Source: Propionibacteriales bacterium
GTDB taxonomy: Bacteria > Actinomycetota > Actinomycetes > Propionibacteriales > Nocardioidaceae
Assembly: GCA_009377795.1 (NCBI GenBank)
Contig: WHTJ01000039.1
Coordinates: 1 to 40,393 of the forward strand
Length of the DNA: 40,393 nucleotides
Direction: 5' to 3'
The notes under the pieces were generated by a model. It was not told where the DNA came from and searched no databases. It saw only the letters and a list, made by a program, of their open reading frames with translations. Position numbers and translations under genes: made by a program. Below are positions 1 to 40,393 of the stretch, in pieces. Within the stretch, counting starts at the first letter, position 1. The number at the start of each line of letters is the position of its first letter.

Positions 1-81
1 GAGTACGAGGAGACGTGGCACAGACAGCACACCCACCACGAGTCAGCTACGACCCCCGAACCCCCAACCGAAACCAGATAA
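1..81 (+). CDS. Transposase C-terminus, IS3-like (partial)
   Basis: An open frame entering the window ends in TAA at 79-81. It begins EYEETWHRQHTHHES and ends PPTETR. The start resembles the (P)AEYEETW stretch that closes many IS3-family OrfB transposases, just after the RRHSALGY-type segment, which would lie outside the window. No catalytic DDE residue is visible in this 26-residue piece, so the family call rests on the tail and on the IS end immediately downstream. It differs from the transposase tail at the right edge, so the two elements are probably different IS types or subgroups. Confidence 0.55.
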   Translation, partial: EYEETWHRQHTHHESATTPEPPTETR

Positions 82-111
82 TCCAGTCACCGGAGAACCG
101 GGGGAACCTCA
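1..111 (+). mobile_element. Right end of an IS3-like insertion sequence
   Basis: This is the 3' end of an insertion sequence entering from outside the window. It holds a transposase C-terminus (1-81) and then about 30 bases ending at 111. Read inward on the minus strand, the end begins TGAGGTTCCCCCGGTTCTCC. IS3-family elements start with TG, and the IS at the right edge of this window has a closely similar end, TGTGGTTCCCCCC. The host DUF222 reading frame stops exactly at this boundary, and its TGA stop codon is the first three bases of the IS end. The boundary at 111 is inferred from loss of DUF222 homology and from the similarity of the two ends. The left end of the element is not visible. 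Confidence 0.72.
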
Positions 112-951
112 GTTGGCCAGCCAACCCAGCGCCTGCGCTCGCAGTACGTCGTGGTCGCCGGTGACTCCGAGGCTCTTGAGCATGCCAGCCACCGTGTTCA
201 GGGCCTGATCGAACGCCTGCGCGGAGAACGCGTCTATCTTGGCGTTGAGGAACGCCACGCCGTTCCCGTCGCCTGCTGGGTCGGGGTCGCGTTCGACGTG
301 GACGTATCGGGACTCGGCCGCATCCTTGGCGCGGCGGGCGGCGCGTTCGGGGTCGAGGTCGATCAGCAGCCTGTCGACTTCGTCGCACAGCCGCTTGTCT
401 CCCACCCTGCAGGCGGTCGCGCCGAGTTCTTCCTCCAACTGACCGGCACCGGGTTTAGGGAGGCAGCGGGACTGGCGGGTGATCAGCGACGCCCGGTACC
501 CGGATAGTGCGCCCTGGTGCATCCGGGTCAGGGTCTGGGGGAGCCGGTGGTGCAGGTCGAGTGCGTCGGCGAGCAGGTACCTGGCTCGTCCCTCCGAGCA
601 CTTGAGGGTGGCGGCCAGCTCGGTGAGGCAGAACTCGTGCACCGTCGGGGTGCCGTCGCCGCCGACCTGGATCAGTCGGGGTGTGCCCTTGACCTGGCGG
701 TCGTGCAGGTCTTCCTCGACCGGGTCGAGGGTGGAGTTGAGGTCGGCGAAGTGCGCCAGCAGGTCGGCCTCGTGGGCGGCCTGGTAGGCCTTCTGGCGTT
801 CGTGCGCACGGAGCCAGCACAACGTGTCCGCGGTATCGAGCTCGGTGTGGTCGACCGTGACCAGCAGCCGACCCAGCTCCGGGCCGGGCGGCAGTGTGTC
901 TACGACTTCACGGTCGAACATGCGTGCGACTATACCCGCTTCCACTGACAA
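109..951 (-). pseudogene. DUF222 (13E12-type) HNH endonuclease gene, 3' truncated by IS
   Basis: The frame encodes 280 residues of a DUF222 domain: an N-terminal LDTADTLCWLRAHERQKAYQ helix, a central LTELAATLKCSEGRARYLL segment and LPQTLTRMHQGALSGYRASL. Full DUF222/13E12 proteins are usually 400 or more residues and end in an HNH nuclease domain. Here the frame stops right after the conserved DUF222 C-terminal RAQALGWLAN, and the stop TGA is the first three bases of the IS end at 111. The HNH half is therefore missing because of the insertion, not by design. The start at 951 is the longest; MFDREVV at 921 is an alternative. The family recurs in actinobacterial genomes and often sits beside mobile DNA. 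The product is presumably non-functional. Confidence 0.82.
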
Positions 952-994
952 GCGTGGCGGCCAAAAGCTGATCTGTGGAAAGAAAGATCAACGG

Positions 995-1019
995 CCAGAT
1001 GTGCAATGTCGGCGCGAGG
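995..1019 (+). repeat. Dispersed TGCAATSTCGGCGS element, copy 1
   Basis: CCAGATGTGCAATGTCGGCG followed by CGAGG matches the copy at 13442-13466 almost base for base, and the core of the inverted pair at 12004-12049. This copy lies in the 272-bp gap between the divergent DUF222 gene and mrpE. The gap also contains a short inverted repeat, TGATCT-N10-AGATCA (969-990). I see no convincing -35/-10 pair for mrpE. Function unknown. Confidence 0.6.
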
Positions 1020-1223
1020 GGCTAGTGCCGGGATCGATCCGGCTCGTGGTCCTCCGCCCGGACGGATCCGGGTAACCCTACAATGTCGGAGATGTCGCTC
1101 ATCTCGCTCGTCGACCGGCGCTCTTCCACCGGTCCGTCGGCGTACGCCTATCCTCTGCCTAGGTCGTGTGAGGACGAGCGCGCAGTTGGTCATACGCGCG
1201 GGGTCGAGTGAACGGAGAGACAC

Positions 1224-1697
1224 ATGGTGTGGATGCTCAGACTCACGCTGCCGCTCGCGGGATTCTGGCTCGTTCTCTCGGGGCACTACACGTTCCTGCT
1301 TCTCAGTCTCGGTGCGCTCACGCTCGTGATCGTCACCTGGATCGCGTGGCGCACCGACACTGTGGACCGCGCCGGCGTCGCGTTACACCTGTCACCACGC
1401 CTGCCGTTGTACCTTCTCTGGCTCGCCAAGGAGGTCTTCCTGGCGTCGGTCGCCGTCTCGCGCCAGGTGTGGTCGTTGCGCCCCGCTCTACGCCCCGCCG
1501 TCGACCTCACACCGGTCGGCGATATGTCCGAGCTTTCGCAGGTGATCTACGCGAATTCGATCACGCTGACACCTGGTACGCTCTCGCTGACGGTGGACGA
1601 CAACGGCGTCGAAGTCCACAGTCTCAAGGCCTCGGACATCGGTGAGCTGCAGGCCGGAGAGATGCATGGTCGGGTGCGGCGCCTGGAGGTCCGCTGA
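1224..1697 (+). CDS. mrpE: Mrp-type cation/H+ antiporter subunit E
   Basis: The 157-residue membrane protein matches the MNHE/MrpE family in length and in its opening segment (LSGHYTFLLLSLGALTLVIV), followed by a membrane hairpin and a soluble C-terminal half ending in YANSITLTPGTLSLTVDD. That last stretch is characteristic of MrpE. It is a small structural subunit of the membrane-bound Mrp complex, which exchanges Na+ (or another cation) for protons. It opens the operon and overlaps mrpF by one base. A GGAGA Shine-Dalgarno about six bases before ATG 1224 supports this start. Confidence 0.92.
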   Translation: MVWMLRLTLPLAGFWLVLSGHYTFLLLSLGALTLVIVTWIAWRTDTVDRAGVALHLSPRLPLYLLWLAKEVFLASVAVSRQVWSLRPALRPAVDLTPVGDMSELSQVIYANSITLTPGTLSLTVDDNGVEVHSLKASDIGELQAGEMHGRVRRLEVR

Positions 1698-1978
1698 TGC
1701 TGTACGCGGCCATGGTCGCGGTCCTCGTCACCATGGTTCTCGCCCTGGCTCGCGCGTTCATGGGTCCCGGACTCTACAACCGCATCCTGGCGATCAACAT
1801 GTTCGGCACCAAGACCGTCCTCTTCGTTGCGGTCCTCGGATTTCTTGTCGGCGAGCCAGAGTTTCTCGACATCGGCCTGCTCTACGCGCTGGTGAACTTC
1901 GTCGCCGTCATCGCGGTGCTGCGCCTGACCCACTACGACGAACTGCTGGTCGAGGGAAGCGGAGACGAGTCACCATGA
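1697..1978 (+). CDS. mrpF: Mrp-type antiporter subunit F
   Basis: A 93-residue protein with three predicted membrane helices. It contains RAFMGPGLYNRILAINMFGT, the signature of MnhF/MrpF, and DIGLLYALVNFVAVIAVLRL near the C-terminus. It is a small subunit of the Mrp module, equivalent to archaeal MbhB. It overlaps mrpE by one base and mrpG by four (ATGA), consistent with translational coupling in one transcript. Confidence 0.93.
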   Translation: MLYAAMVAVLVTMVLALARAFMGPGLYNRILAINMFGTKTVLFVAVLGFLVGEPEFLDIGLLYALVNFVAVIAVLRLTHYDELLVEGSGDESP

Positions 1979-2298
1979 GCGCTTCCCTTGTCGCCGAGCT
2001 GGTCAGCGGTGTGCTGCTGGCCGCCGGTGGTCTGTTCGTCATCTCCGGCGGCGTCGGACTGCTGCGCTTCCCCGACTTCTACACGCGCATCCACGCGGTC
2101 GGCATCACGGACTCGGCGGGCGCCGGCCTGATCCTGCTGGGCCTGCTCTTTCACACGACCAGCTGGGACACGGCCGTACGCCTGGTGCTGATCCTGCTGT
2201 TCATGGTGCTGACCGGCCCGACCGCCACACATGCGCTCGCCCAGGCCGCACGCCGGGACGGGGTGCACGTCTGGCGCGAAGGCGAGAGGCGCCGCTGA
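1975..2298 (+). CDS. mrpG: Mrp-type antiporter subunit G
   Basis: A 107-residue protein starting at ATG 1975, inside the end of mrpF (ATGA overlap). Longer in-frame starts would run back through mrpF and are rejected. The sequence SGGVGLLRFPDFYTRIHAVG followed by TDSAGAGLILLG is the MnhG/PhaG signature. Three hydrophobic helices are visible and the tail is basic (REGERRR). It is a small membrane subunit at the centre of the Mrp complex and overlaps the next gene by one base (TGATG). Confidence 0.93.
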   Translation: MSASLVAELVSGVLLAAGGLFVISGGVGLLRFPDFYTRIHAVGITDSAGAGLILLGLLFHTTSWDTAVRLVLILLFMVLTGPTATHALAQAARRDGVHVWREGERRR

Positions 2299-3290
2299 TG
2301 TCGACCTTCGTCCTGATGAACGTCTCGCTGTTCGCCATCCTCATCGCGACGGCGCTTGCCATCACCCGGCTCCGCGCTCTGTACGAAGCCACCATGCTGA
2401 CTGCCCTGTTCAGCCTGGTCTCGGCCAGTCTTTTCGTGCTGCTCGACGCGGTGGACGTGGCGTTCACCGAGGCCGCGGTGGGCGTCGGGATCAGCACCGT
2501 GCTGTTTCTCGGTGTCCTGGCTCTGACCCGTTCACGGGAGGCCGTCACACCGCGGCACCGGCTGTGGCCCGCCGGGTTCGTCGTGCTTCTCGCCGGCGGC
2601 ACGCTCATCTACGCCGTGCAGGACCTTCCGTCGTTCGGCGCCGCCGATACCCCAGTGCAGGCCCACCCGGTGACGGAGACGTACTTGGAGGAGTCGCAGC
2701 ACGACATCGGGATTCCCAACACCGTTACGTCCGTGCTGGCGAGCTACCGCGGTTACGACACGCTGGGTGAGCTCGTCGTGATCTTCACCGCTGGAGTCGC
2801 CGTCCTCATGCTGCTGGCGCACGCCCCGCGACCGCGGGAACACCTCGTACACCGGGAACTCATCCTGGCCGACTACCGCATCGTCCGCGTCATCAGCAAG
2901 ATCCTGATGCCGTTCATCCTGGTGTTCGCCTTCTACGTTCTGTTCCACGGTGACTACGGACCCGGAGGTGGTTTCCAGGCCGGGGTGATCTTCGCCTCGG
3001 GATTCGTCCTCTACGCCCTGGTCTTCGGCCTGGACGGCGCGCGTCAGGTGCTGCCACAGAGCGTGTTGCTGTGGCTCATTCCGCTCGGCGTCCTGCTGTA
3101 CGTCGGCGTCGGCGTGGCGAACATGCTGCTCGGCGGCGCGTTCCTCGACTACAACAGCCTGAATCCCGGCGATCCGGAGGTCGGGCAGCACGCCGGGATC
3201 CTGCTGGTCGAGACCGCCATCGGCATCACCGTGGCGGCGGTCATGGCGGCGGTCTTCTTCAGCTTTGCCGGACGGCGGTTGTCACGATGA
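2298..3290 (+). CDS. Fused MrpA C-terminal (DUF4040/MbhD-MbhE) and MrpB subunit
   Basis: A 330-residue membrane protein made of three parts. Residues 1-85 resemble DUF4040/MbhD (LYEATMLTALFSLVSASLFV). Residues 90-180 resemble the MbhE-like end of MrpA (GIPNTVTSVLASYRGYDTLG). Residues 190-330 are an MnhB domain (SKILMPFILVFAFYVLFHGD, then YGPGGGFQAGVIFASG). In Bacillus-type operons the first two parts are the tail of an approximately 800-residue MrpA and MrpB is separate. Here the MrpA antiporter half is absent and its tail is joined to MrpB. This resembles archaeal Mbh/Mbs operons, where mbhD, E and F follow A, B and C in the same order. It starts at ATG 2298 and overlaps mrpC by four bases. 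Confidence 0.9.
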   Translation: MSTFVLMNVSLFAILIATALAITRLRALYEATMLTALFSLVSASLFVLLDAVDVAFTEAAVGVGISTVLFLGVLALTRSREAVTPRHRLWPAGFVVLLAGGTLIYAVQDLPSFGAADTPVQAHPVTETYLEESQHDIGIPNTVTSVLASYRGYDTLGELVVIFTAGVAVLMLLAHAPRPREHLVHRELILADYRIVRVISKILMPFILVFAFYVLFHGDYGPGGGFQAGVIFASGFVLYALVFGLDGARQVLPQSVLLWLIPLGVLLYVGVGVANMLLGGAFLDYNSLNPGDPEVGQHAGILLVETAIGITVAAVMAAVFFSFAGRRLSR

Positions 3291-3655
3291 GCTGGTCGCA
3301 CTACGCGTACTACCTGATCGTCGCGCTCATGATGATCGGGCTGTACACCGTCATCAGTCACGGCAACCTGCTCAAGAAGCTGATCGGCCTCAACCTCTTC
3401 CAGGTCTCGGTTTTCATGCTCTACATCGGTCTGGGCGCGGTCGAGGAGGGCAGCGCCCCCATCATCAAGGACGGCGTCGAGACGTACTCCCACCCGCTGC
3501 CGCACGTACTGATCCTGACGGCGATCGTCGTCGGCATCGCGACCACGGCCTTGGGTCTCGCGCTGGTTGTCCGGATCTTCGAGGCCTACGGCACCCTCGA
3601 GGAAGACGAAGTCATCACCCGCGACGCCGCCGAACACGACGGCGTGGCCGCATGA
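3287..3655 (+). CDS. mrpC: Mrp-type antiporter subunit C
   Basis: A 122-residue NuoK-like protein with three membrane helices. SHGNLLKKLIGLNLFQVSVF and PLPHVLILTAIVVGIATTAL match MnhC/MrpC and MbhG. The protein sits next to the D-type antiporter subunits in the complex and is thought to form part of the proton/ion path. The start at ATG 3287 overlaps the previous stop (ATGA), and its end overlaps the next gene by four bases. The extended frame upstream is a shadow of the fused A'/B gene. Confidence 0.93.
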   Translation: MSWSHYAYYLIVALMMIGLYTVISHGNLLKKLIGLNLFQVSVFMLYIGLGAVEEGSAPIIKDGVETYSHPLPHVLILTAIVVGIATTALGLALVVRIFEAYGTLEEDEVITRDAAEHDGVAA

Positions 3656-5172
3656 CGGCGCAGCTGCCTGCGCTGCAGGTCATCATCCCGTTGTTGTGCG
3701 CGCCTTTCTGCGTGCTCCTGCGATCTCGGACGATCGCGTGGCTGCTGTTCCTGGCCGCCGCGGCGGGGTCGCTCGCCTGCGCCGTCGTACTCGCCGAGCA
3801 GGTGTCCGACGGCGAGGTGCTCAGCTACTCGATGGGCGGTTGGCGCGCCCCGTACGGAATCGAGTACGTCATCAGCGGCTTCAACACCCCGGTGCTGCTC
3901 CTGGTGTCCACCATCGCCGTGATCGTCGCCGTCTACAGCAGGCGGAGCCTCGCTGCGGAGGTCGACTCGAAACGCATCCCGCTGCTCTACGCCTGCTTCT
4001 GCCTCAACCTCGCCGGCCTGCTGGGCATCGTCGCCACCGGCGACGCGTTCAACGCGTTCGTCTTCTTGGAGATCGCGTCACTTTCGTCGTACGCCCTCAT
4101 CGCCATGGGCCGCCGCCGGCGTGCTCTGCTCGCCGCGTTCCAGTACCTCGTCGTGGGCAGCATCGGCGCGATCTTCATCCTGATCGGCATCGGACTGGCG
4201 TACGGCGTCACCGGCACGCTCAACATGGCCGACCTGGCGCAGCGGCTGCCGGAGATCTACGGCAACCGGGCACTCTCCGCGTCGGTCATCTTCGTGTTCG
4301 TCGGCCTCGCCATCAAGATGGCCGTCTTTCCGTTGCACTCCTGGCTTCCGGACGCGTACGCGGAGGCGCCGTCGGCGGTCAGCACCTTTCTCGCCGCCAC
4401 CAGCACCAAGGTGGCGATCTACATCTTCCTCCGATTCGCCTTCACGGTGTTCGGGGCGACGCTGGTGTTCGGGACGCTGACCCTCGACCGGATCGGCTTG
4501 CTGCTCGCCTGCCTCGCGATGGTGATCGGCTCGGGGGCGGCGTGCTTCCAATCGGATCTGAAGTACCTCCTCGCGTGGTCGAGCGTCGCGCAGATCGGCT
4601 ACATCGTGGCCGGCTTCAGCCTGGTTACCGCAAGTGGCCTGGAGGCTGCGTACCTCCACGTCATCAACCACGCGGTGATCAAGGCAGCGTTGTTCGGCGC
4701 CGCCGGACTCCTTCTCCTGCGGCTGGGCTCGGTCCGGCTCACCGACCTGGCAGGATTCGGTCGCACCATGCCCTGGACGTTCGCCGCCATCGTGCTGGCC
4801 GGCCTCGGCCTGGTCGGCATACCGCTGACCGCCGGGTTCGTCAGCAAGTGGGCGCTGGCCATGGCGCTGATCGAGGACGGCCAGGGACTGGTCCTGGCCG
4901 TGATGCTGGTCAGCTCCCTGCTGGCGTTGGTCTACGTGGGAAGGGTGGTCGAGATCGGCTGGTTCCGCGAACCGTCCCCGGTCATCGCCGCCTCCGCGGT
5001 CACCGCGACCTCCGCGACCTCCAGGAGTTCCACGGCCGAGCGGCTGCCCCGGTCGATGACGGTGGCCACCTGGACCCTGGTGCTGCTGTCGTTGTACTTC
5101 GGCATCGATGCGACCTTGCCGGCGACTCTGGCCGAGAGCGCCGCGACCGCGTTGCTCGGGAGCGGGGGGTGA
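3652..5172 (+). CDS. mrpD: Mrp antiporter subunit D-like, first of three
   Basis: A 506-residue NuoN/MrpD-family membrane protein of about 14 helices (Proton_antipo_M). The conserved TM5 glutamate is E140 in FNAFVFLEIASLSSYALI. Lysine-bearing helices are visible at LAIKMAVFPLHSWLPDAY, SAVSTFLAATSTKVAIY and HAVIKAALFGAAGLL, and SDLKYLLAWSSVAQIGYIVA follows the usual antiporter pattern. It starts at ATG 3652 and overlaps mrpC by four bases. Of the three D-like subunits here it looks most like ordinary MrpD/MbhH. It should carry ion/proton exchange; which cation cannot be read from sequence. Confidence 0.9.
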   Translation: MTAQLPALQVIIPLLCAPFCVLLRSRTIAWLLFLAAAAGSLACAVVLAEQVSDGEVLSYSMGGWRAPYGIEYVISGFNTPVLLLVSTIAVIVAVYSRRSLAAEVDSKRIPLLYACFCLNLAGLLGIVATGDAFNAFVFLEIASLSSYALIAMGRRRRALLAAFQYLVVGSIGAIFILIGIGLAYGVTGTLNMADLAQRLPEIYGNRALSASVIFVFVGLAIKMAVFPLHSWLPDAYAEAPSAVSTFLAATSTKVAIYIFLRFAFTVFGATLVFGTLTLDRIGLLLACLAMVIGSGAACFQSDLKYLLAWSSVAQIGYIVAGFSLVTASGLEAAYLHVINHAVIKAALFGAAGLLLLRLGSVRLTDLAGFGRTMPWTFAAIVLAGLGLVGIPLTAGFVSKWALAMALIEDGQGLVLAVMLVSSLLALVYVGRVVEIGWFREPSPVIAASAVTATSATSRSSTAERLPRSMTVATWTLVLLSLYFGIDATLPATLAESAATALLGSGG

Positions 5173-6650
5173 GTGGTCTGTCGTTCCAGTGGACGGCGTC
5201 CGAGAACGCCCTCGCATTGCCGGTTGCGGTACTGCTCCCGCTGCTGGGCGGCTGTGCCGTCCTGCTCCTGCGCCGAAACGCGAACGTCCGCGATGCGGCA
5301 TCGTTGGTCAGCGGCGTCGCGACGGCGGCCGTCGTACTCGCCCTGTGGCCGGTGGTGGACGACGGCGTGTCCTTCGAGCTGTGGACGTGGCTTCCCGGAC
5401 TCTCGCTCGGCTTCTCACTGGAGCCCCTGGGTCTGCTGTTCGCGACCATCGCCGCGGTGCTGTGGCCGGTCACGACCTTGTACGCGATCGGTTACATGAG
5501 GGGAACCCGGGCCGCGCACCAGACCCGGTTCTACTTCTACTTCGCGCTGGCCATCGGCGCGGCGCTGTGGATCGCCCTGTCCGGCAACCTGATCACGCTC
5601 TTCATCGGGTACGAGGTCCTCACCCTGGCGACCTGGCCGCTGGTCACGCACCAGGGCGGAGTGGCCGGAAGGCTCGGCGGTCGCACCTATCTGGTCGTCC
5701 TGCTGGCGACGTCGATCGGCCTACTGCTGCCGGCGATCGTCTGGACCTGGATCCTGACCGGCAGCACCGAGTTCCGGGCCGGTGGCCTGCTGGCCGGCGA
5801 AGCGGGACCCACCGTGATGACCGTGCTCTTCGCGCTCTATCTGTTCGGTATCGGCAAGGCCGCGCTCATGCCCTTCCACCGCTGGCTCCCGGCGGCGATG
5901 GTGGCGCCGACGCCGGTATCGGCCCTGCTGCACGCCGTGGCCGTGGTCAAGGCCGGCGTGTTCGCGATCCTCAAGGTCTCCCTGTACGTCTTCGGCCTCG
6001 ACACCCTCAGCGCCGACGACATCGCCACGCCGATGATGTGGGTCGCGGCGGTGACGTTGCTGGCGGCCGCCGTCGTCGCGATCCGATCCGACGACCTCAA
6101 GCGGCGGCTCGCGTACTCGACGGTGAGCCAGCTCGCCTACATCGTGCTGGCCGCCACCCTCGCCAGCCCGATCGCCGCCGAGGGGGGTGCGCTCCACATG
6201 GTGGCGCACGCGGCGGGCAAGATCACGCTGTTCTTCTGTGCCGGGGCGATCTACGTCGCGAGCGGCAAGACCCGGGTGAGTGAGCTCGACGGCATGGGCC
6301 GCCACATGCCGTGGACGTTCGGAGCCTTCATGGTGGCCACGCTCTCGATCGTCGGTCTGCCACCGGTCGTCGGCATGTGGAGCAAGCTCCTCCTGCTGCA
6401 GGGGACGCTCGATGCCGACCAGCTCTTGATGACCGCGGTGCTGCTGGTGGGTTCGGTCCTGGCGCTCGCTTACCTGATGCCGATTCCCGTACGCGCGTTC
6501 TTCTGCCCAGCACGCGCACAGGCGGCATCCGGCGAGGCCCCGCGGACCATGGTCTTGCCGCTGACGATGACCGCATTGGCCTGTGTAGCGCTGTTCATCG
6601 GTGCGGAGGCAGTGATCGAGCCCTTCGCACGGACGTTGGAGCTGCCATGA
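5169..6650 (+). CDS. Mrp antiporter subunit D-like, second of three
   Basis: A 493-residue Proton_antipo_M membrane protein. The start is GTG 5169, which overlaps the previous stop (GTGA); the open frame continues upstream only as a shadow. Key residues are retained: E149 in FIGYEVLTLATWPLV, and lysines in FGIGKAALMPFHRWLP, LLHAVAVVKAGVFAILKVS, DDLKRRLAYSTVSQLAYIVL and AAGKITLFFCAGAIYVASGK. It is therefore likely an active proton-translocating subunit. It is diverged from its neighbours, so it is not a recent tandem duplicate. It may take the place of the missing NuoL-like half of MrpA (inference). Confidence 0.88.
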   Translation: MSGLSFQWTASENALALPVAVLLPLLGGCAVLLLRRNANVRDAASLVSGVATAAVVLALWPVVDDGVSFELWTWLPGLSLGFSLEPLGLLFATIAAVLWPVTTLYAIGYMRGTRAAHQTRFYFYFALAIGAALWIALSGNLITLFIGYEVLTLATWPLVTHQGGVAGRLGGRTYLVVLLATSIGLLLPAIVWTWILTGSTEFRAGGLLAGEAGPTVMTVLFALYLFGIGKAALMPFHRWLPAAMVAPTPVSALLHAVAVVKAGVFAILKVSLYVFGLDTLSADDIATPMMWVAAVTLLAAAVVAIRSDDLKRRLAYSTVSQLAYIVLAATLASPIAAEGGALHMVAHAAGKITLFFCAGAIYVASGKTRVSELDGMGRHMPWTFGAFMVATLSIVGLPPVVGMWSKLLLLQGTLDADQLLMTAVLLVGSVLALAYLMPIPVRAFFCPARAQAASGEAPRTMVLPLTMTALACVALFIGAEAVIEPFARTLELP

Positions 6651-6922
6651 ACGACGACGATCCCCGCTGGCTGGACGAGCCCCGCAACGTCACCCGCCTG
6701 GTGTACGGCCTGGTGGTGCTCTGCGCGCTGGCGTTTCTCGCCGATCTGTTCTACACCAAGGACCCACATTTCGGCGTCGAGCGCTGGTTCGGCTTCTATG
6801 CGATCTACGGCTTCGTCGTCAGCACCGCGCTGGTGATGAGCGCGAAGGAGGTACTACGACGCGTCGTGCGACGTGACGAGGACTACTACGAGCCGCCGGA
6901 ACGGACGCGCGATGACGAGTAA
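6647..6922 (+). CDS. Small two-helix membrane protein inside the Mrp-like operon
   Basis: A 91-residue protein with acidic N-terminus (MNDDDPRWLDEP), two predicted membrane helices (about residues 15-37 and 47-65) and a charged C-terminal tail (RRVVRRDEDYYEPPERTRDDE, about residues 71-91). I do not recognise it as a canonical Mrp A-G subunit. It overlaps the gene before it by four bases and the gene after it by eleven, so it is translated within the same block and probably belongs to the complex as an accessory subunit. It lies between the second and third D-like genes. Starting at ATG 6647 puts it in a standard ATGA overlap. Confidence 0.8.
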   Translation: MNDDDPRWLDEPRNVTRLVYGLVVLCALAFLADLFYTKDPHFGVERWFGFYAIYGFVVSTALVMSAKEVLRRVVRRDEDYYEPPERTRDDE

Positions 6923-8603
6923 CCCCGCACTGCTGCTCATGCTCGGCGCGATCCCGGTCCCGTTCTTGCGCGGGTGGGTTCGCGGAGCCTGGCTGGTCGC
7001 GCTTCCGGTCGCGGGACTCATCCTGCTGTGGACGACGCCCGAAGGCACTCAGGCGGGCTTCGAGCTGTTCGGCCTGGCCGTCGAACCGCTGCGAGTGGAC
7101 GCCTTGTCCCGGGTGTTCGCGACCGCGTTCCACGTCGCCGCGCTGCTGACCATGGTCTACGCGCTGCACCTTCGGGATGCGTCGCAGCAGGTGGCGATCC
7201 TGGTGTACGCCGGCGCCGCCATCGGCGGGACGCTGGCCGGCGACCTCCTGACGCTGTTCGTCTTCTGGGAGCTGACCGGACTGGCGTCGGCGTTCCTGAT
7301 CTGGACCCGACGAACCGAACGCAGCTACCGCGCCGGAATGCGTTATGTGATCGCTCAGGTGATCTCCGGACTCCTGATGCTGGCCGGGATCGTCGAGCGG
7401 TTGCATGCGGGCGCGGGCCTGGAGTTCAGCTATATCGGCCTGGACGGGCCTGGCGGCGCGCTGATTCTTCTCGCCATCGGTATGAAATGCGCGTTTCCGG
7501 TGCTCCATGCGTGGTTGCAGGACACCTATCCGGAGGCGACCATCGTCGGCGGGGTGGCGCTGTCGGCGTTCACCACGAAGTTCGCGATCTACACGCTCGC
7601 GCGTGGCTTTCCGGGGACCGAGATGCTGATCTGGATCGGCGTCGTCATGGCCTGCTTCCCGATCTTCTACGCCGTCATCGAGAACGACCTGCGCAGGGTG
7701 CTGTCCTACAGCATGATCAACCAGCTCGGATTCATGGTGGTGGGCATCGGCATCGGCGGCTCCCTCGGGATCAACGGTGCGGCGGCACACGCCTTCGCCG
7801 ACATCGTGTTCAAGGGGCTGTTGTTCATGAGCATGGGCGCGGTCCTGCTGCGGACCGGCACGGTCAACGGGTCTGACCTGGGTGGGCTGTACAAGTCCAT
7901 GCCACAGACCACGGCACTCTGTATCGTCGGTGCGGCGTCGATCTCGGCCTTCCCGCTCTTCTCGGGCTTCGCCACGAAGTCGATGATCATGCAGGCGGTG
8001 GCCGAGGAGCATCGCACGGTGGCCTGGATGCTGCTGTTGTTCGCCTCGGCCGGGGTGTTCCACCACGCCGGAATCAAGATCCCGTACTTCGCCTTCTTCG
8101 CACACGACCGCGGATGGCGGGTGGCCGAGGCGCCGGTCAACATGCGGGTCGCGATGGCGATGGCCGCGATCATCTGCCTGGCCATCGGGATGGGGCCGGC
8201 CTGGCTGTACGACATGCTGCCGTACCCAGTGGACTACGTGCCCTACACGACGCCGCACGTCGTCAACCAGCTGCAGCTCCTGCTCCTGGCATCCTTGGCC
8301 TTCACCCTGTTGATCCGTACCGGCCTCTACCCGCCCGAGCTGCGGTCGGTGAACCTCGACTTCGACGTGGTCTATCGGCGGGTCCTGCCGGGCCAGTGGA
8401 ACGCGGCGCTCCGTGGCGTGACCCAGGTGCGCACCCGGCTCGGCGTACCCCTGCGGCAACGAACCGGTCGGCTCTTGGAGGTCGCCTCCGGGCCACTGCG
8501 GCCGAGGGGCTGGCTGGGGGCTCCGTGGCCGACCCATGTGATGGTCTGGTGGGTCGCGTTGTTGCTCGGTGTCTTCCTGCTGATGTCGATGCTCTACAGC
8601 TAG
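6912..8603 (+). CDS. Mrp antiporter subunit D-like, third, with C-terminal extension
   Basis: A 563-residue Proton_antipo_M protein. E120 lies in LLTLFVFWELTGLASAFLI. Lysines are present in GMKCAFPVLHAWLQDTYPEA, FTTKFAIYTLARGF and HAFADIVFKGLLFMSMGAVL. In the segment DLRRVLSYSMINQLGF, arginine replaces the lysine seen in the other two D copies. After the antiporter core it has about 75 extra residues starting near NLDFDVVYRRVLPG. These form a polar, basic stretch and then a final helix (HVMVWWVALLLGVFLLMSML). NuoL and MrpA also extend beyond the core with a lateral helix and a terminal TM; whether this shorter tail does the same is inference. It is the last gene of the operon. Confidence 0.87.
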   Translation: MTSNPALLLMLGAIPVPFLRGWVRGAWLVALPVAGLILLWTTPEGTQAGFELFGLAVEPLRVDALSRVFATAFHVAALLTMVYALHLRDASQQVAILVYAGAAIGGTLAGDLLTLFVFWELTGLASAFLIWTRRTERSYRAGMRYVIAQVISGLLMLAGIVERLHAGAGLEFSYIGLDGPGGALILLAIGMKCAFPVLHAWLQDTYPEATIVGGVALSAFTTKFAIYTLARGFPGTEMLIWIGVVMACFPIFYAVIENDLRRVLSYSMINQLGFMVVGIGIGGSLGINGAAAHAFADIVFKGLLFMSMGAVLLRTGTVNGSDLGGLYKSMPQTTALCIVGAASISAFPLFSGFATKSMIMQAVAEEHRTVAWMLLLFASAGVFHHAGIKIPYFAFFAHDRGWRVAEAPVNMRVAMAMAAIICLAIGMGPAWLYDMLPYPVDYVPYTTPHVVNQLQLLLLASLAFTLLIRTGLYPPELRSVNLDFDVVYRRVLPGQWNAALRGVTQVRTRLGVPLRQRTGRLLEVASGPLRPRGWLGAPWPTHVMVWWVALLLGVFLLMSMLYS

Positions 8604-8634
8604 CGTCCTTCCTGTGCGTGGCGGGAGGACTCGG

Positions 8635-9806
8635 GTGACGACTCGGGTCGCCGCCGTCGCCACCGGTGTGATGTTCGCGGCCAACGGTTGGCTGTTCGGC
8701 ACGTGGGTCACGCGGATTCCGGCCATGCGGGACCAGGTGGACGCTTCCATCGCCCAGGTCGGGGTGGCGTTGTTCCTGATGGCCGCCGGGTCGCTCCTGA
8801 CCATGCCGGTCACGGGTTGGCTCTGCCGTCGGTGGGGCGCCGGCCGGGTGTGCGTCCTGACGGTCGGGTGGGCGGCGCTCGGGATGGCCGGCCTGTCGTT
8901 CGCGACCTCGCCCGCCGTGCTGAGCGGCGCGCTGTTCGCGCTCGGGCTCGGGTACGGCGTCTGGGATGTCGCCATGAACATCCACGGCCATTACGTCGAG
9001 CGCGAGCGCGCCGGGTGTTCATGCCGCGGTTCCATGCCGCGTGGAGCGCGGGAAGTCTCGCTGGTGCGGGTGTGGGCTCGCTCGCGGCCACCTTCGACGT
9101 ACCTCCTCGCATGCATTTTCCAGCCATGGCGGCGATCGCCGCGCTCGCGGGGATTGCGGCGACCAGGAGATTCCTGCCCTTCGCCGTCGCCGAGCCCAGA
9201 CCCCAGACCGAACCGGCGGAGCGGGCTCGGACCGGATTGAACCCGTCCTTGGTCCTGCTGGGTGCGCTCATGCTCTGCGGAACGTTGGGTGAGGGCGCCG
9301 CGGCCGACTGGCTCGCGCTCTACCTGGTGGACGAGGCGCAGATGTCGCAGGGCCTCGCGGCCGCGGGGTTCACCTGCTTCACCGTCATGATGCTGATCGG
9401 GCGGGCGCTGGGCACGAATGTGGTCGAGCGCCTGGGGCGGGTGCGGACGATACGTGCCGCGGGCGTCGTGATCGTGGCCGGCGTGTCGCTGCTGTTGCTG
9501 GCGTCGAACGCCCCGCTGGCCGTCATGGGCGCGGTCGTCTGGGGGCTGGGCATCTCGCTCGTGTTCCCGACCGCGGTCAGCGCCGCCGGTGAGGTCGGCG
9601 ACCGGCCGGAGTCCGCGATCGCCTATGTGTCCACGGTCGGCTACGGGGGCTTCCTGCTGGGTCCGCCGCTCGTAGGTTTCATCGCCGAGGGGATCGGACT
9701 CGCCAACGCGCTCTGGCTGATCGCCGCCTGGGGGTCGGGGATCGTGCTGTTGGCCGGCTCGGCGCGCGGCTCACGCGAGTCCGTGACAACCTTGAACCAT
9801 GCCTGA
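8635..9806 (+). pseudogene. MFS transporter (YbjJ-like), frameshifted
   Basis: Two frames together make one MFS protein. The first runs from GTG 8635 (Shine-Dalgarno GGGAGG at 8623-8628) through FAANGWLFGTWVTRIPAMRD to NIHGHYVERER. The second continues at once with RVFMPRFHAAWSAGSLAGAG to the stop at 9806. Related proteins read HGHxVE...MPRFHAAWSxGS without a break, so one base has been lost within GCGCGCCGGG around 9008-9014. A repetitive GC run is also a common place for a sequencing error. If the shift is real, the product ends after about half the transporter. The last bases overlap the next gene by eight. Its substrate is unknown. Confidence 0.8.
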
Positions 9807-11007
9807 ACCACCGCCGGAGGCGCTTCATCGGGTGCGTGACGCGCTGCTCGACAGCGACCGGCTGGTGCGCGCAGTCGCCGCCGGGCGGCGGCGGGGTCAT
9901 ACCGTGCCGTGGCGACGGGCCGAGCTGCGTTACGTCGACGTCAGGGACGGGCGGCTGCTGCAGATCACGATGTACGACGAGGCGCAGGCGCACACCCGCA
10001 ACGTCGCGCCGGGAGCCGACGCCGAGGCGGCGATCTCCGAACTGCTCGACCTGCCGTTCGGGAACTGGCATGTCGACACCGTCGACCAGGTGCTTCAGGT
10101 TCGGGTGACGAAGAAGGGGAAGGTCCAGCTGCATGCCGGCCCACGTGACCATGCGATGCCGGTCGATCGGCAGCACGACCGGGCGAAGCCGCGCCTGTTG
10201 CCGGTCGACGACCCGGCATTGCGGGCCGTCGGAATCTCCGATGGTCGCGGCCGGATAAAACCAAGCCGACAAGCCAAATACCGCCAGGTTGACGAGTTCC
10301 TCCGTGTCCTCGAACCCGCGGTCGACACCGCTCTGGAGTCTGGAAGGGTGCCCCATCCGACGTCCGACCGGCCGTTGCGTGTGGTGGACCTCGGCTGCGG
10401 CAACGCGTACCTCACCTTCGCCGCGGTCAGTTACCTCTCCACCATTCGGGAGTTCCCGTTGCGCATGGTCGGGGTCGACGTACGTACGCAGGCACGCGAA
10501 CGCAACGCGAAGCTGGCCGCGTCCCTCGGCTTCGATCAGCAGCTGAGCTTCGTGGAGTCGACCATCGACACCGTGGAGCTCTCCGAGCCGCCGGATTTCG
10601 TGCTGTCGTTGCACGCCTGCGACACGGCGACCGACGAGGCATTGGCCCGGGCGGTGCGATGGGAGGCTCCGGTGATCCTCGCCGCGCCCTGTTGCCATCA
10701 CGACATCCAGGCTCAGCTGAATCGGGCGGACGTTCCGGCGCCGTACTCGATGATCACCCGGCACGGCATCCTCAGTGAACGGTTCGCGGACGTGCTCACC
10801 GATGCGCTGCGGGCCGCCATCCTTCGCCAGCACGGCTATCGGGTGGATGCTATCGAGTTCGTGGGCAGCCAACACACGCCGCGCAACGTCCTGCTTCGGG
10901 CGACCCGTACGGGTGCGGCCGCGGACGCGACGGTACGCCGTGAGTACACCGACCTGGTCACCCAGTGGGGTGTCCGCCCCGCGCTGGCGCGAATGCTGGA
11001 GGCGTAG
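9799..11007 (+). CDS. Class I SAM-dependent methyltransferase (Methyltransf_32-like)
   Basis: A 402-residue cytoplasmic protein. Residues 1-170 are an uncharacterised N-terminal part (YVDVRDGRLLQITMYDEAQA). A Rossmann methyltransferase domain begins at about residue 195 with motif I VVDLGCGNAYLTF. It then shows VVGVDVRTQARERNAKLA for the ribose-binding acid, LSLHACDTATDEALARAV, and APCCHHDIQ. The LHACDTATD and PCCHH motifs are typical of Methyltransf_32/GSTCD-like proteins, some of which act on RNA. The actual substrate here is unknown. ATG 9799 overlaps the end of the MFS gene. Confidence 0.85.
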   Translation: MPEPPPEALHRVRDALLDSDRLVRAVAAGRRRGHTVPWRRAELRYVDVRDGRLLQITMYDEAQAHTRNVAPGADAEAAISELLDLPFGNWHVDTVDQVLQVRVTKKGKVQLHAGPRDHAMPVDRQHDRAKPRLLPVDDPALRAVGISDGRGRIKPSRQAKYRQVDEFLRVLEPAVDTALESGRVPHPTSDRPLRVVDLGCGNAYLTFAAVSYLSTIREFPLRMVGVDVRTQARERNAKLAASLGFDQQLSFVESTIDTVELSEPPDFVLSLHACDTATDEALARAVRWEAPVILAAPCCHHDIQAQLNRADVPAPYSMITRHGILSERFADVLTDALRAAILRQHGYRVDAIEFVGSQHTPRNVLLRATRTGAAADATVRREYTDLVTQWGVRPALARMLEA

Positions 11008-11987
11008 TGCGGCGGGTGGGCACGGTCGGATTGCCGGCCGGCGTACTGCTATGCGTGTGCTCCCTGGCCGGTGCGCAGGCCGCCGCGGCCGAGCGTCCCG
11101 ACTTCAGAATCCACGACCCGGAGGTGACGGAGTCGAGCGGGCTGGTCATCAGCCGCGGCCATCCCAGCCTGGCTTACACGGTCAACGATTCCGGCGACAC
11201 CGCTCGGGTGTTCGTGGTGGACATGCGGTCCGGCGACGTGGTGGGGGAGACTCAGCTCAGTGGTGTGGAGGCGGTCGATGTCGAGGCGCTCGGGAGCGCG
11301 CCGGACGGGCGGCTGATGGTGGCCGACATCGGAGACAACTACGCCGAGCGAGAGTCGGTCAGTGTTCATCTGCTCCCCGAGCCGGCGGCCGGTGATGGTT
11401 CGGCCGTTCCGCGGACGATCACGCTGACCTATCCGGGCGGCCCTCGTGACGCCGAGGCAGTGTTTGCTCGTGCTGGCCAGATCTTCGTGGTGAGCAAGAG
11501 AATTATTGGTGCCAAGGTGTTCGCGGCTCGGGTCTTCGCGTCGTCCCGTACGAGCTTCCGGCTGCGTCCGGTGGCCCGCGCGCCGGGGCTGGTCACCGAC
11601 GCGACGGTCATGGCCGACGGTCGCGTGGTGTTGCGCGACTATGGGCGGGCGACCGTCTTCTCCGTACCGGAGTTCGAGGAGCTGGGGTCGTTCGGCCTTC
11701 CTCCGACTCGGCAGGGTGAGACGTTGGCGGCCGCGGTGAAGGGGCCCTGGGTGTACGCCGGAAGCGAAGGGGCCGACTCACCGGTGTACCGAGTTCGGGT
11801 TCCGGATCGCTTCAGGCCGCCGCGTGGTGACGGGCCCGACAGGAGCACACCTGCACCGCAGCGACTCGCCGCCGACGAGTCACAGGAGACCGAGGACGAC
11901 CGCGGTCTGCCGGCGTGGGCATGGTGGGTCGCTGTGGGCGCAGTCGTCGTGGCCGGAGGCGCCGTGGGTCGCCGCTTGCTCCGGTGA
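11007..11987 (+). CDS. Membrane-anchored secreted propeller-like protein
   Basis: A 326-residue protein with a Sec signal (VRRVGTVGLPAGVLLCVC, then SLAGAQAAAA), a body of about 250 residues and a C-terminal anchor (WAWWVAVGAVVVAGGAVGRRLLR, about residues 304-326). The body contains SGLVISRGHPSLAYTVNDSG, VDVEALGSAPDGRLMVADIG and DAEAVFARAGQIFVVSKR. Repeats of this type are usual in esterase-like or beta-propeller proteins that act outside the cell. A proline-rich, charged linker precedes the anchor, placing the body at the cell surface. The start GTG 11007 overlaps the methyltransferase stop by one base (TAGTG), so the two are probably cotranscribed. No enzymatic function is assigned. Confidence 0.8.
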   Translation: MRRVGTVGLPAGVLLCVCSLAGAQAAAAERPDFRIHDPEVTESSGLVISRGHPSLAYTVNDSGDTARVFVVDMRSGDVVGETQLSGVEAVDVEALGSAPDGRLMVADIGDNYAERESVSVHLLPEPAAGDGSAVPRTITLTYPGGPRDAEAVFARAGQIFVVSKRIIGAKVFAARVFASSRTSFRLRPVARAPGLVTDATVMADGRVVLRDYGRATVFSVPEFEELGSFGLPPTRQGETLAAAVKGPWVYAGSEGADSPVYRVRVPDRFRPPRGDGPDRSTPAPQRLAADESQETEDDRGLPAWAWWVAVGAVVVAGGAVGRRLLR

Positions 11988-12003
11988 CGGCGCCACATGT
12001 CTT

Positions 12004-12049
12004 GCGCCGAGATTGCACTTCTGGTCGACCATAAGTGCAATCTCGGCGC
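12004..12049 (+). terminator. Inverted pair of the TGCAATCTCGGCGC element between convergent genes
   Basis: Arms GCGCCGAGATTGCACTT (12004-12020) and AAGTGCAATCTCGGCGC (12033-12049) pair perfectly over 17 bases around a 12-base loop. The loop itself contains the palindrome GGTCGACC. It sits in the 78-bp gap between the convergent propeller-like gene and serC, where a bidirectional terminator would be expected. No U-tract follows on either side, so termination is inference. The same core occurs singly at 995 and 13442, so this may be a repeat element that has been co-opted. Confidence 0.65.
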
Positions 12050-12065
12050 GAAGGTTCGGCGAAGG

Positions 12066-13223
<1,158 letters not shown>

Positions 13224-13441
13224 TCAGATGACGTGACCGCGCTGTCAGCCCATCCATTCTGGCAGCCCGCCGAAACCGGCCGGTCGGCCTCCCGCGCTGT
13301 GGACGCCGGGCGCCCGCGATGGCGCGGTTCGGGCGCGTCGTAACCGACGAGGTTGCGGTTCTGAGCGACGTTTGACTACCACTTCTTGGTTTCGATAACG
13401 AGCGCGGCCGAATCTTGGCCGACGGGCGCCTCGGGGTGCGA

Positions 13442-13466
13442 CCAGATGTGCAATCTCGGCGGGAAA
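13442..13466 (+). repeat. Dispersed TGCAATSTCGGCGS element, copy 3
   Basis: CCAGATGTGCAATCTCGGCG followed by GGAAA lies nine bases from the citrate synthase stop. It differs from the copy at 995 by only a few bases. It is single, with no opposing arm nearby. On the plus strand a TTGACT-16-GATAAC promoter-like pair (13372-13399) points toward it although no plus-strand gene follows. Confidence 0.6.
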
Positions 13467-13474
13467 TTGGGGGG

Positions 13475-14578
13475 TTAGCCGGCCCAGGCCGGGTTCCAGC
13501 CCGGAACGTCATCGGGCCGGCGGGCGCCGGGGCCGGCGTACAGGGCGGACGGACGGATCAGTCGTCCGGTGCGCTTCTGCTCGAGGATGTGCGCGCTCCA
13601 GCCCGCCGTACGGGCGCACGCGAACATCGACGTGAACATGTGCGCCGGCACCTCGGCGAAGTCCAGCACGATCGCGGCCCAGAACTCGACGTTCGTCTCC
13701 AGAGCCCGGTCCGGCCGACGGGCCCGCAGCTCCTCGAGCGCGGCCGCCTCCAGAGTCTCGGCGACCTCGTAGCGCGGAGCGTCGAGCTCGCGCGCCGTAC
13801 GCCGCAACACCCGGGCCCGTGGGTCCTCGGCGCGGTAGACGCGATGTCCGAAACCCATGAGCCGTTCGCCAGAGTCGAGCAGCTCCCGTACGTACGACGC
13901 GGCCTCCCCGCGCCGCTCGACCTCCGCGATCATGTCCAGAACCCGCGACGGTGCGCCGCCGTGCAACGGTCCGGACATCGCACCGACCGCGGCGGACAGC
14001 GACGCCGCGACATCGGCACCGGTCGACGCCACGACCCGGGCGGTGAACGTGGACGCGTTCATGCCGTGCTCGGCGGCCGAGGTCCAGTACGCGTCGACGG
14101 CCTTGACATGCCGCGGATCGGGCTCGCCGCGCCATCGGGTCATGAACCGCTCGGCGATCGTCGTGGCCTTGTCCACCTCGGACTCGGGAACCATCGGCAG
14201 GCCGACGCCGCGCGCCGCCTGGGCGACGTACGACAGCACCATCACCGCGGTCCGGGCCAGGTCCGCCCGGGCCCGCTCCTCGTCGATGTCGTAGAGCTGC
14301 CGCATGCCCCATGCGGGGGCGGTCATCGCGATCGCGCTCTGTACGTCGACCCGGATATCGCCCGAATGCACCGGGATCGGGAACGGCTCCGCGGGCGGAA
14401 GCCCCGGCTCGAACTCGCCGTCCACGAGCAGACCCCACACCTTCTCGAACGGCACCCGCCCGGCGAGATCCTCGATGTCGACGCCCCGATAGCGCAGTGC
14501 CGATCCTGCCTTGTCCGGCTCCGCGATCTCGGTCTCGAACGCCACCACGCCCTCGAGACCGTGCCTGATTTCGGACAT
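13475..14578 (-). CDS. Citrate synthase (short bacterial type)
   Basis: Condenses oxaloacetate and acetyl-CoA to citrate. The 367 residues include RYRGVDIEDLA near the N-terminus. The catalytic set is H171 in AAEHGMNAST, H245 in LMGFGHRVYRAEDPRA and D306 in IVLDFAEVP, with conserved H206 in GPLHGGAPSR. The length fits the short citrate/2-methylcitrate synthase group found as second copies in actinomycetes, so a 2-methylcitrate role is possible but not supported by neighbours. The start ATG 14578 has AAGGAG just upstream; longer in-frame starts would cross the divergent pdxH. The gene is transcribed divergently from pdxH. Confidence 0.92.
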   Translation of the reverse strand: MSEIRHGLEGVVAFETEIAEPDKAGSALRYRGVDIEDLAGRVPFEKVWGLLVDGEFEPGLPPAEPFPIPVHSGDIRVDVQSAIAMTAPAWGMRQLYDIDEERARADLARTAVMVLSYVAQAARGVGLPMVPESEVDKATTIAERFMTRWRGEPDPRHVKAVDAYWTSAAEHGMNASTFTARVVASTGADVAASLSAAVGAMSGPLHGGAPSRVLDMIAEVERRGEAASYVRELLDSGERLMGFGHRVYRAEDPRARVLRRTARELDAPRYEVAETLEAAALEELRARRPDRALETNVEFWAAIVLDFAEVPAHMFTSMFACARTAGWSAHILEQKRTGRLIRPSALYAGPGARRPDDVPGWNPAWAG

Positions 14579-14714
14579 CCGGGACTCCTTCGTCGTGGTC
14601 CTCGCGACATTCTGCACAGCTCGACTGCCGCTGGCCAGGGCCGGCGAGGCGAGTTCGCTCGCGATATCGAGATCGCGCTCTGGTTTCGGCCGCCGCGGGC
14701 CCCGAGGGTATCGA

Positions 14715-14771
14715 CAACCGGTCAAGGACGACATGGAAATGCCTCTCCCGGATGTCGTCTGTGACCGGTTG
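14715..14771. promoter_or_regulatory. Long inverted repeat between citrate synthase and pdxH
   Basis: Arms CAACCGGTCAAGGACGACAT (14715-14734) and ATGTCGTCTGTGACCGGTTG (14752-14771) are complementary at 18 of 20 positions around a 17-base centre. The outer parts form TGACCGGTTG/CAACCGGTCA half-sites. The right arm overlaps the likely -35 region of pdxH, so this may be an operator. It could also form an RNA hairpin in a transcript starting further up. Nearby at 14649-14662 is a perfect GCGAG-TTCG-CTCGC hairpin. Confidence 0.5.
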
Positions 14772-14792
14772 CGGGCAACGACCCCATAAGGT
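14761..14792 (+). promoter_or_regulatory. Putative leaderless promoter of pdxH
   Basis: TAAGGT at 14787-14792 fits the actinobacterial -10 pattern TANNNT and lies six bases before GTG 14799, so transcription would begin at or next to the start codon. No Shine-Dalgarno is present. The best -35 is GTGACC at 14761-14766, inside the right arm of the inverted repeat; spacing is on the long side. Confidence 0.4.
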
Positions 14793-14798
14793 TTTGGT

Positions 14799-15455
14799 GT
14801 GAATGAGATTTCCTGGCAGACGCTGCGCAACGACTACGCGGAGGGCGGTCTGGTCGAGTTCGACCTCGCCCCCGATCCGCTCGTGCAGCTGCGCCGCTGG
14901 CTTACGGAGGCACACGACGCCGGGCTGTCCCAGCCGAACGCGCTCGTGCTCGCGACGGCCGACGCCACCGGTGCGCCCTCGGTGCGGATGCTGCTGCTCA
15001 AGGGCATCGAGCCGGACGGCCTGTTGATCTACACCAACTACGAGTCCCGCAAGGCTCGCGAGCTGGCGGAGAATCCCCAATGTGCGTTGGTGTTTCCGTG
15101 GCATCCGCTCGAACGACAGGTACGCATCGACGGGGAGGCGCGGCGGGCCGACGCTCAGACCAGCGACGGCTATTTCGCGAGCCGGCCCCGGGGAGCGCAG
15201 CTCGGGGCGTGGGCATCGCCGCAGTCCGCCGTGGTGCCGGATCGGGCCGCGCTGGAGTCGGCGTACGACGAGGCGTCCAGCCGCTGGCCGGAACCGGAGC
15301 CGGTGCCGCGCCCGCCGCATTGGGGCGGGTACGTCGTACGTCCGCACGTCGTCGAGTTCTGGCAGGGCCGGCCGGGACGGATGCACGACCGGCTGCGCTA
15401 CCGGCGTACGCCGGACGCCGACACCGGATGGACGATCGAACGCCTCGCGCCGTAG
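14799..15455 (+). CDS. pdxH: Pyridoxamine 5'-phosphate oxidase
   Basis: An FMN enzyme that oxidises pyridoxamine/pyridoxine 5'-phosphate to PLP. The 218 residues show the family order: LRNDYAEGGLVEFDLAPDPL, NALVLATADATGAPSVRMLL, LKGIEPDGLLIYTNYESRKA, CALVFPWHPLERQVRIDGEA, ASPQSAVVPDRAALE, and the C-terminal HWGGYVVRPHVVEFWQGRPG followed by RMHDRLRYRR. The start GTG 14799 gives the usual N-terminus and probably a leaderless mRNA. PLP supply is linked in function to the PLP enzymes in the window (SerC, cysteine desulfurase), although those genes are not in its operon. Confidence 0.95.
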   Translation: MNEISWQTLRNDYAEGGLVEFDLAPDPLVQLRRWLTEAHDAGLSQPNALVLATADATGAPSVRMLLLKGIEPDGLLIYTNYESRKARELAENPQCALVFPWHPLERQVRIDGEARRADAQTSDGYFASRPRGAQLGAWASPQSAVVPDRAALESAYDEASSRWPEPEPVPRPPHWGGYVVRPHVVEFWQGRPGRMHDRLRYRRTPDADTGWTIERLAP

Positions 15456-15482
15456 CAGACCCGTAGAAGACCTGGACGTAAA

Positions 15483-15548
15483 CAACCCGCGGGCGTCTTG
15501 CCATGCGGCAAGGTCGCCGGGGACTAAATCCGGCACGCCCGCGGGTTG
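15483..15548 (-). ncRNA. Perfectly nested three-way-junction RNA structure
   Basis: An outer 14-bp stem pairs CAACCCGCGGGCGT (15483-15496) with ACGCCCGCGGGTTG (15535-15548). Inside it are two flush hairpins: CTTGCC-atgc-GGCAAG (15497-15512) and GCCGG-N9-CCGGC (15516-15534), separated only by GTC. All stems are mismatch-free. On the minus strand the outer stem is followed by TTTACG, giving a TTGTTT stretch, whereas the plus side has no T run. The minus strand is therefore the likelier sense, lying about 53 bases after a 12-codon ORF. It may be a terminator, an attenuator or a stable RNA; I do not recognise a named family. Confidence 0.55.
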
Positions 15549-15601
15549 GGTAACTGCGGTGGATTCCGCCAGCCGCTCGAACACGGCATGGCCGGGAGCT
15601 G

Positions 15602-15640
15602 CTAGCGCGCAGCCACCTCACGAGTCCGCAAAGAATTCAT
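15602..15640 (-). CDS. Twelve-codon leader-type ORF with very strong ribosome binding site
   Basis: ATG 15640 encodes MNSLRTREVAAR and stops at TAG (15602-15604). It is preceded by an extended Shine-Dalgarno and a promoter, all on the minus strand. A GCTGC-gcgcta-GCAGC hairpin spans its last codons and stop. No minus-strand gene follows before the citrate synthase about 1 kb away, so it does not look like a simple leader of a downstream operon; the transcript would run antisense into the 3' end of pdxH. Similar short peptides rich in RTREVAA may exist in other actinomycetes, but I cannot verify this. Translation is inferred only from the strength of the signals. Confidence 0.45.
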   Translation of the reverse strand: MNSLRTREVAAR

Positions 15641-15645
15641 CTGCT

Positions 15646-15661
15646 GGACCACCTCCTTTCC
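15646..15661 (-). promoter_or_regulatory. Extended Shine-Dalgarno sequence
   Basis: The minus strand reads GGAAAGGAGGTGGTCC. This is complementary to nearly the whole 3' tail of bacterial 16S rRNA (standard tail GGATCACCTCCTTTCT), far beyond the usual 4-6 bases. AGGAGG ends 11 bases before ATG 15640. Such long pairing is unusual for an ordinary gene. Confidence 0.6.
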
Positions 15662-15672
15662 CGTGTGCTGTG

Positions 15673-15702
15673 AGGCTACGACCAGCGCGGTCAGGGGCAC
15701 AA
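15673..15702 (-). promoter_or_regulatory. Putative promoter of the 12-codon ORF
   Basis: On the minus strand, TTGTGC (15702-15697) and TAGCCT (15678-15673) are separated by 18 bases, a reasonable vegetative-sigma promoter. The predicted transcript would start just before the extended Shine-Dalgarno, giving a very short 5' UTR. Confidence 0.45.
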
Positions 15703-15739
15703 GGCGTTAATCACGTGGCGAACCCCACTGCCGGTGGCG

Positions 15740-15784
15740 GGCTCGACCGGCGTGGGCTCGACCGGCGTGGGCTCGACCGGCGTG
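15740..15784. repeat. Three perfect tandem copies of a 15-bp unit
   Basis: GGCTCGACCGGCGTG is repeated exactly three times (15740-15754, 15755-15769, 15770-15784), and a partial fourth runs into the alpha-glucosidase stop codon at 15788-15790. The repeat is just downstream of that gene and is likely to vary in copy number by slippage. Confidence 0.9.
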
Positions 15785-15787
15785 GGC

Positions 15788-17371
15788 TCAGCCGGTGCGG
15801 AACCAGGCCGCGGTGTTCGGCGGCAGCCGGCCGGACCGGACGTCCGCGGTCTCGCCGGACGAGGTGAGCACGGCCTCGCCGTCCACGCGGAACCGCCGCG
15901 ACCGGCGCCCGCAGTTCAGGGCGCAGACGAGCCCTCCGGCACGCCGGAACGCGAGCACGCCGGGCGGCGAGTCGAGGAACTCGATGCGCGCGCCGAGCCC
16001 GGAGATCCACTCCCGCCGGACGGCGAGGAGCCGCCGGTAGAAGTTCAGCATCGAGTCCGCGTCGGCGTCCTGGACCGCGGCGGTCAGCTTCGACCAGTCC
16101 GCCGGCTGGGGCAACCAGGTCCGGGCCTCGTTGTCGGTGCTGAAGCCGTACGGCGGTCGGTACCCCGACCACGGCAGCGGCACCCGGCAGCCGTCGCGGC
16201 CGACGTCACCGCCGCGCAGCCAGGCCGGATCCTGACGTGCCGACTCCGGGACGTCGACCTGCGGCAGCCCGAGCTCCTCCCCGGCATAGAGGTACGCCGA
16301 CCCGGGCAGGGCCAGCATGGTCATGGCCGCTGCCTTGGCCCGGGCCACGCCGTCGGCGCCGTCGCCGTACCGGGTGACATGGCGCACGACGTCGTGGTTG
16401 CTCAGCACCCACGTCGGCGACGCGCACACCGGGTCGACCGCCGCGAACGTCTGCGTGATGACGTCGCGGAACGCCGCCGCCGACCACGGTGCGAGGAGCC
16501 AGTGGAAGTTGAACGCCTGCTGCAGCTCGTCCGGCCGCACGTACCGGGCCATCTTCTCGGGGCTGTCCACCCAGGCCTCGGCGACCGCCATCCGGTCCCC
16601 GTCGTACTCCTCGAGCACCCGGTGCCACCGGCGGTAGATGTCGTGCACGCCCTCCTGGTCCCACGCCGGTGACGGCTGCCCGCGCCGCCGGTCCGGCAGC
16701 GACGGCTCCTTGACCAGCCCGTGCGCCACGTCGATGCGGAACCCGTCGACGCCGCGGTCCAGCCAGAACCGCAGGATGTCCTCGAACTCCGCGCCGACCT
16801 CAGGGTGGCTCCAGTCGAGGTCCGGCTGCGCCCGGTCGAAGAGGTGGAGGTACCACTCGCCGTCCGGTACGCGAGTCCAGGCGGGTCCGCCGAACAGGGA
16901 CTTCCAGTTGTTCGGCGGCCGTTCGCCGTACCGGCCACGGCCGGTACGGAAGAGGTACCGCTTCCGTTCGGCGCTGCCCGGTCCCGCGGCGAGCGCCGCC
17001 TGGAACCACGGATGCCGGTCGGAGGTGTGGTTCGGTACGACGTCGATGACCACCCGGATGCCGCGGTCGTGCGCGCCCGCCACCAGCTCGTCGAAATCCG
17101 ACAGTGTGCCGAACATCGGGTCGACGTCACGGTAGTCGGCCACGTCGTACCCGTGGTCGGCCTGCGGCGACGGGTAGAACGGCGTCAGCCAGATCGCGTC
17201 GACGCCGAGCGCGGAGAGGTACGGCAGCCGCGACGTGATGCCGGAGATGTCCCCGATCCCGTTACCCCGGCCGTCGGCGAAGCTGCGCACGTAGATCTCG
17301 TAGAAGACCGCGTCCCGCCACCATGGACGGGTACGGGCGCGGGAGGGTGCAGCGGTCAAGGGGAGTCCCAT
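15788..17371 (-). CDS. GH13 alpha-glucosidase / oligo-1,6-glucosidase-like enzyme
   Basis: A 527-residue cytoplasmic glycoside hydrolase that cleaves alpha-glucosidic bonds in maltose, trehalose or isomaltose-type sugars. The GH13 regions are present in order: DVVPNHTSDRHPWF (region I), GFRIDVAHG with nucleophile D214 (II), MAVAEAWV with acid/base E265 (III), and LSNHDVVRH with D327 (IV). The opening WWRDAVFYEIYVRSFADGRG and the VGVDAIWLTPFYPSPQADHG-type stretch are typical of actinobacterial alpha-glucosidases. No signal peptide is present. It follows the hotdog-like gene after eight bases, so both probably share a transcript. Exact specificity cannot be told. Confidence 0.92.
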   Translation of the reverse strand: MGLPLTAAPSRARTRPWWRDAVFYEIYVRSFADGRGNGIGDISGITSRLPYLSALGVDAIWLTPFYPSPQADHGYDVADYRDVDPMFGTLSDFDELVAGAHDRGIRVVIDVVPNHTSDRHPWFQAALAAGPGSAERKRYLFRTGRGRYGERPPNNWKSLFGGPAWTRVPDGEWYLHLFDRAQPDLDWSHPEVGAEFEDILRFWLDRGVDGFRIDVAHGLVKEPSLPDRRRGQPSPAWDQEGVHDIYRRWHRVLEEYDGDRMAVAEAWVDSPEKMARYVRPDELQQAFNFHWLLAPWSAAAFRDVITQTFAAVDPVCASPTWVLSNHDVVRHVTRYGDGADGVARAKAAAMTMLALPGSAYLYAGEELGLPQVDVPESARQDPAWLRGGDVGRDGCRVPLPWSGYRPPYGFSTDNEARTWLPQPADWSKLTAAVQDADADSMLNFYRRLLAVRREWISGLGARIEFLDSPPGVLAFRRAGGLVCALNCGRRSRRFRVDGEAVLTSSGETADVRSGRLPPNTAAWFRTG

Positions 17372-17379
17372 CGGCTGGA

Positions 17380-18108
17380 TTACTGGAAGGCGCCGGGATC
17401 GACGGTGATCCAGACCTGCTCCGCGCGCGCGACCGCGCGGTCGCCGGAGTAGAGAGTGGTGGCGGTGGACATCTTGCGGCCCTGCTGGCCCAGCATCCGG
17501 CCCATCACGACGTACGGCTCGCCCACGCGCACGGGCGCGCCTACCAGCGCGGTGATCCGCCCGAGAACCAGGGGCCGGCCGGACAGGTCAGCCGTCCAGG
17601 CGCCGGGACAGTCCAGCGCGGCCCAGACGAAGGCCGGTGCGACGCCGTCGGAGTCTCCGAGCGACGGGTCGGGCGTCCAGGTGCAGGCGGTGGTACGCCC
17701 GTCCTCCAGCAGGCCCGGGGACAGGCGGAGGCCGTCTCCGGGCTCGCGGTCGGTTCCGCAGGTGAAGCACGTCGGGAACGGGTGGTGTTCGAGGCCGGCG
17801 TACGTCGACTGCAGGTCCCGGGCCCTCGCGAACGGCACGGCGGGCACCGGGTCATGTGACAGGCTCCCGGGCCGCGCCTCGGCGACCAGCGCGTCGCCGT
17901 CGCGGAGCGTGACGGCGTCCTCGGCCCGCTCGACGTCCATCGGGACCCCGAGCGGTGGCGGTGTGCGCAGGGTCACCGTGACCGCGTGCTCCGGGCCGTA
18001 CGACGGGTCGATGCCGCGGGCGGCGAGCGCGAGCGTACCCGCGGTGTAGCCGCCGTTACCGGAGTTCGGCGGACCGGTGAACCGCCGTCCGATCGTGATG
18101 TTCGGCAT
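17380..18108 (-). CDS. Hotdog-fold-like protein, unknown substrate
   Basis: A 242-residue protein with NSGNGGYTAGTLALAARGID near the N-terminus, FPTCFTCGTDREPGDGLRL in the middle and FVWAALDCPGAWT, then VGEPYVVMGRMLGQQGRKM, toward the C-terminus. The pattern GNGGY...CxxCG...GEPYVVxGR is known from actinobacterial conserved proteins related to thioesterase (hotdog) folds; the function is not established. I chose ATG 18108 (MPNITIGRRF) because similar proteins begin there; the frame is open further upstream. The two close cysteines are notable and could bind metal. It lies upstream of the GH13 gene and divergent from ideR. Confidence 0.7.
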   Translation of the reverse strand: MPNITIGRRFTGPPNSGNGGYTAGTLALAARGIDPSYGPEHAVTVTLRTPPPLGVPMDVERAEDAVTLRDGDALVAEARPGSLSHDPVPAVPFARARDLQSTYAGLEHHPFPTCFTCGTDREPGDGLRLSPGLLEDGRTTACTWTPDPSLGDSDGVAPAFVWAALDCPGAWTADLSGRPLVLGRITALVGAPVRVGEPYVVMGRMLGQQGRKMSTATTLYSGDRAVARAEQVWITVDPGAFQ

Positions 18109-18310
18109 CGTGCTCGACCTTAGCGCCGAGGCTGCAACCCTGCCGGTCCGGACCTGCATCGCCATGACACGCTCGATCACGCCAACCTCGCCCGACGCGT
18201 AACGCAACGTGTCACGACGCGCGAATACCCACCCGCGCAGCGCCGCCGCGGGCGGGTAAGGCGTGTCCGGAACAGCCCTGAGCGTCCTCCCTGCATGGCA
18301 GAATGGCTGC

Positions 18311-19003
18311 GTGAGCGACCTGATCGATACCACCCAGATGTATCTGAAGGCGATCCTCGAGCTGGAGGAGGAGGGCATCGTCCCGCTTCGGGCGCGGATC
18401 GCCGAGCGGCTGGGGCAGTCCGGGCCGACCGTGAGCCAGACCGCCGCCCGGATGGAGCGTGACGCGTTGCTCACCATCGAGGGGGACCGTCACCTCGAGC
18501 TCACCCGAAAGGGCCGCGACCTCGGCACCCAGGTGATGCGCAAGCACCGGCTCGCCGAGCGGTTGCTCACCGACGTCATCGGCCTGGAGTGGGAGCTCGT
18601 GCACAACGAGGCGTGCCGCTGGGAGCACGTCATGTCGGAGAACGTCGAACGCCGTCTGGTCGCGCTGCTTCAGCATCCGACGGTGTCGCCGTACGGCAAC
18701 CCGATCCCGGGCCTCGTCGAGCTCGGCGAGAGCGCACCGGAAACCGACGTCATGGCCGGCCTGGAGCGCCTCGACAAGGTGATCACCGACCACGATGGGC
18801 CGGTGACCGTGACCATCCGCTGCATCGGCGAGCCGATCCAGACCGACGAGGAGGTCCTGGCCACCCTCGGCCGGGTGAGCGCCGTGCCCGGCATGACCGT
18901 CAAGGCGTCCTCCTCACCCGAGGGCGTGCTCATCGACAACGGGGACGAGGTCGTCGAGCTGGACGCCGATGCCGCCGCTCACGTGTTCGTCGAGCTCCGC
19001 TGA
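18311..19003 (+). CDS. ideR: Iron-dependent transcriptional regulator, DtxR/IdeR family
   Basis: A 230-residue metalloregulator that binds DNA when loaded with Fe2+. The order is: helix-turn-helix at residues 25-50 (RIAERLGQSGPTVSQTAARM), dimer and metal-binding domain to about 140, then an SH3-like/FeoA domain. Numbering matches DtxR directly, and all ligands are kept: M10, C102, E105 and H106 (primary site) and H79, E83 and H98 (ancillary site), in RKHRLAERLL and VHNEACRWEHVMSE. The start GTG 18311 has no Shine-Dalgarno, but CAGAAT lies six bases before it, so the mRNA may be leaderless. The divergent gap to the hotdog gene is about 200 bp. I see no clear iron box in the window. Confidence 0.94.
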   Translation: MSDLIDTTQMYLKAILELEEEGIVPLRARIAERLGQSGPTVSQTAARMERDALLTIEGDRHLELTRKGRDLGTQVMRKHRLAERLLTDVIGLEWELVHNEACRWEHVMSENVERRLVALLQHPTVSPYGNPIPGLVELGESAPETDVMAGLERLDKVITDHDGPVTVTIRCIGEPIQTDEEVLATLGRVSAVPGMTVKASSSPEGVLIDNGDEVVELDADAAAHVFVELR

Positions 19004-19032
19004 GCCGAGCGCCGTTCCGGTATCCCACGACC

Positions 19033-19842
19033 TTGACCGATTGGCGGACCTACCTTGCGGGCTTCCACGCCCGCAACCCCGGCATCACCGAGGCGGTCCT
19101 CCGGCGCGCACGATCCGGCGGGCTGACGCCGTACACCTGGCTGGCCCGCGCGGTCTCGGGCGACCGGGTTCTCGATCTGGCGTGCGGCAACAGCGCGATG
19201 GCGGCCACGCTGGCGGAGGACCGATCGCGCACCACGCAGCCGTGGGTGGTGGGTGTCGACACCTCGGAGGCCGAGCTGCGGGCGGGACGAGAACGCGGTC
19301 GCGGCGGCCCGCTCGTACGCGCCGACGTAGGCGCGTTGCCGTTCGCCGGCGGGAGTTTCGACGCGGTGGTCTCGTCGCTCGGACTGGTGGTGGCGGAGGA
19401 GCTCGACGGCGTGCTGGCCGAGGTGGCGAGGGTGCTTCGTCATGGTGGTGTGCTGGCGGCGACCGTCCCGTCCGCCGTACCGCTGCGAGCGCAGGACATG
19501 CGGCTGCTGCCCCCGCTGACCGCGCGGCTGCGTACGACGCCGCAGTTCCCGGCCGGTGGTGAGATGACCGGCCTGGGTACGTCCCTCGAGGCGGCGGGCT
19601 TCCGGGTGCTGGAGGACGCGCGGGAACGGTTCGCGTTCGTCGTACGGACGCTGGAGGACGCCGACCTGCTCATGCGCTCGCTCTACCTGCCGGACACTCC
19701 CGACCGGCGACGGGATTCCGCGGCGTCCTGGCTCGCCGCGCGCGCGGCCGGGGCCGGCGGCGAGGGGGTGGAGGTCGCGACCCCGATTCGCCGGGTGGTC
19801 GCGATGAAGTCGGTTGAGTCAGACGTCGGGGGTTTGCAATAG
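19033..19842 (+). CDS. SAM-dependent methyltransferase (type 11-like)
   Basis: About 269 residues with a class I methyltransferase core: VLDLACGNSAMAATLAED (motif I), VVGVDTSEAELRAGRERG, RADVGALPFAGGSFDAVVSS, and a VARVLRHGGVLAATVPSAVP strand. This is the layout of small-molecule or lipid methyltransferases. The start is uncertain: no ATG or GTG fits between the ideR stop and the conserved start of the protein. TTG 19033 (TDWRTYLAGFHARNP) is the best choice, and CTG 19000 is possible. It follows ideR after 29 bases, so cotranscription is likely. Substrate unknown. Confidence 0.75.
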   Translation: MTDWRTYLAGFHARNPGITEAVLRRARSGGLTPYTWLARAVSGDRVLDLACGNSAMAATLAEDRSRTTQPWVVGVDTSEAELRAGRERGRGGPLVRADVGALPFAGGSFDAVVSSLGLVVAEELDGVLAEVARVLRHGGVLAATVPSAVPLRAQDMRLLPPLTARLRTTPQFPAGGEMTGLGTSLEAAGFRVLEDARERFAFVVRTLEDADLLMRSLYLPDTPDRRRDSAASWLAARAAGAGGEGVEVATPIRRVVAMKSVESDVGGLQ

Positions 19843-19845
19843 GGT
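19840..19845 (+). promoter_or_regulatory. Putative leaderless -10 box of the ABC exporter
   Basis: TAGGGT, seven bases before ATG 19853, overlaps the stop codon of the methyltransferase. TTGAGT lies 20 bases upstream (19814-19819). No Shine-Dalgarno precedes the ATG, which fits leaderless initiation. Confidence 0.4.
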
Positions 19846-19852
19846 GGGGCCC

Positions 19853-20761
19853 ATGCCTCGGGAGGGTGTACCGATCGACATTGTCGGTCTGACCAAAAGA
19901 TTCGGACCGGTGCTCGCCGTCAACGACATCTCCTTTCACGTCGAGCCAGGGCGGGTCACCGGATTTCTGGGCCCCAACGGCGCCGGCAAGACGACCACGC
20001 TTCGCTGCGTGCTCGGACTGGTGACGCCGACCGCCGGCACCGCCACCATCGGCGGGCGGCACTACCGCGACCTGCCGGATCCGGTCGGTACGGTGGGCGC
20101 CGCGCTGGAAGCGGCCAGCTTCCATCCCGGCCGGTCGGCGCGCAACCACCTCAAGGCCATGACGCATGGTGCGGGCGTACCCGATGCCCGCATCGACGAG
20201 GTGCTCGACATCGTGTCGCTGGCCGAGGTCGGCGACCGCCGCGCCGGCACGTACTCCATGGGCATGCGTCAACGGCTCGGCCTGGCCGCCGCCCTGCTCG
20301 GCGACCCGCCGGTGCTCGTCCTCGACGAACCGGCCAACGGCCTCGACCCGGCCGGGATCGCCTGGCTGCGCGGCTTCCTCCGCGATCTGGCCGGAGAGGG
20401 GCGCACGGTGCTCATCTCCAGTCACGTGCTCAGCGAGGTGCAGCAGACCGTCGAGGACGTCCTGATCCTGGCGAACGGCCGGCTGATCCGGCAGGGGCTG
20501 CTGCACGACCTGGAGGATCCCGCGACCCGCGGGGTTCTCGTCCGTACGCCGACTCCGGAGCGGTTGCGCGACGCGCTCTGGGAGGAGGGCATGACCGAGT
20601 CCGGATCGTCCGACGCCATGATCCGGGTCACCGGGTCGCCGCCGGCGGCCGTGGGTGCGGCCGCGTTCAAGCACGGCGTCGAGCTGCACGAGCTGTACAC
20701 CGAACCCAGCGACCTCGAGCGCACCTTCCTCGAACTCACCACCGAGGAGGCCCAGGCATGA
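19853..20761 (+). CDS. ABC transporter ATP-binding protein (NatA/BcrA-like exporter)
   Basis: A 302-residue ATPase with Walker A FLGPNGAGKTTTLR, signature YSMGMRQRLGLAAALLG, Walker B PVLVLDEPANGLDP and H-loop LISSHVLSEV. The C-terminal 80 residues are the extra domain usual in CcmA/DrrA/NatA-type exporters. It pairs with the permease that overlaps it by four bases (ATGA). The two would form an export system for a drug, lipid or antibiotic; the substrate is unknown. The start MPREGVPIDIVGLTKRF is preferred over a longer in-frame start because of the conserved N-terminus and the -10 box just upstream. Confidence 0.92.
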   Translation: MPREGVPIDIVGLTKRFGPVLAVNDISFHVEPGRVTGFLGPNGAGKTTTLRCVLGLVTPTAGTATIGGRHYRDLPDPVGTVGAALEAASFHPGRSARNHLKAMTHGAGVPDARIDEVLDIVSLAEVGDRRAGTYSMGMRQRLGLAAALLGDPPVLVLDEPANGLDPAGIAWLRGFLRDLAGEGRTVLISSHVLSEVQQTVEDVLILANGRLIRQGLLHDLEDPATRGVLVRTPTPERLRDALWEEGMTESGSSDAMIRVTGSPPAAVGAAAFKHGVELHELYTEPSDLERTFLELTTEEAQA

Positions 20762-21594
20762 GTCGGCTGAACCTGTCCGCCGAGGAATCGGTCGGCCATC
20801 CGGGTATCGGGCATCTGGTCAGGTCGGAGGTGCTGAAGATCCGCTCCACCCGGCTGTGGTGGGCGTTGCTGCTCGGCGCGATCCTGCTGGTGATGGTGCA
20901 GGCGGGGTTCACCGCCGCCTTCGAGGGTCAGGACCAGGGCTTCGGCGAGACGTCCGTACTGCCGTCCGGCGACAGCCCGGAGCTGGTCCGGACTGTCTAC
21001 ACGCAGGGTTTCTTCGCCGGCTACATCTTCGCGCTCATCCTGGGAATCACCGGCCTCACCGGTGAGTACCGCTACCAGACGATCACCCCGACCTTCCTGG
21101 TCGCGCCGAAGCGCTACCCCATCGTGGTGGCGAAGATCGTCGCCCACCTGTTCTTCGGTGTGCTCTACGGCGTGGCGTGCACCGCCGCGGCGATCGTGGC
21201 CGGCGGGATCGTGCTGGTGGCGAAGGGCTTCGACTTCGGGCTGACCGCGGAGGGCGTGCCGCGCGCTCTCGCCACGTCCGTGCTCGCCATGGCCTTGTGG
21301 ACGATCTTCGGGATCGGGGTCGGCACGCTGATCAAGAACCAGATCGCGGCCATCCTGGTCGGGGTCGCGGTCGCGTACATCGTCGAGCCCCTGCTCGGGC
21401 TCGTGCTGAGCGTCCTGGAGATCGAGGCGGTGGGCAAGTACCTGCCCACGGCCGCGTCGACCGGGTTGTTCGAGTCCTTCTCCTACGGACAGAGCCTGCT
21501 CGCCTGGTGGCAGGGCGGGCTGGTGCTGATCGCATACGCCTGCCTGTTCGCCCTGCTCGGCGTCCTCCTGTCGGTACGCCGCGATATCACGTGA
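20758..21594 (+). CDS. ABC-2 type transporter permease
   Basis: A 278-residue membrane protein with about six helices. It begins with a cytoplasmic segment (LVRSEVLKIRSTRLWWALLL), then has a large extracellular loop (residues 55-80) and ALILGITGLTGEYRYQTITP, the ABC-2 permease motif between helices 2 and 3, ending SVRRDIT. It overlaps the ATPase gene by four bases and is clearly its partner. Confidence 0.9.
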   Translation: MSRLNLSAEESVGHPGIGHLVRSEVLKIRSTRLWWALLLGAILLVMVQAGFTAAFEGQDQGFGETSVLPSGDSPELVRTVYTQGFFAGYIFALILGITGLTGEYRYQTITPTFLVAPKRYPIVVAKIVAHLFFGVLYGVACTAAAIVAGGIVLVAKGFDFGLTAEGVPRALATSVLAMALWTIFGIGVGTLIKNQIAAILVGVAVAYIVEPLLGLVLSVLEIEAVGKYLPTAASTGLFESFSYGQSLLAWWQGGLVLIAYACLFALLGVLLSVRRDIT

Positions 21595-21613
21595 GACATG
21601 ACGTCCATGCCGC

Positions 21614-22882
21614 ATGAGTAGCCAGCGGAGGCGGGGTCGGTTCGGCATACCCCCGATCTCCAGCCCGTTCGCGCTGCTGCCGCGCGAGGTCGCCGTGCTC
21701 GCCGCGGTCGCCTTCGCGGTGGCGATCGGGTTCGGCATCGTCGCGCCGGCGATCCCGGTCTTCGCCCGGCACTTCGGCGTCGGCAAGACCGCGGCCGGAG
21801 CCGTGGTGTCGGCGTTCGCGCTCATGCGCCTGGTGTCCGCGCTCGGCGGCGGCCGGTTGGTCGAGCGGTTCGGCGAGCGGGTGATCCTGTCGACCGGGAT
21901 CTTCATCGTCGCCGGTTCGACCGGCCTGTCGGGGCTGGCGCAGAGCTATGAGCAGCTGCTGGTGCTGCGTGCGGTCGGCGGCATCGGCAGCTCGATGTTC
22001 ACGGTGTCCGCGATGGGGTTGCTGTTCCGGGTGTCCGGCGGCGCCAACCGGGGCCGTGCGGCCAGCCTGTTCCAGGGCGGGTTCCTGGTGGGCGGCCTGG
22101 TGGGTCCGGTCATCGGTAGTGTGCTGACCGGGATCTCGCTGCGGCTGCCGTTCTTCGTGTACGCCGTCTCCCTCCTGGTGGCGGGCGGGATCGCGGCGGT
22201 CTTCCTGGCCCACGTGCGGCTGCGCAACGGCGCCGATCCGGCGCCGGCGGCCGCTGCCGAGGAGCCGGTCGAGGAGAGCCTGGGAGTCCGGGAGGCGCTG
22301 CGGAGTAGCGCCTACCGAGCCGCGCTGTTGGCCAACTTCGGCACCGGCTGGGCGCTCTTCGGCGTGCGGATGAGCCTGATCCCGCTGTTCGTGACCGAGG
22401 CCGAGGGGATGGACGTCGACGTAGTCTGGGTCGGGATCGGCTTCTTCTGCTCGTCGCTGACGCAGATCTCATTTCTGATGTACGCCGGCCGCTACGTCGA
22501 CGACGTGGGCCGCAGACCGGCCATGGTGCGGGGCGGGCTCATCGCCGGGGTGGCGATGCTGGCGGTCGCGCTCTCGACCGCGCTGCCGGTGTATATCGGG
22601 GCCATGCTGCTGTTCGGCGTGGGCAGCGCGTTTCTCGGCACCGCGCCGGGCGCGGTGGTGGGCGACGTCATGAGAGGACGCGGCGGCCGGGTTGTCGCGG
22701 TGTTCCAGATGTCGTCGGACTCCGGGGCCATCCTCGGGCCTCTGCTGGCCGGTGCGCTCGCCGACCTGTTCTCGTACGGCTGGGCGCTGGCGCTCACGGC
22801 CTCCGTGCTGTTTGCCGGTGTCGTCATGTCGGCCCGGATGCCGGAGACCGGTCCGGCAGCGGGAATCCGGGATCGTGCGTGA
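21614..22882 (+). CDS. MFS transporter, 12-helix (DHA1-like)
   Basis: A 422-residue major facilitator protein. It has VAIGFGIVAPAIPVFARHFG in helix 1, a motif A equivalent at GGGRLVERFGERVILSTG, AVGGIGSSMFTVSAMGLLF in helix 4 and GRYVDDVGRRPAMVRGGLIA after the central loop. This pattern is typical of drug/metabolite efflux permeases. It starts 19 bases after the ABC permease, so export of the same compound is possible but unproven. Confidence 0.88.
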   Translation: MSSQRRRGRFGIPPISSPFALLPREVAVLAAVAFAVAIGFGIVAPAIPVFARHFGVGKTAAGAVVSAFALMRLVSALGGGRLVERFGERVILSTGIFIVAGSTGLSGLAQSYEQLLVLRAVGGIGSSMFTVSAMGLLFRVSGGANRGRAASLFQGGFLVGGLVGPVIGSVLTGISLRLPFFVYAVSLLVAGGIAAVFLAHVRLRNGADPAPAAAAEEPVEESLGVREALRSSAYRAALLANFGTGWALFGVRMSLIPLFVTEAEGMDVDVVWVGIGFFCSSLTQISFLMYAGRYVDDVGRRPAMVRGGLIAGVAMLAVALSTALPVYIGAMLLFGVGSAFLGTAPGAVVGDVMRGRGGRVVAVFQMSSDSGAILGPLLAGALADLFSYGWALALTASVLFAGVVMSARMPETGPAAGIRDRA

Positions 22883-22894
22883 CAAGCTGGATGG

Positions 22895-24454
22895 ATGAGC
22901 GAGATCGGCGAGGTGGCATCACCGCCTACTCGACGCATGCGACGTGTCACGAGCGTCGCGCGTGTCGTCGCGGGTGTGCTGGTCGTGCTCGGCTCCGCGT
23001 TCGGCGGTGGGCTCGGACTGGGGTCGACCTGGGAGTCCACTCAGGAGAACGACGACTACCGGGTCTCGACCGAGCTGATTACCCGTTCTCAGGTGGAGAT
23101 CCCCACCAACATCGGTACGGCGACCTTCGACACGCATGCGTGGGGGCCCGGCGGGCGGGTCAGCGTCTCGGCGCTGGCGTTGCCGCCCGTGAGCCGGCAG
23201 GCCGACTCACCGCACATCGACCTGGACGCCCAGCTGGACGAGATCACCGACATGACCGTGGGTGCCGCCCAGAAGTCGGTGGTGAAGTTCGCCATCGGCT
23301 CCGTCGCCGGCGGACTCGTGGGTGCGTGGGCCTGGAGCGGCATCAGCGGGTGGCGGTCCAGGAGGGTGTGGCTCAAGTCCACGGCGGTCGGGCTGGTGGC
23401 CGCGCTGGGTGTCTCCGGGCTGTGGGGGATCGGGGCGTGGCTCACGTTCGACGAGGAGTACGGGAAACACCTGCGCGCGGACGGCCTGCTGGCGATGGGC
23501 CTCTCGAGCGAGCGCCTGCTCGCACAGCTCAACGCCAGGGACCAGCGTTACGCGGGCTATGTACAGAGCCTGACGACGTACCTCTCCCGCCTGAAGGAGA
23601 GCGCGGACCCGGAGAGCCACGTCCCGACCGCGGCCCGCGTGCTGCTGGTGTCGGACATCCACAGCCGCAACATCTACTCCCAGTTGCAGCGGGTGATCAC
23701 GTCGCAGGACATCGACTTCGTGGTCGACGCCGGTGACCTGGTCGACTGGGGCACGGGGTACGAGCTGTCCGCTCGTCCGGACCTGCGTCAGGGGATCGCC
23801 TCGCTCGACGTCCCGTACGTCTTCGTCAAGGGCAACCACGACGGCCCGAGCACGGTCGACGCGTTGCGGGAGATCCCCACCGTCGTGATCCTCGAGGGGC
23901 AGATGGAGGAGATCGCGGGGCTGCGGCTGGTCGGCGTCTCGGACCCGCGGATCTACCAGGACGGCGGTCCCACCGAGGTCGAGGAGCCGACCGTGGTGGA
24001 GGAGATGGAGCAGGAGGCGGCCGCCGAGGTGGCCGAGGCCTTCGGCGACGACCCGGGTCCGGTGGACCTGGCCGTCATGCACCACCCGGCGGGTGCGCGG
24101 CAGCTGGGCGAGGACCTGTCGGCCCGGGTCTGGGTGAGCGGACATACCCACGTACCGGCTCTCGACGTCGGCGAGGACTACCTCGACATCACCGTCGGTA
24201 CGACGGGCGCCGCCGGCATCCGCGCGTTCTACCGCCAGAACGAGGAGGGCGGCGTGGTCGCGACCCAGCAGAGTTTCGACATCCTGGACTTCGACGCGTT
24301 CTGCCGGCCGATCAGCCTGAGCCGGTTCACCTTCCCCAACTCGCTTGCCGACGTGGGCAACGCGCGCGTCTCCTACGAGACGCTCCGCTCCGACGCGGAC
24401 GACGAGCCGGCCGAGGAGGACGCCGAGGCGTCCCCGGAGCGCAGCTGCGGTTAA
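22895..24454 (+). CDS. Membrane-bound metallophosphoesterase
   Basis: A 519-residue protein with one helix at residues 22-44, an outside domain (45-130), two further helices (about 133-149 and 163-184) and a calcineurin-like phosphoesterase domain from about 248. Metal motifs are all present: D254 and H256 in VSDIHSRN, D281 in AGDLVDWG, N314 and H315 in KGNHDGPS, MHHPAG, and SGHTHVPALD near residue 412. The region at about 360-385 is acidic and low-complexity (EVEEPTVVEEMEQEAAAEV), and the C-terminus is also acidic. The substrate is unknown. Its stop overlaps that of the convergent BtuF-like gene in a shared TTAA. Confidence 0.9.
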   Translation: MSEIGEVASPPTRRMRRVTSVARVVAGVLVVLGSAFGGGLGLGSTWESTQENDDYRVSTELITRSQVEIPTNIGTATFDTHAWGPGGRVSVSALALPPVSRQADSPHIDLDAQLDEITDMTVGAAQKSVVKFAIGSVAGGLVGAWAWSGISGWRSRRVWLKSTAVGLVAALGVSGLWGIGAWLTFDEEYGKHLRADGLLAMGLSSERLLAQLNARDQRYAGYVQSLTTYLSRLKESADPESHVPTAARVLLVSDIHSRNIYSQLQRVITSQDIDFVVDAGDLVDWGTGYELSARPDLRQGIASLDVPYVFVKGNHDGPSTVDALREIPTVVILEGQMEEIAGLRLVGVSDPRIYQDGGPTEVEEPTVVEEMEQEAAAEVAEAFGDDPGPVDLAVMHHPAGARQLGEDLSARVWVSGHTHVPALDVGEDYLDITVGTTGAAGIRAFYRQNEEGGVVATQQSFDILDFDAFCRPISLSRFTFPNSLADVGNARVSYETLRSDADDEPAEEDAEASPERSCG

Positions 24455-25341
24455 CGCACGCGGGAGACGCATCCGGGCGGTGGCGCCGGTACAGCGTCCG
24501 GATGCAGTGCGTACGCCAGCGCCTCGACGGCGTCGACGACCCGCGGGCCCGGCCGGGTCACGTAGGCGCCGGCGTCGATCGCCCACACCGCGGCCCCCGG
24601 CGGGAGCCGGTCGAGCACGCTGCGCGCGTGCTGCTCCGCTTCGGGCAGGCCGAAGCCACACGGGGCGACGACCACCACGCCGGGATCCGACCCGGCGACG
24701 ACCTCCCAGGTGGTCACCGTTGACCGGCCGCCCGGTTCGGCGAGCACCGGAACGCCGCCGGCCACCTCGATCAGGTCGGGGACCCAGTGTCCGGCGAGGA
24801 ACGGCGGGTCGGTCCACTCCACCACGAGTACCTGCGGCCGGTCGAGGTGCCGGACCGCGGTCGCGACCCGGTCGAGACGGGTTCGCAGGTCGGCGTCCAG
24901 GCGCCGTCCTCGCTCCGGTACGCCCGCCGCCTCCGCCACCCGTACAGCACTCTCGAGGACGTCGGGGAGCCGATGCGGGTCCAGTGTGATGACCCGCGAG
25001 GGGCGGCCCACGCTCTCGAGCGCGGCGTCCACCTCGCCCGCGGGGAGCGTGCAGACCTCGCAGATGTCCTGGGTGAGTACGACGTCGGGGGCGATCCGCG
25101 ACAGTTCCGGTTCGTCCAGGACGTAGAGCGGGCCGCCCTCCGCGATCCGCGACCGGACGAGGGCGTCGATCTCCGCCGGGCCGAGGCCCGCCGTGTCGAG
25201 ACCGCGTACGACGACCGGATGGCGCTCCCGGACCCCCGGCGGGTGGTCGCACTCGAACGTCACACCGGCGAGCTCGTCCTGCACGCCGAGTGCGTAGACC
25301 CACTCGGTCCCGGATGGCAGCAAGGATACGATTCCCGGCAT
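24451..25341 (-). CDS. BtuF-like substrate-binding protein (cobalamin/haem type)
   Basis: A 296-residue Peripla_BP_2 (PF01497) protein beginning MPGIVSLLPSGTEWVYALG and containing TFECDHPPGV, PDVVLTQDICEVCTLPAGEV, VLVVEWTDPPFLAGHWVPDL and a C-terminal RPGPRVVDAVEALAYALHPD. These are features of vitamin B12-type binding proteins. There is no signal peptide or lipobox, so it may stay in the cytoplasm; such stand-alone versions are known in actinomycetes. No BtuCD genes are adjacent. C and H residues in ECDHPP and CEVC could coordinate a ligand or metal. Confidence 0.85.
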   Translation of the reverse strand: MPGIVSLLPSGTEWVYALGVQDELAGVTFECDHPPGVRERHPVVVRGLDTAGLGPAEIDALVRSRIAEGGPLYVLDEPELSRIAPDVVLTQDICEVCTLPAGEVDAALESVGRPSRVITLDPHRLPDVLESAVRVAEAAGVPERGRRLDADLRTRLDRVATAVRHLDRPQVLVVEWTDPPFLAGHWVPDLIEVAGGVPVLAEPGGRSTVTTWEVVAGSDPGVVVVAPCGFGLPEAEQHARSVLDRLPPGAAVWAIDAGAYVTRPGPRVVDAVEALAYALHPDAVPAPPPGCVSRVR

Positions 25342-25398
25342 GCCGCCAGCCTATGCTGGCCCGGGAGTCGGTCGTCCGATCCACGAGGAGGGATCGAG

Positions 25399-25984
25399 AT
25401 GAGATTCCGGTGTACTCACAGCCTGTTCGCTGCGGGTGTCCTCGCGATCACCGGTCTGGTGGCCGGCGGCTCGCAGGCGGATCCTGCGCAACTACGCCGG
25501 CACGCAGCACATCGTCGGCATGCTCTCCGAGACCGCGACCGCCGCGTTGACACCGGAGGAGGCGGAGGACCGGGCCCTGCGGAACCGCAGGCGGGTCGAG
25601 GTCGACTACACGAGCGCCGTCGGGTCGATGCAGATGATCCTGGAGAACCGCGAGCGGATCGCCGGCGCGGGTGCGGCCGCCGCCGAACGCGCCACCCGGG
25701 AGGGTGCCGAGCAGTCCGGTATCGTCTACTTCGCGGGCCAGGACGACCAGCTGCCGTTTTCCGCGAACGGCGTCGAGCCGGAGCCGATGTGTGGTTATGC
25801 GCTGACCGCCGCGCAGATCGAGGAGCTGGCGCCGACCCTGCGGGTGCACGGCATCACCTGGGAGCCGGACGGTGCCGGTGCGGTGGTGTCGATGGCACAG
25901 CCGGACCGGCCGTTGATCCTGTTGCTGCTGGACGCGCGCTACCCCTACCGGCTGACCGAGGCCGAGCCGCTGGACAGCTGCTGA
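25399..25984 (+). pseudogene. Small exported protein, frameshifted after the signal peptide
   Basis: ATG 25399 has a strong Shine-Dalgarno (GAGGAGGG, seven bases upstream) and encodes a clear signal peptide, FRCTHSLFAAGVLAITGLVA. That frame then turns into an arginine/histidine-rich shadow. From about 25480 a different frame gives a plausible mature protein (ILRNYAGTQHIVGMLSETAT through the stop at 25984). A one-base change near GCAGGCGGATCC would join them into about 190 residues. Without it the mature part has only a weak internal GTG start and no signal. I do not recognise the protein. The stop is one base from the convergent beta-propeller gene. Confidence 0.6.
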
Positions 25985-25985
25985 C

Positions 25986-27992
25986 TCAGGAGCCGAGCCC
26001 GGTGACGTCGATGATCCGGTCCACCGAGCCCCTGGACACGAGCGCGATCCGGTCCTCGTCGATCGGCAGCGTGCGTGCGGTTTCCACGGACCCGGAGACG
26101 GAGAGCGTGCCCGCGACGCGCAGCCCGCCATCCGGGTCGATCGCCACCGCATGGATCCGCTGACTGGCACGGGTCCAGCGGGTCGCCGGGACCAACGCCA
26201 GCCGGTGGTCGGGCAGGTAGGTGAACGCGCGCGAGTCGTCCTGGACCGGGCTCCAGTCCCGGTTGCCGAGCCGGGCCTGATCGACGCGCAGCGGATCGTC
26301 GAGGTCGCCCAGGTCGAAGGTCGACACCTGTGAGCCGGTCTGTGCTCCACGCCGGGTCGCGTCCTGGCCCACGCCGAGCAGCAGGTCGTCTCCGAGCGGG
26401 TGGAGGTACGCCGAGAATCCGGGGATCTTCAGCTCGCCTCTCACCCGGGGCCGCTCCGGATCGGACAGGTCGACGGTGTAGAGCGGGTCGACCTGCCGGA
26501 ACGTCACCAGGATCGCGATGTCCCCGAACCAGCGCACCGACCGGATCGTCTCCCGCTTTCCCATGCCGCCGACCGAACCGACGGTCACGAGCTCGCCGTC
26601 GCGTTCTTCGAGCACCATGATGGCGTTGTCGGTCGGTCGCCAGATCTCTCCTCGCGTGGTCGCGACGCGGAGCCGGCCGTCGTACTCGCTGAACGCCCAT
26701 CGTCCCAGTACCGTGCCGGGCACCTTGCCGGAGGCGACGTACGTCGTTTCTTCTTCCTCGGTTGCGAACGCGTGGATCTCTGTCTTGGTGGTCTCGACGG
26801 CGTCCCGTCCCTGCTCCCATCCGGACCAGCCGCCGGTTGTGGTGGAGACGTACAGGCGGTCCGTGGAGGCGTAGACCAGGTCGCCGTCGGCGGTGACTCC
26901 TTGCGAGTCCAGGCTCTCCGGCGATGCGGGGTCCATGGTGAGTACGGCGATGGTGCCGACGCCGGACGTCGTCTTCGGGTGCCGGATGTCGCCGCAGTCG
27001 AGCAGCGGCTCACTCTCGGCGCCGGGCTCCATGGTCCGATGCCGCGGGAGCCAGTCCGCGAGGTCGGTCTCGCGCACGATCCGCCGGTTCTCCGCCCGCG
27101 CCGCGCGCTCGGCCTCCCGCCAGCCCTGCCCTCTCCGGAAGCCGCGGAAGTCCCGGGTGTCCCGGAGGTCCCGGAACTTCCGGTAGTCCGGCGTCACGAA
27201 CGGGAGATGCGGTGTCGCCGACACGACGATTCGGACGCTGCTGTCGTGTTCCCGCGAGGAGACGAGGTTGCCGTCCACCCGTTCGCTGTGCGCCAACGCG
27301 GGCCGGGTCGGATCGGAGAGGTCCACGGTGGTGATGGTGGTTCCGATCGGCCGGGGGTGTGGGAGGGGTCGGTCGACCAGCGGCATGGGCCGGGGGAGCA
27401 CGCCGTACCCGGACGAGCCCAGGGCCACGACCCGGTCGCCGACGAGCAGCAACTCCTTGGGGTGGGCGCGGCCGGGGAGGGTGAGCCGGCTCAGCTCGCG
27501 TGGCCGATCCCCGGTGACGTCGGTGACGACCAGGTCCCGCCGGTCGAGGGAGACCACGATGTCGCCGTTCGTCTTGGCGATGTCGGGCTCGTCGACGCCC
27601 GCCTCCTGCACGTTGGTCCCGGTCGCGCCGTTGCCGGTTGTCCGGCCGAGCTCGTCGGAGCCCTGCCGCTCCGCCGCCGCGGCGAGTGGTGCCGCCACCA
27701 TGGCGTCCTCGGCCGCGGCCATCGCTCCGTATTGGCCCTCGAGCCCCCACGCGGTGACGTGGGGGAGCATCGCGTCGACGTACCAGGACCGCACCTGCTC
27801 GCAGTCGCTGAACGGTTCGAGCAGGGCGACCTTGGCCAGTGGCGGGCTGATGGTCGGCGCCGTCGGCGGCCCGTGTCCCGTACTCCCGTTGGGGCCGGAC
27901 GCGATCATCGCCGCTCCGACGACGGCCGTCGCCGCGACCGCCCCACCAGATCCGAACCATCCCCAGCGCCACGCTGTCGGGTGCTGCGTCAT
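25986..27992 (-). CDS. Secreted/anchored beta-propeller domain protein
   Basis: A 668-residue protein: short cytoplasmic start, one helix (WGWFGSGGAVAATAVVGAAM, about residues 10-30) and a large outside part. TNVQEAGVDEPDIAKTNGDI is the signature opening of the Beta_propel family (PF09826), and further blades are visible (SVRWFGDIAILVTFRQVDPL, LKIPGFSAYLHPLGDDLLLG). An unusual basic stretch (RDLRDTRDFRGFRRGQGWRE and following, around residues 280-315) interrupts the propeller. The start ATG 27992 is preferred: GGGGAGG lies upstream and homologous length fits. It is divergent from the lipid kinase gene. The function of the family is unknown. Confidence 0.85.
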   Translation of the reverse strand: MTQHPTAWRWGWFGSGGAVAATAVVGAAMIASGPNGSTGHGPPTAPTISPPLAKVALLEPFSDCEQVRSWYVDAMLPHVTAWGLEGQYGAMAAAEDAMVAAPLAAAAERQGSDELGRTTGNGATGTNVQEAGVDEPDIAKTNGDIVVSLDRRDLVVTDVTGDRPRELSRLTLPGRAHPKELLLVGDRVVALGSSGYGVLPRPMPLVDRPLPHPRPIGTTITTVDLSDPTRPALAHSERVDGNLVSSREHDSSVRIVVSATPHLPFVTPDYRKFRDLRDTRDFRGFRRGQGWREAERAARAENRRIVRETDLADWLPRHRTMEPGAESEPLLDCGDIRHPKTTSGVGTIAVLTMDPASPESLDSQGVTADGDLVYASTDRLYVSTTTGGWSGWEQGRDAVETTKTEIHAFATEEEETTYVASGKVPGTVLGRWAFSEYDGRLRVATTRGEIWRPTDNAIMVLEERDGELVTVGSVGGMGKRETIRSVRWFGDIAILVTFRQVDPLYTVDLSDPERPRVRGELKIPGFSAYLHPLGDDLLLGVGQDATRRGAQTGSQVSTFDLGDLDDPLRVDQARLGNRDWSPVQDDSRAFTYLPDHRLALVPATRWTRASQRIHAVAIDPDGGLRVAGTLSVSGSVETARTLPIDEDRIALVSRGSVDRIIDVTGLGS

Positions 27993-28066
27993 GCGATCAA
28001 CCTCCCCATGTGCCGATTGGACGCAGCCCGCGGCGCACGGGTTCCGGTCGACTTGAGCGGCCCCAG

Positions 28067-28072
28067 TACGGT
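28067..28072 (+). promoter_or_regulatory. Putative leaderless -10 box of the lipid kinase gene
   Basis: TACGGT fits TANNNT and ends six bases before ATG 28079. No Shine-Dalgarno is visible. The whole divergent gap to the beta-propeller gene is only 86 bp. Confidence 0.35.
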
Positions 28073-28078
28073 GCCGAC

Positions 28079-29050
28079 ATGGCGTCGACATCGAACGGCG
28101 GGATGCGGCGGCGACGTGCGGCCCTGGTGGTCAACACGCGTTCGCGGACCGGTGAGCAGACCTTCCGCGAGGCCCGCGAGCGGCTGGCGTCGTTGGGCGT
28201 GCCGCTGGACACGGCGTACGCCGTGCACGACCCGGCACGGATCCCGGAGACGGTGCACGGGGTGCTCAACGAGGGTTGCGATCTGATCGTCGTCGGTGGT
28301 GGTGACGGGACGGTCAGCTCGGTGGTGGACCTGCTGGCCCACCATCACGCCGTACTCGGGCTGTTGCCGCTGGGCACCGCGAACGATTTCGCCCGCACCC
28401 TGCAGATACCCGCGGATCCGGTGGCGGCGTGCGACACCCTGGCCAAGGGCAGGCTGGTGGACGTCGACCTGGGATTGGTCGGCGACAACTACTTCGTGAA
28501 CGTCGCCTCGATCGGGCTCGCGGTCGACGTGACCGGGGCCCTGTCACCGCGGTTGAAGAAACGGGCAGGAAGCCTGGCGTACCCGGTGGCCGCGCTGAAG
28601 GCGTTCCTCCGGCACCAGCCGTTCACCGCGCGGCTCACCTTCCCCGACGGCGACCACGAGCCGATGGAGCTCGACAACCTGCTGCAGGTCGCGGTGGGCA
28701 ACGGCCGCTTCTACGGTGGGGGGAACGTGGTGGCTCCCGACGCCGGCATCGACGACCAGACCCTCGACGTCTACGCGATCCAGAGGGGGCGGCACCGCGA
28801 CCTGCTCGGGGTCGCCCGCCACTTCAAGAGCGGCCACTTCGTCCGCAAGGAGAACGTCACCCATATCACGACCTCCCGGGTGGAGCTCGAAGCCGATCCC
28901 GCCCAGTCACTCAACATCGACGGAGAGGTGGTGGCCCGCACGCCACAGCAGGTCTCCGTGGCGCACAACGCACTCCGGGTCCTCGTACCGCAGGAATCGG
29001 CCGCCGCGCGCCTCGACGTCGAGCGCCCCCGAGATCGACCGCCTGGCTAG
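28079..29050 (+). CDS. Diacylglycerol kinase-like lipid kinase (YegS/DagK family)
   Basis: A 323-residue cytoplasmic protein. The nucleotide-binding motif LIVVGGGDGTVSSVVDLL and the downstream LGLLPLGTANDFARTLQIP are the two signatures of DAGK_cat. The C-terminal half carries LLQVAVGNGRFYGGG, VAPDAGIDDQTLDVYAI and LNIDGEVVARTP. It phosphorylates diacylglycerol or a related lipid at the inner membrane face using ATP. I chose the ATG start at 28079 rather than an upstream one because VVNTRSRTG should lie close to the N-terminus. The stop overlaps that of the convergent MFS gene within CTAG. Confidence 0.92.
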   Translation: MASTSNGGMRRRRAALVVNTRSRTGEQTFREARERLASLGVPLDTAYAVHDPARIPETVHGVLNEGCDLIVVGGGDGTVSSVVDLLAHHHAVLGLLPLGTANDFARTLQIPADPVAACDTLAKGRLVDVDLGLVGDNYFVNVASIGLAVDVTGALSPRLKKRAGSLAYPVAALKAFLRHQPFTARLTFPDGDHEPMELDNLLQVAVGNGRFYGGGNVVAPDAGIDDQTLDVYAIQRGRHRDLLGVARHFKSGHFVRKENVTHITTSRVELEADPAQSLNIDGEVVARTPQQVSVAHNALRVLVPQESAAARLDVERPRDRPPG

Positions 29051-30303
29051 CGGCGCGTCTCGTACATGCGAACCGCGACGAGGAGTGCGGCGACGGCCGT
29101 GATGGCGGCGGCGGCCCAGACGGCGGCTCGCAGGCCCCATAGGTCGGCGACCACCCCGCCCATGAGTGCGCCGACGGCGTACCCGCCGTCCCGCCAGAGC
29201 CGGTAGACGCCGACGGCGCGGCCGCGCCATTCCGGGTGCGCGACGTCGCCGATCACGGCGAGCAGCGTCGGGTAGACCATCGCGGTGCCGGCGCCCAGCA
29301 GGACGGTCGCCAGAACCCACGAGCTGAAGGTGTCGGCGGTCGCGATCAACGCGAGTGCGGCGGCCTGGGTGACCATGCCGCCGGTGATCAGGTGCTTGCG
29401 GCCCCATCGGTCCGACAGTGGCCCGGAGATGAGTTGTCCGACTCCCCACACGGCCGGGTACAGAGCGAAGAGCACGCCGATGCGGTCTACGGACGTGCCC
29501 GTGCTGGCGAACAGAAGCGGGAACAGCCCCCAGGCAAGGCCGAAGTTGAGGTTGTTGACCATGCCGGCGTGGCTGGCCGATGACAGCGCGGGCTCGTTGA
29601 GACTGGTGAGCGCGAAGACCTGGCGGCTGGTCAACCCGGCGTGCAGGTGGTCGTGGCGTCCGTCGGTGCGGCCGGTGTGCTGAGTGGCCTCGAGTCGGGC
29701 ATGGTCACGGGTCTCGCGGACCGCGAGCGCCGAGAGGCCGAGGCCGAGGGCCACATAGGACAGGCCGAGCAGGAACGGGGCCGGGCGGAGCCCGTAGCGG
29801 GCCCCCAGGTAGCCCGCGAGCAGGGCGGTGAGGGCGACCGCGCCGTAGCCCGCGGCCTCGTTGAGCCCCATGGCGAGGCCACGTTGCCTCGGCCCGGCGA
29901 GATCGATCTTCATGATGACTGTGGTGGACCACGTCAGGCCCTGGTTGATGCCGAGCAGCACGTTGGCGGCGACGACCCAGTCCCAGGTCGGCGCCCAGAT
30001 CAGCATCACCGGCACCGGCACCGCGATGATCCAACCCACCAGGAGTACGGGTTTGCGGCCGAAGCGGTCCGACCAGGTGCCGGCGAAGTAGTTGGTCGCC
30101 GCCTTCGTGACGCCGAACGCGAGCACATAGGTGAACAGGAAGGTGTAGCCGCTCAGCCCGTACTCCCGCTCCGCCAGCAGCGGAAGCACGGTCTGTTCCT
30201 GCCCGACCATGCCGCCCACCAGCGCGTTGACCGCGACCAGCAGGCTGAACTGGGCGAGGTTGGCGCGCAGCCCCAACCGCGGAACGGGTCTGGTTCCGGT
30301 CAT
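29047..30303 (-). CDS. MFS transporter coupled to the sulfur gene cluster
   Basis: A 418-residue 12-helix major facilitator protein with FAGTWSDRFGRKPVLLVGWI (motif A), NVLLGINQGLTWSTTVIMKI in helix 4 and SGPLSDRWGRKHLITGGMVT as the second motif A copy. It overlaps the MBL-rhodanese gene by four bases (ATGA), so it is translated from the same mRNA and probably serves the same process. The substrate could be a sulfur compound or a toxic anion; nothing in the sequence decides. Its stop shares CTAG with the convergent lipid kinase gene. Confidence 0.88.
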   Translation of the reverse strand: MTGTRPVPRLGLRANLAQFSLLVAVNALVGGMVGQEQTVLPLLAEREYGLSGYTFLFTYVLAFGVTKAATNYFAGTWSDRFGRKPVLLVGWIIAVPVPVMLIWAPTWDWVVAANVLLGINQGLTWSTTVIMKIDLAGPRQRGLAMGLNEAAGYGAVALTALLAGYLGARYGLRPAPFLLGLSYVALGLGLSALAVRETRDHARLEATQHTGRTDGRHDHLHAGLTSRQVFALTSLNEPALSSASHAGMVNNLNFGLAWGLFPLLFASTGTSVDRIGVLFALYPAVWGVGQLISGPLSDRWGRKHLITGGMVTQAAALALIATADTFSSWVLATVLLGAGTAMVYPTLLAVIGDVAHPEWRGRAVGVYRLWRDGGYAVGALMGGVVADLWGLRAAVWAAAAITAVAALLVAVRMYETRR

Positions 30304-31661
30304 GCGCCGGTTTCCAGGGTCTCTCCCGTCGTACGCGCCCAGTCGTCGGGGCCGCCCCGCAGCACCGCGAGACTCCGGTGCCCCGCCCGCTTCAACAGGC
30401 TGGCCGCGCCCATCGCTCGCTCACCGTGCCCGCACATCACCATCAACGGCTGTCGCGGCAGCTCATCCGTACGGCGGGGGAGGTCCCCGAGTTCGATGTG
30501 GCGGGCGCCGGGGATATGCCCGGCGGCGTACTCCGACGTCTGGCGGATGTCCAGCACCCGGCCGGCATCGACCTGGTCGGGGCCGACCAGACGGGTGCTG
30601 GCGATGGGCTGCCGTTCGGCGAACCAGGCGTCCATGCCGCCCGCGACCTCGCCGGCGATGTTGCGGTAGCCGATCTTGGTGGCCTGCCAGGCGATCTCTG
30701 CCGGATCCTGGTCGTCGCCGCGCACGATGACCAACGGCCTGTCCTGCGAGGTGAGCCAGCCCAACCACGAGGCGAACGCGGGCCGCAGCGGGATGGACAA
30801 CGCCCCCGGCACGTGGGCCGCCGCGAAGTCGGCGACCGGGCGCGCGTCCACCAGCTCCGCGCCGTCGGCCAGCATCGAGCGCACCTCACCGACGCCGAGC
30901 GGCGCCAGTGCCGGATCCTCATCGAGAACGGCGGGCCCATGGCGATTGACCTCGGCCAGGCGCAAGAAGTACGGCGGGAACGTGCCCAGTGAGTCCATCA
31001 GCGTGGTCACGAAGGCGTCTTCGTCGGCGACGCGCAGCAGTGGGTTCGTCGACTTCTCCCGGCCGATGGTGCTGGTGCGCTCGGTGCCGGGCGGGGCAGA
31101 GCAGAACGACCCCGCGCCATGTGTCGGCCACACGGCCACCTCGTCCGGCACGGCGGCCAGCCTGCGCAGCGACGCGTACTGCTGACGGGCCAGCGCCTCG
31201 GTCTGGTCCGGGGCCACGAGGTCGGTACGAGCGGCCGAACCCACCAGCAGGGACCCGCCGGTGAACACCCCGACCGGGCGGTCGCCGTCCAGCAGCAGGA
31301 ACGAGACATGCTCATGGGTGTGCCCAGGAGTGGCAAGGGTCCGCAGCCGCAGGCCACCGAGGTCGACCTCCTCGCCGTCGTGCAGGCCGGTGTGCGGGAA
31401 CTCCCGACCGCCCGTGGCCGATGCCAATATCCGCGTCCCCTCGGTCGCGGCGAGCTGGCGGGTCCCGGAGACGAAGTCGGCATGCAGGTGGGTGTCGGCG
31501 GCGAAGGCCACCGTCAGACCACGACCGCGCGCGACCCGCCGGGCCATCCGCAGATCGAGACTGACATCGACCACCAGAGCTCGACCATCGCCGAGGTCGA
31601 CGAGGTACGCGGAGTTGCCCAACCCCTCGTCGATGAGCGGTACGACCTCGACCTCGGCCAT
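30300..31661 (-). CDS. MBL-fold / double-rhodanese protein (persulfide dioxygenase-like)
   Basis: A 453-residue cytoplasmic protein. Residues 1-240 are a metallo-beta-lactamase domain of the ETHE1/persulfide-dioxygenase type, with ADTHLHADFVSGTRQL (H58, H60, D62), TPGHTHEH and WPTHGAGSFC. Two rhodanese domains follow. The first (about 260-340, VDARPVADFAAAHVPGALSI) has VRGDDQ where the active-site loop should be and lacks the cysteine. The second (about 360-450) has catalytic C410 in VMCGHGERAMGAASLL. Such proteins handle sulfane sulfur, oxidising persulfides or moving sulfur to acceptors. A GAGGAGG site precedes ATG 31661. It is the first gene of the minus arm of the divergent cluster. Confidence 0.9.
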   Translation of the reverse strand: MAEVEVVPLIDEGLGNSAYLVDLGDGRALVVDVSLDLRMARRVARGRGLTVAFAADTHLHADFVSGTRQLAATEGTRILASATGGREFPHTGLHDGEEVDLGGLRLRTLATPGHTHEHVSFLLLDGDRPVGVFTGGSLLVGSAARTDLVAPDQTEALARQQYASLRRLAAVPDEVAVWPTHGAGSFCSAPPGTERTSTIGREKSTNPLLRVADEDAFVTTLMDSLGTFPPYFLRLAEVNRHGPAVLDEDPALAPLGVGEVRSMLADGAELVDARPVADFAAAHVPGALSIPLRPAFASWLGWLTSQDRPLVIVRGDDQDPAEIAWQATKIGYRNIAGEVAGGMDAWFAERQPIASTRLVGPDQVDAGRVLDIRQTSEYAAGHIPGARHIELGDLPRRTDELPRQPLMVMCGHGERAMGAASLLKRAGHRSLAVLRGGPDDWARTTGETLETGA

Positions 31662-31690
31662 CTGGGTCCTCCTCGTCTCGGAGTGGGGCG

Positions 31691-31734
31691 TTGTCTCCCA
31701 CCGTCTGGTATCCTACAGTAATCCATAGATGATT
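31691..31734 (+). promoter_or_regulatory. Divergent promoter and palindromic operator of the sulfur cluster
   Basis: TTGTCT (31691-31696) and TACAGT (31714-31719) are exactly 17 bases apart, a good promoter for the ArsR gene. Over the expected start point lies AATCCATAGATGATT (31720-31734), an imperfect palindrome AATCcAT-ag-ATgATT in unusually AT-rich DNA. It is the natural binding site for the ArsR-family product. On the minus strand, TAGGAT (31715-31710) could be the -10 of the MBL-rhodanese gene, so one site could control both arms. Confidence 0.55.
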
Positions 31735-31745
31735 GGAGAATATCG

Positions 31746-32408
31746 GTGGGCGACCGGGATGCGAAGACGGCTCTGTTCGACCAGTTCGCCCGCGTCGGCA
31801 AGGCGCTGGGCAGCGGCAAACGTCTGGAACTGCTGGATCTCCTGGCCCAGGGTGAGCGCACTGTCGAGTCGCTCGCACGTACCGCCGGGCTGGGTCTGAC
31901 CACGGCGTCGGCCCACCTGCAGACCCTCAAACGGGCCAACCTGGTGACCACGCGTCGCGAGGGCACCAAGATCCACTATCGGCTCGCCGGCCCGGACGTG
32001 GCCGCGCTGTACGCACTACTACGGTCCGTGGCCAACGAGCACCTCGCCGACGTCGAGGCCGCCCGCACCGCCTACCTCGGGTCGGACATCGACCAGGTCA
32101 CCCGCGACGAACTGCTGCGGCGGGTTCGCTCCGGGCAGGTCGCCATGATCGATGTACGCCCGCGCGAGGAGTACGCCGCCGCGCACATACCCGGCGCGGT
32201 GTCCATCCCGTTGGACGAGCTTCCCGAACGGCTGGCGGACATACCCGCCGATCAGGAGGTCGTCGCGTACTGCCGCGGCGCCTACTGCGTACTCGCCCAC
32301 GACGCCGTCCGTCTCCTCACCGCCAAGGGACGACCCGCCCGGCGCCTGGCCGACGGTATGCTCGAGTGGCGCCTGGCCGACCTCCCCATCGAGGAGGGTG
32401 TCGCGTGA
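31746..32408 (+). CDS. ArsR-family regulator fused to a rhodanese domain
   Basis: A 220-residue fusion. Residues 10-95 are a winged helix-turn-helix (SLARTAGLGLTTASAHLQTL, LVTTRREGTKIHYRL). Residues 118-215 are a rhodanese domain with the loop VVAYCRGAYCVLAHDAV; cysteines are C176 and C181. The DNA-binding domain itself has no cysteine, so sensing most likely happens on the rhodanese cysteines (inference: a persulfide on C176, possibly a disulfide or trisulfide with C181). The start GTG 31746 has GGAGA seven bases upstream. It overlaps the desulfurase gene by four bases (GTGA) and faces the MBL-rhodanese gene. Confidence 0.92.
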   Translation: MGDRDAKTALFDQFARVGKALGSGKRLELLDLLAQGERTVESLARTAGLGLTTASAHLQTLKRANLVTTRREGTKIHYRLAGPDVAALYALLRSVANEHLADVEAARTAYLGSDIDQVTRDELLRRVRSGQVAMIDVRPREEYAAAHIPGAVSIPLDELPERLADIPADQEVVAYCRGAYCVLAHDAVRLLTAKGRPARRLADGMLEWRLADLPIEEGVA

Positions 32409-33658
32409 CCGAGCACGGCCCGTCCGGCCCGCACCCGGGGCTGCGGAGCGGGCAGATCTACCTCGACTACAACGGCACGACACCGGTGGACCCGCGCGTG
32501 GTCGACGCGATGCTGCCGTACCTGCGCGAACACTTCGGCAACCCGTCGAGCACCCACCACTACGGGCAGGAGCCTCGGCACGCGCTGGCCCGGGCGCGTG
32601 ACCAGCTGGCCGGGCTCGTCGGCGGGACCGCGGACGAGATCACCTTCACCGCAAGCGGGTCCGAGGCGGACGCGCTCGCCATCCGCGGCGCGGTCCTCGC
32701 CGGCCGTCTCGACGGCGCGCACATCATTACGCAAGACACCGAGCACCCCGCCGTGCTCGAGACCTGCCGCAGCCTGCAGCGTCTCCACGGTGTCGACGTC
32801 ACGTACCTGCCCGTCGACCAGCATGGGCGGGTCGACCCGCAGGCGGTCGCCGATGCCATCACGGCCAGGACGACGCTCGTGTCGATCATGTTCGCCAACA
32901 ACGAGACCGGCACCCTGCAACCGGTCCGGGAAATCGCCGAGGTGGCCCACCGGCACGGCGTCCTCGTACACACCGACGCCGCCCAAGGCCTCGGCAAGAT
33001 GCCCGTCGACGTGCGCCGACTCGGCGTCGACCTGCTCACCGTCGTGGGGCACAAGATGTACGCGCCCAAGGGCATCGGCGCCCTGTGGGTACGTACCGGC
33101 GGCCGGCTCGAACCCATCGCTTACGGCGGCGGCCAGGAACGCGACCTGCGCGCCGGCACCGAGAACGTCGCACTCGCCGTCGCCCTCGGCGCCGCGGCCG
33201 AGCTCTCTGCCGCCGACCTCACCACGGGTGAGGCCGACCGGTTGCGCGGCCTCCGCGACGAGCTCAGCCACCGACTCGCCGACCGGCTGCCCGGCCGGGT
33301 GCGGCTCAACGGCCATCCCACCGAGCGGTTGCCGAACACCGTCAACTTCACCATCGCCAGTCCGGCCGGCGACCAGCTCCTCGCCGCCATTCCGGGCATC
33401 GCCGCCTCCACCGGCTCGGCCTGCCACGCCGGCTCGACGGAACCATCGCCGGTACTCGCGGCGATGGCCCGCGACCCGTCCTCGACCGCCCACGAGGGCG
33501 ACCGCGTTCCATCGGCGATCCGGTTCAGCCTCGGCCGCTGGACCACTGCGGACGACATCTCCCGCGCCGCCACGCTCATCGCCGAGGGCGCGACGGTCAC
33601 CAGGCAGGATTCGAGGCCCAGCGACGGGTTGGCGCCCGCCACACCGAGCGGACCCTGA
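32405..33658 (+). CDS. Cysteine desulfurase, NifS/IscS-like
   Basis: A 417-residue PLP enzyme that takes sulfur from cysteine as an enzyme persulfide, giving alanine. It contains YLDYNGTTPVDPRVVDAM, the phosphate-binding TASGSEADALAIRGA, DTEHPAVLETCRSLQ, FANNETGTLQPV, HTDAAQGLGKM, the PLP lysine K217 in VVGHKMYAPKGIGALWV and the active cysteine C340 in STGSACHAGS. A DPSSTAHEGDRVPSAIRFSL stretch and a proline-rich tail follow. GTG 32405 overlaps the regulator stop. No iscU or other Fe-S assembly genes are adjacent, so a role in making or moving sulfane sulfur within this cluster is more likely than general Fe-S assembly (inference). Confidence 0.93.
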   Translation: MTEHGPSGPHPGLRSGQIYLDYNGTTPVDPRVVDAMLPYLREHFGNPSSTHHYGQEPRHALARARDQLAGLVGGTADEITFTASGSEADALAIRGAVLAGRLDGAHIITQDTEHPAVLETCRSLQRLHGVDVTYLPVDQHGRVDPQAVADAITARTTLVSIMFANNETGTLQPVREIAEVAHRHGVLVHTDAAQGLGKMPVDVRRLGVDLLTVVGHKMYAPKGIGALWVRTGGRLEPIAYGGGQERDLRAGTENVALAVALGAAAELSAADLTTGEADRLRGLRDELSHRLADRLPGRVRLNGHPTERLPNTVNFTIASPAGDQLLAAIPGIAASTGSACHAGSTEPSPVLAAMARDPSSTAHEGDRVPSAIRFSLGRWTTADDISRAATLIAEGATVTRQDSRPSDGLAPATPSGP

Positions 33659-33697
33659 CGGCTGGACAGCCGCCGGCTCCCTAGGTGCCGCTTGCTG

Positions 33698-35083
33698 CTA
33701 CAGCGATCCCCGCGCCCACGGGCCGGTGATCGCGAACGTGATGCCAGGGCTTTGCGCGTTGACGAAGAGCCAGTTGCCGTTCTTCGGCTCGAAGGTCGAC
33801 CCGCACCACTCGGATCCGCGGTAGTTGCCGGGGGCCACGGACTTGCCCGGCACGCCGCCCGCGGGGATCTCGACGTCGTTGAGCGCGAACGGGAAGATCT
33901 CCCCATCGGTGGTCAGCCCGTGCACGTACTCTCCCTGGCTGCCGTCCTCACATAGCACGATCCCACCGCGTGGGCTGACGCAGATGTTGTCCGGGTTGTT
34001 GAGCACCGACGCGTCAGGGGAGGCGAACAACACTCGCATGGTGTCCATCTTCGGGTCGTACTCGAACACCTGGCCCTGGCCGGTCGGCCCGCCACTGGTC
34101 GAGACGATGTACACCCGATCGTTGCCCCACCACGCACCCTCGAGCCTGCGGAACACCGCCGCACCCTTGGCCTGGCCCTGCAGCGCCGGCCGGGTCTCAC
34201 CGGCGGCGTAGTCGGGGTTGTCGATGGTGACCCAGGAGGTGAAGTAGTCCTTCCCGGTGCCGTCCTCATAGGTGGTGTACGACGACCCGTCCGTGGTCTC
34301 GATCAGAAGCATCTGCAGCTCGCCACCGTCGTGCAACTTGCCGCGCGTCTTCGGGATGTAGCGGTAGAAGCCGGACGGGGTGGCATCCTCGGTGAGATAC
34401 ACGATGCCGGTGTTCGGGTCGACCGCGACCGCCTCGTGGCTGAACCGGCCCATCTGACGCAGCGGACGAGGGTCGCCCGGCTTGTCGAAGGGCACCTCGA
34501 AGACGTACCCGTGCCGCGTACCGTCCTCGGCGATCTCGGTGGTCTCCTCACAGGTCAGCCACGTGCCCCACGGGGTGGGTCCGCCCGCACAGTTCCGGAT
34601 AGTGCCGGACAGGCTTGCCCACGACTCGGTGAACTTTCCGGCCTTCGGGTCGAACACCAGGTTCGTGGTGCCGCCGCGAGCGTTCGGGTTGTACGCCGGC
34701 GAGGTGAACGCACCGGAGTAGCCGCCGAGCTCGTGGTTGCGTACGAGCGCGATCTTGCCGTCTGGCCGGCGGAACGCGGCCATCCCGTCGTGTGCGGCGG
34801 GCGTGGCAACCCCGTCCGACATCACGTCACCGGTCCAGCCGTACGAGATGTACTCGAAGCCCTTCGGCAACGCCAGGAGCTCCAGCCCGGTGGTCTGGTC
34901 CTTGACCGGGGCCAGCGGTCCGTAGTCTGGGCTCTGCTGAACCTTCGCCATCGGCGCTGCCCCCGCCGTCCTGGCGCCCAGTGCCTCCAGCGGACCCACC
35001 GCGGCCAGCGCGGCCACACCGGCCAGGCCTCCCTTGAGGAACCCTCTGCGTTCTACCTCGGGATTCAATTGCTCATGTGCCAT
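33698..35083 (-). CDS. Tat-exported PhoX-like alkaline phosphatase (DUF839)
   Basis: A 461-residue secreted protein. The N-terminus has a twin-arginine signal (VERRGFLKGGLAGVAALAAV) with cleavage probably after GARTAGAA. Body motifs fit PhoX/DUF839: LVRNHELGGYSGAF, RNCAGGPTPWGTWLTCEETT, GRFSHEAVAVDPNTGIVYLT, PDNICVSPRGGIVLCEDG, and EWCGSTFEPKNGNWLFVNAQ. In characterised PhoX these acidic and cysteine-containing loops hold calcium and iron. It would release phosphate from organic esters outside the cell. A GGAGGT site precedes ATG 35083. I recognise no PHO box. Confidence 0.9.
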   Translation of the reverse strand: MAHEQLNPEVERRGFLKGGLAGVAALAAVGPLEALGARTAGAAPMAKVQQSPDYGPLAPVKDQTTGLELLALPKGFEYISYGWTGDVMSDGVATPAAHDGMAAFRRPDGKIALVRNHELGGYSGAFTSPAYNPNARGGTTNLVFDPKAGKFTESWASLSGTIRNCAGGPTPWGTWLTCEETTEIAEDGTRHGYVFEVPFDKPGDPRPLRQMGRFSHEAVAVDPNTGIVYLTEDATPSGFYRYIPKTRGKLHDGGELQMLLIETTDGSSYTTYEDGTGKDYFTSWVTIDNPDYAAGETRPALQGQAKGAAVFRRLEGAWWGNDRVYIVSTSGGPTGQGQVFEYDPKMDTMRVLFASPDASVLNNPDNICVSPRGGIVLCEDGSQGEYVHGLTTDGEIFPFALNDVEIPAGGVPGKSVAPGNYRGSEWCGSTFEPKNGNWLFVNAQSPGITFAITGPWARGSL

Positions 35084-35507
35084 CGTGACCTCCAGCTCGA
35101 GACGAGAAACTCTGAAGCGAACCTAGGTAGAGCACGTGTCTGGGGAATCCGACGACCACCACGCCGCCATGAACTTCCGACGTATAGTTGTCGACGCCCG
35201 CCAGGACAGCGCCGACCGGGTCAGTAGCTGCCGCGGGATCCGCGTGTGTTCATGAAGTCTTTCGCCGTGCGTGCCGTACGTTCGTCGGCTCGTCCAGGCG
35301 AGGCCATGGACGGCCGGACCAGCGGATTCCTCAACAACGCCGGCGGCGTACGCTCATCCTCTACCGACCCAACCACACGGTGCTGAACATCTACTCGTGC
35401 ATCACCCCCGAGTGATGGGCCGCTGCCTGGACAACCATCCGGTGTCCACGGCGGTCAACAACGTGAGGAATGACGGGCCGGAGCTGGTCGAGCTGACGGA
35501 GGTACCG
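35084..35507. other. 424-bp region with no convincing gene
   Basis: It contains the phoX-like promoter area (Shine-Dalgarno GGAGGT, a CACGTG at about 35131-35136) and a plus-strand TATAGT (35183-35188) without a clear -35. Short open stretches occur, for instance one ending TVLNIYSCITPE at 35415. None has a good ribosome site or recognisable domains. It may hold decayed coding sequence. Confidence 0.5.
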
Positions 35508-35693
35508 CTAGCGCGTCTTCGCAAGATGCCGCACGGCTACACCTTCCCGCTCGACTCCATTGTCGAAGCGCACATTCACGGTGCCGTCGCCGTTGACCCG
35601 GCGGACCTTTCCCGGAGACCCCTTGCCGACCGAGGTGGACAACTCGCGGGTCGCGACCACTGTGTCGCCCTCACGCAAATCACCAATCGCCAT
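35508..35693 (-). CDS. Small SH3/KOW-like basic protein, 61 aa
   Basis: ATG 35693 encodes MAIGDLREGDTVVATRELST and then GKGSPGKVRRVNGDGTVNVR plus FDNGVEREGVAVRHLAKTR. The alternation of short beta strands and GDGTVNVRFDNG is typical of a single SH3-like/KOW barrel. I do not recognise a named family. No Shine-Dalgarno is present, but TAGGCT lies seven bases before the ATG, suggesting leaderless expression. An upstream ATG (six residues longer) lies before this -10 and is rejected. The gene is isolated, with a gap of about 150 bp to the divergent zinc-ribbon membrane protein. Confidence 0.6.
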   Translation of the reverse strand: MAIGDLREGDTVVATRELSTSVGKGSPGKVRRVNGDGTVNVRFDNGVEREGVAVRHLAKTR

Positions 35694-35839
35694 GCAGGTG
35701 AGCCTAGCCACCGGACGACGGTCATGGTGCGTTCATCCTGTCCGGGTTGGTGGTTTACGGGCGGGTACCACCCGCGTTGTGCGAGGCTGTGGGGACGTGT
35801 GTGGCCGGCGAGCCGGTCGTTGCATTCAGGGAGGTCCGT

Positions 35840-38305
35840 GTGATCCGGTACGCCGATCCCTCCGTGTGCGTGGACTGCCGCGCGCCGATCGATCCGGGCG
35901 ACACGCGCTGCGCGGACTGCGGGCTGGACCTCACCGCGCCGCTCACCCTCGAGCTGTTCCGGACGCTGCAGCACGCCGATCATCTGCTGGAGCGGCTGCG
36001 CACACCGGAGCCCGAGTCGACACCGGCTCGTGCTCGAGAACCGGAGGCCGCACCCGATGCTGGGCCCGTCCCGCCTGTGGTGGAGCCGCCTGCTCGCCCG
36101 CGCCGGCAGTGGACGGTGCCGACCGTCCTGCTCACCCTCGGCGGCCTGTGTCTGGCCGTGGCTGCGCTGGTGTTCCTGGCGGTCGCCTGGGGCCTGCTCG
36201 GTGTGGGCGGGCGGACCGCCGTTCTGCTCGCGGTGACGGCCGCGGCCGGCGTCGGCACCGTCCTCAGTGCACGTCGCGGTCTGCTGGTCGCCGCCGAGAC
36301 CCTCGGGGCGCTGACCGGGCTGTTCGCCGCGCTCGACCTGGCCGGCGCGGTCGCGGCCGGCTGGTTCGGCGATCCGTCGGTTCCGATGGCGATGCTGGCC
36401 GGCGGGCTGGTGCTGGCGGCCGCCGGGTTCGGGTTCGCCCTCGCTCTGGGCGCTGGCACGGGCCGTCTCCTCTACGCCCCGCAGGTCTGGGCGGCGATCG
36501 CCGCCGACCTCGCGGCTTTGGGGGCGCTGATCGAGTTCGGGCGGCCGGCCGCCACGTTTACCGTCGTCGTGTTCGCGTCCGGTATCACCGGCGGCCTCGC
36601 GTTCTGGACCGGTCAACGGGTGCTGGGAGTCGATCTGGCGGGGCTGGCGGGCCTCGGCTGGCTCGGGCTCGCCGCGCTCGGGCTCGTCCGCACCCTCGAG
36701 AACCTGCCGGACGTCGTACTCACCGATGTCCTGCCGCTTGCGATCGCCGCCGTGCTTGCGGGCGCCGTGGTGCCCGCAAGCCCGCTACCTCGTCCGCTGC
36801 GGATCGTCGCCGGTGTGGTCGCGGTGTGGATGGCGGCGCTCGCCGCCTCGGCGTGGAGCCTGGCAACGGTCAACCACTCCGCGGTCGTGATCGTGGCGGT
36901 CGTCGTGGCCGCCGCGGGCGTCGCCGTCGGTGCGCGTGGGATCGGTCTCGAGGTGTGCCGCATGGTCGCGCTCACCGGCACGGCCGGGCTGATCCTGGTC
37001 GCCGGGCTGTGGCTGGCCGTCTTGGCGGTGTCGATCGGCAGCGGCGTGGAGGACGCGCTGTCTGCGGCCGCGCCAGACGACTGGCTGCGCCGCTTCGACC
37101 GGATCGGGGACTCCGACCCCGACCTGCCGCGGCCGTGGACGGTGCCGCTGGCCGCCGCCGGTGCGGCTGGCTCCTGGTTCGCCCGCCGGCGGCGGCTTGC
37201 GCGAGTTCCGGTGGCGACGTACGCCGCCGGCGCTGTTGCCGTCGGCGCGCCAGTCGTTCTGGGGTACGTCGACCTGTTGGTCGTCGCCGCCGGTCTCGCG
37301 CTCGTAGTGGCGGGCGCGGAGGTGGTCGCGGCGACGCAGTCCGTGCGTCGTGCGTCGCATTGGCTGGCCGCCGGGGTGGCCTGGGTCGTCGCCGCGGTGA
37401 TCGCGACCTACCACCCCGGGCCGGGCCTGGCGGTCACCGGTTGCGCGGCCGTGGTGGCGTCCCTGGTTATACGCCTCGGCTCGGCCACCGAGCGGCTCAC
37501 CGCGGCTGCTGTCGCGCCCCCACTCACCGCAGGTGCGGTCGGCTACCTCGGCGGCATCCTCGACGTATCCGGACACCGGACCGCGGCAGCCGCCATCGGC
37601 GCCGTCCTGTTGCTGGCGCTGTCCGCGAGGCTGCTCGGCTGGGCGCGGGAGGCGGTGTCCCAGACGGCGAGCCGGGCCGTGCTCTACGTCGCCACCCTGC
37701 TCACGGCGGGCGTGGCGACGGCCGGTGCCGAGACCTCGGGCTGGCTCGCGGCGTACCTCTCCCTCACCGCCGCCGGTGCCGCCGTCGCCGGGATCGCCGA
37801 CCGTAGCCGGCCGGTCGGCGCCGTCGCCTCGGCGCTCGGCCTGGCTGCGCTGTGGGTACGACTCGACGACACCGGCGTCGAGACCGCCGAGGCGTACACG
37901 CTCCCGCTGGCGGCGACCGTGCTGGCCTTCGGCGCATGGGTGCTGTGGCGCGACTCGTCCGCGCGGACCGCCCCGACCCTCGGGCCCGGTCTCTCACTGG
38001 CCCTCGCGCCCTCGCTGGTGCTCGCCGTCGCCGAGCCGATCACGTTGCGCGCGCTTCTCGTGGCGGCCGCCTGCCTGGCGCTCTTCGCCCTCGGTGCTGC
38101 ACTGCGCTGGCATGCCCCGCTCGTGATCGGCGCGCTTGCCGGCGCGGTACTGGTCGCGGCAGAGCTGTTCCCCTACCATGACGCCGTCCCCCGATGGGTG
38201 CTCCTCAGCGCCATCGGCGTCGGCCTGCTCGCCGCCGGCATCCGCTGGGAGGCCCTCGCCTCCGCCGGCCGCCGCGCGTGGGGTGCGGCCTCCGAGTTTC
38301 GGTGA
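35840..38305 (+). CDS. Large membrane protein with N-terminal zinc ribbon
   Basis: An 821-residue protein. Residues 10-27 are a zinc ribbon (VCVDCRAPIDPGDTRCADCG) and residues 30-60 an amphipathic helix (LTLELFRTLQHADHLLERL). A proline/alanine-rich linker follows, then from about residue 90 to the end some 20 or more hydrophobic helices in alanine/valine/glycine-rich sequence. A short polar loop at about 385-415 (DDWLRRFDRIGDSDPDLPRP) divides the membrane part. Such proteins occur in actinomycetes (DUF-type, SCO-like) with no known function. The start GTG 35840 has GGGAGG six bases upstream. Whether it transports or scaffolds cannot be told. Confidence 0.82.
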   Translation: MIRYADPSVCVDCRAPIDPGDTRCADCGLDLTAPLTLELFRTLQHADHLLERLRTPEPESTPARAREPEAAPDAGPVPPVVEPPARPRRQWTVPTVLLTLGGLCLAVAALVFLAVAWGLLGVGGRTAVLLAVTAAAGVGTVLSARRGLLVAAETLGALTGLFAALDLAGAVAAGWFGDPSVPMAMLAGGLVLAAAGFGFALALGAGTGRLLYAPQVWAAIAADLAALGALIEFGRPAATFTVVVFASGITGGLAFWTGQRVLGVDLAGLAGLGWLGLAALGLVRTLENLPDVVLTDVLPLAIAAVLAGAVVPASPLPRPLRIVAGVVAVWMAALAASAWSLATVNHSAVVIVAVVVAAAGVAVGARGIGLEVCRMVALTGTAGLILVAGLWLAVLAVSIGSGVEDALSAAAPDDWLRRFDRIGDSDPDLPRPWTVPLAAAGAAGSWFARRRRLARVPVATYAAGAVAVGAPVVLGYVDLLVVAAGLALVVAGAEVVAATQSVRRASHWLAAGVAWVVAAVIATYHPGPGLAVTGCAAVVASLVIRLGSATERLTAAAVAPPLTAGAVGYLGGILDVSGHRTAAAAIGAVLLLALSARLLGWAREAVSQTASRAVLYVATLLTAGVATAGAETSGWLAAYLSLTAAGAAVAGIADRSRPVGAVASALGLAALWVRLDDTGVETAEAYTLPLAATVLAFGAWVLWRDSSARTAPTLGPGLSLALAPSLVLAVAEPITLRALLVAAACLALFALGAALRWHAPLVIGALAGAVLVAAELFPYHDAVPRWVLLSAIGVGLLAAGIRWEALASAGRRAWGAASEFR

Positions 38306-38473
38306 CCTCGCACAACCCGAACTTCAGCTGCTCCGGTTCCCAGTCGGCGACTCCGCGTTCCTCGATTCTCACGTCGACATGGCGCCGTTCGGCCAGTACG
38401 AATCCTGTCCGAATCTGGCGAGCCATAGGGCAGATGACTTCGTACGCTCGACGGGCTGACAGGGAGGATCATC

Positions 38474-39688
38474 ATGAGTTTCACCCGAGTCCGCGTCGCG
38501 ACGATCGGTGGGGTGCTGGTGCTCCCACTGATGGTCTCCGCCGGCACCGCCGCAGTGCCGGCGGAGACGGGTAACGTCGGTCGAGATCAGCCGCACGCGG
38601 TCGAGTATGTGGTCGCCGAACTCGGTCCGGCCAGTGGTGGCACAGCAAGCGCCTCGAACAGCATCAACAACATCGGGTGGGCGGCAGGAACGTCGACCCT
38701 GCCGGAGGGGGTCGTGCATGCCACGTTGTGGCGGGATGGGATGCCGACCGACCTCGGCACCCTCGGTGGGCCGAACAGTGCGGTGCTTTGGCCGAACAAG
38801 AACACCAATGGCCTCGTCGTCGGTGTGGCCGAGACCGCTGAGATGGACCCGAACGGCGAAGCGTGGAGCTGCTCTGCGTTCTTCCCATCCGAGACCGGGC
38901 GCGTGTGTCTCGGGTTCGTGTGGGAGGACGGCGAGATGCGGGATCTGTCGACGTTCGGCGGTACGCATGGCTTCGCCACCGGAGTCAACAACGACGGCCT
39001 GGTCGTTGGCTGGGCTGAGACACCGAGGAAGGATCCGAGCTGTACCGATCGGGACCAGGTTCTGGAGTTCGTCGGCGCGGTGTGGGACACCCGACGCGGC
39101 GATCGGATCCGCATGCTCAAGCCGTTGCCCGGTGACGACTCGGCCAGTACGGGCAACGCAATCAACGACCGGGGGCAGGTCGTGGGGATCTCGGGTAGCT
39201 GTGACCAGGCGGTCGGACGGCTCAGCGCCCGGACGGCCGTGCTGTGGCATGCCGCACGGGGCCGGCCGATCGACCTCGGCAACTTCGGATCAGAGGCGTG
39301 GAACACGCCGATGGCGATCAACAACCACACCGTCGTGGTCGGATTCGCCAACGCCGCCGACGCGGAAGGTGCTGACTTCGACGCAGTTCCATTCAGGTGG
39401 ACCAGGCTGGACGGGATGCAACAGCTGGACACCCTCGAGGGCGAGCCCAACGGCCAGGCACTCGGCATCAACGACCACGGACTGGTCGGCGGCCTGTCGC
39501 GGGCGGAGCGTGACACCGCGGTGATCTGGAAGGGCGACGAGGTCATCGACCTCAACGACCTCACACCGGGCTACGACGGCCATCTCGACTACGCCGGCGA
39601 CATCAACGACGATGGCGTGATCACGGGTGGGGCCACCAGCGCCGACGGCCAGAACGTCGCGTTCATCGCGACTCCGGTGGATGACTAG
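38474..39688 (+). CDS. Secreted HAF-repeat protein
   Basis: A 404-residue protein with a Sec signal (VRVATIGGVLVLPLMVSAGT, cleavage near AVPA) followed by repeats of the HAF type: VVAELGPASGGTASASNSIN, HATLWRDGMPTDLGTLGGPN, GFVWEDGEMRDLSTFGGTHG, TAVLWHAARGRPIDLGNFGS and TAVIWKGDEVIDLNDLTPGY. Each repeat has an AxxW...DLGTLGG core plus a GINxxGxVVG turn, and together they should form a beta-propeller. Cysteines at SCSAFF, RVCLG and PSCTD suggest a disulfide-stabilised exported protein. A GGGAGG site precedes ATG 38474. Function unknown. Confidence 0.88.
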   Translation: MSFTRVRVATIGGVLVLPLMVSAGTAAVPAETGNVGRDQPHAVEYVVAELGPASGGTASASNSINNIGWAAGTSTLPEGVVHATLWRDGMPTDLGTLGGPNSAVLWPNKNTNGLVVGVAETAEMDPNGEAWSCSAFFPSETGRVCLGFVWEDGEMRDLSTFGGTHGFATGVNNDGLVVGWAETPRKDPSCTDRDQVLEFVGAVWDTRRGDRIRMLKPLPGDDSASTGNAINDRGQVVGISGSCDQAVGRLSARTAVLWHAARGRPIDLGNFGSEAWNTPMAINNHTVVVGFANAADAEGADFDAVPFRWTRLDGMQQLDTLEGEPNGQALGINDHGLVGGLSRAERDTAVIWKGDEVIDLNDLTPGYDGHLDYAGDINDDGVITGGATSADGQNVAFIATPVDD

Positions 39689-39713
39689 CGCTGACGGGCG
39701 GGTGGTGTCATCG

Positions 39714-40070
39714 ATGACCACCGAGACGACGACGGCCGTGCTCGACGTACGCACCTATCGGCTTGTCAACGATGGTCGTGCGGAGCTCGACCGGCTCTTC
39801 CGCGAGCGGTCGCTGCCGATGCTGCGGCGTTACGGCATCGAGGTTGTCGCGTACGGTCCTTCGCTGGTCGACGACTATTACTGCCTGATCCGGGCTTTCA
39901 CCTCTTCGGCGCAGCGAGCGCAACAGCTCAACGCGTTCTATGGCAGCCAGGAGTGGGTCCGTGAGCATCAGGACGCCGTGATGGCCCTCATGGAGGACTA
40001 CCAGGTCGCGGCGATTCCACTGACGGTGGGCAACCGGAACGGGCTGGCCAGGACCGCCACGATGGTCTGA
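39714..40070 (+). CDS. NIPSNAP-like protein
   Basis: A 118-residue protein: VLDVRTYRLVNDGRAELDRL, LPMLRRYGIEVVAYGPSLVD, DYYCLIRAFTSSAQRAQQLN and FYGSQEWVREHQDAVMALME. This is the ferredoxin-like alpha/beta pattern of NIPSNAP (PF07978), often seen near small-molecule degradation or stress genes. The start ATG 39714 is preferred; upstream in-frame codons overlap the HAF gene. It lies next to a VOC-family gene, now broken by an IS. Confidence 0.78.
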   Translation: MTTETTTAVLDVRTYRLVNDGRAELDRLFRERSLPMLRRYGIEVVAYGPSLVDDYYCLIRAFTSSAQRAQQLNAFYGSQEWVREHQDAVMALMEDYQVAAIPLTVGNRNGLARTATMV

Positions 40071-40087
40071 CACAGGCGGCGAAGCAC

Positions 40088-40282
40088 GTGTCGTCAGAGC
40101 CGAGGGTCCGTGGGGGACGCCCTGAACCATGCACGACCGGCGAGCTCTGCTGGCCCAGCCTCGCCACCTTCGACATCACTTCGGCGCTGGCCTTCTATGA
40201 AGAAGTCTTCGGCTGGCAGAACAGCCCCCTGCCGGGCAGCAAAGCTGCGCTCTTCACCCACCACGATGCCCCCGTGGCTGTG
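40088..40282 (+). pseudogene. VOC/glyoxalase family protein, 5' part, cut by IS
   Basis: The frame from GTG 40088 contains GELCWPSLATFDITSALAFY and then EEVFGWQNSPLPGSKAALFT plus HHDAPVA. This is the start of a VOC (glyoxalase/bleomycin resistance) domain, where xxWxxLxTxDxxxAxxFYxxVFGW is characteristic. After APVA the similarity ends at an IS end (TGTGGTTCCCCCC from about 40283). The frame stays open to the window end, but those residues read the IS on the wrong strand. The start is uncertain: GTG 40088 has no clear ribosome site. Only about 65 of an expected 120-260 residues remain. Confidence 0.72.
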
Positions 40283-40393
40283 TGTGGTTCCCCCCGAATC
40301 GTGGAGGGTTTCCCTTTACGCGGCGTCCCGGACGGGGGCCGCGGTGTTCTCGTAGTTGATCGGACTCATCATGCTCGCGGCGGTGTGCCGACG
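40283..40393 (-). mobile_element. Right end of a second IS3-like insertion sequence
   Basis: The element starts near 40283 with TGTGGTTCCCCCCGAATCGT and continues past the window end. Its transposase reads on the minus strand toward this end, so this is the 3' end of the element. The end resembles that of the left-edge IS (both TG-N-GGTTCCCCCSG), but the transposase tails differ. The boundary is placed where VOC homology stops; it could be two bases earlier. Confidence 0.72.
40316..40393 (-). CDS. Transposase C-terminus, IS3-like (partial)
   Basis: The minus strand reads RRHTAASMMSPINYENTAAP and then VRDAA before TAA (40318-40316). RRH(S/T)xxxxxSPxxYE is the classic end of IS3-family OrfB transposases, just after the last DDE glutamate, which lies outside the window. 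The preceding part of the gene continues beyond 40393. Confidence 0.78.
   Translation of the reverse strand, partial: RRHTAASMMSPINYENTAAPVRDAA

Follow-up and report, generated by a model that had tools for sequence, protein, structure and literature searches.

How could an ArsR-family repressor respond to sulfur when its DNA-binding half contains no cysteine? We consider this question for a four-gene locus in the window, that is, the whole stretch of 40,393 nucleotides analysed here. The ArsR-type sulfur sensors known to us have their cysteine pair inside the DNA-binding fold. The initial annotation read the locus as four genes with 4-bp overlaps under one 84-bp control region, and the open reading frame coordinates bear this out (Table 1): the overlaps lie at 30300-30303 (MFS/MBL-rhodanese) and 32405-32408 (ArsR-rhodanese/cysteine desulfurase), the gap between the divergent pairs has the length given, and Pfam and NCBIfam both agree with the domain calls for the four genes.

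Table 1. Features of the divergent locus, in positions of the window.
Feature	Position	Strand	Detail or basis
MFS transporter	29047..30303	-	418 aa; Pfam MFS_1
MBL-fold protein with two rhodanese domains	30300..31661	-	453 aa; Pfam; 3tp9, 3r2u
Divergent control region, 84 bp, between start codons	31662..31745		sequence
Possible regulator-gene promoter: TTGTCT (31691-31696), 17 bp, TACAGT (31714-31719)	31691..31719	+	by eye
Possible -10 of the MBL-MFS operon, TAGGAT	31710..31715	-	by eye
Operator-like dyad, 20-bp form; core TCCAT-N6-TTGGA (31722-31737)	31720..31739		conservation; putative operator
ArsR/SmtB HTH-rhodanese fusion	31746..32408	+	220 aa; GTG start
IscS/NifS-type cysteine desulfurase	32405..33658	+	417 aa; GTG start overlaps preceding stop

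The regulator consists of an ArsR/SmtB HTH (residues about 10-95) and a rhodanese domain (about 116-210). The first half matches Pfam HTH_5 and HTH_20 and passes the cut-off of the NCBIfam metalloregulator model NF033788, which is a general model. The predicted structure, of low confidence over residues 206-220, matches 2kko over 96 columns at 1.1 A, so that the DNA-binding half has both the winged-helix fold and the family profile of ArsR. The matched chain (2kko/3gw2) is the solved N-terminal fragment of Mb0332, whose M. tuberculosis orthologue is Rv0324; the fragment is 64% identical to the ArsR half of our regulator. Full-length Rv0324 is reported to carry a rhodanese domain as well and would be the same fusion. 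The word rhodanese appears in none of the 59 papers found to name Rv0324.

The second half has a rhodanese fold (Pfam, 65 bits) and an active-loop cysteine, and it holds the only two cysteines of the protein, C176 and C181, in the active loop C176-R-G-A-Y-C181. Neither residue varies in the 81 rows of the main alignment or in 21 of 21 rows across five phylum-level groups, and the C-x4-C spacing is present at all 29 loci of an Actinomycetota-phylum sample. Cysteines of the HTH were considered as the sensor and rejected: there is none before residue 176, and no HTH column has Cys in more than 5 of the 81 rows. The pair within the ArsR domain that marks regulators of the SqrR/BigR type is thus missing, and the earlier proposal that this regulator carries its cysteines in its own rhodanese domain holds, with C176/C181 as the sole conserved pair. 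The loop itself departs from that of a catalytic rhodanese. Among rhodaneses at the loci returned from 20 genomes, loop position 6 is Cys in all four ArsR-fused domains and in none of 32 unfused Cys-type domains, which have Arg (30) or Thr (2); the arginine usual in catalytic rhodaneses is replaced by Cys in the fused domain.

The next question is whether the genes belong together. At 70 of 80 actinobacterial loci, MBL-rhodanese and MFS genes both lie beside the divergent ArsR-rhodanese gene; near kin are over-represented in this count, because the loci are the best 80 of 294 relatives of the window regulator. The MFS gene is present at 75 of these best 80, and the desulfurase gene at 36 (matches below 300 bits excluded, such as one of 120 bits in L038), with none within the fetched flanks of the other 44. 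The proposed conservation of the grouping therefore stands for three genes and only partly for four, and the desulfurase is ruled out as an obligatory part. In the Actinomycetota-phylum sample, MBL or MFS kin lie within 1.5 kb of the fusion at 25 of 29 loci, and none of 22 MBL loci without the fusion has the MFS. Beyond the near kin, the fusion occurs in actinobacteria, proteobacteria, deinococci, Bacteroidota and lactobacilli. Its sulfur or thiol neighbours there include DsrE, rhodanese, TauE, YeeE, TusA and desulfurase, with thioredoxin/DsbA in lactobacilli; among 20 annotated plasmid loci, chosen by hand from 195 records, three have no such neighbour nearby. On the Rhodococcus plasmid pRWAY03 the ArsR-rhodanese module adjoins a CsoR/TauE/MBL module. 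Several of the records listed come from kimchi or pickles, and in Rubrobacter a merB gene lies about 4 kb from the fusion.

We turn to the control region. The dyad is kept in all 70 intergenic regions compared (the window and 69 relatives), 51 matching at 10 of 10 positions and 19 at 9 of 10; from the 71 MBL loci, L028 (a gene between) and L071 (a gap above 250 bp) were left out. The pattern TCCAWN6WTGGA occurs at three places in the organism's own 4.58-Mb genome, one of them at this locus, as against two for a reversed control pattern. By these counts, the dyad at the control region is not a chance occurrence. A regulon beyond the locus was considered and set aside, with just two further sites across the genome. 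The operator intervals proposed earlier (31691-31734 and 31700-31740) overlap the conserved core, the putative operator. The dyad also overlaps the regulator gene's presumed transcription start and ribosome site, and a conserved TACAnT adjoins it in the intergenic regions; the promoter hexamers are assigned by eye, because a scan for consensus promoters and terminators gave none over threshold. Related dyads of a sister form precede some fusion genes in other phyla; the pattern used for them, written after nine of 22 upstream regions had been inspected, fails in six of the 22, including a Deinococcus region that precedes the fusion gene inside an operon.

Both genes of the leftward operon call for a more guarded reading than the one first given. 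The MBL-rhodanese matches 3tp9 (E 2e-73) and 3r2u (E 1e-46) over its full length, and its domain order, with a middle rhodanese domain that has no active Cys, is the layout of CstB and the type III persulfide dioxygenases. Its key residues are H58, H114, H118, C187 and C410, of which the two cysteines align to conserved cysteines of those enzymes. A Phe at the third His of HxHxDH, reported for type III (PMC6060420), is found in the window MBL likewise. The window enzyme differs from CstB/type III in having His118 for Ser and Gly136 for the Asp ligand. H58 and H114 are present in 72 of 72 MBL rows, and so is Gly136 at the position of the aspartate iron ligand, which leaves the 2-His-1-Asp triad incomplete and weakens the earlier view of an ordinary ETHE1-type enzyme. 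Persulfide oxidation by this MBL is not assured, because the Asp ligand is absent. Both forms of residue 136 occur among the CsoR-type MBLs examined; the wider MBL comparison had 116 of 117 rows readable. The MFS protein matches Pfam MFS_1 (E 4e-52), its closest solved chain is NorA (E 2e-9), and none of the 25 NCBIfam matches listed, of 55, reaches its cut-off. With a match to generic MFS only, the proposed export of a product loses weight.

What, then, does the regulator sense? One unlikely possibility, as in the initial annotation, is a relay in which persulfide passes straight from the desulfurase to the fused regulator; the module would then report desulfurase flux within the cell and not outside sulfur. 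In its favour, the desulfurase gene overlaps that of the regulator. The enzyme is of group I (IscS/NifS) and retains in all 35 rows compared a PLP lysine (K217) and a mobile-loop active-site cysteine (C340); it scores 424 bits against TIGR03402, below the equivalog cut-off of 531. In a tree with few outgroups and long branches (rows L016, L031, L035 and L084, with an in-frame stop in the matched stretch, were left out), the 35 module desulfurases stand apart from three paralogues of the own genome, and the gene occurs on either operon of the divergon across loci and has therefore moved. Against the relay, the regulator, its cysteine pair and the operator persist at the 44 of the 80 loci that have no desulfurase within the fetched flanks, and beside the fusion in other phyla a desulfurase is found at just one of 15 annotated loci (Methylocystis). 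Co-transcription of the repressor with the source of its own inducer would, moreover, amount to positive feedback. For these reasons the earlier claim that the desulfurase makes the signal persulfide is weakened; the signal probably comes from elsewhere.

Less likely still is a soft-metal or metalloid sensor, in which C176 and C181 would bind As(III), Cd(II) or similar and the MFS would export the metal or a conjugate. The ArsR/SmtB family and the metalloregulator match, general as that model is, speak for it, and so does an arsenic-resistance gene directly upstream of the fusion on a Hydrogenophaga plasmid; that case apart, no ars operon directly adjoins the fusion at the 20 annotated plasmid loci, the partner genes are sulfur enzymes, and the cysteine pair sits in the rhodanese loop, away from the known ArsR metal sites. 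The least probable of the three is a sensor of thiol-reactive organosulfur or disulfide stress (thiosulfinates, organic polysulfides), with the MFS exporting these compounds and the sulfane response secondary. On Lactobacillaceae plasmids the fusion is indeed accompanied by thioredoxin, TrxB, DsbA and an FAD oxidoreductase in place of an MBL, and the kimchi and pickle records would fit, but the food link may be a sampling effect, and the actinobacterial and proteobacterial modules carry MBL-rhodanese, DsrE or rhodanese as partners.

The likeliest reading remains a sensor that uses its own rhodanese domain in place of an HTH cysteine pair, because the module, the cysteines confined to the loop and the dyad are conserved and the gene company is of a sulfur type. 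Known systems offer points of reference. In S. aureus, the repressor CstR controls an operon for the MBL-rhodanese enzyme CstB and a transporter, which removes sulfane sulfur; its regulator is of the CsoR type and its transporter of the TauE type, where the window module has ArsR-rhodanese and MFS. The ScCsoR - ScPDO - rhodanese - sulfite transporter circuit of S. coelicolor, shown to respond to sulfane sulfur (PMC7533328), shares the same plan and shows the same two differences; the CsoR/TauE/MBL module on pRWAY03 resembles that circuit. SqrR, BigR, YgaV and sHdrR share with the window regulator the ArsR HTH, a small repressor adjoining persulfide-handling genes and two thiols as the likely switch, but their pair lies within the ArsR domain (Cys42-Cys108 in BigR, PMC9774590) and here it lies in the fused rhodanese domain. 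Our literature search found no description of a rhodanese-fused ArsR sulfur sensor.

Comparison at the sequence level establishes the gene grouping, the invariant cysteine pair, the loop substitution and the conserved dyad. Combining these, we consider the locus to be probably a self-regulated sulfane-sulfur stress divergon under an ArsR-rhodanese repressor of persulfide removal. By analogy, the best reading is a repressor that would work like SqrR/BigR or CstR and sense through a remodelled rhodanese domain. At rest, as the ArsR family and the dyad suggest, a dimer would sit on the dyad and repress both operons, whose presumed start sites the dyad overlaps. When persulfide or polysulfide accumulates, C176, the rhodanese nucleophile, would accept a sulfur atom, and C181, at the position that an arginine has in catalytic rhodaneses, would close onto it, forming a disulfide or polysulfide bridge. 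The resulting shift in the C-terminal domain would be transmitted to the HTH, and the DNA would be released. The CstB-like MBL-rhodanese would next oxidise or transfer the sulfur, and the MFS might perhaps export a sulfur product or a sulfur-bearing toxicant. The desulfurase may be an accessory of either operon and would more likely reroute sulfur or repair Fe-S clusters than make the signal.

We also raise, tentatively, the possibility of a separate multi-phylum class of sulfur sensors, in which a rhodanese turned dithiol switch (loop Arg6 to Cys) is joined to an ArsR head reading an ATTC(A/C)AW-N6-dyad, and whose actinobacterial partner is an MBL with a possible three-His iron site (H58, H114, H118). 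The literature searched gave no description of the signal of the regulator family to which the mycobacterial Rv0324 is reported to belong, and the proposed mechanism would give this family a testable ligand. The exchange of Ser/Asp for His/Gly in the partner MBL makes a second prediction, on the chemistry of the iron site. If true, persulfides would also be sensed by a further route, through a rhodanese active loop rebuilt as a sensor.

Re-reading the sequence bears out the arrangement described in the initial annotation, namely four open reading frames, two four-base overlaps and an 84-bp divergent gap. Among the NCBIfam models, a general metalloregulator model has its cut-off exceeded by the HTH of the regulator, an ArsR-rhodanese fusion; the desulfurase is closest to the NifS/IscS models, with scores under their cut-offs.

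Genes of the module and its flanks, with Pfam domains
Feature	Position	Strand	Domains or remark
Lipid kinase (flanking)	28055-29050		no evident link to module
MFS	29047-30303	-	MFS_1
MBL-rhodanese	30300-31661	-	Lactamase_B + two rhodanese stretches
Regulator (ArsR-rhodanese)	31746-32408	+	HTH_5/HTH_20 + rhodanese
Cysteine desulfurase	32405-33658	+	Aminotran_5
PhoX-like protein (flanking)	33698-35083		no evident link to module

We consider the grouping of these genes among the best 80 of 294 relatives of the fusion from a scan of genome contigs. The opposite-strand MBL-rhodanese and MFS genes both adjoin the fusion in 70 of the 80 loci. Absences of module genes are upper limits because some contigs end nearby, and so read, MBL stands alone in one locus, MFS alone in five, neither is found in four, and a desulfurase scoring at least 300 bits is present in 36. 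Of the four-gene neighbourhood first proposed, the trio of MBL-rhodanese, MFS and fusion holds, with the desulfurase as an optional member; where present, it follows the MFS gene directly in 23 loci, follows the fusion directly, as in the window, in 10, and lies elsewhere in 3. A wider sample of the phylum Actinomycetota has the fusion in 46 of 296 genomes, and 25 of 29 fetched loci of other genomes (flanks of 1.5 kb per side) have an MBL or MFS relative (MBL 12, MFS 16, both 3). As a control, none of 22 MBL loci that lack the fusion has the MFS. Amycolatopsis marina has a second fusion gene, 66% identical, directly behind the first (6792-7436 of its locus L051), and a TusA-like gene, scoring just below the TusA profile cut-off, overlaps or closely follows the fusion or the desulfurase at five loci (including 6618-7007 of relative locus L052). 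The spread of the fusion is patchy among the relatives of the window genome (15 of 58 genomes, own included, at E <= 1e-30), and the best other genomes among the 58 reach 67-69% identity versus 83% in Pseudonocardiaceae, which suggests that the fusion was gained horizontally.

Plasmids carry the fusion too: 195 records cover at least 80% of its length, and 20 loci chosen from these were inspected. MBL and MFS both lie in its run at eight (two Rhodococcus, S. mirabilis, Azotobacter, Deinococcus, Hydrogenophaga, Methylocystis, Acidiphilium), with the four-gene order of the window plus a TusA gene in S. mirabilis; in Methylocystis the genes for MBL, MFS, DsrE and desulfurase share a strand and the fusion lies on the opposite one. 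MFS alone adjoins it at three (Hymenobacter, Rubrobacter, Phaeobacter), the first having TauE, MBL, rhodanese and YeeE genes slightly upstream. Elsewhere the neighbours are DsrE and rhodanese (Azonexus), sulfurtransferase, thioredoxin and YtxJ (Priestia), thioredoxin about 1.5 kb off (Salinibacter), and thioredoxin and/or DsbA at the three loci of lactobacilli; none of these genes was found at the remaining three of the 20 (Roseibium, Arthrobacter U41, Allomeiothermus). In the Lactobacillaceae plasmids (L108, L109, L110) thioredoxin, TrxB and DsbA genes adjoin the fusion. Several of the listed Lactobacillaceae records come from kimchi or pickles, and a connection with the organosulfur compounds of garlic is our guess. 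The Rhodococcus plasmid pRWAY03 (L093, 5501-10386) places an ArsR-rhodanese module beside a CsoR/TauE/MBL module.

We turn to the operator-like dyad. In 70 intergenic regions the pattern TCCAW-N6-WTGGA is matched at 10/10 positions in 51 and at 9/10 in 19, where the GGAG of the right arm is not independent evidence because this arm doubles as the ribosome site. The dyad ends 5-9 bp ahead of the regulator start codon in 62 of the 70, and the two W bases are complementary in 45 (A-T 27, T-A 18), which fits a dyad. A TACAnT hexamer is common beside the left arm; in the window TACAGT lies 17 bp from TTGTCT, and a promoter scan tool found no promoter there. Ahead of the fusion genes of distant loci, ATTCMAW-N6-WTKGAAT is matched at 14/14 positions in Deinococcus (before the MBL gene of the operon), Hymenobacter and one of the L. 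plantarum plasmids, and at 13/14 in Methylocystis and Phaeobacter. This pattern was defined after nine of 22 regions had been inspected, and in a shuffle test of the 22, nine are equalled by at most 1/300 shuffles, seven by 5-15, and six do no better than shuffles; the fairer strong tests are therefore Roseibium (1/300) and the second L. plantarum (0/300). Among the other distant regions not inspected beforehand, those of Arthrobacter, Salinibacter and Azonexus give middling results, and those upstream in Allomeiothermus, Priestia and L. salivarius fail the test. The regulator very probably binds the predicted dyad; this and the other likelihoods that we attach to dyad binding, sulfane sensing, persulfide removal, MFS export and the desulfurase as source are judgements.

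The MBL-rhodanese aligns over its length with 3tp9 (E 2e-73) and with 3r2u (E 1e-46), which we take to be CstB. H58, H114, H118, C187 and Gly136 are invariant in 72 rows, and C410 is kept in all 71 readable ones. For persulfide dioxygenase (PDO), PMC6060420 names two His and one Asp as the ligands of the iron; changing the Asp ligand to Ala is reported there to have abolished activity of the A. caldus enzyme. The window enzyme has Gly at the Asp ligand position. Of 116 readable MBLs, 105 have His/Gly at residues 118/136, 7 have Ser/Asp, 3 have His/His and 1 has His/Asp, and this paired exchange suggests that H118 may replace Asp as a metal ligand. His/Gly is common to a CsoR-type group; other MBLs near TauE or CsoR have Ser/Asp. 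The His/His MBLs (Deinococcus, Methylocystis and Acidiphilium; L096, L105, L107) possibly have a histidine-only metal site. The MBL-rhodanese probably removes persulfide.

The roles proposed for the two remaining genes fare less well. That the desulfurase supplies the signal is improbable, since its frequent absence from the loci counts against it. In a tree with few outgroups and flagged long branches, 35 module desulfurases separate from three own-genome paralogues (support 99/99), and the positions after MFS and after the fusion switch several times among them; our reading is that they form a single lineage, which accompanies the module and has switched from one operon to the other. C121 is found in 33 of the 35, and His at 341, next after the active cysteine, in 34; both are absent from the three paralogues, and in one of these nothing aligns to position 341. 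For the MFS, PMC6305408 describes Arthrobacter plasmid modules in which an MFS accompanies a CsoR regulator, a sulfur dioxygenase, rhodaneses and TauE, and this supports its membership of such modules; export of a sulfur product by it is doubtful.

The next question is how the regulator might sense sulfur. We recognised no description of an ArsR-rhodanese fusion as sulfur sensor among the open-access papers searched, which gave 0 matches for "ArsR-rhodanese" and 0 for Rv0324 with rhodanese. The window regulator has two cysteines, C176 and C181, both invariant in 81/81 aligned rows, and in any HTH column at most 5 of the 81 show a cysteine. The pair is kept in 29/29 loci of the Actinomycetota sample and in 21/21 rows across Actinomycetota, Pseudomonadota, Deinococcota, Bacteroidota/Rhodothermota and Bacillota, other cysteines being scattered. 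The usual loop is CRGxxC, with exceptions including CRDAQC (L083) and, in one relative, CEGPYC. A control set drawn from the own genome and 19 relatives comprises 43 distinct rhodanese domains. The active cysteine is present in 36 of them, of which 30 have Arg, 2 have Thr and 4 have Cys at loop position 6. The four with Cys are the window fusion and three places identified as fusions, so that within this set the fused domain has swapped arginine for a second thiol. In the AlphaFold2 model (mean pLDDT 83.5, pTM 0.60, residues 206-220 poor), C176 lies in the loop that follows strand 171-174 and C181 within helix 178-193. By Foldseek, the ArsR half is closest to 2kko/3gw2 (Mb0332 fragment, 63-64% identity) and the rhodanese half finds 3tp9. 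From the conserved pair we favour, with some reserve, a regulator that would sense sulfane sulfur via C176/C181.
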